Source of the DNA: Phycisphaerae bacterium
GTDB lineage: Bacteria; Planctomycetota; Phycisphaerae; UBA1845
DNA length: 42,716 nucleotides
Direction of reading: 5' to 3'
NCBI GenBank assembly: GCA_029260055.1
Contig: JAJDDX010000065.1
Coordinates: forward strand, 1 to 42,716
Positions 1-42,716 of the stretch are shown here, piece by piece (the stretch's first letter is position 1; each line of letters begins with the position of its first letter). The translations under genes were made by a program, and so were the position numbers. Under the pieces are notes generated by a model. It was not told the origin of the DNA. It was given only the letters and a program-made list of their open reading frames with translations, and made no database searches.

Positions 1-732
1 TTGCTGTCGGCGGTGGTCGGTGTGCCGCCGGTGTTCCAGCAGACGCCCCGAGCCGTGACGGTCGCGTTACCGTCAGCCGTGACGTTTCCGCCGCTGTCGG
101 CCGTGGTGCCAGTGATGTTGGATGCGGCGGTCGTTGTGACGGTTGGCACGGTGTCGGTCGTGAACGAGACTTCGTTTCCGTAGCTTGTTCCGACGTTGTT
201 GGTGGCGTAGGCGCGCACGTAGTAGGTCGTGTTGGCGGTCAGGCCGGTGATGCTGCTGGCGAACGCTCCGGTGCCGGTGCCGTCGGTGGTCTTGTCGTCG
301 GCGGTGGTCGGCGTGCCGCCGGTATTCCAGCAGACACCGCGAGCGGTGACGGCTGCGCCCCCGTCGGTCGTGACGTTGCCGCCGCTGTCGGCGGTAGTGC
401 CGGTGATGTTGGATACGGCGGTGGTCGTGACGGTCGGTGTGGTGTCGGTCGTGAACGAGACTTCGTTACCGTAGCTCGTTCCGTCGATGTTGGTTGCGTA
501 GGCGCGGACGTAGTAGGTCGTGTTGGCGGTCAGGCCGGTGAGGTTGCTGACGAACACGCCGGTGCCGGCTCCGTCGGTGGTCTTGCTGTCAGCGGTGGTC
601 GGCGTACCGCCGGTGTTCCAGCACACGCCGCGAGCGGTGACACCCGCGCCACCGTCCGCCGTGACATTGCCGCCGGAGTCGGCGGTGGTGTCGGCGATGT
701 TGGATGCCGCGGTGGTCGTGACCGTTGGCACT
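1..732 (-). repeat. 291-bp in-frame tandem repeat (about 2.5 copies)
   Basis: The same DNA string starts at 1, 292 and 583, which is an exact 291-bp period (97 codons). The copies differ at scattered, mostly synonymous positions. They lie inside the FnIII-like protein gene and continue past the left edge. Confidence 0.9.
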
Positions 733-821
733 GCGGCGGGCGAGGCCGTCACGACGGTGACCCCCAACCCGAGCGTCGCCGTCAACACCAGCATGCAGCG
801 GCTCGGCTTTCGCTTCCTCAT
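1..821 (-). CDS. secreted FnIII-like tandem-repeat protein (partial, C-terminus off window)
   Basis: The minus-strand frame is open from an ATG at 821-819 to the window edge, so no stop is visible; at least 273 codons are present. The N-terminus has a basic start, a hydrophobic stretch (LVLTATLGLGVTVVTASPAA) and a likely signal-peptidase site near residue 27-30, so the protein is probably exported. After it come about 2.5 copies of a 97-residue unit. Each unit carries TTADSGGNVT, then RGVCWNTGGTPTTAD, then LTGLTANTTYYVRAYATN and YGNEVSFTT. The last two motifs are the typical end of a fibronectin type III-like beta-sandwich found in bacterial surface proteins. Each unit has one Cys. A GAGG sits 6 nt before the ATG. 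The role is probably surface display or adhesion, but that is inference. The total length and any anchor lie outside the window. Confidence 0.85.
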   Translation of the reverse strand, partial: MRKRKPSRCMLVLTATLGLGVTVVTASPAAVPTVTTTAASNIADTTADSGGNVTADGGAGVTARGVCWNTGGTPTTADSKTTDGAGTGVFVSNLTGLTANTTYYVRAYATNIDGTSYGNEVSFTTDTTPTVTTTAVSNITGTTADSGGNVTTDGGAAVTARGVCWNTGGTPTTADDKTTDGTGTGAFASSITGLTANTTYYVRAYATNNVGTSYGNEVSFTTDTVPTVTTTAASNITGTTADSGGNVTADGNATVTARGVCWNTGGTPTTADS

Positions 822-1311
822 GAGTGCCTCACTTCGAGAGGATCCCGGATGCGATCGTCCGTGTGGATGCGCAACTCGGAGCCGTGCGCTGCTGTCAGTG
901 GCAGCCGGGTGATGGGCTTCGACATGCTTGACTCGGGGCGCACGCGGCTCGGCGGCCCCCTGGCAACGGCGTCGACTCCGTGTTTCGTGGGACGTCACAG
1001 ACGACCCTTACCGATTGTCGGTTCGTTCCTGCGGTGAATGGAAAAGCAAATGGAAGCCGCGCGAGGGCGAGCCGTCGTCGCGTCGGGCCTGCGGGAGCAT
1101 GTCACGCTCGTGGGGCGAACCCAATGGGCGGATCGACGCCTGGGTACCTGAGGTAAGGGGGTTATCGGATGCGCCGGAAGGCCGGGCGTAGCCGAGGTCT
1201 CTTGGTCGAACCGGGAACGCACCTTGGTGTTTTCCCTAAGAGCGGTGGGCTCGGGCGAAGACTGCGCGGCTGTCGCGCGGCGCTGTTCGCACGCGGAGCG
1301 GCATCCGCGGG
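822..1311. other. 490-bp intergenic region between two minus-strand genes
   Basis: No convincing gene was found. The short frames here lack coding-like composition and Shine-Dalgarno sites. A 6-bp stem, CGCGGA (1292-1297) with TCCGCG (1304-1309), lies immediately after the stop of the large lipoprotein gene, but no T-run follows it on the minus strand, so it is at best a weak terminator. The region should also hold the promoter of the FnIII-repeat gene; no clear -35/-10 pair was recognised. Confidence 0.5.
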
Positions 1312-4300
1312 CTACTCGCACATGTCGGTGTCGGGCGCGTCGTCGATGACGGGGAGATCGCCCGTGGAGCAGGAGCCGATCTGCCAGTTTGCCCCGTTCA
1401 TCTGGACGTAGCCGCTGCCGCACCAGTAGTGGTTGAACCGAGAGACGACCTGCGGGCAGAGCCAGTCTTGCGCGTCTTGCGAGGTGGCGAACCCGCCCTG
1501 CAACTCTACTTTTGTCACCATGATCGACGAGTCCATGCCGCCGCCGGGGTAGCTTGACTTGGGCGCCTCGGCCTCGAATCCCGATCGTGTCGAGATGTAG
1601 ACAAGCGGCGCACCCCAGCAGCATACGTTGCTCGTGTACCACACGACGTAGTCGTCAGGTGGCACGCAATCCGCGTCGGCGCACGCGATGTCGTCGCCGA
1701 AGTAGGTGCCGGAAGCCGTGTCGCAATCGGCCTCCGTCTCCTCCGTACACACGCCGGCGACGCAGCACGCTCCGGTCGGGTCGGGGCAGTCCTCGGGGAG
1801 GCACGGCGCGTCACCGCCGTCGCCGGAAGCGAGATCGACCTCGTCCGCGGTTTCAGAGAAGTAGATGCTCACGCTGAGCACGGGCTCTACGCCCGGCGTG
1901 TAGACGATGAAGACCCACGGCAGGTCCGAACCGCGACCGTCGATCAGGTAGAACGGGATCGTGAAGGACCCGACCGAATTGCCGTTGTCGTCGTACACCT
2001 GGACCGTTTCGTCTCCGCAGACTTCGATGGGCCGGGTGCGGTTGGTTAGCCCGAAGAGGCTGCACTCGTCGTTTGTCTCATCCCCGTCCAGCGACGCGGT
2101 CCAGTCGGCACACAATCGCTCGTCGACACCGGTCCCGACGACACGGATGGGCGTGTCGACGAGGTGGTTGCCGGTGCCCGAGGCGAAGTAGCTGACCGAG
2201 GAGCAGTCGCCGGTCGTGGGGCCGTCGCTGCTGTTATCATTCGTGTTGTCGGTGCCGTTGTCGTTACCGTTGTCCTGGTTCGCGTCATCCGGATCGCAGT
2301 CGGAGTCGGTTTCGTTGCAGAAGGTGTGGCAGGTCCCGTCGCCTCCGCAGCAGAAACCGGTCGCCTGGCACAGTGCCGCGTTGGTGCAGTCCGGATCCGG
2401 TTCAGAGAGGGGGCATTGCGTGTCGCATCGTCCGTCGCCCGCGCAGCAGGTGTCCATGACGCCGCATATGAGCTCACGGCTCGGGCAGTCCGGGTCGCCG
2501 TCGACGCACATCTCCGGGCATCTGCCGTCGTTGACGCCGCACAGCGCGCAGTCGGGGTCCTCCTCCGGGCAATCGGTCCAGGAACTGTCGCAGACGTTGT
2601 CGTTCGGGCAACACCATCCGAAAGCGGCGCATATTTCGTCGTTGGGGCTCTGCTCTTCGGCGTCGGCCGTGCTCGCCACGTTGGAATAGTCCGAAGCGAC
2701 TTCTCCGCGGACCGCGTACACACGGTAGACGTAGATCTTCGAGCCGTCGGGCACGGTGTCGGAGCCGGCCTCGGCCTCCGCGGAGGCCCCGCCCACCGCC
2801 ACGAACCCGCCGCCGTCGGAGCTGCGCTCGATGACGAAGCTGTCCTCGCCTTCCGAGTGGTCGAGCCACGTGAGCGATACGGCGACGCCGCTTAGCGACA
2901 CGCGAAGGTGACTCGGGGCAGCCGGCTTGTCGCTTTCGATGTCGAACAGCTTCAGCTTCACCGTGACTGCGTCAGAGTACGCCGATGTGCCGGCCCCGTT
3001 CCTCGCCGCCACCTGGTAGGAGTAGGTGTGACCCGCCTCGACGCTCAGATCAACGTATGAAGTCGTAGATGCATCGATGTCAATTAAGTGGGTAAAACCG
3101 CCGCCATCGGTCGAGCGCGCGATCAGGAACTGGTCCGCATCGCCGGCCACGTGGATCCACGTCACGATGACCGAATCATTATCGACGACTGTCGCGCCCA
3201 GGTCAGTCGGAGGTTCCGGAGTCGTTTGCCGTTCGACCTCGATGGTCGCGACGTTCGATGCGGTCGACCGTTCCTCGGACGGGCCGACAGCAAAGACGCG
3301 ATAGTAGTTGGTCTCGCCTATCGCGGGCATCTTGTCGGAATAGGACGTCACGTTTGCCCCCACCGAGTCCATGGTGGCCCAATTGCCGACCGTCTTCCAC
3401 TCGATGTCAAAGCCCGACTCGTCGTCGGAGTTGTCCTTCCAGGTCAACCCCACGGGGGCCTTGCCGTCTCTAGCGCTGGCTCCGAGATCCGTTGGCGCCT
3501 CGGGACCGGATTCGCAAAGCTTGACGGTTCCGAGCTTGGCCTCGAACTTACGCTCGAAACCGAATGCTTTTTCGTCGCGCAGGTCTTCGTTGAGCACCTT
3601 GGCGCCGAACTGCAGAGCCGCCTCGGCCTTAAGTCCGCCGGCTATCTCGACGTCGCAGGGCTCGAAAGCGTTGATACTGGCTTCGATATACGGGCCCAGT
3701 CCGAGGGTAGGGCCAAGCGCTCCGTATAACATCCACTTGGCCGTCGCCATCACCTGGGCACTGGCCTGCCCCTTGGCCTTGCCCTGCTGGCCGGTCGTCT
3801 GCTGCTGAAGGATCGCACTCCAGCCGTCGGCTGCGGTCCACTGCCCGCCGATCTCCGCGGAGCCGGAAGTCGAGACGCTCAGCGCGCCTGTGAAGTTCGC
3901 GGAGACGCTCCCTACCAGTAGGATCTCGCTATAGACGGGGATCGGACCGATCCAGAAGAGGACCCGCGTCTTTCCAAGGGTGCGTTCGGACTTGTGGAAA
4001 TCGTGACTCGCCTCGGCCGCCTTGTAGGACAGGCCGAGTTCCATTTCGTAGTCGCTGGGCATGCTGACCTTGATCTTCTGCAGCCCACTGAAGACACCTG
4101 CCTTCAATTCGAGAATGGCCGAGGTCTTGAGCTTGATCCCGACCGAGGCTTCGGCCTTGTTGTCGTTGGTTTTGAAGGACACGTTGAGATCGAGGACGGG
4201 CACTTCCATGGCGGCCTGCCCGTCGACACCGACGATGATGCGTGAGCTCTGGCTCATTTCGTTGACGGTGACGCCGTCGGCCGGCGTGAAGGAAAGGAAC

Positions 4301-4740
4301 GTGCCGGCCACCTCGACATCAACCAGGCTGAACGCCTCGTCAAGCGGCACGTCCTCGGTAATCAATGTCACTTCGCCGCTGTCGGTGACGGCGGTGTCCA
4401 CCACGCGCCGCAGGAACGGAGCCGCGGGCGACGTGCTGGCGATCAGCGTGCCCGTCTGGATCGCAGACGCCGCCGAACCCGCTTGGAACGTCAGCGAGTC
4501 GGCCGTCCCGTCGATCAGATCGGAGACCATGTCGTCCATGGTCGTGATCGGCATGGCCGGTTCGACCACGTTCACCGCCTCGGTGTCGTTGTCGGAACCG
4601 TTCGTGTTCGCGTTCGTGTTGGCGTTTGGCGAGGGCGCGGCGGGGTTGCAGCCGGCCTGAGACAGGAAGCACCAGCTAGCGGCGGCCAACAGCGCCAGGC
4701 CGACTAGGGCCTTGGAGGAGTGGTTGATCATCTTGTGCAT
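1312..4740 (-). CDS. large modular surface lipoprotein with three FnIII domains and Cys-rich region
   Basis: This is an approximately 1142-residue exported protein. An N-terminal hydrophobic segment ends in LSQAGC, a lipobox-like site with Gln at -3, so Cys-31 is the probable lipidated residue. Next comes a low-complexity linker of Asn, Thr and Pro, typical of planctomycete lipoproteins. Residues about 60-410 are an unrecognised beta-rich region. Three fibronectin type III domains follow at about 413-505, 508-605 and 610-700, each with a T/LTW core and a YxYxVxA-like strand. A Cys-rich segment at 700-825 has repeats of the CCxxDGxC...DxDC kind, then an Asp/Asn linker and a C-terminal part with a PTGACCVAGVC motif. 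A TTG at 4746 would add two residues; neither start has a good ribosome site, and an ATG at 4731 is also possible. The function is unknown; a surface adhesion or structural role is inferred. Confidence 0.85.
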   Translation of the reverse strand: MHKMINHSSKALVGLALLAAASWCFLSQAGCNPAAPSPNANTNANTNGSDNDTEAVNVVEPAMPITTMDDMVSDLIDGTADSLTFQAGSAASAIQTGTLIASTSPAAPFLRRVVDTAVTDSGEVTLITEDVPLDEAFSLVDVEVAGTFLSFTPADGVTVNEMSQSSRIIVGVDGQAAMEVPVLDLNVSFKTNDNKAEASVGIKLKTSAILELKAGVFSGLQKIKVSMPSDYEMELGLSYKAAEASHDFHKSERTLGKTRVLFWIGPIPVYSEILLVGSVSANFTGALSVSTSGSAEIGGQWTAADGWSAILQQQTTGQQGKAKGQASAQVMATAKWMLYGALGPTLGLGPYIEASINAFEPCDVEIAGGLKAEAALQFGAKVLNEDLRDEKAFGFERKFEAKLGTVKLCESGPEAPTDLGASARDGKAPVGLTWKDNSDDESGFDIEWKTVGNWATMDSVGANVTSYSDKMPAIGETNYYRVFAVGPSEERSTASNVATIEVERQTTPEPPTDLGATVVDNDSVIVTWIHVAGDADQFLIARSTDGGGFTHLIDIDASTTSYVDLSVEAGHTYSYQVAARNGAGTSAYSDAVTVKLKLFDIESDKPAAPSHLRVSLSGVAVSLTWLDHSEGEDSFVIERSSDGGGFVAVGGASAEAEAGSDTVPDGSKIYVYRVYAVRGEVASDYSNVASTADAEEQSPNDEICAAFGWCCPNDNVCDSSWTDCPEEDPDCALCGVNDGRCPEMCVDGDPDCPSRELICGVMDTCCAGDGRCDTQCPLSEPDPDCTNAALCQATGFCCGGDGTCHTFCNETDSDCDPDDANQDNGNDNGTDNTNDNSSDGPTTGDCSSVSYFASGTGNHLVDTPIRVVGTGVDERLCADWTASLDGDETNDECSLFGLTNRTRPIEVCGDETVQVYDDNGNSVGSFTIPFYLIDGRGSDLPWVFIVYTPGVEPVLSVSIYFSETADEVDLASGDGGDAPCLPEDCPDPTGACCVAGVCTEETEADCDTASGTYFGDDIACADADCVPPDDYVVWYTSNVCCWGAPLVYISTRSGFEAEAPKSSYPGGGMDSSIMVTKVELQGGFATSQDAQDWLCPQVVSRFNHYWCGSGYVQMNGANWQIGSCSTGDLPVIDDAPDTDMCE

Positions 4741-5194
4741 CCGCAATGGGGGAGGGGAACCATGTTGCCGTACCGTTGATTCGACGTGCGATCAGTCTCG
4801 GGCCGCGCTAAATGCGGCTCGCCGAAGGGCGCATCGGCATGGCCGGCGACGCGCTTGAAGCTGATACGGCGGGCAACGGGTATCCACGGACCGAAGCGGC
4901 GAGGCCGTGTTTCGAGCGGGAAGAACGAGCGAATATCGGCCCAGTCCGTCCGGCAACACTATCGGACTGACGGCAGCGATCCCGGAATCGGTCGGTGGCC
5001 CCGGCGTTTTCGGGACGAGACCGCCCTGGGGTGCCAGGGTCTGGGCGGTGCTAGCGTAATGCCCCGGATGCGTTGACAATCACGTTGACCAGACGCAAGC
5101 GACCCGAGGGCACGGTTCGTCGGTTGGACCGAAGCCATCTGGTCGGCATTGGCGGACGGCCACCGTACTCGTCCGGAGCCACAGACGCTGGATC
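4741..5194. other. 454-bp divergent intergenic region
   Basis: This region separates the minus-strand lipoprotein gene from the plus-strand permease gene and should hold both promoters. A perfect TTGACA hexamer is present at 5073-5078 and a TTGACC at 5085-5090, but no matching -10 element lies at 16-18 nt from either. No small gene is convincing. Confidence 0.45.
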
Positions 5195-6535
5195 ATGGCA
5201 ACGTCAGACGGACAACTTCATCGCGGCTACGGCCTGTCCACGGCTACGTACGTGGTCATTGCCAGCATGATCGGCACGGGGATTCTCGTCTCGCCCGGCT
5301 ACATGGCGGCCTCGCTTCAGAACGTCACGGTGATCCTTCTGCTGTGGGTGCTTGGCGGCTGTCTTGCGATGTGCGGGGCGCTCTGCGTCGCGGAGTTGGC
5401 GGCAGCGCTGCCTCGGGCGGGTGGCGAATACGTCTACCTTCGCGAGGCGTACGGTCCGATGCCCGCGTTCCTATCGGGTTGGACCTCGTTCTTGCTGGGC
5501 TTCTCGGCGCCGCTCGCGGTGTCCAGCCATGTCGCAGCGGTCTATCTGCTGTCGCCGTTCGTTTCGGTAGATCAGGCGGGCGGTCAGAGTCAGGTCGTGC
5601 GTTTCGTGGCAGCCGGAATCATCGTGCTGATCACGTTGCCGAACCTGCTCGGGCAACGGCAATCCGCGTGGACGCAGAATCTGACGACGATCCTCAAGGT
5701 GGGCCTGTTCGCCGCGCTCGTGGCGTTGGGGTTCCTATTCGGCGACGGCCGGCTCGCGCATCTCGCCGAGGGGAAGCCGATTGGCGAGGTGGGCATCGGA
5801 ACTGCGGCGACGCAGTTGTTCTACGTGATGTTCGCGTACAGCGGCTGGAATGCCGCGAGCTATCTGGCAGGGGAAGTGAAGGAACCGGCACGGACACTCC
5901 CGCGGGCGCTGATTCTGGGCACGGGGCTAGTCGCGATCTTGTACGTGGCGGTCAGTGCCGTCTTCTCTTATGCCGTACCAGTATCCGGTGTCGGCTTTGC
6001 GGATGCGGAGGAGCTGCCCCGCAAAGCGGCGGAGGCTCTTTTCGGGGCAAACATTTCAGCCGCGTTCTCGGTGGCCATCGGTTTGACTTTTCTGGCAACG
6101 GTCAGCGCTTTCGTCGTGACCGGTCCGCGCATCTACTACGCCATGGCGCACGACGGCTTGTTCCCCGCCGCGGCGGGGCGGTTGAGCCGGCGGGGGGGCG
6201 TTCCCGTGCCGGCGATGGTTGCGCAGAGTGGTTGCGCGATTGCGATCCTATTTCTGACGGACTTCCTGAATCTGTACAAATACGCGGCTGTCGGTCTGTC
6301 GCTGTTTACTTTGCTTTTCATCAGTGCCTTGTTCGTGCTGCGATGGCGCAGGCCTGACCTCGATCGGCCGTTTCGAGTACCTCTGTACCCGTTCGTGCCG
6401 GCGATCTACCTGGTTGTGACAGCCTTCACCGCCGTGTTTGCCTTTCGGGAATGGCCGTGGCCGTCACTTCTCAGTCTCGGGACGATTCTAGCGGGCGTGC
6501 CGGTCTTCTACCTCTGGCGTTGGCTCCGGCGCTGA
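5195..6535 (+). CDS. amino acid permease, APC superfamily
   Basis: The 446-residue protein is hydrophobic along its length and consistent with about 12 membrane helices, the usual size and fold of an APC-superfamily transporter. Residues about 21-36 carry the first-helix motif IASMIGTGILVSPG, where the GTGI loop lines the substrate site in this family. GGEYVYLREAYGP (about 76-88) followed by FLSGW is the standard second signature. YSGWNAASYLAGEVKEPART (about 211-230) matches the conserved helix 6 and loop of the LAT/basic amino acid subgroups. The protein sits in the inner membrane and probably imports or exchanges amino acids; the substrate cannot be read from sequence. The ATG at 5195 has only a weak upstream ribosome site, but the first helix begins soon after it. 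It stands alone, with neighbours on opposite strands or separate transcripts. Confidence 0.93.
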   Translation: MATSDGQLHRGYGLSTATYVVIASMIGTGILVSPGYMAASLQNVTVILLLWVLGGCLAMCGALCVAELAAALPRAGGEYVYLREAYGPMPAFLSGWTSFLLGFSAPLAVSSHVAAVYLLSPFVSVDQAGGQSQVVRFVAAGIIVLITLPNLLGQRQSAWTQNLTTILKVGLFAALVALGFLFGDGRLAHLAEGKPIGEVGIGTAATQLFYVMFAYSGWNAASYLAGEVKEPARTLPRALILGTGLVAILYVAVSAVFSYAVPVSGVGFADAEELPRKAAEALFGANISAAFSVAIGLTFLATVSAFVVTGPRIYYAMAHDGLFPAAAGRLSRRGGVPVPAMVAQSGCAIAILFLTDFLNLYKYAAVGLSLFTLLFISALFVLRWRRPDLDRPFRVPLYPFVPAIYLVVTAFTAVFAFREWPWPSLLSLGTILAGVPVFYLWRWLRR

Positions 6536-6557
6536 GGTCTGTGAACACACTTCGGCA

Positions 6558-6586
6558 TCGATTTTTCCGCACTGATTCGTTATTAT
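6558..6586 (+). promoter_or_regulatory. possible promoter (TATTAT -10)
   Basis: TATTAT at 6581-6586 matches the -10 consensus at five of six positions inside an AT-rich patch that stands out from the GC-rich surroundings. The hexamer 17 nt upstream (6558-6563) matches TTGACA at only three of six. It would drive the beta-repeat protein gene at 6776 with a leader of roughly 180 nt. Confidence 0.3.
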
Positions 6587-6658
6587 GAAGGCTCAGTTCG
6601 GGAGGTTCGGCATGTCAAGTCGGCACCGCCGGGGTCCGGCTTGCGAGTTAGATCGAAT

Positions 6659-6685
6659 CCCGCGCGCCACCTTGGCGCGCGCGGG
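6659..6685 (+). promoter_or_regulatory. GC-rich hairpin in leader of the beta-repeat protein gene
   Basis: CGCGCGCC (6661-6668) and GGCGCGCG (6674-6681) form a perfect 8-bp stem around the loop ACCTT. No T-run follows, so it is not an obvious intrinsic terminator of the permease gene. It lies about 90 nt before the ATG at 6776 and may be an mRNA leader structure; that role is a guess. Confidence 0.35.
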
Positions 6686-6775
6686 CAAGGTGGGCTCGTG
6701 GAGTTCCGTGACCACGGCATATCGAGGGCTCGTCCGCCTGCCCAACGCGGTAGCTGTCTATACGGAGAGCGGCTC

Positions 6776-9700
6776 ATGTCATCGATCAATCAAAGGCGTT
6801 GTTTCGGCAGTGCGTGGATTTGCGCGGCGGCACTCTGCGTGTTCGGCGGGACCGCCGCCCGTGCCGCCAACTACACATGGAACGGATCCGACGGCACCCG
6901 ATGGCATACGCCAGCCAACTGGACGCCGAACGGGGTACCCGACGGCAACACGGACAACGTGCTTTTCGTTGCCGTTCCGTCCTCTTCCTATTCCGTCACG
7001 TACCTTAGCCACATAACGACCAGGAGCCTCGAGGTTCGCGCGGGTACCGTGACATTGGCGGACTCAGATGGATTCCTCACGTATACGCTTGACGCCGGAG
7101 GAATCTTCGCGACGGCCGTCATCGGATCCACCACAGGGCCGTTGACCCAGCTTAAGGTCCAGGGGTACGCGGGCGCCAGCACGTCGTCTATCGATGCGAA
7201 CGGCCCTCTCTTTGTTGCTCTGCCGGCTGGCAGTAACGCAAAACTGGAGATTTGGCATTTCTTCTGGGACAACACTTCGTATGTGCAAATCGGTATAGGC
7301 GGCGCCGGCGAACTGGAACTGCGGGAGCGCGGCCGCCTTTCATGCACGGGCGCGTTGCTCGGTACCGATTCCGCTGCGACAGGCACGGCGACCGTCGGCG
7401 GCTTGAGCAGCTCGTGGACCAACACCGGTCTCCTCAAGATCGGCAACTTCGGCACGGGAACGCTCACGATCAATGCACCCGGCAGCGTGTCCAACGACGG
7501 CGATGGAAGCATCGCGCACTTCGGCGGTTCGATCGGTACGGTTCTGGTGACGGGCCCTGGGGCGGAATGGCAAAACAACGCATCCCTCTACGTCGGTGGC
7601 CACGCCGGCGCTGCGGGCGGCACGGCCACGCTGACCGTCGAAGCGGATGGGGTCACCACGGTGGTGGGCGATCTGATGCTCTACGTCGGCAACACCGTGA
7701 ACCTGGACGGAGGCGTGATCAACGCCGGGTCGCTGAGCGGCGCTGAGGGTGTACTGAACTGGATCGCGGGCACGCTACACATCACCGGCGCGGGCTTGCT
7801 CATCGATCCGAACGAACCGCTGGGAGACAACAGGCAGATCGGCGCCGGGCAGACGCTGTCGGTGGACGGCGTACTGAACGTCGGGGTAAACGCGGGCGCC
7901 ACCTTTACCGTTGCCGAAGGCGTGGGTGTCACGAGTGGTTCGGCTCTGATCGGTAGCGTGAACGGAGGATCGGCCCTTTCGACAGCTCGGGTCACAGGCA
8001 GCGGATCAACGTGGACGATGAGCGGCGATCTGGGGATGCGCAGCGTCAATGGAGCCGACTTGATCGTGGAGAATGGCGGTGTCGTGTCGAACCAGGATGG
8101 TCTGATCGCGTGGCTGGCGGGCACGAGGGCTGACATCGACCTGACGGGTGCCGATACGCAATGGAACAGTAGCGGCTCAGTCTATCTTGGCGGCCAGGCT
8201 GTTTTGCCGGGCGGTTCGGGAGAGCTGCACGTGTCCAACGGCGCTGAGATGCACGTGGCCGGCGATCTTAGAATATGGCACAGCTACTACGCCGACGTCT
8301 CCGGCGGCCTCTTGACCGCGTCCAATCTTGACCTCTACGGTGGTATGAGCGTCGATCCCGGTACGATGGAGATTCTGGGCGGCAACGTGAATATCATCGA
8401 CAGCGATGCGTTCATCGAGGGCACAATCGATATCCAAGGCAGCGCTTTGAACATCACGGGCGGCGGCCAGCTCTACGGGACCATTCTTGGCGACGGGACC
8501 ACGCAGGTCGCATTGCACGATACCGATTCCGCTTGGTCGACGGAGGCCGCGCTGTATGTAGGGACAGCCACGGCCGGTGAGAACCGACTTGCCCTGTTGA
8601 CAGTCGGATCAGGCGCCGTCGTTGACGTGCAGGGCGTGGTCGCGCTGTTGACGCCGGGTGCCCTTGCGCTAAGCGGCGGGTCGATCAACGCGGCGGAGTT
8701 TGACTTGGGCACCGCGGATTTCCAGGGCTTCGGAGCACTCAACGGCCGCGTCTTTGGAGAAGGCGCGGTCATCACTGCGACGGGCCAGTTGATCATGGGA
8801 GGCGCTATGCACCCGTTGGGCTTCAGTCATGACGGCCTGCTGCATGTGGGCGCCAACCCCGTGACGTTGAATTCACTCGGCTTCGCCCGACCCGGCGCAC
8901 TGACCACGATTCAACCAGGCGGCAGGCTGGCGGCGCCAAACGGCCTGGTGCTCGACAACGGAGACTACCTGAGCGGCGCCGGCACGGTCATCGCGCCCAT
9001 CGCGGCGGGCTTCGGCTCGACGATCTTCGTGGGCGAAGGAGAACTCCATATCGGTGACCCAACTGCCACGGACGGCTTCTTCAGCGACGGCGTGCTTGAA
9101 ATCGGCCCCCAAAGTGTCAGGCTTTACGATGCAAATGAGGCCGTGCTCGGTTCCCTGACGACGCTCGGCTTCGGCGACGCTGCCGGATCCCTTGCGGCGG
9201 AATATGGCGCCGTTCTCGAATTCGGCAAGAACCTCGTTGGCCACGGTGTCGTCGATACGCCCGACGATCCGACCACGCCGCTGATCAACAACGGTTCGAT
9301 CGTAGGGGATGCCATCGGGCGCCCAATCGAGTTGACCGGCTACGTCAAAGGCGTGGGCACGATGGATAACGTGACCATCACCGGCACGGATGCACCCGGT
9401 TTCAGTACGGCTCGTGTCTATCGAGGCAACATGTCCTACAGCGGCACAGTTGAAATCGAGATCGGCGGTTTGAATCCCGGCAGCGGATACGATCAGATCA
9501 ACCACAGCGGGACAGCCGGGCTCGGGGGCGAACTTCGGATCGAACTCGTCACCGGATTCGAGCCGCAGGTCGGCCAAGCGTTTACGATCATGACCTACGC
9601 ATCCAGGACCGGCGAGTTTGCCACGGTGGTAGGGCGGGGTGACTGTGGCGGCTCGGTTTTCGAGCTCGAATACGGAGATACGGCGTTGAGCCTGAACGTC

Positions 9701-9892
9701 GTGCCGGCACTGCCGGGCGACGGCGATGTGGACGGCGATGTGGACCTGACGGACTACAGCCGTTTTCGCACCTGCGTGTCCGGGCCGGGCGGGATGATCC
9801 CCACCGACTGTGCGTGCTTCGACGTGGACCACAACTCGAGTGTCGACTTGCGAGACTTCGGCCTGCTCCAGGCGGCCTTCACCGGCGAGTAG
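6776..9892 (+). CDS. large secreted beta-repeat protein with dockerin-like C-terminus
   Basis: The 1038-residue exported protein starts at the ATG at 6776, which has GGAG 8 nt upstream and is followed directly by a signal peptide ending near TAARAA (about residue 26-28). The mature start YTWNGSDGTRWHTPANW is the usual opening of planctomycete proteins built of autotransporter-associated beta-strand repeats. The body (about 40-970) is rich in Gly, Asn and Val, with recurring GxGTLTI-, GGxIN- and LYVGG-type turns, consistent with a long right-handed beta-helix. Residues about 980-1038 hold two Asp-rich loops, GDVDGDVDLTDYSRF and DVDHNSSVDLRDFGLLQ. This pair resembles the dockerin type I or EF-hand-like tail frequent at the end of large planctomycete extracellular proteins. 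No PEP-CTERM anchor or outer-membrane barrel is visible. It is likely a surface or extracellular structural or adhesive protein. Confidence 0.88.
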   Translation: MSSINQRRCFGSAWICAAALCVFGGTAARAANYTWNGSDGTRWHTPANWTPNGVPDGNTDNVLFVAVPSSSYSVTYLSHITTRSLEVRAGTVTLADSDGFLTYTLDAGGIFATAVIGSTTGPLTQLKVQGYAGASTSSIDANGPLFVALPAGSNAKLEIWHFFWDNTSYVQIGIGGAGELELRERGRLSCTGALLGTDSAATGTATVGGLSSSWTNTGLLKIGNFGTGTLTINAPGSVSNDGDGSIAHFGGSIGTVLVTGPGAEWQNNASLYVGGHAGAAGGTATLTVEADGVTTVVGDLMLYVGNTVNLDGGVINAGSLSGAEGVLNWIAGTLHITGAGLLIDPNEPLGDNRQIGAGQTLSVDGVLNVGVNAGATFTVAEGVGVTSGSALIGSVNGGSALSTARVTGSGSTWTMSGDLGMRSVNGADLIVENGGVVSNQDGLIAWLAGTRADIDLTGADTQWNSSGSVYLGGQAVLPGGSGELHVSNGAEMHVAGDLRIWHSYYADVSGGLLTASNLDLYGGMSVDPGTMEILGGNVNIIDSDAFIEGTIDIQGSALNITGGGQLYGTILGDGTTQVALHDTDSAWSTEAALYVGTATAGENRLALLTVGSGAVVDVQGVVALLTPGALALSGGSINAAEFDLGTADFQGFGALNGRVFGEGAVITATGQLIMGGAMHPLGFSHDGLLHVGANPVTLNSLGFARPGALTTIQPGGRLAAPNGLVLDNGDYLSGAGTVIAPIAAGFGSTIFVGEGELHIGDPTATDGFFSDGVLEIGPQSVRLYDANEAVLGSLTTLGFGDAAGSLAAEYGAVLEFGKNLVGHGVVDTPDDPTTPLINNGSIVGDAIGRPIELTGYVKGVGTMDNVTITGTDAPGFSTARVYRGNMSYSGTVEIEIGGLNPGSGYDQINHSGTAGLGGELRIELVTGFEPQVGQAFTIMTYASRTGEFATVVGRGDCGGSVFELEYGDTALSLNVVPALPGDGDVDGDVDLTDYSRFRTCVSGPGGMIPTDCACFDVDHNSSVDLRDFGLLQAAFTGE

Positions 9893-9947
9893 CGTCGCGC
9901 GTGAAGCGAACCACAGGGCGACAACCGCGCGATGACTGCCGGCAGCC

Positions 9948-11327
9948 CTAATCAGCCGCGATGCAGTACAGGTGCGATCGACCACGCAGGTAGAGTTCAT
10001 CTCCAGCGATGGCAGGGGATGCGGAGAAGCCCTCATCCAGTTCGTTGGTCGCGAGCAGCTTGAACTCGTTGCCGTGCCCAACGACAGCCGCCTTCCCGCC
10101 TCGGCCCGCGATGTATACGCGGCCGCTCGCGGCAACGGGGGATGCGTAAACACCCTGGAGGCCTTCGAGACGCTGTTTGGCGTAATGGGCCTTGCCGGTG
10201 GCAGCGTCGACGCAGGACAACATGGCCTTGTTGGTGTCGAGGAAGTAGAGCGATCCTTTGTGCAGGACCGCAGACGGGACATACGGCGTACCCTTGCCGT
10301 CGTATGACCAGGCGACGGTAGCCGAGTCGGTGATGTCGCCGGTGGCGTCGGCATAGCGGATGGCGAGCAGGGCACTGCCGCGGAAGCCGCTCGTCGCGTA
10401 GACATGGCGGCTGTCGTGAACCGGCGATGGGATCGCGTTGGTCGTCATGCCACCGCACTGCCACAGCACCTTGCCCGTCTTCAGGTCGTAGCTGCGGATG
10501 CGATCGGTCGCGCTGGCGATGACCTGAGGCTTGCCGTCCACGGTGACGATCAGCGGCGTCGCCCAGGACGTGACCTCATCCCGGTCGGCCTTCCATTTCT
10601 GCTTGCCTGTCGCCTTGTCGAGGGCGACGATGAAGGACTGCCCCTCGTGATCCCATACGACGACCACGGTATCCCCGAACAGGGCCGGCGAACTACCTTC
10701 GCCGAATTCCCTTCGGGTCTGCATCTGCCCGAGTTCCTTCTTCCAAACGATGTCGCCAGCCATGTCGAGGCAGTAGAGCCCGCGCGAGCCGAAGTGAGCG
10801 ATGATGTGCGTACCGTCGGTCACCGGTGAGGCTGACGCTTGGCTGGCGTCCTGATGGCCGCCTTCGTGCGGTACCTCTTCACACAGGGTCTTCTGCCAGA
10901 CGACCTTCCCGGTGCGCCGGTCGAGCGCGATCAGTGCGAACTGATAGACATGGGTCGGCGCGCCGCCGCCCATGCCGGGATGCCCGCGACGCCCGCGTCG
11001 TCCGCGACGTCCCTCTTCCCTTGGTTCCTGCGGCTCAGCCGGCTTGTCTTGTTTGACCTCTTTGTCGGTTTTGACCGCCGTTTGCACGTAGACGCGATCG
11101 CCCCATACGATCGGTGTGGCGTGCCCGAGGCCGGGGATTTCCACCTTCCAGCGGATGTTCTTGGATTCGCTCCATTCGACGGGCGGGTTGCCGTGAGGTG
11201 CGGTGCCCGTGGCATCCGGACCGCGCCACTGCGCCCAATTCAAGTCTCGACCGTCCGAGGGACCTTCGCCGGTCGCGGTAAGTGCGAACATGCAACAGCA
11301 TACCATTGCGATCAGGGACGTTCTCAT
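9948..11327 (-). CDS. PQQ-like beta-propeller repeat protein, exported
   Basis: The 459-residue protein starts at the ATG at 11327, preceded by AAGG 10 nt upstream and followed by a signal peptide (MRTSLIAMVCCCMFALTATG). An upstream in-frame start at 11423 would add 32 Arg/Thr-rich residues ahead of the signal and is rejected. The mature protein begins with NWAQWRGPDATGTA and continues with blades of the type ALDxxTGKVVWQ, ALDKATGKQKWKA, SYDLKTGKVLWQ and CVDAATGKAHYA, the hallmark of PQQ-like or YVTN-type eight-bladed propellers. A low-complexity insert of Arg/Gly (GRRGRRGRRGHPG) at about 110-125 interrupts blade 1. Such planctomycete proteins usually lack PQQ-dependent catalysis, and I see no dehydrogenase residues. 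A periplasmic scaffold or binding role is inferred. It is convergent with the beta-repeat protein gene, 55 nt away. Confidence 0.88.
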   Translation of the reverse strand: MRTSLIAMVCCCMFALTATGEGPSDGRDLNWAQWRGPDATGTAPHGNPPVEWSESKNIRWKVEIPGLGHATPIVWGDRVYVQTAVKTDKEVKQDKPAEPQEPREEGRRGRRGRRGHPGMGGGAPTHVYQFALIALDRRTGKVVWQKTLCEEVPHEGGHQDASQASASPVTDGTHIIAHFGSRGLYCLDMAGDIVWKKELGQMQTRREFGEGSSPALFGDTVVVVWDHEGQSFIVALDKATGKQKWKADRDEVTSWATPLIVTVDGKPQVIASATDRIRSYDLKTGKVLWQCGGMTTNAIPSPVHDSRHVYATSGFRGSALLAIRYADATGDITDSATVAWSYDGKGTPYVPSAVLHKGSLYFLDTNKAMLSCVDAATGKAHYAKQRLEGLQGVYASPVAASGRVYIAGRGGKAAVVGHGNEFKLLATNELDEGFSASPAIAGDELYLRGRSHLYCIAAD

Positions 11328-11417
11328 GTGTATCGCCTTTCGCCGAGTGTGGTAAGTTCGAGTTCGAGTTCGTGATCGGGCTCGTTGCGAGGCATGATAG
11401 GCGTGCAAAACAAATTC

Positions 11418-11460
11418 CGCCACGGCGCCCGATCGCGAATTGCGATCGCACGCCGTGGCG
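11418..11460 (-). terminator. long hairpin, probable intrinsic terminator
   Basis: CGCCACGGCG (11418-11427) pairs perfectly with CGCCGTGGCG (11451-11460), and a second stem, CGATCGC (11430-11436) with GCGATCG (11442-11448), continues inside it with a 5-nt loop. On the minus strand the hairpin is followed by GAATTTGTTTTG, so it can end the thioredoxin/TPR transcript before the propeller gene. The other flank is also T-rich (ACGTTTTGTCTT), so it may work in both directions. Confidence 0.7.
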
Positions 11461-11503
11461 GAGACGTTTTGTCTTAGTTGGCGAAGCCCGCTATCGCGGG
11501 ACC

Positions 11504-12982
11504 CTAATCCTTGGGCTTCTTCTCCGTCGTGCCTGCGAATTCGAGCAGGCGATCGAGCAACTCGTCCATCGCGGGATTGTCGGCGGCGAGCTTGATCGCC
11601 TTCCGTTGTAGCTTGATCGCTTCGTCCCGCGCGCCGGACTCGAACGTGGCGAGGGCGAACGTGTCGACGTACATCCAGTTCTCGCCTTCGCTGACCTCGT
11701 CACATCGCTTGGCCGCCTCGAGTGCCAGGTCGTTGAACTCGCCCTTGAGGCCTTCGCCGGTCAGTGCATCCCAAGCGAACGCGTTCAGCAGGCCGGCGTC
11801 ATCGCCCGCCTTTTCGATCAAGTAGGTGCCGACGCCCCGAGCCGCTTTGATGTCCTTCTTGCAGGTGGCGAGGATCTTGAACTTCGACATGAGGTGATAC
11901 GCCTCGTCGGGCTCGGCCGCGATCGCGAGTTCGACGGCTTTGATCGCCAGATCGGTACACTGCTCGCCGCGTGCCGGAGTCGAGAGTACCCGGGCAAAAC
12001 GCGCCAGCGCGGGTGCATCACCGTCGAGGTCCTTGATCGCCTGGTTAGCTGTCTTGACGGCGTCCGATTCCTTGCCCATGGCTACAAGGACGCGGAACTT
12101 GCCGATCGTCGCCTCGGCATCCTTCGGTTCCAACTCGAGCGCCCGGCTGATCGCCTTCATCGCCAACTCGTTGAATCCCTTTTCGTTGTCTTCGCTGGTG
12201 AGCTGGCTCGCCAGGCGGCTGAGCTTCTGTGGCTTGTCGTGTGCGAGCTCAAATGCCACCTTCGCAGCCTCGAGCGCCTCCGCCGGTTTTTCCATGTCGC
12301 GATGAAGGATGCCGGACCTGACCATGTGCGGGCTGGGGTCCTTCGGCTTGGCGGCCGACCATTCCCCTGCGAGCTTGAACCGCGTTTCGAAGTCGTCGTC
12401 GGCCCAGGTCTCGTTCATCTTGTCTTTGATGCCGGCGACCTTCTTGGCCACTTCGATGTCGAACTTCCCGGCGACCATTTCGCCCAGGGCGTCTTCGAGC
12501 CCGGACTGCGGGTGACCGATCCACGCCACGCGGCCCGACTTGTCGACGATGAACGCGGTGGGGATGCCATTCTGCCCGGCGGCCTTCATGAAGGCATCGT
12601 AGGTTTTGGATTCCTCCTCGAACGCGATCGTGTAGTCGAGCTTGTCACCCTGCTTCTTGACGAACTTCTTGACCATGTCCAGCGTGTTGCCGTCGTCGAA
12701 CTTGGTCATGCCGAGGACCGTCACACCCTTGTCGCCGTACTTCTCTTGAAGATGGGTCAGATGGGGCACGCTCGCAACGCAGGGGCCGCACCAGGTCGCC
12801 CAGAATTCGACTACCGTAATGCCCTTGCCCTTCGCCTCGGAAAGATCAACGGGTTTGCCCTTGACCCACTTGGTCACGTCCAGCTTCGGTGCGTCGTCGC
12901 CGATGCCGAGTTCGTCGGCCTGCACCGCGGCTCCGAGGGTAAGGATTCCGGCCACTACGAGGCCCATGACTGCTCGTCTCAT
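11504..12982 (-). CDS. TlpA/ResA-like thioredoxin with C-terminal TPR-type helical repeats
   Basis: The 492-residue protein has a signal peptide (residues 1-22, ending AAVQA), so it acts outside the cytoplasm. Residues about 25-170 are a TlpA/AhpC-TSA thioredoxin fold. The redox motif FWATWCGPC places the cysteines at 65 and 68, and the cis-Pro region is GIPTAFIVD, followed by GRVAWIGHPQS. This family reduces periplasmic disulfides, for example during cytochrome c maturation. The remaining 320 residues are alpha-helical, with repeats such as NELAMKAISRALELEPKDAEA and TDLAIKAVELAIAAEPDEAY, typical of TPR motifs, making the protein about three times the usual TlpA length. The ATG at 12982 has AGGAG 9 nt upstream. 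The partner bound by the TPR part is unknown. It is transcribed alone, with a terminator hairpin downstream. Confidence 0.9.
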   Translation of the reverse strand: MRRAVMGLVVAGILTLGAAVQADELGIGDDAPKLDVTKWVKGKPVDLSEAKGKGITVVEFWATWCGPCVASVPHLTHLQEKYGDKGVTVLGMTKFDDGNTLDMVKKFVKKQGDKLDYTIAFEEESKTYDAFMKAAGQNGIPTAFIVDKSGRVAWIGHPQSGLEDALGEMVAGKFDIEVAKKVAGIKDKMNETWADDDFETRFKLAGEWSAAKPKDPSPHMVRSGILHRDMEKPAEALEAAKVAFELAHDKPQKLSRLASQLTSEDNEKGFNELAMKAISRALELEPKDAEATIGKFRVLVAMGKESDAVKTANQAIKDLDGDAPALARFARVLSTPARGEQCTDLAIKAVELAIAAEPDEAYHLMSKFKILATCKKDIKAARGVGTYLIEKAGDDAGLLNAFAWDALTGEGLKGEFNDLALEAAKRCDEVSEGENWMYVDTFALATFESGARDEAIKLQRKAIKLAADNPAMDELLDRLLEFAGTTEKKPKD

Positions 12983-13232
12983 CGCTTTTGCTCCTGGGGT
13001 GTGTGCCCGGTATGGGCTAATGCTCGTCCAGCGTGGCGACAGAATACCTCCTTAGCCGGAACACGTCCACCGCCGACGGATGTGCTCCGCGTTCGACACC
13101 CGGTCAAGCTCCCACGTTATGCGTGCCGTTTCCGCTGTTGACGCGTCCGACGCGTTTTTGGGGCGGGCGAACATGCCGGCAAGCTGCAGCAATGCAAGTA
13201 CGGGTATATTACCGGGCCTGCGCGGCTGCGGA

Positions 13233-13261
13233 TTGTCCGTCGGCGAGACGCGGTCTATCAT
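13233..13261 (+). promoter_or_regulatory. candidate promoter of the envelope cluster
   Basis: TTGTCC (13233-13238) and TATCAT (13256-13261) are separated by 17 nt and match the sigma-70-type consensus at four and five of six positions. Transcription would start near 13268, about 105 nt before the chosen ATG of the first phosphodiesterase gene. Confidence 0.4.
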
Positions 13262-13307
13262 CGACGAAGGTCGCCGCCCTCGGTTCCTTAAATGTATTGT
13301 GGACCAC

Positions 13308-13331
13308 GCTTATTCCCGAGTCGATCAGGAA
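13308..13331 (+). repeat. 24-bp near-copy of the 5' end of the TIGR03546-like gene
   Basis: The 24 bases match 20923-20946 at 22 positions; the two differences are both G for A. In the equivalent frame it reads TLIPESIRN, against MLIPKSIKKW at the real gene start. It is either a relic of a gene start or chance. Confidence 0.45.
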
Positions 13332-13373
13332 TCGGGTTGGAGGCTGTCCCGGCGGGCGGTCAGGTTGTTTGGC

Positions 13374-15656
13374 ATGAGCGGAGCAGGCGTTTTGCGGTGG
13401 TTTGAGGGTCCAAGGTCACGACGATTCGCGTCCAGGGCGGGGCGGACCCGCCGCCGGGGCCCATCGTTCGCGCTGCTTACGGCGATTGTGATCGTCCTGG
13501 GCCTCGCCGAGCCGGCGGCTGCGTACATCGGGCCCGGGGCGGGCTTCGCGGTGGGCACGACGCTGGCGGCGTTCTTCGTCGCCGTGCTGTCTTCGACGGT
13601 ATCGCTCTTCCTGTGGCCGATCCGATGGCTCGTTCGGTCCATCCGAGGCCGGCGGGCGCACGCCAAGGCTCGCGTCAAACGGGTCGTGATCCTGGGCCTG
13701 GACGGGATGGAGCCCACGCTTGCGGACCGCTTCATGGCGGAGGGCAAGCTGCCTCACTTCAGCCGGCTGGCCAACGAAGGCACCTACGTTCGACTCGGCA
13801 CGACCGCACCACCGCTATCTCCGGTAGCGTGGTCGTCGTTTCTGACCGGGTGCAACCCCGGCAAGCACCGCATTTTCGACTTCCTCACGTGTGATCGACG
13901 GCAGTATATTCCTCAGCTCTCGTCGGTGAGCATCCGGGGGTCCGCCAGGACACTGAAGGTCGGCAAGTACCGGATTCCGATCGGAAAACCCGACGTTCGC
14001 CTTCTGCGAAAGGGCAAGCCGTTCTGGAATGTCCTCGGCGAGCATGGGATCTTCTCGAACATCATCCGCGTACCGATTACCTTCCCGCCGGAGCCGTTCC
14101 ACGGCGTGCTGCTATCGGCGATGTGTGTGCCCGACCTGCGCGGTAGCCAGGGGACGTTCTCCTTCTACACGACACGAGGCGAAGGCGAAGCCGAGTATAT
14201 CGGCGGCGAGCAACTGCGATTCGAACGCAACGGCAAAGCGCTACGCTCTCACCTGATCGGTCCGCCAAACAGCCTGGTGCAGGATGCGCCCCCGATCCAC
14301 TGTCCGTTCGAGTTGACGGTGACCGGTCGGGGCGTGGCGACCCTGCGCGTTTGCGGCGAGACGGTCCAACTCGAGCAAGGGGTCTACACGCCCTGGGTCC
14401 AGGTCGCGTTCAAGGCAGCTCCGGGCATCAAGGTCAAGGGTATCTGCGAGTTCCTACTGTTGCGCACCGAGCCGGAAGTCGAGTTGTATGTGACGCCGAT
14501 TCAGATCGATCCGACCAAGCCGGCGCTGCCGATTTCGCATTCGGCTGCGTTTTCGACGTACCTGGCGAAGGCGCACGGCCTCTACGCGACGCTCGGACTC
14601 GCGGAGGACACGTGGGCTCTCAACGCGCGGATACTAGACGACGAAGCGTTTCTGCATCAATGCAACGAGGCGGACGCCGAACGGGAGGCGATGTTCTTCG
14701 ACGCCCTCGACAAGGTTCGCCGCGGACTGTGCGTCTGCGTGTTCGACGGGACGGACCGCATCCAGCACATGTTCTGGCGCTACATCGACCCGGATCATCC
14801 CGCGCGCGACGGGCAGGGGGGGCGAGAATGTCGCGATGCGATCGAGAAGCACTATATCCAGATGGACGACCTCGTTCGCCGTACGATGGAAGCCTGCGAC
14901 GGCGAAGATGACGTGCTGATGGTGATCTCCGACCACGGCTTCTGCTCCTTTCGGCGCGGGATCGACCTGAACGTCTGGCTCGAGCAGAACGGGTACCTCA
15001 CCCTCAAGCCCGACGGACGTGGAAAGAAGTACCTCGCCGGAGTGGATTGGTCGAAGACGCAGGCGTTTGCCCTGGGGCTAGCGGGCATCTTCCTCAACGT
15101 TCGCGGCCGCGAGGCGGAGGGCATCGTTGACCCGAAGGACGCCGATGCGCTGCGCGAGGAGATTTGTGCCAAGCTAGCGACTCTCCGCGACGACGAGTCC
15201 GACGAGCCGGCGATCAATCGTGCTTTCAATGCTCACTCCATTTATCGCGGGCCTTACAAGGGTGACGGCCCGGACATCATCATCGGGTACCATCGAGGCT
15301 ACCGCGTGAGTTGGGAGGCGGCCGTCGGCGAACCTACCGATCAACTGTTCCACGATAACGACAAGGCTTGGAGTGGGGATCACTGCATCGACCCGAAGCT
15401 CATCCCGGGTGTGCTCTTTAGCAACCGCAAGATCAAGGCCAAGAACCCGCGCCTGCTTGATCTCGCCTCGACCGTGCTCGAGTTGTTCGGTGTGAAGGTG
15501 CCCGGCCATATGGACAGCAGACCGATGGCGGTAGCTGACGTGGACGGCCACTTCCCCGGTGGACCGGAATCGCCGGGCAGTGCCGAGCGGGCTGATGATA
15601 CCGATGCCGGGGAGTGTGTCGCGGGGGCGGAGCGTGTCGGAGGTGGGCAGGGATGA
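13374..15656 (+). CDS. membrane-anchored type I phosphodiesterase / alkaline-phosphatase-superfamily protein
   Basis: The 760-residue protein has an N-terminal hydrophobic segment (about 31-50) ending in AYIGPGAGF and a second helix (about 58-82), then a catalytic domain from about residue 100. Metal and catalytic positions of the alkaline phosphatase superfamily can be placed: D110 (LGLDG), S149 in PPLSPVAW as nucleophile candidate, D461/H465 (FDGTDRIQHMFW), D520/H521 (ISDHGFCSFRR) and H670 (WSGDHC). The type I phosphodiesterase/nucleotide pyrophosphatase family hydrolyses or transfers phospho-groups with two metal ions. Here the active site probably faces the periplasm. The ATG at 13374 has no strong ribosome site; it was chosen because the membrane segment follows it. 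It overlaps the next, paralogous gene by 4 nt (ATGA). The substrate is unknown. Confidence 0.85.
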   Translation: MSGAGVLRWFEGPRSRRFASRAGRTRRRGPSFALLTAIVIVLGLAEPAAAYIGPGAGFAVGTTLAAFFVAVLSSTVSLFLWPIRWLVRSIRGRRAHAKARVKRVVILGLDGMEPTLADRFMAEGKLPHFSRLANEGTYVRLGTTAPPLSPVAWSSFLTGCNPGKHRIFDFLTCDRRQYIPQLSSVSIRGSARTLKVGKYRIPIGKPDVRLLRKGKPFWNVLGEHGIFSNIIRVPITFPPEPFHGVLLSAMCVPDLRGSQGTFSFYTTRGEGEAEYIGGEQLRFERNGKALRSHLIGPPNSLVQDAPPIHCPFELTVTGRGVATLRVCGETVQLEQGVYTPWVQVAFKAAPGIKVKGICEFLLLRTEPEVELYVTPIQIDPTKPALPISHSAAFSTYLAKAHGLYATLGLAEDTWALNARILDDEAFLHQCNEADAEREAMFFDALDKVRRGLCVCVFDGTDRIQHMFWRYIDPDHPARDGQGGRECRDAIEKHYIQMDDLVRRTMEACDGEDDVLMVISDHGFCSFRRGIDLNVWLEQNGYLTLKPDGRGKKYLAGVDWSKTQAFALGLAGIFLNVRGREAEGIVDPKDADALREEICAKLATLRDDESDEPAINRAFNAHSIYRGPYKGDGPDIIIGYHRGYRVSWEAAVGEPTDQLFHDNDKAWSGDHCIDPKLIPGVLFSNRKIKAKNPRLLDLASTVLELFGVKVPGHMDSRPMAVADVDGHFPGGPESPGSAERADDTDAGECVAGAERVGGGQG

Positions 15657-17689
15657 GACATCTTCGCGTCATCACGCCGGTCTGCCTGGCTGCCGCGGCG
15701 ATTGCGGTGGCCCTGTCGCAGTTATCGTGCGAGAAGAAGAGCGACGGCCTCAGCCGTGTCGTCGTGATCGGTATGGACGGCCTGGACCCGCGGCTCTGCG
15801 AGCGCCTGATGGATCAGGGGGCACTGCCTCATCTGGCAGCGCTTCGGGACAAAGGAGGCTACAAGCCGCTGGGCACCACCACGCCTCCGCAAAGCCCGGT
15901 CGCCTGGGCGAGCTTCATCACCGGCGCGAACCCGGGCGTACACGGAATCTTCGACTTCATCCATCGTGATCCATCCAAGCAGTACGCTCCATACTACGCG
16001 GCGGCCGAAACAGTCGACGGCGAGGGTGGATGGGCTGTCGGCGAGCATGAGATTCCTATCACGCTCTGGCCGTTCCAGCACACGCCCACGCAGACCTTGC
16101 TGCGCCGCCACGGAACGCCGTTCTGGGATTACCTGGATGAGGCCGGCGTGCCGACGTGGTTCTACGACATCCCGGCCAACTACCCGCCGAGCCCGTCGAA
16201 GCATGGACATCTGTGCTGCCTCAGCGGCATGGGCGTGCCCGATCTTCTCGGCAGCTACGGCACGTACCAGCTCTTCTCCGAGGATACCTACGTCGAGAAA
16301 CGGGATGAAGGCGGCTTGCGCAAGCCGCTCATCTTCAAGGATGACCGGGCGGGCGGTGTGCTGACCGGTCCGAAGAACACGAGTTTGGTCAAGCCGGTCG
16401 ACACGCACGTTGGTTTCGACATATACCGGCATCCGACGGAGCAGACGGCACGCATCGAGGTACAGGGCAAAACGATCGTCCTGAAGGCCGGCGAGTGGAG
16501 TGATTGGTGCAAGGTGTCGTTCACGATGAAGATGCCGTCGTTCCTGCCGAGTGTCCACGTGAGCGGCATCTGCCGGTTCTATCTTCAGGAGGTACGCCCG
16601 AACTTCCGCCTCTACGTCACGCCGTTGAACATCGACCCTTCGGACCCGGGCGACCAGCGGATCACCGAGCCCGCGGCGTTTGTCGGCAAGCTCTCCGACG
16701 CACTCGGCCTTTTCTACACGACCGGTTTCCAGGAAGACCACAAGGCGCTCTCCGCCGGAACGTTCGTGGATGAGGAGTACCGGGAGCAGGCGGACTACGT
16801 GCTTTCGGAACGCCTCGAACTGCTGGACTACGCGATCGAGAACTACGACGACGGGCTGCTGTTCTTCTACTTCTCGAGCACCGACCTGCAGGCGCACATG
16901 TTCTGGTGGGATGGCGACGAGCCGCATCCGACTCGGTCCAGGCAGTCCGCAGCCAAGTGCCACGGCACGATCGAGGCTCTATACAAACGCATGGACGACA
17001 TCGTCGGCGATGTGCTCGAGCGCTTCGGTGACGATGCAACTATCCTGGTCATGTCCGATCACGGATTCTGCAACTTCCGCCGTCAGTTCAGCCTCAACGC
17101 ATGGCTACGGAACAACGGCTACATCCATCCGCCGGAGTGCGAGTCTCTGTTGCTCGACAGGACCAACCCGGTCGATTGGAGCCGAACGCAGGCGTACGGG
17201 CTGGGGATAAACGGGTTGTATCTGAACTTGAAGGGCCGCGAGCGCGACGGGAGCGTTGATCCTGCACAGCGCGACCGAGTTCTGGATGAGCTTACCGAGA
17301 AGCTGCTGGCTGTTCGCGATCCTGTCAGCGGAGAGCCGGTCGTCGCTCGCGTTGACCGGGCGGATCGAATCTACTCGGGTCCGTCAGCCTCCGTGGCGCC
17401 GGACCTGATCGTCGGGTACCATCGCGGATACCGTGCCTCGTGGGCGACGGCGCTAGGCGACATGAGCGAAGAAGAGATGACGGACAACGATTCGGCGTGG
17501 AGCGCGGATCACTGCGTGGCGGCCGAGTTGGTGCCGGGCGTGATCTTCAGCAACCGCCCGGTGCTCAGAGCGAGTCCGTCACTGATCGATCTCGCGCCGA
17601 CCATCCTTCAGGAGTTCGGCGTGGAGCCACCCGAGACGATGGTGGGCGGGAGTCTCTTCGAGACCGAGGCTGTAACGACGCGCGACTGA
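15653..17689 (+). CDS. lipoprotein-like type I phosphodiesterase, paralogue of the preceding gene
   Basis: The 678-residue protein starts at the ATG at 15653, which overlaps the previous stop (ATGA) and has a strong GGAGGTGG just upstream. The signal segment ends in LSQLSC, so Cys-26 may be lipidated. The catalytic domain follows at once. It has D42 (IGMDGLD), S81 in PPQSPVAWASFITG, a STDLQAHMFWW metal motif, VMSDHGFCNFRR, and the terminal AWSADHCVAAELVPGVIFSNR. Long blocks are shared with the preceding protein (SPVAW-SF-TG-NPG-H-IFDF, and the whole SDHGFC region), so the two genes look like a tandem duplication that diverged in the N-terminal anchor. The enzyme class is phospho-ester hydrolase or phospho-group transferase on the outer face of the inner membrane or in the periplasm. 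The substrate is unknown. Confidence 0.87.
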   Translation: MRHLRVITPVCLAAAAIAVALSQLSCEKKSDGLSRVVVIGMDGLDPRLCERLMDQGALPHLAALRDKGGYKPLGTTTPPQSPVAWASFITGANPGVHGIFDFIHRDPSKQYAPYYAAAETVDGEGGWAVGEHEIPITLWPFQHTPTQTLLRRHGTPFWDYLDEAGVPTWFYDIPANYPPSPSKHGHLCCLSGMGVPDLLGSYGTYQLFSEDTYVEKRDEGGLRKPLIFKDDRAGGVLTGPKNTSLVKPVDTHVGFDIYRHPTEQTARIEVQGKTIVLKAGEWSDWCKVSFTMKMPSFLPSVHVSGICRFYLQEVRPNFRLYVTPLNIDPSDPGDQRITEPAAFVGKLSDALGLFYTTGFQEDHKALSAGTFVDEEYREQADYVLSERLELLDYAIENYDDGLLFFYFSSTDLQAHMFWWDGDEPHPTRSRQSAAKCHGTIEALYKRMDDIVGDVLERFGDDATILVMSDHGFCNFRRQFSLNAWLRNNGYIHPPECESLLLDRTNPVDWSRTQAYGLGINGLYLNLKGRERDGSVDPAQRDRVLDELTEKLLAVRDPVSGEPVVARVDRADRIYSGPSASVAPDLIVGYHRGYRASWATALGDMSEEEMTDNDSAWSADHCVAAELVPGVIFSNRPVLRASPSLIDLAPTILQEFGVEPPETMVGGSLFETEAVTTRD

Positions 17690-17705
17690 CTGGGGATAGC
17701 CACAC

Positions 17706-17891
17706 ATGGCGAAGATCAAGATTGATTCGAATCTGTACCAGCGGATCAAGAAGCTCTCAGAGACGGCGGGTTACTCGTCGCCCGAGGAGTTCGTCATCTA
17801 CCTGATCGAGAAGGAGCTGGCGGTGCTGGAGTCGGCCGAGGACGAGAAGCAGGTCATCGAGCGCCTGCGCGGCCTGGGCTACCTCGAGTAA
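17706..17891 (+). CDS. small ribbon-helix-helix-like protein with LRGLGYLE tail
   Basis: This is a 61-residue protein starting 16 nt after the phosphodiesterase stop, with GGGGAT as ribosome site. Residues 1-40 (IKIDSNLYQRIKKLSETAGY then SSPEEFVIYLIEKEL) resemble the strand and two helices of a ribbon-helix-helix fold of the CopG/Arc kind. Residues 44-61 are an acidic helix ending ERLRGLGYLE. The LxxLGY ending is the same motif that closes the catalytic domain of many sulfatase and phosphodiesterase family proteins, including the enzyme encoded at 18941 (AALATLGYVS). It could be a DNA-binding regulator of the cluster or a small partner protein that docks through the shared tail. Sequence alone does not decide between these. 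Confidence 0.8.
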   Translation: MAKIKIDSNLYQRIKKLSETAGYSSPEEFVIYLIEKELAVLESAEDEKQVIERLRGLGYLE

Positions 17892-17943
17892 CGTGTGATC
17901 GGGTGCAGGCCGCACGCGCGGGTGCTGCGCATGGGGATCGACT

Positions 17944-18888
17944 TTGGACGTCGTTGACTCGTTGCTGATCTTTGGCGGTGATGCGGTGCGCTGGGTATGC
18001 GCTGCGCTGGCGACACTCTTCGGCTCGGTGTGGGGCGGCCTGGACGCGCTACTGAATCCGCTGCTTTCGCCGCTCCTGGCGGTACTGAATCCCGTCTGCA
18101 CCGCGATCGGCGATGTGACGTACGCGATTGTCCGAACGCTTCCGGTGTGGGTTGGCCTGACGCTGCTCTCGGTGCTCGCCGGAATCGCGATGCTCGTCAT
18201 CTTTCGATATATGTCGAACCAAACCGGCATCACCAGGGCCAAGGACCAGATCAGCGCCAATCTTCTGGCCATCAAGCTTTACAGGGACGAGCTTCGAGTC
18301 ATGTTTCGGTCGCAGTGGGGCGTGCTGTGCGGGGTGGCGAAGCTTCAGCGATATGTCCTGACGCCGGTGCTCATCATGCTTCTTCCGATGATGCTGGGGC
18401 TTGCGCAGATGGGTATGCGCCACCAGTGGCGTCCTCTGCAGCCGGGCGAACGGACGTTGATGAAGGTGCGGTTCGACGCGGAGCACGCCGTGGCCGGGCA
18501 GATAAAACTCGAGCCCAGCCCGGGGCTGCACGTGGAGGTGGGGCCCGTGCCCGGCGGCGGCGAACTCGTTTGGCGTATCCGTGGCAACGAGCCGGGCCGC
18601 CACACGCTCAGGTTCCGTGTCGACGGAACGGTTGTGGAAAAGGAACTCGTCGTGGGCGACTCGTTCGAACGCGTCAGTGCCGTGCGACCAGGCGCGGCGT
18701 GGGCTTCGCAACTGCTCCACCCGGGTGAGTCGCGTTTGCCCGCGGGCTCGCCCGTCGCGTCGATCGAGATACTCTACCCGGCCGTCGATTCGTGGGTCTA
18801 TGGTGCCGACTACTGGGTGCTCTACTTCTTCGTGGTCTCGATGGCCTCGGCCCTGTTGCTCAAGCCACTCTTCAGGGTTACGTTCTGA
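17944..18888 (+). CDS. YidC/EMC3-like membrane protein with periplasmic beta domain
   Basis: This is a 314-residue integral membrane protein. A hydrophobic or amphipathic N-terminal part (about 5-60) is followed by a strong helix at about 68-90. A basic helical hairpin-like segment comes next (about 95-130, including AKDQISANLLAIKLYRDELR), then a helix at about 137-160, a soluble beta-rich region at about 165-275, and a last helix at about 288-310. The order of helix, charged cytoplasmic coiled segment and helix is that of the Oxa1/YidC/EMC3/DUF106 superfamily of membrane insertases, but the match is by pattern only. The extra beta domain with PGLHVEVGPVPGGGELVWRI is Ig-like in style. The start is a TTG at 17944 with GGGGAT upstream. 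It lies between phosphodiesterase-like and sulfatase-like genes of the same cluster, suggesting a shared envelope task. Confidence 0.72.
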   Translation: MDVVDSLLIFGGDAVRWVCAALATLFGSVWGGLDALLNPLLSPLLAVLNPVCTAIGDVTYAIVRTLPVWVGLTLLSVLAGIAMLVIFRYMSNQTGITRAKDQISANLLAIKLYRDELRVMFRSQWGVLCGVAKLQRYVLTPVLIMLLPMMLGLAQMGMRHQWRPLQPGERTLMKVRFDAEHAVAGQIKLEPSPGLHVEVGPVPGGGELVWRIRGNEPGRHTLRFRVDGTVVEKELVVGDSFERVSAVRPGAAWASQLLHPGESRLPAGSPVASIEILYPAVDSWVYGADYWVLYFFVVSMASALLLKPLFRVTF

Positions 18889-18940
18889 CCGGTCTGGCAC
18901 GAACGGAGTGGTTGCCGGACGCGATCGCGTCCGAGCATCG

Positions 18941-20827
18941 ATGAGCGATCCGGGCAAGCGGAATCGATCTTCCATGAGCAAGAAACGGCGAGCAAAAGCG
19001 GCTGGTCAGTCCAAGTCCGGGCCCGCGCCCAAGCCGAAGCGGAGAGTTCGGTGGGGCATCGTATTGACTGCGCTGGTAGTCGTCGGCGGGTCGGTCACGT
19101 TCGGTCTGTGGTATGGCCTGCGAAAGCCGCAAGCCCCCCCCGACATTCTCTTGATCAGCATCGACACGTTGCGCGCGGATCGACTCGGTTGCTACGGCTA
19201 CCGCGCGGGGCGCACGCCGACGATCGATCGAATGGCGGCCGAGTCGGCCGTGTTTGATGCTGTAGTCGCGCCCTTGCCGGTGACACTCCCATCGCACGCC
19301 TCGATGCTGACCGGGTTGATTCCGCCGCGTCACGGTGTGCGCGTGAACGAGGCCCACCGGCTGGCGGACCGCCACGTCACGCTCGCGGAGGCCTTGAAGG
19401 CGGACGGCTACCAGACGGGGGCGTTTGTGGGTGCCCTGCCAATGGCCAAAGCCGGCGGCCTTGACCAGGGGTTCAGTGTCTATGATGACGAGTTGTCATC
19501 CAAGAGGCTCGAGGGCCGTGCCGCTGTCGCGCGCCAGGAGCGTTACGCCGAGGAGGTCCTCGCCGTCGCACAGCGGTGGCTACGCTCGACGGACCCGACA
19601 CGCCCGGTCTTCGCCTTCATACACCTGTACGATCCGCACGCGCCGTACGAGAAGCCTGCGCCGGGTACCGGCGCTCCCGGCTACGACGGCGAAGTGGCAC
19701 ACGTTGACAAGGAACTCGGTTCATTCTTCTCGACTCTGAAGCGGGATGCTCGCTGGTCGAACCTGCTGACGGTTGTGACGTCGGACCACGGCGAAGGCCT
19801 GGGCGAGCATAGTGAGAAGAGTCATGGCGTCTTCGTGTACGAATCGACGTTACGCGTTCCGTTGATCGCGCATTGGCCGGGCTCGATTTCGCCGCGCCGT
19901 GTGGCCCAGCCGGTCGGCCTGATCGATATCCCACCGACGCTCCTCGAACTGGCAGCAGCGCCGCCGCTTCCGGGCATCGATGGTAAGTCGCTCTCGCCCC
20001 TTCTGAAGGGCGCCGTGCAGGAAGATCGGTCGTTCTACTTCGAGAGCCTACTGGGTGAGATCAAGTTCGGATGGGCGCCGCTGCGCGGTATGCGAGACGG
20101 AGACCTGAAGTACATCGCGGCACCGAGGCCCGAGCTATACGATCTCGCCTCTGATCCGCACGAGTTGACGAACCTCCATGCCCAGCGCCCGCGCGACGCG
20201 GCTCGGCTTGCCGCCTACCTCGATGCTGTGGGGCGGGGAACTCGAGAGACGAGCGAGGTCGATGAGGAGACGCTCGCGGCGCTGGCCACGCTCGGCTACG
20301 TATCGGCGCCGCCTGTCGACACGGCGAATCTGGCGGACCGACCAGACCCCAAGGACCTCATCGAGATCTACGATCGTTATCAGGACGCGCACATGGTGTT
20401 TGCGGCCGGGCGGACCGACGAAGCGCTCACGTTGATGGAATCCCTCGAGGCGTCCTTCGAGCACAGTCCGCTCTTTTACTATCGGTGGGGCAACTGGGCT
20501 GCCGCCGGCGAGCATTGGGATCGGGCCGCGGGTTGTTTTCAGAAGAGCCTCACGCTGGACGCGCTCAACCAGAGCGCGCACATGAACTTGGCGGCCGCCT
20601 ACCTCAACCTCGGCGAAGCCGAGAAGAGCCTCGAACAGTTCAAGGTGCTGCTGAAGCTCAATCCCGATCACGTCAAAGCGCATCTCTATTCGGGGCTCAT
20701 CTACGCGGATTCGCTGGGGCATCCTCAGGGGGCTGTTTCTCACTGGACGCGCTTCCTGGAACTGGCGCCCAACCATCCACAGGCCGACACGGTCCGCAAG
20801 AGTCTGGCCGCCGCCCAGGCGCCTTGA
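18941..20827 (+). CDS. membrane-anchored sulfatase-like hydrolase/transferase with C-terminal TPR domain
   Basis: The 628-residue protein has a basic cytoplasmic start, one membrane helix (about 38-58) and a sulfatase-fold domain (about 65-440) facing the periplasm. LLISIDTLRADRLGCYGY (D75) and TSDHGEGLGEHSEKSHG are the metal-binding motifs. The nucleophile position is T115 in PVTLPSHASMLTG. The Cys/Ser-x-Pro-x-Arg site needed for formylglycine in true sulfatases is therefore absent, and a phospho-group hydrolase or transferase is more likely than a sulfatase. The domain ends with LAALATLGYVS (about 446-456). Residues 470-628 contain TPR repeats (SAHMNLAAAYLNLGEAEKSL and VKAHLYSGLIYADSLG). 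The start could also be the ATG at 18974, 11 codons in; ribosome sites are weak for both. Confidence 0.87.
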   Translation: MSDPGKRNRSSMSKKRRAKAAGQSKSGPAPKPKRRVRWGIVLTALVVVGGSVTFGLWYGLRKPQAPPDILLISIDTLRADRLGCYGYRAGRTPTIDRMAAESAVFDAVVAPLPVTLPSHASMLTGLIPPRHGVRVNEAHRLADRHVTLAEALKADGYQTGAFVGALPMAKAGGLDQGFSVYDDELSSKRLEGRAAVARQERYAEEVLAVAQRWLRSTDPTRPVFAFIHLYDPHAPYEKPAPGTGAPGYDGEVAHVDKELGSFFSTLKRDARWSNLLTVVTSDHGEGLGEHSEKSHGVFVYESTLRVPLIAHWPGSISPRRVAQPVGLIDIPPTLLELAAAPPLPGIDGKSLSPLLKGAVQEDRSFYFESLLGEIKFGWAPLRGMRDGDLKYIAAPRPELYDLASDPHELTNLHAQRPRDAARLAAYLDAVGRGTRETSEVDEETLAALATLGYVSAPPVDTANLADRPDPKDLIEIYDRYQDAHMVFAAGRTDEALTLMESLEASFEHSPLFYYRWGNWAAAGEHWDRAAGCFQKSLTLDALNQSAHMNLAAAYLNLGEAEKSLEQFKVLLKLNPDHVKAHLYSGLIYADSLGHPQGAVSHWTRFLELAPNHPQADTVRKSLAAAQAP

Positions 20828-20920
20828 CGACTGTCCAGGGCAGCCTGGATTGTCCGATCACGCCTCCGCGCCTATCATCCGGACGGCTTACCAACGTCGT
20901 TTTTCGAAGGGTCGTGCGTT

Positions 20921-22882
20921 ATGCTTATTCCCAAGTCGATCAAGAAGTGGATCGCGGTGTTTCGCGGTGAGGTCGCGCCGGTCCTCATCCTTCTGTCGGC
21001 GATGCTCGGGTTCTGGTTCGGCTTTACGCCCGGATGGTACGGAATCCACGTTGCGCTGCTCGTCGTCGCGCTGATCCTGAACGTGCACTTCGGCATCTAC
21101 CTGATCTTCGCCGGGATCGGCAAGGCGCTCTGCTTTGCAGCCGCGCCCGTGTTGTATCACACAGGTGCATGGACGCAGCACCATCTCGGCTGGCTGCTGG
21201 ACCTGCTGGCGGCGTTTCCGGTACTCGGTATCACCGATACGTCACGCTATGCGGTGGCCGGTTCACTCCTGCTCGGCCCCGCGATCGGCCTCGTGCTCGG
21301 GCTACTGCTTGCCAAGAGCGTGCAAGGGTTTCGACAGGCGTGGTTACGGCTCGAGGAAGGCTCCGAAGCGTTCAAGAAATGGCAAAGCAAGCGTTGGGTC
21401 GGGCTGCTGTCGCGCGTACTTGTTGGCAAGGGAACAGCCGACACGCGGTCCGTGCTCGAGCGACGACCGAAGCTGATCCGTATTCCGGGTGTGGTCGTAG
21501 CGGTTGTGGTTTGCGCTTTGGCTTTGGGCGCCGCGTCGATGGTGAAGGGCGATGCGCTCATCGGCCGCACCGAGAGCTCGCTGAGCGACGCCAACGGTGC
21601 CGAGGTCAACCTCGCCAGCCTCGACCTCGCGATCCTCGGCGGGCGTGTGTCGGCCGGGGGAATCCAGGCCACCGATCCTCAGCGACCCACGCACAACCGA
21701 CTCGCGGTCGACGAGCTCACCGCGGATGTCAGCCTTTGGCAACTCCTCCGCGGCCGCGTGGTGATGGATGAGGTCAAGCTGTCGAACGTGACGTTCGAAG
21801 GAAAGCGCGCCGCGGCGGGTGAGGTCCCGGCCTCGGGCGGTTCAACCGATCAGGCGGAAAGCGCCGAGGCTGCCGAGGCGACTCAATTCGATCTGCCACT
21901 CGGCGACTATGCCGAGTTGGAGTCCTACTTCCAAAACGCCGAGCAGGTTCGCGACTACCTCGGCAAGATCCGAGAGTGGCTGCCGAGCGGGAAGGACGAA
22001 GCTGCGTCCGAGCCTGAGTCCGTTCCGGAGCACTACCTCGAATACCTCAGTGCTGCAGCGCGGCGACCTCCCACACCACGTCTGCTGATCCGCAAGCTCG
22101 TACTCGACGACGTGGACTTGTCGATCGACGAACTCGGCATGAGCCGCATCGAGTGCCGCAACCTGAGCGATGCGCCGAGCGGAGTGAGCGACCCCGTTGT
22201 CATCGGGATCGAGTCCAAGCAGCGGAAGGCGTCGGTGAAGCTCAGTTGCGATTACGGTCGCGGCGGCGGAGCGGCGACGGCTGACGCCTCGTTTGAGGAC
22301 GTCGATCTTGCGGAACTACAGAAGAAGATGAAGGGGAACAACCCGATCAGTTTCCGTGGCGGCACGGCTTCGGCGAAGATCAGCGGGACCTTGACCAGAG
22401 AGACGATCGACCTGGCGATCGCGGTGACGTTGAAGGATATGAAGGCCGACGCTTCCGGCGGTGTGTGCGGTCTCGATTCGCAGGTTACGTCGGAGGCGAT
22501 GAAGGTGCTCAGTAACCTGGAGACGACGATCCGGCTCGTCGGGCCGACGGAGAGTCCGCGGCTGGTGTTCGACAGCTCCGCACTCGGAGCCTCCTTGCGT
22601 GATGCGCTCGTCGCGGCGGGGAAGGCGGAGCTCGCTCGCCGCGCCGATGAACTCTTGCAGGGCAAGCTCTCGGGTGATGTGCCGGGTCTCGAGGGTGGCC
22701 TGAAGACTCCTTCGCTGGAAGGCGGGAAAGACGCACTCGGCGGTCTTCTGGGTGACGAGAAGAAGGACGACCCAGACAAAGAGGCGACGGAGAAGGACAA
22801 AGGCGAGGACGTTAAGAGTCAAGCCGAAGATGCGTTGGGCGGCCTGTTCGGCGGCAAGAAGAAGGACAAGAAGGACGACTGA
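20921..22882 (+). CDS. TIGR03546-like membrane domain fused to AsmA-like (TIGR03545-like) domain
   Basis: The 653-residue protein has two parts. Residues 1-150 are a compact multi-helix membrane domain starting MLIPKSIKKW, with GFWFGFTPGWYGIHVALL and ILNVHFGIYLIF, which I recognise as like TIGR03546. After a linker and a membrane helix (about 190-210), residues 210-600 resemble TIGR03545, an AsmA-related family. Signature blocks are GAEVNLASLDLAILGGRVS, GGIQATDPQRPTHNRLAVDE and LLRGRVVMDEVKLSNVTFEG. In other bacteria, as I recall, the two families are adjacent separate genes; here they are one reading frame. The C-terminus is a Lys/Asp-rich tail with two DALGGLxG repeats. AsmA-like proteins bridge the periplasm and are implicated in phospholipid transport to the outer membrane, which fits the neighbouring envelope enzymes. 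The ATG has GAAGGG 10 nt upstream. Confidence 0.8.
   Translation: MLIPKSIKKWIAVFRGEVAPVLILLSAMLGFWFGFTPGWYGIHVALLVVALILNVHFGIYLIFAGIGKALCFAAAPVLYHTGAWTQHHLGWLLDLLAAFPVLGITDTSRYAVAGSLLLGPAIGLVLGLLLAKSVQGFRQAWLRLEEGSEAFKKWQSKRWVGLLSRVLVGKGTADTRSVLERRPKLIRIPGVVVAVVVCALALGAASMVKGDALIGRTESSLSDANGAEVNLASLDLAILGGRVSAGGIQATDPQRPTHNRLAVDELTADVSLWQLLRGRVVMDEVKLSNVTFEGKRAAAGEVPASGGSTDQAESAEAAEATQFDLPLGDYAELESYFQNAEQVRDYLGKIREWLPSGKDEAASEPESVPEHYLEYLSAAARRPPTPRLLIRKLVLDDVDLSIDELGMSRIECRNLSDAPSGVSDPVVIGIESKQRKASVKLSCDYGRGGGAATADASFEDVDLAELQKKMKGNNPISFRGGTASAKISGTLTRETIDLAIAVTLKDMKADASGGVCGLDSQVTSEAMKVLSNLETTIRLVGPTESPRLVFDSSALGASLRDALVAAGKAELARRADELLQGKLSGDVPGLEGGLKTPSLEGGKDALGGLLGDEKKDDPDKEATEKDKGEDVKSQAEDALGGLFGGKKKDKKDD
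20923..20946 (+). repeat. 5' end of the TIGR03546-like gene, near-copy also at 13308-13331
   Basis: This stretch codes for residues 1-9 of the TIGR03546/TIGR03545-like protein and matches 13308-13331, upstream of the first gene of the same cluster, at 22 of 24 positions. Confidence 0.45.
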
Positions 22883-22918
22883 GGCGATCCGGACCGTCGC
22901 GCGTCGTTGTCTCGCAAG

Positions 22919-24154
22919 TCAGATCTGCGTATCTGCGGCGGCCGGGCTGCCGGCGGGCTTCGTGACGGCGCGGACACTCGAACGCAGGGCTTCCGCTTGC
23001 TTGATGGTGCCACCAGAGCTTTCTTCGTCCTTCCATTCCTCCCTGATCGCGACGATCCGATCCGTTGATTCGAGGAAGACGCTGACGATGTCCGGGTCCA
23101 GTTGGGTACCGGAGGCTTCCGCAATGAGCGCGCAGCACGTGTTGTGCGGGAACGGCGGCTTGTAGGGTCGTTGGCTTGCCATGGCGTCATAAGCGTCCGC
23201 GACCGCGACGATACGTGCTGGTAGCGGGATCTGCGCGCCGCTCAGGCCTTCCGGATACCCGGTTCCGTCCCAGTGTTCGTGATGGTAGGCGGCGATGTCC
23301 GCGGCCATCCGCAAGAGCGGCGTGTCGCGTTCCTGGAGGATGTTCCGACCGATGAGCGGATGCTCCCGGTAGGCTTCCAGTTCGGCCGCGGACAGCGGCT
23401 TGAGGATGGCAACGCCCATGGCACAATGTTGCTTCATGAAGCTCCACTCGTGGTAGTCGAGGCTTCCCGGCTTTTGGAGAATGCTGTCCGGGATCCCGAT
23501 CTTACCCAGATCGTGCATCGGGCTCGTCAGGGAGATCAGCTCAACGATTTCCGGATCCAAGTTCACCCCGCAAGCGAGGATGCGGCTGTAGAGGCCGACC
23601 CGTACGACGTGCTTTCCGGTTTCGTTGTCCTTGTACTCAGCGGCCTTCGCCAGGCGCCTGATGATCTGCATGCGCGTTTCCACCAACTCGGCGTTGGCCG
23701 CCTCTAGTTCGGCCGTTCTTCTCGATACCTCCTCCTCCAGATGGTTCTGGTAACGTTCGTTCTCGCGAATGAGTCGCGCGCGCTCCAGGGCTTTCTCTAT
23801 GGCGTGGACCAGGATCGCGAGATCCTCGATCGGCTTTACCAGGTAGTCCCAGGCGCCTCGATGTAGCGCCTCAATCGCGTCTGCGATGAGCCCCGCTCCG
23901 GACACGACGATCATGGGCGTGCGCGGTGACTCTCGTGAGACAATCTCGAGCACCCCGAGCCCGTCCAGTTCCGGCATCCGCAGATCAGCGAGGATGATGT
24001 CCGGGCGCTGGTGACGGAATGCTTCCACACCGGCACGACCGTTCTCGGCCTCCACCACGGCGTAGCCGCGGTCTGCGAGGTAGGCCGCCATGCTCTGCCG
24101 CACCATCGGCTCGTCCTCGATGGTCAGTACGGTTGTCGGTCGCTCTTCACGCAA
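22919..24154 (-). CDS. response regulator with HD-GYP output domain
   Basis: The 411-residue protein has a receiver domain at 8-120 with phospho-acceptor D57 (IILADLRMPELDG) and the conserved K107 in LVKP. A coiled-coil linker (about 122-160) leads to an HD-GYP domain (about 160-355) with H214-D215 in MHDLGKIGIPD and the GTGYP form of the GYP motif at 297-301. The family degrades cyclic di-GMP in the cytoplasm, so this is the likely c-di-GMP-lowering output of the chemosensory operon. Between KQHCAMGVAIL and the HHEHWDG motif there is an extra segment with a second copy of the same element (YREHPLIGRNIL). The start is a TTG at 24154 with AAGGAG upstream, inside the end of the preceding receiver gene (8-nt overlap). 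It is the last gene of the operon. Confidence 0.92.
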   Translation of the reverse strand: MREERPTTVLTIEDEPMVRQSMAAYLADRGYAVVEAENGRAGVEAFRHQRPDIILADLRMPELDGLGVLEIVSRESPRTPMIVVSGAGLIADAIEALHRGAWDYLVKPIEDLAILVHAIEKALERARLIRENERYQNHLEEEVSRRTAELEAANAELVETRMQIIRRLAKAAEYKDNETGKHVVRVGLYSRILACGVNLDPEIVELISLTSPMHDLGKIGIPDSILQKPGSLDYHEWSFMKQHCAMGVAILKPLSAAELEAYREHPLIGRNILQERDTPLLRMAADIAAYHHEHWDGTGYPEGLSGAQIPLPARIVAVADAYDAMASQRPYKPPFPHNTCCALIAEASGTQLDPDIVSVFLESTDRIVAIREEWKDEESSGGTIKQAEALRSSVRAVTKPAGSPAAADTQI

Positions 24155-24545
24155 GGGCTGCTCCTTCGGTGGCGAGGCGGTTGACTGCTTCGAGAAGTAC
24201 CTTCAAGTCGGGAAGCGGTTTCTGAAAGACGTAGTCCGTGCCCGCGCCGATCTCGGCGAGCGCGGGCGGCAGGCGGTACGCGACCGATCCCGTGTAAACG
24301 ATGAACTTGAGCGACGGGAGCATCTCATGGGCGGCGAGGATCAAGCCGTTTCCGTCCATGCCCGGGAGCCGGATGTCGACGATGGCCACGTCCACGGGCT
24401 CGGTTTCGAGCATCTCGATTGCCTCCTCGGCGCTTTCCGCGGAGACGACCGTACACCCACGATCTTCGAGGTAATTGACCAGGCTGCAGCGGATGCTCGA
24501 CTCATCGTCGACAATCAACACGCGAACGGCGGACGCTGACATCAT
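24147..24545 (-). CDS. single-domain response regulator (receiver only)
   Basis: The 132-residue protein is one receiver domain with no output. The acidic pocket is VDDES (about 12-16), the phospho-acceptor lies in VAIVDIRLPGMDG (D57), the Thr switch is in IVYTG, and the Lys is in FQKPLP (about 110). Stand-alone receivers act as phosphate shuttles or sinks, or bind a target directly. The first ATG at 24545 has a very strong GGGGAGG upstream and overlaps the stop of the upstream kinase gene by 4 nt (ATGA). The end overlaps the HD-GYP gene by 8 nt. It is probably phosphorylated by one of the three kinases of the operon; which one cannot be read from sequence. Confidence 0.9.
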   Translation of the reverse strand: MMSASAVRVLIVDDESSIRCSLVNYLEDRGCTVVSAESAEEAIEMLETEPVDVAIVDIRLPGMDGNGLILAAHEMLPSLKFIVYTGSVAYRLPPALAEIGAGTDYVFQKPLPDLKVLLEAVNRLATEGAALA

Positions 24546-26434
24546 GACCTCCCCTCTAGGGGCAACCGGATGATGAACCGTGCACCGTGTCCGGGGCTGG
24601 ATGTGACGGTCATCGTGCCACCGTGGTTTTCGGTGACGATGTAGTAGGAGACTGAAAGGCCCAGGCCCGCGCCTTTACCGACTTCCCTCGTGGTGAAGAA
24701 GGGCTCGAAAACTCGCCTGCGAATATCCTCGCCCATGCCCGGCCCGTTGTCCTCGACCTCGATCCGGGCAGTCTGTTGATCGCGCGCCGTGCGAAGAATG
24801 AACCGCGGGGTCTTGGGGGGAGCATCCTCTTCGCACATGGCCTGCGCGCCGTTCTTGAGCAAGTTTAGGATCACTTGCTGCAGCTTCATCCTCTCACAGT
24901 TGATCTTCGGCAGCGTCGAGTCGTAGTCGCGAACGATCTCGATTCGCCTGAAGAGATTGCTCTGTTTCAATTCATAATCGGTGGCTGCGAGTTCGACCGT
25001 CTTGTCGAGTAGTTCACCTAGGTCGTGGTACGCGAACTGGGTGTTGCTCTTCCGGCTGAAGTCGAGCATGTTCTGGACGATCTTGGCGGCGCGCCTCCCC
25101 GACTTCCGCACGGACTCGAGCATGCTGGTGATCTCTCGCCGCTCGAAGTAGGCAGACAGCAAGTCCATGTCGAGCCCGAGCTCACGCGCGACCTCGAGGT
25201 TCATCGGAAGATCGGTGCACGCGCGGTCCAGGACAACCTGGGCGTTCTGCATGATTCCGGCCAGTGGGTTGTTGATCTCGTGCGCCATGCCGGCGGCGAG
25301 CCCGCCGACGGACATCATTTTCTCAGACTGGATCATCATGTCCTCGAGACGCACACGCTCGGTCACGTCGTCGACGCGGACGACCGCGCCCTCGATCCCG
25401 TCGCCGACCAGCGGATAGACCATCACGTCGTGGTATCGCTTCTCACGATCCACGTAGCTTTCCGTTCGCCTGGCGCTTTGGGCCCGCCGTTCCCGGAGTG
25501 CGTCCTTGACCTGGACGAGGTGGGGGCTGACCGTCGGGAAGACCTTCTCGATGGGTTGCCCTTCGGCATGTGTCGTGGGGACGCTCAGGCACTCTTCGGC
25601 GTGCCGGTTCCAATGCGTGACACATCCCCGGCCGTCCACCGCGACGAGCGTCGACGGCATCGAGTCGATCATGTGCTCGAGGAGATGGCGCAGGTCCTGC
25701 GTCACTTCGGGACGCCTTCGCTCACTTAGTTCTCGCTGCAGATCATCGACGGCGTTTGTCAGACTTGCCGTCCGTTCCGCGACGCGTGCCTCTAATGTGT
25801 TCTGTGCTTCTTGCAGCTCGTCTTCCACTCGTCTGCGGTCACACTCCATGCTGAGGCCGGCCAGGTCGCTTTCGATGATCTCCTTGAACTCCGTGAGCAG
25901 CTCGACATACTCGATGGCATCGGGGTTCTCGCGGGAGTCGAGGATGCAGATCGTCCCGAAGACTGATTGGTCGGGCCATTGCACGGGGAATCCCAAGTAG
26001 AAGATCATACCCAGGTCGATGTCCGGGTTGTGACTCCACTGTGGATCCTTCATGGCGTGCGGCACGAGCAACTGGGCGCGTCGAGCCATGACGGTTTCGC
26101 AGTACAGCCCGGTACCCAAATCGGCTCGCTCGCCTTTGTCGTAGGGATTGCCCTCAGTGCGACTCGACACAAAGACCTCGATTTGAGGCGGGACGACCCT
26201 CATGATCAGGCCCGCGGGGACTCTTACGGTTCGTGCCATCAAATCCACGACGCGCTGCCATTTCGCCACGACTTCGGCCGGCACGTGGGGTCTGGCCAGC
26301 TGGCCGCCGCTTTGTGGCTCTGGGGCGGGGGGGGGAGCCTCGATCGCGGTGCCGTGCTCGTGCGCACTCTCACGCTGCCCCTCCGAATCGGAGCCGTGCG
26401 CGCTTGGCGTTTCGGACTCGATGTGAACCGTCAT
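24542..26434 (-). CDS. GAF-PAS sensor histidine kinase
   Basis: The 630-residue cytoplasmic kinase has no membrane helix. A Pro/Glu-rich start (1-50) precedes a GAF domain (about 55-195; [22 protein letters not shown]), a coiled coil (195-245), a PAS domain (about 248-355; [15 protein letters not shown] and [10 protein letters not shown]), the phospho-acceptor H385 in [11 protein letters not shown], and an HATPase domain with the N-box [10 protein letters not shown] (about 524-533), [10 protein letters not shown] (561-570) and GLGLSVSYY. The dimerisation domain has an insert of about 35 residues between the His helix and the [23 protein letters not shown] helix. From the PAS domain onward it is a close paralogue of the kinase encoded upstream at 26431-28113. 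It overlaps that gene by 4 nt (ATGA) and the downstream receiver gene by 4 nt. The signal sensed by the GAF domain is unknown. Confidence 0.93.
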
Positions 26435-28113
26435 GTGTCTCGGCCTAGTGCAGCGCTATAGCAGGTGGCCTCGAACGGAAGCTGGATGACAAATCGCGCC
26501 CCGCGCCCGGGGGCGGATTTAACTTGCATCGTGCCGCCGTGATCCTCGGTGATAATGTAGTAGGAGACGGACAGACCGAGACCCGTTCCCGTGCCCGCGT
26601 CTTTCGTCGTAAAGAAGGGCTCGAAGATGCGCTTCCGGATGTCCTCGACCATGCCCGGCCCGTTGTCCTCTACCTCGATCCGGGCCATGTCGCCGTCACG
26701 GCGAGTACGCAGGACGAAACGCGGCTGCTCCTGTGCGTCATCGATCTCTGCCATGGCCTGCGCGCCGTTCTTGAGCAAGTTGAGGATGACCTGTTGGATC
26801 TTCGTTCCTTCGCAGGGAACTGCGGGCAGACTCGGCTCGTATTCGCGGACGATCTCGATCTTCTTGAAGTCCTGTTTCTTCTTCAGGTCGTAATCGCTTC
26901 CCGCAAGCTCGACCGTCTGATCGAGCAGTTTGCTCAGGTCGTGTGACGAGACTTGGGCGTCGCTCTTTCGACTGAAGCTCAGCATGTTCTCCACGATTTT
27001 GGCGGCACGCTGCCCCGATTGCCTCACCGACTCGAGCATCGACGTGACCTGGCGCTCTTCGAGATACGCCGAGATGCCCTCCATACTGACACCGAGGTCA
27101 TGAGCCGCCCGGGCGTTGACGGGCATGTCGGTCGACACCCGATCCAGCACCACCTGGATGTTCTGCATGATCCCGGCCAAGGGGTTGTTGATCTCGTGAG
27201 CCATGCCGGCCGCCAGCCCGCCGACCGACATCATCTTCTCCGACTGGATCATCATCTCCTCGAGGCGCACACGCTCGGTCACGTCGTCCACGCGAACGAC
27301 CGCACCTTCCAAGCCGTTTCCGAGCAGCGGATAGACCATGACATCGCTGAAACGCTTCTTGTTGTCCGTGTAACTCTCGACTTTCTCCAGGCTCTGGGTC
27401 TGACGGTCTCGCATGGCCAAGCGCAGTTGATCGACGTGCGACTGCATGGTCGGAAACGCTTTCTCGAAAGCCTGGCCCGCGGCGTCCTCCGGTGCCAGCT
27501 CCAAGTCGTTTTCGGCATGGCGGTTCCAGTGCGTCACGCGCCCTTCGGCGTCCACAGCCACGAGCGTCGACGGCATGGAGTCGATGATGTTCTTCAGAAG
27601 CACGCGGAGCCGCTGTGCTTCGGCCTCGGCACGCTTTCGCTCCATGAGTTCATGTGATACCTGCTCCAGGAGTTCGCTCTTGGCGGTGTGCGCGGAATCG
27701 GCTGCCTCCTTGGCCGCGCGCAGCTCGCTGTGTGTGTCGTTGAGCCGGATGAGCACGCCGACTTGGGCCAGGAGTTCCTGCCCGGAGAACGGCTTCGTGG
27801 CGTACCCGAGGGCACCGGCGCGCAGACCGGCAATGCGATCATCGTGACCTGAGCGCTCGCCGGATATCAACAGCACCAGCATATCCTTCAGCACCGGGTT
27901 GGTACGCCATGATCTACACAGGTCGATGCCGTTTCCGTCCGGAAGGACCACGTCGAGGATCACCACGTTCGGGCGATGCATGATGGCGGCCCCAGTGGCC
28001 TCTTTCGCGGTCTTCGCCTGGACCACTCGCGTACCTTCGCCCTCCAGAAGCTCCTTGAGCTTCATGCGGGCGGTCAGGCTGTCGTCCACAACGAGAACCA
28101 GTGGGCTGCTCAT
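26431..28113 (-). CDS. hybrid receiver-PAS histidine kinase
   Basis: The 560-residue cytoplasmic protein starts with a receiver domain (4-120; VVDDSLTARMKLKELLEG, phospho-acceptor D54 in VILDVVLPDGNG, Lys in ATKPFS). A coiled coil (about 125-170), a PAS domain (about 172-285), H306 in [11 protein letters not shown] and an HATPase domain ([31 protein letters not shown]) follow. A receiver placed before the kinase core usually controls that core, so this kinase may take phosphate from CheA or another kinase of the operon. The start ATG at 28113 overlaps the CheB stop by 4 nt; an upstream in-frame start would add ten residues but breaks the coupling pattern. The PAS-kinase part is nearly the same as that of the next gene, differing mainly in the N-terminal sensor (receiver instead of GAF). 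Confidence 0.92.
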   Translation of the reverse strand: MSSPLVLVVDDSLTARMKLKELLEGEGTRVVQAKTAKEATGAAIMHRPNVVILDVVLPDGNGIDLCRSWRTNPVLKDMLVLLISGERSGHDDRIAGLRAGALGYATKPFSGQELLAQVGVLIRLNDTHSELRAAKEAADSAHTAKSELLEQVSHELMERKRAEAEAQRLRVLLKNIIDSMPSTLVAVDAEGRVTHWNRHAENDLELAPEDAAGQAFEKAFPTMQSHVDQLRLAMRDRQTQSLEKVESYTDNKKRFSDVMVYPLLGNGLEGAVVRVDDVTERVRLEEMMIQSEKMMSVGGLAAGMAHEINNPLAGIMQNIQVVLDRVSTDMPVNARAAHDLGVSMEGISAYLEERQVTSMLESVRQSGQRAAKIVENMLSFSRKSDAQVSSHDLSKLLDQTVELAGSDYDLKKKQDFKKIEIVREYEPSLPAVPCEGTKIQQVILNLLKNGAQAMAEIDDAQEQPRFVLRTRRDGDMARIEVEDNGPGMVEDIRKRIFEPFFTTKDAGTGTGLGLSVSYYIITEDHGGTMQVKSAPGRGARFVIQLPFEATCYSAALGRDT

Positions 28114-29147
28114 ACGTAGGTCTCGCAATCGACGCACGCACACAGGCGTGCGATCGCGTTTGCGACTTCCGTGTCAGGTAGAATCTCGTCCGCAGCTGCC
28201 ATTTCGATCGCGGCCTTGGGCATCCCGAAGACCATCGACGTCCCTTCATCCTGAGCGATCGTTCGGCCGCCCGCTTCGCGAATGCGTCGCATCCCTTCGG
28301 CGCCGTCACGCCCCATACCGGTAAGCAGGACGGCTACCGCGCGCTCACCGACAGTGTCCGCGACTGAGTCAAACAGCTCGTCGACGGCTGGTATGCATGA
28401 ATGCCGCGGAGAGCCTTCACGCGTGAGCACCCGGCCGCTCGAGATGATGAGATGGCGGCCCGGTACGGCGACACAGACGTGGCCCGCGAGCGAGTTCAGC
28501 GAGGTGCCGCTACGGGCCGCCCCGACCGGCATGACGGAGGCGGAGTCCAACCACTCCACGAAGTGCTCGAACAGCGTGTCGGGAAAGTGGACGACGACGA
28601 GCACGGGCACCGGAAGAATAGGAAGCGCAGCCAGGATCGCCGCCACCGTTGCCGGGCCGCCCGTCGATGCTCCGATCGCGACGAGTTCGATCGGCTTGGC
28701 GCTCCCGCGCCTCGAGGTGCGAATGGGAAGCGAGGCGCTGATGTGGTGGATCGGCTTGACGCGCGACACGACACGGACCGTGTCAAGGAAGGTCCGGTTC
28801 CACGACTCACGGTTATCCTTCGGTTGCGGCTTCTCGATCGCTTCCACGGCGCCGGCGCGTATGGCGTCGATGACCGCCATATTCGCCGGGCGGTTCTCGC
28901 GACCGGAAAGGACGACGATTGGCGTGGGCTGGCGCGCCATGATCTGCCGAGTCGCCTCGACGCCGTCTGTGAGCGGCATCGCCATGTCCATGACGATGAC
29001 GTCGGGCGCGAGCCTCGCCGTCTGAGTGATGGCCTGCGTTCCGTCGACCGCCTCGCCGACGACCATCATCTCCGGGTGGCTTCCGATCAACTCAGCCGCC
29101 CATTTTCGGGCGGTCAGGGAATCATCTACCAGCAATACGCGGATCAT
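28110..29147 (-). CDS. cheB: chemotaxis response regulator protein-glutamate methylesterase CheB
   Basis: The 345-residue protein has the standard CheB layout. The receiver domain (1-120) has D54 in VIVMDMAMPLTDG; an interdomain linker follows; the methylesterase domain (about 150-335) carries the catalytic triad S161 (AIGASTGGP), H187 (VVVHFP) and D281 (LTGMGRDGAEG). It removes methyl groups from receptor glutamates and so adapts the pathway; phosphorylation by CheA releases inhibition by the receiver. It begins 7 nt after the CheA stop with AGGG just upstream, and its end overlaps the receiver-kinase gene by 4 nt. Its position matches wspF in the Wsp operon. The linker PQPKDNRESWNRTF and a short C-terminal extension (DCETYV) are unremarkable. 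Confidence 0.96.
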   Translation of the reverse strand: MIRVLLVDDSLTARKWAAELIGSHPEMMVVGEAVDGTQAITQTARLAPDVIVMDMAMPLTDGVEATRQIMARQPTPIVVLSGRENRPANMAVIDAIRAGAVEAIEKPQPKDNRESWNRTFLDTVRVVSRVKPIHHISASLPIRTSRRGSAKPIELVAIGASTGGPATVAAILAALPILPVPVLVVVHFPDTLFEHFVEWLDSASVMPVGAARSGTSLNSLAGHVCVAVPGRHLIISSGRVLTREGSPRHSCIPAVDELFDSVADTVGERAVAVLLTGMGRDGAEGMRRIREAGGRTIAQDEGTSMVFGMPKAAIEMAAADEILPDTEVANAIARLCACVDCETYV

Positions 29148-29154
29148 CCCTACC

Positions 29155-31401
29155 CTATGCCTTTCCGACCAGACCGCGAACCGTGCTCAAGAACGCGGTT
29201 TGATCGAGCTGTTCCTTCACGATGTAAGCCTGCATGCCGGCCGCGAGCCCCCGCCGTTTCGTTTCGTCATCGTCGTACGAAGTGAGCATGATCATGGGGA
29301 TGTCGGCCAGGCGGTGCGAGTGCCTCATGCGGTCCGCGAGTTCCAACCCGTTCATCCCCGGCATCTCGAAGTCGATGATGGCCAGGTCGCACTTCGCCTC
29401 GGCGAGCTTGCCCAGGGCCTGGGCGCCGTCGTGAGCCAGCACGACTCGATAGCCCGCGGATTCGAGCAGCGCCTTTTCGAGCATTCGCGTCGTCAAGGAA
29501 TCGTCCACAACGAGGACCGACGGCGGCTCGACTTGCTTCATCTCCGCCTTCCGTTCAGTGAGCACTCGCGAGTCCTTGGCCAGACTTCCGAGAACGTCCG
29601 CGTCCAGCAAGAATCCGGGTCGGCCGTCACTCATGATGGCGGCACCGGAGAGGACTTCGCACGATTCTATTTGCGAGCCAACTCCCTTGATCACGACTTC
29701 GCGCCGTCCCTGTAGGGCGTCGACCACGAACGCCAGCGCCACACCGCCGGAGGTCTTGAGTACTGCGATCTGCTTCTTTTCCGAATCCGCGGATGAGCCG
29801 TTGATCCCCAAGACCGACCCCAGCGGCACTAGTCGAACCGGCGAGTTGTCCAACAAGAAGGCGTCCGCTCCGCCATGGTTGACCACGGCTTCCGGTGACG
29901 CCACGCAGGCGCGAATCAACCTCGCCATCGGCACAAGCAGATCCTGTGTTCCCACGCGGACGACGAAGACATCCATCACATCCAGATGGGAACGCACGTT
30001 GATCGTAAACCGTGAGAAGCTGTTCGCTTCCCATTCAACCTTCACGGTACCGTGCAACCGTTGCACAGCGTCGCGCACTACGTCCAAGCCGACTCCGCGG
30101 CCCGCGACGTGCGAGGCGCTCTGCTCGGTCGTGATGCCGGGTTGGAAGATGAACTCCGAGACGTCGCCGGTGTCCGCTGCTCCGTTCGGGGTAACTGCTA
30201 GCCCGGCGTCGATTCCCGCAGCCTCGCGGATGCCGTCGACGTTTAGGCCCGCGCCGTCGTCTTCGACGACGACACGGAAGGAGTCAGCCGTCTTGGCAAA
30301 CCGCAGGTGAAGCAGTCCGCTGGGAGGCTTACCTTCCGCCTTGCGCTGCGCAGGCATCTCGATACCGTGAGCCACCGCGTTGCGCAAGAGATGGCATATC
30401 GGCTCGATCAGCGTGTGGAGTACGAAGCGGTCCACGCGCACCTCCTCGCCGGTCATCTCGAGTTCTACTTCTCGGTTCATCTCGAGGGCGGCGTCGCGGA
30501 CCGTCTTGTCGAACTGGTGGCTGAACTCCGAGACCGCGATGAGCTTCGCCTCGAGGGTCAGGGCGTGGAGTCTGCGCGCCAGCGGTCCGATCGTCTCGAA
30601 CCCCGCTTCGATCTCCCGAAGGGTGCCGTCGGCACACGCCCGAAGCTTATCGGTGTCTATTCTACGGCGGTTTCCATTAGCCGATCGGATTCGGCGGGTC
30701 GAGCCGCTGGTTCTTTGTTCGGAGTTGCGCTGCGCGATGAGCCGAGTCTCATCCAGGAGCGCCGCCGCTGAACCTATGACCCGCCTTGTAGTCCCGAGCT
30801 TCTCACGCCACGTGATCGTCCGGTTGGCGAGTTCGAGCACCTCGCCGGCGCACCGCCCGATCGCGTCGAGTGTGACGGTAGCCACGCGCGTCAGCTCATC
30901 TCCGCGAGAACTCGCTTGCGCGCGTCGTTTTCTCTTCGGCGCCTGCGGAGCGGCTTCCACGGAGGGTGTCGTGTCGAGACAGGCTGTGGCCGCGACGACG
31001 GTGCCCGGGCCTGCGGTCCCGCCGCCGTATTCCGACGGAGGCTCCGTGGGCGATGCACCTTGGAGAGGTGTATCGGGCGTGCCGATGGTTTCACCGATGA
31101 TCCGGTGAAGGGCGTCGATCTGTCCGAGCAGGCCGGTCACCTCGTCGGGGGTCGGCGCCGTGCCGTGTGCCTGGAGTTGTGCGAACGCGTCCTCCATGGC
31201 GTGGGCGATGTCTCCGGCCGGATAGAGTTCCACAAGCCGAGCAGCACCTTTCAGAGAGTGGGCCGCCCGGTTGAGTTCGTTTATCAGAGCCGCGTCGTAG
31301 TCACCTCGCTCTAAGGCCAGGCATCCGCGCGAGAGCTTGTCGATCAACTCGCGCGCCTCGATACGGAAGTACTTGAATGGATCAGGGCTTTGATGGTCCA
31401 T
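29155..31401 (-). CDS. cheA: CheA-type histidine kinase with C-terminal receiver (WspE/FrzE-like)
   Basis: The 748-residue protein has an Hpt domain (1-105) with phospho-acceptor H48 in RAAHSLKGAARL, then a Pro/Ala/Thr-rich linker (about 110-165) in place of a recognisable CheY-docking P2 domain. A dimerisation segment (about 170-305) follows, then an ATPase domain with N-box HLLRNAVAHGIE, VEDDGAGLN and GRGVGLDVVRD (about 435-444). A CheW-like domain (about 470-615) and a receiver (628-748) with D677 in AIIDFEMPGMNG complete it. The kinase is controlled by receptor arrays via CheW; the built-in receiver is typical of Wsp, Frz and other alternative-function systems. The ATG at 31401 follows the MCP stop by one base. 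An in-frame start at 31599 would lie inside the MCP gene and adds Arg-rich nonsense, so it is rejected. Confidence 0.95.
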   Translation of the reverse strand: MDHQSPDPFKYFRIEARELIDKLSRGCLALERGDYDAALINELNRAAHSLKGAARLVELYPAGDIAHAMEDAFAQLQAHGTAPTPDEVTGLLGQIDALHRIIGETIGTPDTPLQGASPTEPPSEYGGGTAGPGTVVAATACLDTTPSVEAAPQAPKRKRRAQASSRGDELTRVATVTLDAIGRCAGEVLELANRTITWREKLGTTRRVIGSAAALLDETRLIAQRNSEQRTSGSTRRIRSANGNRRRIDTDKLRACADGTLREIEAGFETIGPLARRLHALTLEAKLIAVSEFSHQFDKTVRDAALEMNREVELEMTGEEVRVDRFVLHTLIEPICHLLRNAVAHGIEMPAQRKAEGKPPSGLLHLRFAKTADSFRVVVEDDGAGLNVDGIREAAGIDAGLAVTPNGAADTGDVSEFIFQPGITTEQSASHVAGRGVGLDVVRDAVQRLHGTVKVEWEANSFSRFTINVRSHLDVMDVFVVRVGTQDLLVPMARLIRACVASPEAVVNHGGADAFLLDNSPVRLVPLGSVLGINGSSADSEKKQIAVLKTSGGVALAFVVDALQGRREVVIKGVGSQIESCEVLSGAAIMSDGRPGFLLDADVLGSLAKDSRVLTERKAEMKQVEPPSVLVVDDSLTTRMLEKALLESAGYRVVLAHDGAQALGKLAEAKCDLAIIDFEMPGMNGLELADRMRHSHRLADIPMIMLTSYDDDETKRRGLAAGMQAYIVKEQLDQTAFLSTVRGLVGKA

Positions 31402-31402
31402 C

Positions 31403-34012
31403 TTAGATGTTGTCCAGGTTATTAGCCGTCGACACCAGAATGTCCGCCGTTCCCAAGGTCTGCTTCGCGCTTGCCTCCGATTCCTTCGCCGCACCGATGA
31501 CCTGTTCGATACCTTCCTTGACTTGAGCCGCCGCCGTGGACTGCTGCTTGCTCGCCATTTCGATCTCACGCGCCGCGTCGAGCGTCGAGCGAATCTCATC
31601 CGCGACGGCCATCATCCTCTTCGACGCTTGATCCTGCGTGGCCAGACCTCGCTCGGCTGCCTTCATCCCGTCCTCCGTGGTCATGATGGTTGTGCTGGTG
31701 GACTTCTGAATCTCGTCGACGACACCACGAACGTCCTTGGCCGCCTGCTTTGCGCGGTCCGCCAGCTTGCCCACCTGATCCGCGACCACGGAGAAAGTCT
31801 GCCCGGCCTCACCGGCGGAAGCGGCTTCGATGGCGGCGTTGTAGCTCAGGATCGTCGTCTGCTCGGAGAGTTCGGTAATGACCTCGACGGCCATGTTGAT
31901 CTCCTGGGTCTTGGCACCCAGGTCGGTCATGTGTTGGACGATCTTGTCGATTTGATTCCTGATCTCGTCGGTGATCGTCTGGCCTTCTTGCACCGCCTCG
32001 CTGCTTTCCTGGCAGCGTGCCGCGGCGCTGTCGGCGAGTTGTGAGACCTGCTGGCAGCGTTCGGCAATCTGTCTTGCGGTGGCAGCCAGTTCGTCCATGG
32101 TCGTCGAGACCTGCCCGGTCGCCGCGGTCTGCTCGGACGCGCCGCTCATCTGCTGCTGTGAAGCGCTCTTGAGCTGCGACGAGGCCGTCTGCAATTGGCC
32201 GGTTTCAATCGCGAGCTTCCGTCGAATCATCCGGGCGATCGCCAACGCCAGCACGATGATCGCCACGACCGTGACGCTCACCGTAAGGATCATGAACGAC
32301 CGGAGTGACGAGACGGAGGCAAGCGCCTCTGCCTGGTTGATTTCCGACAAGAGGACCCACCGCGTACCGTAGACGTCGATCGGCGCGTAATTGCTGAGGA
32401 TGTTCTGTGCAATTCCACTAGCGGTGACTGTGATGACTTCCTGGCCGGACTTGCCCTCGAGTGCGTGGGTGATGGCTGTGGTTTCCACTCGCTGCCGGCT
32501 GCTGAAGGAGTCGATCACGCTTGCGGGGGCGTGATCCAGATACCCATCGGACCGCATGAGATGGTCCGGACCTACGACGTATGTGCCACCGGTCTCGCCC
32601 ATTCCGACTCGACTGACCATGATCTCGTTGATGGCCTCAACGGGAAGCTCCATGGCGGCGATCAACTGAATCTCGCCCTCGTTGTCCACGACTGGCCGGG
32701 CGACGAAGGCCGTCGGCTCGTTGTTGCAGGGTTCGTAGGGCTCAAAGTCGGCGAAGCCGAAGCTCTTTGTTTGGACGACTTGTCGAACGAGCCGACCGAG
32801 GTTCGAGTCCTTGTACCTGCCGTTGAGCAGATTTGTCTGGTAGTCGGAGCGGTGCGCCGTTGTGTGGAAGCTGAATCCGTCCGGCTCGAGCAGGAGCAGG
32901 TCCGTGTCGCCGACCTTCGTCTTGAACCGAGCCAGGAAGTCCGTGCCTGCGGCCTGCGTCTTGGACGAGAAGGCTTCCTCGAGGTCCATTTTGGCCATCA
33001 GGGCCCAGGTGATCTCTCCGATCCGGACGGGAATCCACGAGCAGAGCACGTAGTCGCCGTTGTAGTCGACGATGACATCGGCGCTGGCGGTCCCGGCGAG
33101 CGCGGATCGTGACGCCTTCGTATCGATCATGCCCTTCGACGGATTCCTGTGCGACGCGAGGACGGAGTGATTCAGGGGGTCCCGGTACGCGTTGGTGCGC
33201 ATGAGGTAGTCGGGGCCCACCAAGAACGTCTCGCCGGTCTCCCCAAGTCCGCCTCGGTCGGCCATGATCGTGTCGAGGTCGGTGATCGAAAGCTGGAACG
33301 CCGCTACTCCGATCAGCTTGCCATCGCTTGCGAAAAGCGGCGTCGACAGGAAGGAGACGGGCTCGTTGGACGGTCCGAACAGTTCGTAGTCCGTGAAGCT
33401 AGCGCGTGTCCTTGCGTTTTCGTAGGCCTTCGCCAGCACAGTGTCCTTGAACGGGCCCGACACGAGATCCGTATCCCATTCCGCGTCCCGGCCGAGGCTG
33501 AAGACCACCTTCCCGCTCGCATCGATAAGGAACAACTCCGGAAAGCCGAAGAGCCCGCAAAACTCCTGCAGACCGGAGACCCGCTCCTTGAAGATCGCCG
33601 CATATTCAGGACTGTCGGACCCATGGCGAGATGCCTCGGTCAGCGCTACGATCCCTTCGGTGAACCGGGGGTTGCGCTGTACGTCCGTCATCAGGTTCAT
33701 GCGCGAATCGACGTACATCTCGACCTGCGCCTTCTTGTTCCTCTTCACTGCGACAAGCTTCTCGAACACCTCGAACCAGATGGTCTTGGTGGTGTCGACC
33801 AAGCGCCCCATCTCCTCTCGTCGACCCTTGAAGTATTCGTTGACCTGTCGACCCTTCACGTCGTGTAGGGCGGCGAGCTTGTCGTACGCATCCCGTTCCA
33901 GCTCCCTGCCACCGCTACGAAGGGCGAGCATGGCGATGATCGTCGCCGGAATCAGGCCGACCATCAAAAGCGAGAGCACGATGATGGTTCTGAGTTTTGC
34001 CTTGCCGAACAT
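31403..34012 (-). CDS. methyl-accepting chemotaxis protein with two Cache-like sensor domains
   Basis: The 869-residue receptor has a first membrane helix (about 8-30), a very long periplasmic part (about 31-565), a second helix (about 568-593) and a cytoplasmic signalling domain (about 600-869). The periplasmic part holds two units, each with a (M/L)GETGxT(F/Y)xVGPDxLMRxxxY block (about 252-275 and 467-489), so it looks like two double-Cache-like domains in tandem. The signalling tip is ELSEQTTILSYNAAIEAASAGE (about 711-733), a variant of the usual QTNLLALNAAIEAARAGE. Little or no HAMP domain is visible between helix 2 and the coiled coil (RMIRRKLAIETGQLQTASSQ). AAGGAG lies 11 nt before the ATG at 34012. 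A GTG at 34054 would overlap the CheW stop (GTGA) and add 14 residues. It corresponds to WspA in layout. Confidence 0.92.
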   Translation of the reverse strand: MFGKAKLRTIIVLSLLMVGLIPATIIAMLALRSGGRELERDAYDKLAALHDVKGRQVNEYFKGRREEMGRLVDTTKTIWFEVFEKLVAVKRNKKAQVEMYVDSRMNLMTDVQRNPRFTEGIVALTEASRHGSDSPEYAAIFKERVSGLQEFCGLFGFPELFLIDASGKVVFSLGRDAEWDTDLVSGPFKDTVLAKAYENARTRASFTDYELFGPSNEPVSFLSTPLFASDGKLIGVAAFQLSITDLDTIMADRGGLGETGETFLVGPDYLMRTNAYRDPLNHSVLASHRNPSKGMIDTKASRSALAGTASADVIVDYNGDYVLCSWIPVRIGEITWALMAKMDLEEAFSSKTQAAGTDFLARFKTKVGDTDLLLLEPDGFSFHTTAHRSDYQTNLLNGRYKDSNLGRLVRQVVQTKSFGFADFEPYEPCNNEPTAFVARPVVDNEGEIQLIAAMELPVEAINEIMVSRVGMGETGGTYVVGPDHLMRSDGYLDHAPASVIDSFSSRQRVETTAITHALEGKSGQEVITVTASGIAQNILSNYAPIDVYGTRWVLLSEINQAEALASVSSLRSFMILTVSVTVVAIIVLALAIARMIRRKLAIETGQLQTASSQLKSASQQQMSGASEQTAATGQVSTTMDELAATARQIAERCQQVSQLADSAAARCQESSEAVQEGQTITDEIRNQIDKIVQHMTDLGAKTQEINMAVEVITELSEQTTILSYNAAIEAASAGEAGQTFSVVADQVGKLADRAKQAAKDVRGVVDEIQKSTSTTIMTTEDGMKAAERGLATQDQASKRMMAVADEIRSTLDAAREIEMASKQQSTAAAQVKEGIEQVIGAAKESEASAKQTLGTADILVSTANNLDNI

Positions 34013-34050
34013 GTCCGTTTCATCTCCTTGTTGCGTGAAACACCCCCGGC

Positions 34051-34584
34051 TCACGTGGCCGTGGCCTCGGATGTGAGGGTATCGATATCCACAATGGCGA
34101 CCGGTCGATCGTCGATGACGATGTTGCCGACCAGAATCGATGTGCCGTCCGCTCGTTCCATCGCGCCGTCGAACTGCTTCGGATCGACCGTGCGCACGCC
34201 GACCATCGCATCAGCCAGAATGGCCGATTGGCTCGACCGCGGGCGAAGGACGAGCACCCACTCGTCCTTGCGGCTGCTCCGATCCGGAATGCCGAGCAGC
34301 TTTCTCAGATCGAGCACGCTGACGACCTCCTGACGATGGGTGATCGCGCCGGCGACGTGAGGCGGAGAGCAGGGGGCAGCCACCATCCCCTCCGGGCGAG
34401 TGACTTCCACGAGGCGGTCCGCACGCACGGCAAAAGCCGCGGAGCCGACCTCGAATACCAAGAGCGGTGTGACCTCGGCTCGACGCGCCGTCTTCGGCTC
34501 GATGAGGTCTTGGTCGTACGACTCGCGCAGCTCGCCTAGCTGACCGCGCAGGCGACGTTCGATTCCTTCTGTTGAACCAGCCAT
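34051..34584 (-). CDS. cheW: CheW-like coupling protein (second copy)
   Basis: The 177-residue protein has a charged N-terminal helix (1-40; GIERRLRGQLGELRESYDQD) and a CheW domain. The domain includes PLLVFEVGSAAFAVRADRLVEV, VAGAITHRQEVVSVLDLRKLLG, VLVLRPRSSQSAILADAMVG and the closing IDDRPVAIVDIDTL. It links the receptor to CheA in the array. The N-terminal extension is longer than in classical CheW (about 155-165 residues in E. coli type) and resembles the WspD arrangement. The ATG at 34584 has GGAG 11 nt upstream and lies 49 nt inside the CheR gene, which is a long overlap. A longer open frame up to 34962 is a shadow of CheR and is rejected. Confidence 0.9.
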   Translation of the reverse strand: MAGSTEGIERRLRGQLGELRESYDQDLIEPKTARRAEVTPLLVFEVGSAAFAVRADRLVEVTRPEGMVAAPCSPPHVAGAITHRQEVVSVLDLRKLLGIPDRSSRKDEWVLVLRPRSSQSAILADAMVGVRTVDPKQFDGAMERADGTSILVGNIVIDDRPVAIVDIDTLTSEATAT

Positions 34585-36062
34585 TCGAGTGTTTGCTCCA
34601 TCATTCGGGTCATCGCAGCCTTGCCCACGTCGGTCAGCCGGCGGACGTGCTCCTCGCTCTGATCGGCGATCGTGCCGAGGGCCCATTGTGCCTCGGACAC
34701 GGCGCGATCCATCTGTTTCCAGCTCCCCAGCATTTGCGCGAGGCGCCAGTGTGCCACCGCGAAGCCGGGATCGAGAAACGTGGCTTCGCGATACGCGTCC
34801 ACGGCGCCGGCCGTCTTCCCGGACATCTCCAACGCCACACCCAGTACGTAGCGAACCTGGGGCGAGAACTCGCTTTCCGTCACCAATCGTCTCGCCGTCG
34901 AGACAGCCCGGGCATCCCTTCCGTGGCGGCTGTCGTCGATCACGGTGACGATGTCCGGCCACAGGTCGCGCTTAGGCATGCGCTTCGACTCGGCGGTCCG
35001 CGCCGGTGGCTCCGCTTCACGGCGAACGGCCGGGGCTCTTGCGGCCGGGCGCCTTGCGGGATCGCGATCGGCCGGCGGCGCCGGCGGTCTGACTCTCCGA
35101 GCGGATGTACGAAGCCGTCGATTCGACGGCCCGGCCGCGGTGGCCCGGTACGTGGGGCTGCCGAGGCCCGCGCCCCGGCGGGCCCGCTCGTCGGTCCCAC
35201 CGCGCGAAGGGTGAGGGGCTTTCTTGCGGAATACGAAAGTGTCGGCGACCTGAATCGACTCAAACAGATCGGTCCACATGTGGGGAAACTCGGAGTGCCC
35301 GAGGAACAAGGTGCCGTCTGGGGCCAGCGCGTCGGCAAGCTGGCTGAGCAACTGTCGTCCCACCTTGGGCGTGAAGTAGATCAGTACATTCCGGCAGAAG
35401 ATGATCTGGAACGGGCCATGTCGGGCGATGAAAGCCGACACCTCTTGCGCGTTCGCGAGATTCAACGCGTCGAACGTGACCGCCTTACTGATGTCGTCGT
35501 TGATGGCCCAGGCGTTCTCTTGAGGGTGAAAGAACTCGCGCCTCCGCTCCTCGGAAGTGGCGCGAAACGAGCCGCCTCGGTAGCGGGCCGTCCGGCCCGC
35601 TGCCAGTGCTTCCTCGGCTATGTCAGTCGCGATGATGCATCCCGGGCGCAGAGCCCACGCCAACCCCATTTCCGTGAGCATCATGGCGATGGTGTACGGC
35701 TCCTCGCCGGAGGAACAACCGGCGGACCAGAACCGCGGGGTCGACACGCATCCGCCCGGTCGCCCGAGCAGGCCTGGAATTACGTCCTGCCTGAACGCTC
35801 GCCAGTGCTCCTCGTTTCTGAAGAAGTAGGTCTCCGGAATCCGCAGGAGGCTGATCAACGCGGGCCATTCTTCAGTTGACCGAGGGGTCTCCAGGCCCGC
35901 GAGGTACGCCTCTTCGGACGTGGCCTCAGTCGCCTTCAAGCGCCCGACCAGCGCTTCTCGTAGGTCGTCGGCATTTACCCGGTACCCCAAGCGTCGTTCG
36001 ATCAGCATTCCGAACCGGTCGACGGTGCCCGCGGTGGCGTGATGGTCGGTGACCCGAGTCAC
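34536..36062 (-). CDS. cheR: CheR methyltransferase with C-terminal TPR domain (WspC-like)
   Basis: The 508-residue protein has a CheR N-terminal helical region (about 10-75), LRIPETYFFRNEEHW (about 73-87) and the SAM-binding loop FWSAGCSSGEEPYTIAMM (111-128). DIAEEALAAGRTARY and IIFCRNVLIYFTPKVG, then LFLGHSEF, complete the methyltransferase to about residue 285. An Arg/Pro/Ala-rich linker (about 290-375) leads to helical TPR repeats (about 390-480; RYVLGVALEMSGKTAGAVDAYREA). It methylates receptor glutamates; a TPR extension is typical of WspC and FrzF. The GTG at 36062 overlaps the stop of the first CheW gene (GTGA) and has AAGGGG 9 nt upstream. An ATG at 36125 is in frame but lies within cheW. 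The last 49 nt overlap the second CheW gene. Confidence 0.93.
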   Translation of the reverse strand: MTRVTDHHATAGTVDRFGMLIERRLGYRVNADDLREALVGRLKATEATSEEAYLAGLETPRSTEEWPALISLLRIPETYFFRNEEHWRAFRQDVIPGLLGRPGGCVSTPRFWSAGCSSGEEPYTIAMMLTEMGLAWALRPGCIIATDIAEEALAAGRTARYRGGSFRATSEERRREFFHPQENAWAINDDISKAVTFDALNLANAQEVSAFIARHGPFQIIFCRNVLIYFTPKVGRQLLSQLADALAPDGTLFLGHSEFPHMWTDLFESIQVADTFVFRKKAPHPSRGGTDERARRGAGLGSPTYRATAAGPSNRRLRTSARRVRPPAPPADRDPARRPAARAPAVRREAEPPARTAESKRMPKRDLWPDIVTVIDDSRHGRDARAVSTARRLVTESEFSPQVRYVLGVALEMSGKTAGAVDAYREATFLDPGFAVAHWRLAQMLGSWKQMDRAVSEAQWALGTIADQSEEHVRRLTDVGKAAMTRMMEQTLEWLVQQKESNVACAVS

Positions 36063-36589
36063 GTGGAGTGCCCCTTCTCGGTTTCGACGGTCAGCGTCGT
36101 TTCCTTCAGGATGCGTTTTGTACAATCACACAGGGTCGCTACCGCGCGGACGTTGATGACGGGAATAGATAGGCCGGACACCGCCACCAATCCATCGATC
36201 AGCCCGTGGGATTGCCGGTCGCTCACGATCGTCTCACTTGTGTGTTTGCCTATGATTCCGTCGAATGCGATACACACCGATGGTTGCGTGCGCGTCGCGG
36301 CGAACATCGTGGGGCTCCCGGAAGTCTCATGTATGGCTCCGATCGCGACGGCTGCGTCCATCACCCACACCGTCTGGCCGTGCAGAACCATCGAGCCGAG
36401 AATGGCATCGTGCGGACCGGTTACGCGGGTGAGGTGTACGATTCGGCCGACCTCGACGACCTCGTCAAGCCGCAGGCAGAACCGCGCGTCGTCGCGCGCC
36501 ACGGTGACGAGGCGAGTGCGCGTGGCCCCGGCTTCTTTTTGCGGAGTGTGGCAGGTTGCCGTGTCGATGGGCGTAGCGAGCGTGGTCAT
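36059..36589 (-). CDS. cheW: CheW-like coupling protein (first gene of the chemosensory operon)
   Basis: The 176-residue protein has a single CheW domain from about residue 24. Readable parts are LVTVARDDARFCLRLDEVVEV, ILGSMVLHGQTVWVMDAAVAIG, SVCIAFDGIIGKHTSETIVSD, and the closing LVAVSGLSIPVINVRAV. It is more divergent than the second CheW, and some core strands are only loosely matched. The ATG at 36589 has a strong GGAGG 6 nt upstream and opens the ten-gene operon. The end overlaps cheR by 4 nt. The position, before a CheR-TPR gene and with a second CheW after it, matches WspB and WspD of the Wsp system. Confidence 0.87.
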   Translation of the reverse strand: MTTLATPIDTATCHTPQKEAGATRTRLVTVARDDARFCLRLDEVVEVGRIVHLTRVTGPHDAILGSMVLHGQTVWVMDAAVAIGAIHETSGSPTMFAATRTQPSVCIAFDGIIGKHTSETIVSDRQSHGLIDGLVAVSGLSIPVINVRAVATLCDCTKRILKETTLTVETEKGHST

Positions 36590-37221
36590 GCTTGGCCTCC
36601 GAGGGCACTTCGCGGGCTCTGGTTATCGGGTCGGACCGCGCGGCAGACAGTTCGGCAGATTAACGAGCGCGGTGAGAGCAAGAGCCCGGACGCAATCCGC
36701 GAGCTTGTGCGAAGGGAGTGGGCCGGAGAGACTGCGCTTCCGCTTCGGGAGGCCGCCTGCTGGTGCGATTCGATGGACCGTGCCGTCTGACACTGGAATC
36801 CGCCTAACGCCCCGACCTAACCTTGGGATATCCGTGTTCGCGCTACAGCGTGCTCGGCGATGAAGCCGAGCCGCACCGAAGACATGTGAACACGATGTAC
36901 TTCGGCTATCGACGGCGAGCGGTCCACGTGCATTTCAGGCGGCCGAGCCGTCTCGAAGGGCGCTGGACTATCAGGCGATCCACGCGACGGATATCGGCCC
37001 CTTCGCCGTCGCGCCGCACGCGGCGTCAGGCGGTACCTCGACAGTTCAACCGACTCCAGCGAATGCAAACGCGAGCCTTATCGCTAGTCGAGTTGACAGT
37101 CGGCTTCGCGGCGATACGGTTCGTGCGGTGCGATCGACGCATCGACCCTGCCGGGTTCCGTGGAGATGTGGACGAGGAACCGATCGTTCCTCCTGAAGGA
37201 CCGAGAAACCGAGAACAGGCT
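36590..37221. other. 632-bp divergent intergenic region between chemosensory operon and ankyrin gene
   Basis: No gene is convincing here. The ankyrin frame stays open upstream to 36823, but the extra 133 codons are Arg-rich and precede the signal peptide. On the minus strand, CTGTCT and GATAAC (36650-36645 and 36627-36622) are 17 nt apart and could be a weak operon promoter (three and four of six matches). A better candidate on the plus strand is listed separately at 37093. Confidence 0.45.
37093..37120 (+). promoter_or_regulatory. possible promoter of the ankyrin-repeat gene
   Basis: A perfect TTGACA (37093-37098) is followed after 16 nt by TACGGT (37115-37120), which keeps only the T, A and final T of the -10 consensus. 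The leader to the ATG at 37222 would be about 95 nt. Confidence 0.3.
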
Positions 37222-40023
37222 ATGTCGAATCCTCCTACACCTCGACAGTGTCTTGGCTTGGCGGTCGTGCTGCTGGCCGCACCCTGGGCGTACGGTGCCC
37301 CGCAGAACCAGTCGAGCCGGGCTACGACCCAGGCGCCGCCGCGAGCACAGCGAGAACCCGAAGCGGAAAGTCGCCCAGCCGCGGCGGGAGGCGAGACCCA
37401 GGCCCTGGCGGAGGCGAGAGCCCATCTCGAAGCCGGCGGGGACGTGAATGCCGCGGACAGTGAAGGCGTGACGCGTCTTCACGGGGCGGTGCTGAACGGA
37501 TACGTGCGGCTTGCGGCCTATCTCACCGCGCAGGGAGCCGACACAAACGCGGCCGCAGCGCAGGGATGGACGCCCCTCCACCTCACCGCCAGGGAAGGCC
37601 GGGACGGTATCCTGAGGATCCTCCTCGACAACAACGCCAACGCCGACGCTACTACATCTGACAAATGGACGGGATTGCATCTAGCGGCCGCGCGGAACCA
37701 CGTCACGGTGGCGGAGTTGCTTCTCGCTCACGGGGCCGACGTTCAGGCGAAGGACAACGACGAATGGACTCCTCTGCATGTGGCCGCGTCGAAGGGGCAT
37801 CGCGAGCTGACGGATCTTCTGCTACTCAATGCGGCGCCGGTGAACGCCGAGGACGGCAAGGGGCAGACGCCTCTCCATCGAGCGTCCGAGGGCGGGCACG
37901 ATGCCGTGGCGGGGCTACTCGTCGCGAGGGGGGCGAACATCAACGCGCGAAGGCGGGACGGTCGTGCGCCTTTGCACATGGCGGCTGAGATGGGCCATGA
38001 CAAGCTGGCTGAGCGTTTGATCCGTAGGGGCGCGGAACTGGACATTCAGGGTGAGGACGGGAAGACGCCCCTGGCGCTCGCGGCACAGCAGGGTCACGGC
38101 ACAATCGTGGATCGCCTCATCGCGAAAGGGGCGGGGCGAAGCGCGGAAGCCACACAGGGGTGGTTGTCGCTTCGATGGGCGACGCTTCACGATGGTGATG
38201 TCGCGTCTCAGGCGAGCGTCGCCGATCGCGCCGAGTTGGATGCGCAGGACAGGGAGGGGTGGACGCCGCTGCACTGGGCAGCGCTGAGGAATCACGTCGA
38301 CGCCGCGAAGTCCCTTCTCGCGAACCGAGCACAAATAGACGCGAAAGGCAGACACGGCGACACGCCACTGCACCTGGCGGCTGCGTCAGGTAGCGATGAC
38401 GTATCCGAAGTGCTCGTCGCCAACGGCGCGGATGTCAACGCGACACGCGCGGACGGTTGGACGCCGCTGCATCTCGCGGCGGAATCGGGGCACGTCGAGT
38501 TGGTCAAGCGCCTTATCGGGCACGGTGCCAGGGCGGAGATCGTAGGTACGCAAGGGCGCACACCATTACACGTGGCGGCGATAGGAGGCCATGGAAGTGT
38601 CGTAGGTGCGCTCATCGCCGCAGGTGCGGACGCCAACCTCAGGGACACCGCCGGCCGAACTCCGATTCACGGCGCAGTGGTCGGTGGATACCGTGATGTT
38701 GTCGAACTGCTGATCGCCGAGAAAGCTGATCTACAAGTTGGAACGCGAGACGGGCGTAGTCCACTTCACTTGGCCGCCGAACTGATGCACGGCGCCGTGG
38801 CGGAACTGCTCATTGCCAACGGCGCGGACGCAAATGGAAGGACTCCGGATGGCCGAACGCCGCTCCACTCTGCCGCGGCGGCGGACCACGGTGATGTGGC
38901 AATGACGCTGATCGCGCAAGGTGCGGATGCGGCTGCGAAGGACCTGAACGGCTGGACACCGCTACTTGTGGCCGCGGAGCAGGGTTCGGGTAGCGCGGCG
39001 AAGACGCTCATCGACAAGGGGGCGGACGCCGCCGCCGTCGCGACAAACGGTGAGACGGCATTGCACCGGGCGGCGATGGGGGGGCATGACCCTGTCGCGG
39101 AGTCTCTCCTCACGGCCGGCGCCGATGTGAACGCCGCGGACCAAGACGGCCAGTCGCCCCTGCACCTGGCAGCGGAGTGGGGCCGGGATTCGACGGTGCA
39201 ACTCCTGAGCGCCCGAGGTGCCGACATCAATGCGAAGGGGCGGCGAGGATGGACTCCGCTTCACGCGGCCGCTCTGAAAGGGCACGATGCCGTCGCGAGC
39301 TTCCTCCTGACCGCGCGAGCGCACGTCAATGCCGCCGATCGAGATGGCCGAACGCCGCTGCACTGGGCGGTCTTGCGCGACCGCGACGCCGTCGTGACGA
39401 GGTTGATCGCCGCGGGCGCCGACGTGAACGCGGCGGACGCAGCCGGGTGGACGCCGGTGCACATCGCGGCGCTGCGAGGTCACACAGGGAATACTGAGTT
39501 GCTCATCGCTCGCGGTGCGCGCGTCAGCGCGAACGATCAAGAAGGATGGTCTCCGCTGCACATAGCAGCCGAGTTGGGACGCGACGGCGTGGCGGAGCTT
39601 CTGATCGCAAGCGGCGCGGAGGTCAGCGCTGCCCGCACAGACGGTTCGACGCCGCTACACCTTGCCGTCGAGGCCGGGCACGACGCGATCATCGAACGCC
39701 TCATCGCCCATGGTGCGGATGTTCGCGCGGCGCGGCAGGACGGCCGAACGCCACTTCATGTGGCGGCGGAGTTCGGGCGCGGCCGAGCAGCCGCACTCGT
39801 CATCGCGAAAGGCGCCGACGTGAACGCAGAAGACGCGGCGGAATCGACGCCGTTGCATGCCGCTGCTAGGGCCGGGCACGCCGATCTCGCCGAAGTCCTC
39901 ATCGCCGAAGGTGCGGACGTTGGCGCGTCTGACATCGACGGCCAAACACCGCTTCAACTTGCCGAGCGACAGCGACACGACGCACTGGTGCGGCTTCTCC
40001 GCTCGCATGGGTCGACAGGCTGA
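37222..40023 (+). CDS. exported protein with 26 ankyrin repeats
   Basis: The 933-residue protein has a signal peptide (LGLAVVLLAAPWAYGAP, cleavage near residue 25), a short Gln/Arg/Pro-rich linker, and then ankyrin repeats to the C-terminus. I count 26 consecutive repeats of exactly 33 residues (99 nt), of the form DGxTPLHxAAxxGHxxVxxxLIAxGADVNAxx, preceded by a half repeat (EARAHLEAGGDVNAADS). Repeat 8 (QGWLSLRWATLHDGDVASQA) is the only clearly degenerate one. The regular, near-consensus array should form a long solenoid that binds protein partners. With an export signal it acts in the periplasm or outside the cell, which is less common than cytosolic ankyrins. The ATG at 37222 has only a weak AGG upstream but sits right at the signal peptide. 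No anchor or enzyme domain is present. Confidence 0.93.
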   Translation: MSNPPTPRQCLGLAVVLLAAPWAYGAPQNQSSRATTQAPPRAQREPEAESRPAAAGGETQALAEARAHLEAGGDVNAADSEGVTRLHGAVLNGYVRLAAYLTAQGADTNAAAAQGWTPLHLTAREGRDGILRILLDNNANADATTSDKWTGLHLAAARNHVTVAELLLAHGADVQAKDNDEWTPLHVAASKGHRELTDLLLLNAAPVNAEDGKGQTPLHRASEGGHDAVAGLLVARGANINARRRDGRAPLHMAAEMGHDKLAERLIRRGAELDIQGEDGKTPLALAAQQGHGTIVDRLIAKGAGRSAEATQGWLSLRWATLHDGDVASQASVADRAELDAQDREGWTPLHWAALRNHVDAAKSLLANRAQIDAKGRHGDTPLHLAAASGSDDVSEVLVANGADVNATRADGWTPLHLAAESGHVELVKRLIGHGARAEIVGTQGRTPLHVAAIGGHGSVVGALIAAGADANLRDTAGRTPIHGAVVGGYRDVVELLIAEKADLQVGTRDGRSPLHLAAELMHGAVAELLIANGADANGRTPDGRTPLHSAAAADHGDVAMTLIAQGADAAAKDLNGWTPLLVAAEQGSGSAAKTLIDKGADAAAVATNGETALHRAAMGGHDPVAESLLTAGADVNAADQDGQSPLHLAAEWGRDSTVQLLSARGADINAKGRRGWTPLHAAALKGHDAVASFLLTARAHVNAADRDGRTPLHWAVLRDRDAVVTRLIAAGADVNAADAAGWTPVHIAALRGHTGNTELLIARGARVSANDQEGWSPLHIAAELGRDGVAELLIASGAEVSAARTDGSTPLHLAVEAGHDAIIERLIAHGADVRAARQDGRTPLHVAAEFGRGRAAALVIAKGADVNAEDAAESTPLHAAARAGHADLAEVLIAEGADVGASDIDGQTPLQLAERQRHDALVRLLRSHGSTG

Positions 40024-40103
40024 GCTCGGAACACATCACACCCATTCCCTGCCTTCGACCTTGTTGCCAGTGCCGGGCCTCACGACCTAGAATCACCGGG
40101 ACC

Positions 40104-40109
40104 TATTAT
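40104..40109 (+). promoter_or_regulatory. possible -10 element (TATTAT)
   Basis: TATTAT matches the -10 consensus at five of six positions, 35 nt before the GTG at 40145, in the 121-nt gap after the ankyrin gene. No -35 match lies 16-18 nt upstream, so this is a weak call. Confidence 0.25.
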
Positions 40110-40144
40110 CATGGCGCGCGTCCGAGATCGAGAGTGAGGCACCG

Positions 40145-40975
40145 GTGTTCTGCAATCGCTGCTACTACGACTTACGTGGTCAAGCCGTGGAACGGTGCCC
40201 CGAGTGCGGGACGACGTTCGATTTCGATGATTCCGGCAGCCACTTAGCGAACAGGCCCGGACCGTTTGGTCGCGTGCTGCTGCGGCTTCAGCGACGGCGA
40301 CGAGCTCTCCTGATCGTTCTAACCGTCCTGCTGATGATAAGCTACGCGGTGGCCAGTCACTATGTGCCGCGCTTCGCCAACCACACCCACCCCGTAGTGC
40401 TAAGTAGACAGAATCTGAAGGCCGCGCTGACCGCGTGGACCATCCAACAGTATGACGATCCGGAGCAACTCGTATTTGACGTCACTGCCGCGGAAGAGGA
40501 CATACAGCCGAGTCTCAGCCCGTGGTCCGAGGCCGACGCGGCATGGCGACGAGCACTCGTGACCTACATCTTGACGCATGGCTACCTGTTTGCGATTCCC
40601 GCGTTGGTCTTTCTCGCAGCGCTGGCGGTCTTGGTTCGCGGGCGGACGCGTCGAGCGGCCCTTGCCTTGATGGTGGCCTCCGCATTCATGGTTGTGGGTG
40701 CGATATACCCTCGTGAAACGGCGGCACGGGTCTGTCCCGGAACCTACGCATTCCTCGATGACTACGTCTATCTTCGTGGCGTCGTGATGACTTCCGCGAA
40801 CCCCACCCGCGGGCGGACAATCGCGGCGTACGACAAGAAGAGCTTCCGCCGAGTGGGCCGCGGCGTCATTGGCTTTGCGGCCGGGAATGTCGTCACGCTT
40901 TTGGAGGAACGGGCGAGGCCGCTGTTCGAAGCGCAAGGGCTTCCGTATCCCCAGACCTCCCCTTCGTCGGAATGA
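40145..40975 (+). CDS. zinc-ribbon membrane protein of planctomycete type, function unknown
   Basis: The 276-residue protein opens with a zinc ribbon: C3-x2-C6 (FCNRCYYDLRG) and C18-x2-C21 (RCPECGTTFD). Such an N-terminal CxxC...CxxC ribbon before membrane helices is frequent in planctomycetes. A basic stretch (LLRLQRRRRA) precedes a helix at about 54-72, a soluble region (about 75-140), and two helices at about 143-160 and 170-188. The C-terminal 85 residues are soluble and unrecognised. The start is GTG at 40145 with GAGG about 6 nt upstream; the first codons code for the ribbon, which supports it. It is convergent with the FGE-like gene, 13 nt away. No function can be assigned. Confidence 0.8.
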   Translation: MFCNRCYYDLRGQAVERCPECGTTFDFDDSGSHLANRPGPFGRVLLRLQRRRRALLIVLTVLLMISYAVASHYVPRFANHTHPVVLSRQNLKAALTAWTIQQYDDPEQLVFDVTAAEEDIQPSLSPWSEADAAWRRALVTYILTHGYLFAIPALVFLAALAVLVRGRTRRAALALMVASAFMVVGAIYPRETAARVCPGTYAFLDDYVYLRGVVMTSANPTRGRTIAAYDKKSFRRVGRGVIGFAAGNVVTLLEERARPLFEAQGLPYPQTSPSSE

Positions 40976-40988
40976 CCACGGAGCCGAG

Positions 40989-42716
40989 TCACGGCATCTC
41001 CAGCACCACGCGGAAGCCGATGTTGCCGAGCTTGCTGTCTTCGGTATCGCGGACGCGGTTCGCACTGCGGCAGAAGCGCGGCCGATTGCGCCAGGAGCCG
41101 CCGCGTAACACGCGGCCTTCGATCAGCACCTTACCGGGCGGCGGCACGACAGGGCTTTGTGTGTCGTACGCGTAGCCATCCGGGCACCATTCCCACACGT
41201 TGCCATGCATGTCGTACAGGCCCCAGGCGTTCGGCGAGAAACTCGCCACGGGAACCGGCTCGCCGCGCGGAGCCTCCTTCACGGCGCGGCCGTAGACGTA
41301 GTTGGAGTCGAAGTTGGCCTGCTGCGCGGTGATCGTCTCTCCGAACGAGAAGGGTGTCGTGCCGCCCGCGCGACAGGCATATTCCCATTCGGCTTCGGTC
41401 GGCAGCCGGTACGGCTTGCCCTCGATCTCACTGAGCCGCCGACAGAACTCAGCCACGTCATCCCACGATATCAGCTGTACCGGCAGATCGACGCCGACCC
41501 CTTCATCGGGAACGCCATCCATCACAGCGGACCACTGCGCCTGCGTGACTTCAGTCGTGGCCATGTAGAAGCCGGAGGCCAGCCGGACGCGCCGCTGACG
41601 CTCATCGTTGTCGCGGCCCACCTCGTCGCTCGGGCTGCCCATCAGGAATTCGCCGGGTGGGATGAACGCAAGTTCCATCCCGATCGAGTTCGTTACGCGA
41701 TACGACATGACCTCCGCACGAAGCTGCCCTGCACCGGTATGGTTCGGATCCAAGCCCGCCAACTCGTCCAATACCAGTATCGCGGCCGTTCCGTTCCGTT
41801 GCTCGGCATCGAGCCGTGCCTGCGAGACCAAGGCTGCCGCTGCCTCGTCGATGGTATCCGCCAGAGATGCCGAGGCTGACTCGAAGAGCGCTTCCGCCTC
41901 GGGGATGCGGTCTTCGGTCAGTGCCACGCCGCCCTCTTCGATACGTGCCGAAGCCGCATCGAGCACAGCCTGGACGCCGGGAAGCTCCAGCGCCTTCGGG
42001 CCGAGCGCGGAGCGAATCAGCTCGATCCGCCGTCGCGCCGATTGCTGTTTGCGCAAGGCCGCCTCGGCCTTGTCCGGCCAATGCAACGACGCCTCAACGC
42101 GGGCCTTGACCTCCCCGTACGACGCAAGGGCGTCGGCGTACCGGGCGGCCTCGAGATGTCGATCGCCCCGATTCATCTCTCCGGTCAGCTCAGCACGCAG
42201 CGACGGGCTGAACGCGTACTTGGTATTCAGCGACTTCAGGCGATTAAGAAGGCTCAGTTCCCGTTCAGCCTCCTGTTGTCGAGCCTCAATGAAGTCGACC
42301 TCGTCGCGGCCCCGTGCATTTCTAAGGTCGCGCTGACAGAAGTCGAGCTGTCGGGCTGCCTCAGCCACACGGTCGCGGAGCTGTCGCTCGAGTGAATCCA
42401 GAGTGGCCAGAAGACCCCGCGCTGCAGCGGCGACTCTCGCCGGCTCCGCGCGATACGATTGTGTCGTCTCTTCGATCTGTGACTCGAACAGCGTGGCTGC
42501 GTGGCGGAAGGACTGCAGGGCTTTGATGTCCTCCATGGCGGCTAGATGCCAGTTTCCGCTGGACATCGAATCATCCGCCGGCGTGGCGCCGTCGGGTCGC
42601 AGGTCGGAGGGTAGGGCGTCGACAATCGCGCTCCACCTCGCAGCTAGCGCCAGGGCATCGGTTCGCGCGGCGCGAGCGGCTGCCTCCGCCTCGGGGTTGC
42701 GCGCGGCGTCTCGCGC
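40989..42716 (-). CDS. SUMF1/FGE-like protein with long coiled-coil N-terminal part (partial, N-terminus off window)
   Basis: The frame is open from the stop at 40989 to the right edge. The ATG at 42566 is only an internal Met, because about 50 further codons upstream are stop-free and Ala/Arg/Asp-rich. The visible 575 codons hold a long helical, coiled-coil-like region and then a formylglycine-generating-enzyme-like domain in the last 250 residues. Motifs are NSIGMELAFIPPGEFLMGSP, TTEVTQAQW, YRLPTEAEWEYACRAG, LYDMHGNVWEWCPDGY and RVLRGGSWRNRPRFCRSANR. True FGE has two Cys after GGSW; here the first position is Asn and only the second Cys is kept, so oxidase activity is doubtful. In planctomycetes such domains often sit C-terminal to Ser/Thr kinases; a kinase could lie upstream, off the window, but that is a guess. 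Confidence 0.87.
   Translation of the reverse strand, partial: ARDAARNPEAEAAARAARTDALALAARWSAIVDALPSDLRPDGATPADDSMSSGNWHLAAMEDIKALQSFRHAATLFESQIEETTQSYRAEPARVAAAARGLLATLDSLERQLRDRVAEAARQLDFCQRDLRNARGRDEVDFIEARQQEAERELSLLNRLKSLNTKYAFSPSLRAELTGEMNRGDRHLEAARYADALASYGEVKARVEASLHWPDKAEAALRKQQSARRRIELIRSALGPKALELPGVQAVLDAASARIEEGGVALTEDRIPEAEALFESASASLADTIDEAAAALVSQARLDAEQRNGTAAILVLDELAGLDPNHTGAGQLRAEVMSYRVTNSIGMELAFIPPGEFLMGSPSDEVGRDNDERQRRVRLASGFYMATTEVTQAQWSAVMDGVPDEGVGVDLPVQLISWDDVAEFCRRLSEIEGKPYRLPTEAEWEYACRAGGTTPFSFGETITAQQANFDSNYVYGRAVKEAPRGEPVPVASFSPNAWGLYDMHGNVWEWCPDGYAYDTQSPVVPPPGKVLIEGRVLRGGSWRNRPRFCRSANRVRDTEDSKLGNIGFRVVLEMP

Follow-up and report, generated by a model that had tools for sequence, protein, structure and literature searches.

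A conserved four-gene operon, AP1-AP2-RHH-EMC, is present in the window analysed here, a stretch of 42,716 nucleotides from a Phycisphaerae bacterium. It encodes two alkaline-phosphatase (AP)-superfamily enzymes, an RHH-like small protein and an EMC3-like membrane protein. Because the operon is linked to genes for ATP sulfurylase, APS kinase and a PAPS-type sulfotransferase, we propose, with a probability of roughly one half, that its products could act as the membrane module of a hitherto uncharacterised system for envelope sulfation, for which we infer both the reaction and the substrate. Sulfation of some envelope component appears to be the most likely reading, ranking above those based on phosphate chemistry, nucleotide clean-up or an assembly-factor role.

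Conservation and limits of the operon

An earlier note on this DNA had described six tightly packed plus-strand genes, and all six ORFs were found in the window at 13374-22882 (Table 1), with a GC3 of 0.75-0.90 in each. The three alkaline-phosphatase-superfamily enzymes claimed among them were recovered as well, AP1 and AP2 through PF01663 and the fifth gene through PF00884. AP1 and AP2 overlap by 4 bp, the AP1 stop lying at 15656 and the AP2 ATG at 15653. As for the promoter suggested ahead of the first gene, one match does exist, against 0.1 expected in shuffled sequences, which is weak evidence and leaves it as a candidate. By eye, minus-strand genes resembling an HD-GYP response regulator (22919-24154) and a histidine kinase (24542-26434) are convergent with the six-gene cluster, and a long secreted repeat protein encoded at 6641-9892 ends in a GDGDVDGDVDLTDY-type calcium-binding, dockerin-like motif.

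Table 1. Positions of the operon genes and of the features flanking them in the window
Feature	Position	Strand	Description
Sigma-70-like promoter match	13233..13261	+	Candidate only; TTGTCC-17-TATCAT, 9/12, single match
AP1	13374..15656	+	COG3379-like alkaline-phosphatase-superfamily enzyme, NPP-like fold
AP2	15653..17689	+	AP1-paralogous AP-superfamily enzyme, export signal, Ser nucleophile
RHH-like small protein, 61 aa	17706..17891	+	LxGLGY(I/L) C-terminal tail
EMC	17944..18888	+	EMC3/DUF106-like Oxa1-superfamily membrane protein with Ig/filamin-like periplasmic domain
Sulfatase-fold enzyme with C-terminal TPR repeats	18941..20827	+	Membrane-anchored; ATG at 18941; occasional neighbour
TIGR03546-like + TIGR03545-like fusion	20921..22882	+	653 residues; outside conserved operon

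The four genes of the segment 13374-18888 were found together in 82 loci, where they lie on one strand in every case (82/82) and keep the exact order AP1-AP2-RHH-EMC in 76; in Acidobacteriaceae-type loci the order is AP2-RHH-EMC-AP1. Within the phylum, the membrane protein and the 61-aa protein were each used to query 149 genomes; each search was positive in 25 genomes, of which 23 were common to both. A wider scan with an AP1 alignment against one genome per species gave at least 589 stretches, and the best 80 loci were used. These best 80 carry about 12 phylum labels (Planctomycetota, Acidobacteriota, Thermodesulfobacteriota, Myxococcota, Pseudomonadota, Nitrospirota, Gemmatimonadota, Bacteroidota, Omnitrophota, Poribacteria, Aminicenantota and Eiseniibacteriota), but most of the loci come from MAGs, and a phylum represented by one member only could reflect a binning error. 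In the AP1 tree the window groups with Phycisphaerae MAGs, at no more than 71% identity, and the sequences cluster by phylum, imperfectly, a pattern that is consistent with old age and some transfer.

The earlier note had suggested, as a check on its proposal, to see whether the two phosphodiesterase-like genes, the gene for the 61-residue protein and the EMC3-like gene are linked in other genomes. They are, and the idea of an uncharacterised envelope-linked system gains support from this result. Plasmid-borne copies of the EMC3-like gene were searched for and none was found, and the open literature, searched for COG3379 and for AP-superfamily enzymes with PAPS or sulfotransferases, yielded no description of such an operon. 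Two loci (L059 and L061) have additional single-domain PF01663 genes upstream of the operon, which gives four AP-fold genes per locus.

The remaining two genes stand outside the operon. Relatives of the sulfatase-TPR gene were present near 23 of 109 loci, making it an occasional neighbour and not a core member, and no homologue of the fusion gene was found beside any of the more than 100 other operon-bearing loci examined. Taken with the collinearity described above, these results delimit the unit to four genes; all six genes as a single unit were considered and rejected, conservation being confined to the first four.

The product of the fifth gene combines a PF00884 domain (E=5e-44) with TPR repeats. 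Its formylglycine position is occupied by Thr (V-T-L-P-S-H), as had been correctly read before, and not by the Cys or Ser of formylglycine sulfatases; Thr was also present in the 6 neighbouring homologues where the sulfatase motif was found. Envelope proteins of the LapC/YejM/PbgA and EptA types likewise have an AP-superfamily domain at the inner membrane, but only the sulfatase-TPR gene is weakly similar to them (NCBIfam), far below the curated cut-offs and with another architecture.

The product of 20921-22882 matches the NCBIfam families TIGR03545 and TIGR03546 with E-values of 7.6e-32 and 1.3e-10, both below the curated cut-offs, and judged by these matches it is a clear but divergent TIGR03546 + TIGR03545 homologue, with the TIGR03546-like part at its N-terminus. 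Fusions of this uncharacterised pair were noted earlier (PMC4035852); elsewhere the two are separate adjoining genes. In the former description of an AsmA-like fusion, the fusion stands and the AsmA label is weakly supported, since PF05170 (AsmA) scores 15.3 bits against a curated cut-off of 29.8, with the TIGR03545-like part being weakly AsmA/DUF748-like. The export step attributed to this protein is not supported, given that no homologue adjoins any other operon copy examined. The AsmA family was also tried as an anchor and rejected: the window's own genome gave no AsmA-family match, and the fusion is not linked to the operon elsewhere.

Proteins encoded by the operon

AP1 and AP2 match PF01663 with 102.6 bits (E=4e-29) and 127.5 bits (E=1e-36), respectively, above the curated cut-off of 23. 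The AP1 model (mean pLDDT 82) matched ENPP5, ENPP6, a bacterial NPP and phosphonoacetate hydrolase (Foldseek E ~1e-8), aligning with ENPP5 over 343 residues at Z 26.8 and an rmsd of 3.9 Å; Z values of the AP1 model, the one used in these comparisons, ranged from 23.6 to 26.8 against NPPs, PhnA, PafA and related enzymes. Six metal ligands assigned by motif spacing (D110, D461, H465, D520, H521 and H670) are invariant in 22 sequences, and alignment places Ser149 at the nucleophile position, so that AP1, with a full ligand set and this Ser, looks catalytically intact. For AP2 the assignment is based on the nucleophile position and the PF01663 match, ligands and fold having been assessed in AP1. 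Ser occupies the nucleophile position in 98 of 101 AP1 and in 92 of 95 AP2 sequences, the remaining three AP2 sequences being unscorable. NPPs use Thr as nucleophile, and by this mark neither AP1 nor AP2 is an NPP proper. AP1 shares with the NPP/phosphonoacetate hydrolase branch the fold, the bimetal ligand set and the PF01663 match, but the two enzymes differ from that branch by their Ser and by large inserted regions.

Upstream of its catalytic domain AP1 has the motif Y(I/V)GPGAG (YIGPGAG in the window), followed by one TM helix with a mean hydropathy of 2.4 and by an R/K-rich stretch whose net charge has a median of +8 and a minimum of +4 in 97 sequences. With this arrangement in front of it, the catalytic domain of AP1 should be cytosolic. 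The N-terminus of AP2 carries a lipobox, a Tat-like or a Sec-like signal in all scorable copies, being lipoprotein-like in the window, so AP2 should be outside, in the periplasm. The two enzymes are therefore predicted to be paralogues on opposite faces of the inner membrane; this predicted pairing of operon paralogues, together with the YIGPGAG-TM anchor and the putatively cytosolic domain of AP1, further sets them apart from the NPP branch.

A Pfam search with the membrane protein of the window alone gave no match, PF01956 included. When a profile (A2) was compared with the PDB, it matched the archaeal DUF106 protein MJ0480 (5c8j) with E=3.3e-9 in a region that comprises the first two TM helices and the hairpin, with a second, insignificant stretch on the last TM, and PF01956 (EMC3_TMCO1) was matched by 10 of 81 relatives (best E=3.8e-7). 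The AlphaFold model of EMC (mean pLDDT 94.3; helices at 68-90, 93-112, 117-160 and 290-305) has a core of three TM helices, the first two of which are joined by a cytosolic coiled-coil hairpin, and the Ig/filamin-like domain sits between TM2 and TM3 of this core. A fold search with the model listed Ig-like domains and short helical matches, the Ig domain dominating the result, and neither EMC3 nor YidC was in that list. EMC has no PF02096 match, and the only such match in the genome is an ordinary YidC on another contig (C175). In 14 control genomes the EMC3 Pfam model found matches only in archaea.

From these data EMC is an Oxa1-superfamily relative closest to DUF106/EMC3, and not a member of PF01956; of the YidC/EMC3-like label given to it before, the EMC3-like part holds at the profile level. 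It shares with archaeal DUF106, EMC3 and TMCO1 the three-TM core, the cytosolic helical hairpin and the profile match to MJ0480, but differs from them in being bacterial, in its Ig/filamin-like insert and in being encoded with AP-superfamily enzymes. With YidC (PF02096) it shares the superfamily and the predicted core architecture, but it has three and not five core TMs, besides lacking the PF02096 match, and its periplasmic domain is elsewhere; in E. coli YidC the P1 domain precedes the core. A lipid-crossing role of the EMC3-like protein is conjectural, though thinkable because Oxa1-superfamily insertases scramble lipids in vitro (PMC10491306).

The 61-aa protein matched RHH profiles below threshold only (DUF7557 and NikR). 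It ends in the C-terminal LxGLGY(I/L/M)x, present in 90 of 91 homologues, the single exception being cut off. Related tails are found at the end of a second RHH-like protein (RHH2) and of a distinct class of APS kinases, in which the C-terminal motif reads (R/K)L..LGY(L/I); such kinases occur in L198-L203 and L205. The window's own genome encodes one as well, on contig C334 (L085:9622-10467), with the tail ...EEEMIRNRLKDLGYL (LGYL) and next to the gene of a DASS anion symporter; the second APS kinase encoded there is without the tail. Of 9 regions examined with tailed APS kinases, 7 have a single-domain AP-superfamily gene adjoining the kinase gene, in some cases together with ATP sulfurylase and RHH2. 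Comparison of the tail with an adjacent AP gene over 30 short loci gave p=0.057, which makes the link between APS-kinase tail and AP genes a suggestive one. Several of the neighbouring sulfatase-fold enzymes carry a similar LGY(L/V) motif behind their catalytic domain. From the shared motif we infer that the RHH-like protein may dock sulfate-activating enzymes through its tail.

Association with sulfate activation and sulfotransfer

About 11 loci of the phylum have genes for ATP sulfurylase, APS kinase or both immediately upstream of AP1 and in its orientation. These genes belong to a set, complete or partial, that also comprises RHH2 and a small AP-fold protein. An AP-fold protein of ~330 aa is encoded between ATP sulfurylase and APS kinase at L065:13730-14722 and in four other regions (L063, L071, L073 and L074); it has no obvious signal peptide, bears Thr in place of the formylglycine precursor and is distant from STM4013-family hydrolases.

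A P-loop sulfotransferase (Sulfotransfer_3/1) neighbours 24 of 109 loci, often directly after EMC, and the five scanned copies of one such neighbour (X204) all reach the cut-off of at least one of Sulfotransfer_3 and Sulfotransfer_1. The loci bearing a sulfotransferase come from Planctomycetaceae, Desulfobacterota-like, Acidobacteriota, Scalindua and Bacteroidota-labelled genomes. The wide separation of these lineages on the AP1 tree makes a single inherited accident an unlikely source of the linkage.

Co-occurrence at the genome level points in the same direction. Within the phylum a sulfotransferase was found in 9 of 25 operon-positive and in 6 of 124 operon-negative genomes (p=7e-5), and APS kinase in 25 of 25 and 70 of 124, respectively (p=5e-6), both tests ignoring kinship and genome completeness. 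The excess of APS kinase is partly expected, given that this enzyme also serves ordinary sulfur assimilation. Over several phyla, 35 of 50 operon-positive genomes have a sulfotransferase, the operon-negative comparison being that of Planctomycetota only (6/124). About half of the loci, the window included, have no sulfate gene up to a distance of 10 kb. The genome from which the window comes does have genes for ATP sulfurylase and a sulfotransferase at a site remote from the operon, less than 3 kb apart (267-1454 and 2935-3528 of L197, contig C297).

ATP sulfurylase, APS kinase and P-loop sulfotransferase, which recur beside the operon and occur in the window's genome, are also the enzymes of PAPS-dependent bacterial sulfation pathways. 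In contrast, the papers searched describe no pathway that includes paired AP enzymes, a protein like EMC3, a small RHH-like protein or APS kinases with an LGYL tail. Archaeal N-glycan sulfation was considered as a described relative and set aside, no AP-enzyme or EMC3-like partner being found in the portion of the source consulted (PMC13308652).

Proposed mechanism and alternative readings

In an envelope-sulfation system of this kind, ATP sulfurylase and APS kinase would make PAPS, and either the sulfotransferase or AP1, via a Ser-sulfo/phospho intermediate, would load the group onto a membrane-bound carrier or acceptor at the cytosolic face. The grooved EMC3-like protein could then provide the modified lipid or peptide head group with a path through the bilayer, and at the outer face AP2 would move, trim or remove the group. 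Through its LGYI tail the RHH-like protein might dock the sulfate-activating enzymes, some of them similarly tailed, to the membrane module; alternatively, it might regulate them.

The earlier note had placed its emphasis on phosphate. On that reading AP1 and AP2 would be phosphodiesterases or phosphotransferases that trim or transfer the phospho-head groups borne by a lipid or glycan of the envelope, and sulfation would be an independent process that often shares the locus. Membership in PF01663 agrees with it, as do the nearest folds, which are phosphodiesterases and phosphonate hydrolases (ENPP4/5/6, bacterial NPP and PhnA). The AP superfamily includes phosphoethanolamine transferases, and NPP-fold enzymes mostly hydrolyse phosphodiesters, which counts against sulfation. 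However, no phosphate-specific gene recurs in the operon neighbourhoods, unlike ATP sulfurylase, APS kinase and sulfotransferase, which do so in separate deep lineages, and the sulfotransferase co-occurs with the operon. Conserved neighbours and co-occurrence thus point to sulfate activation and sulfotransfer instead of phosphate, and we regard the phosphate version as unlikely.

It is more doubtful still that AP1 in the cytosol and AP2 outside hydrolyse PAP, PAPS or APS as a guard against a toxic sulfotransferase by-product. NPPs do cleave nucleotide anhydrides, and both the NPP-like fold of AP1 and the linkage to PAPS-making and PAPS-using genes would suit this function, but the exported paralogue, the EMC3-like protein and the retention of four genes would be left unexplained. 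We give least credence to the EMC3-like protein being a dedicated insertase that anchors AP1 or AP2 and their partners, with sulfation carried out by the enzymes alone. Such a role would fit its Oxa1-superfamily insertase core, the presence of its gene always beside those of both enzymes and the ordinary YidC found elsewhere in the genome; against it, AP1 has a single ordinary signal/TM and AP2 a Sec, Tat or lipoprotein signal, and neither normally needs a private insertase.

Envelope sulfation thus remains our preferred reading. A bolder proposal, which we advance only tentatively and consider improbable, is a transmembrane sulfuryl/phosphoryl relay, in which the Ser-nucleophile AP paralogues would load and unload a lipid carrier crossing an EMC3-type groove and the RHH-like adaptor would tether an LGYL-tailed APS kinase. 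If this relay were true, AP-superfamily enzymes would act as sulfotransferases and an EMC3-type protein would export small groups in bacteria.

Since the small protein and one class of APS kinases have an LGYL-type tail in common, a specific and easily testable interaction between them is predicted, and EMC places a relative of EMC3-type insertases in bacteria, where usually only YidC is considered. The operon has been kept over about 12 phyla while being nearly unannotated, and it is probably basic to envelope biology in Planctomycetota, Acidobacteriota and their relatives. If a sulfated envelope component is indeed its product, the operon would provide a genetic handle on sulfation in lineages that are better known as degraders of sulfated glycans.
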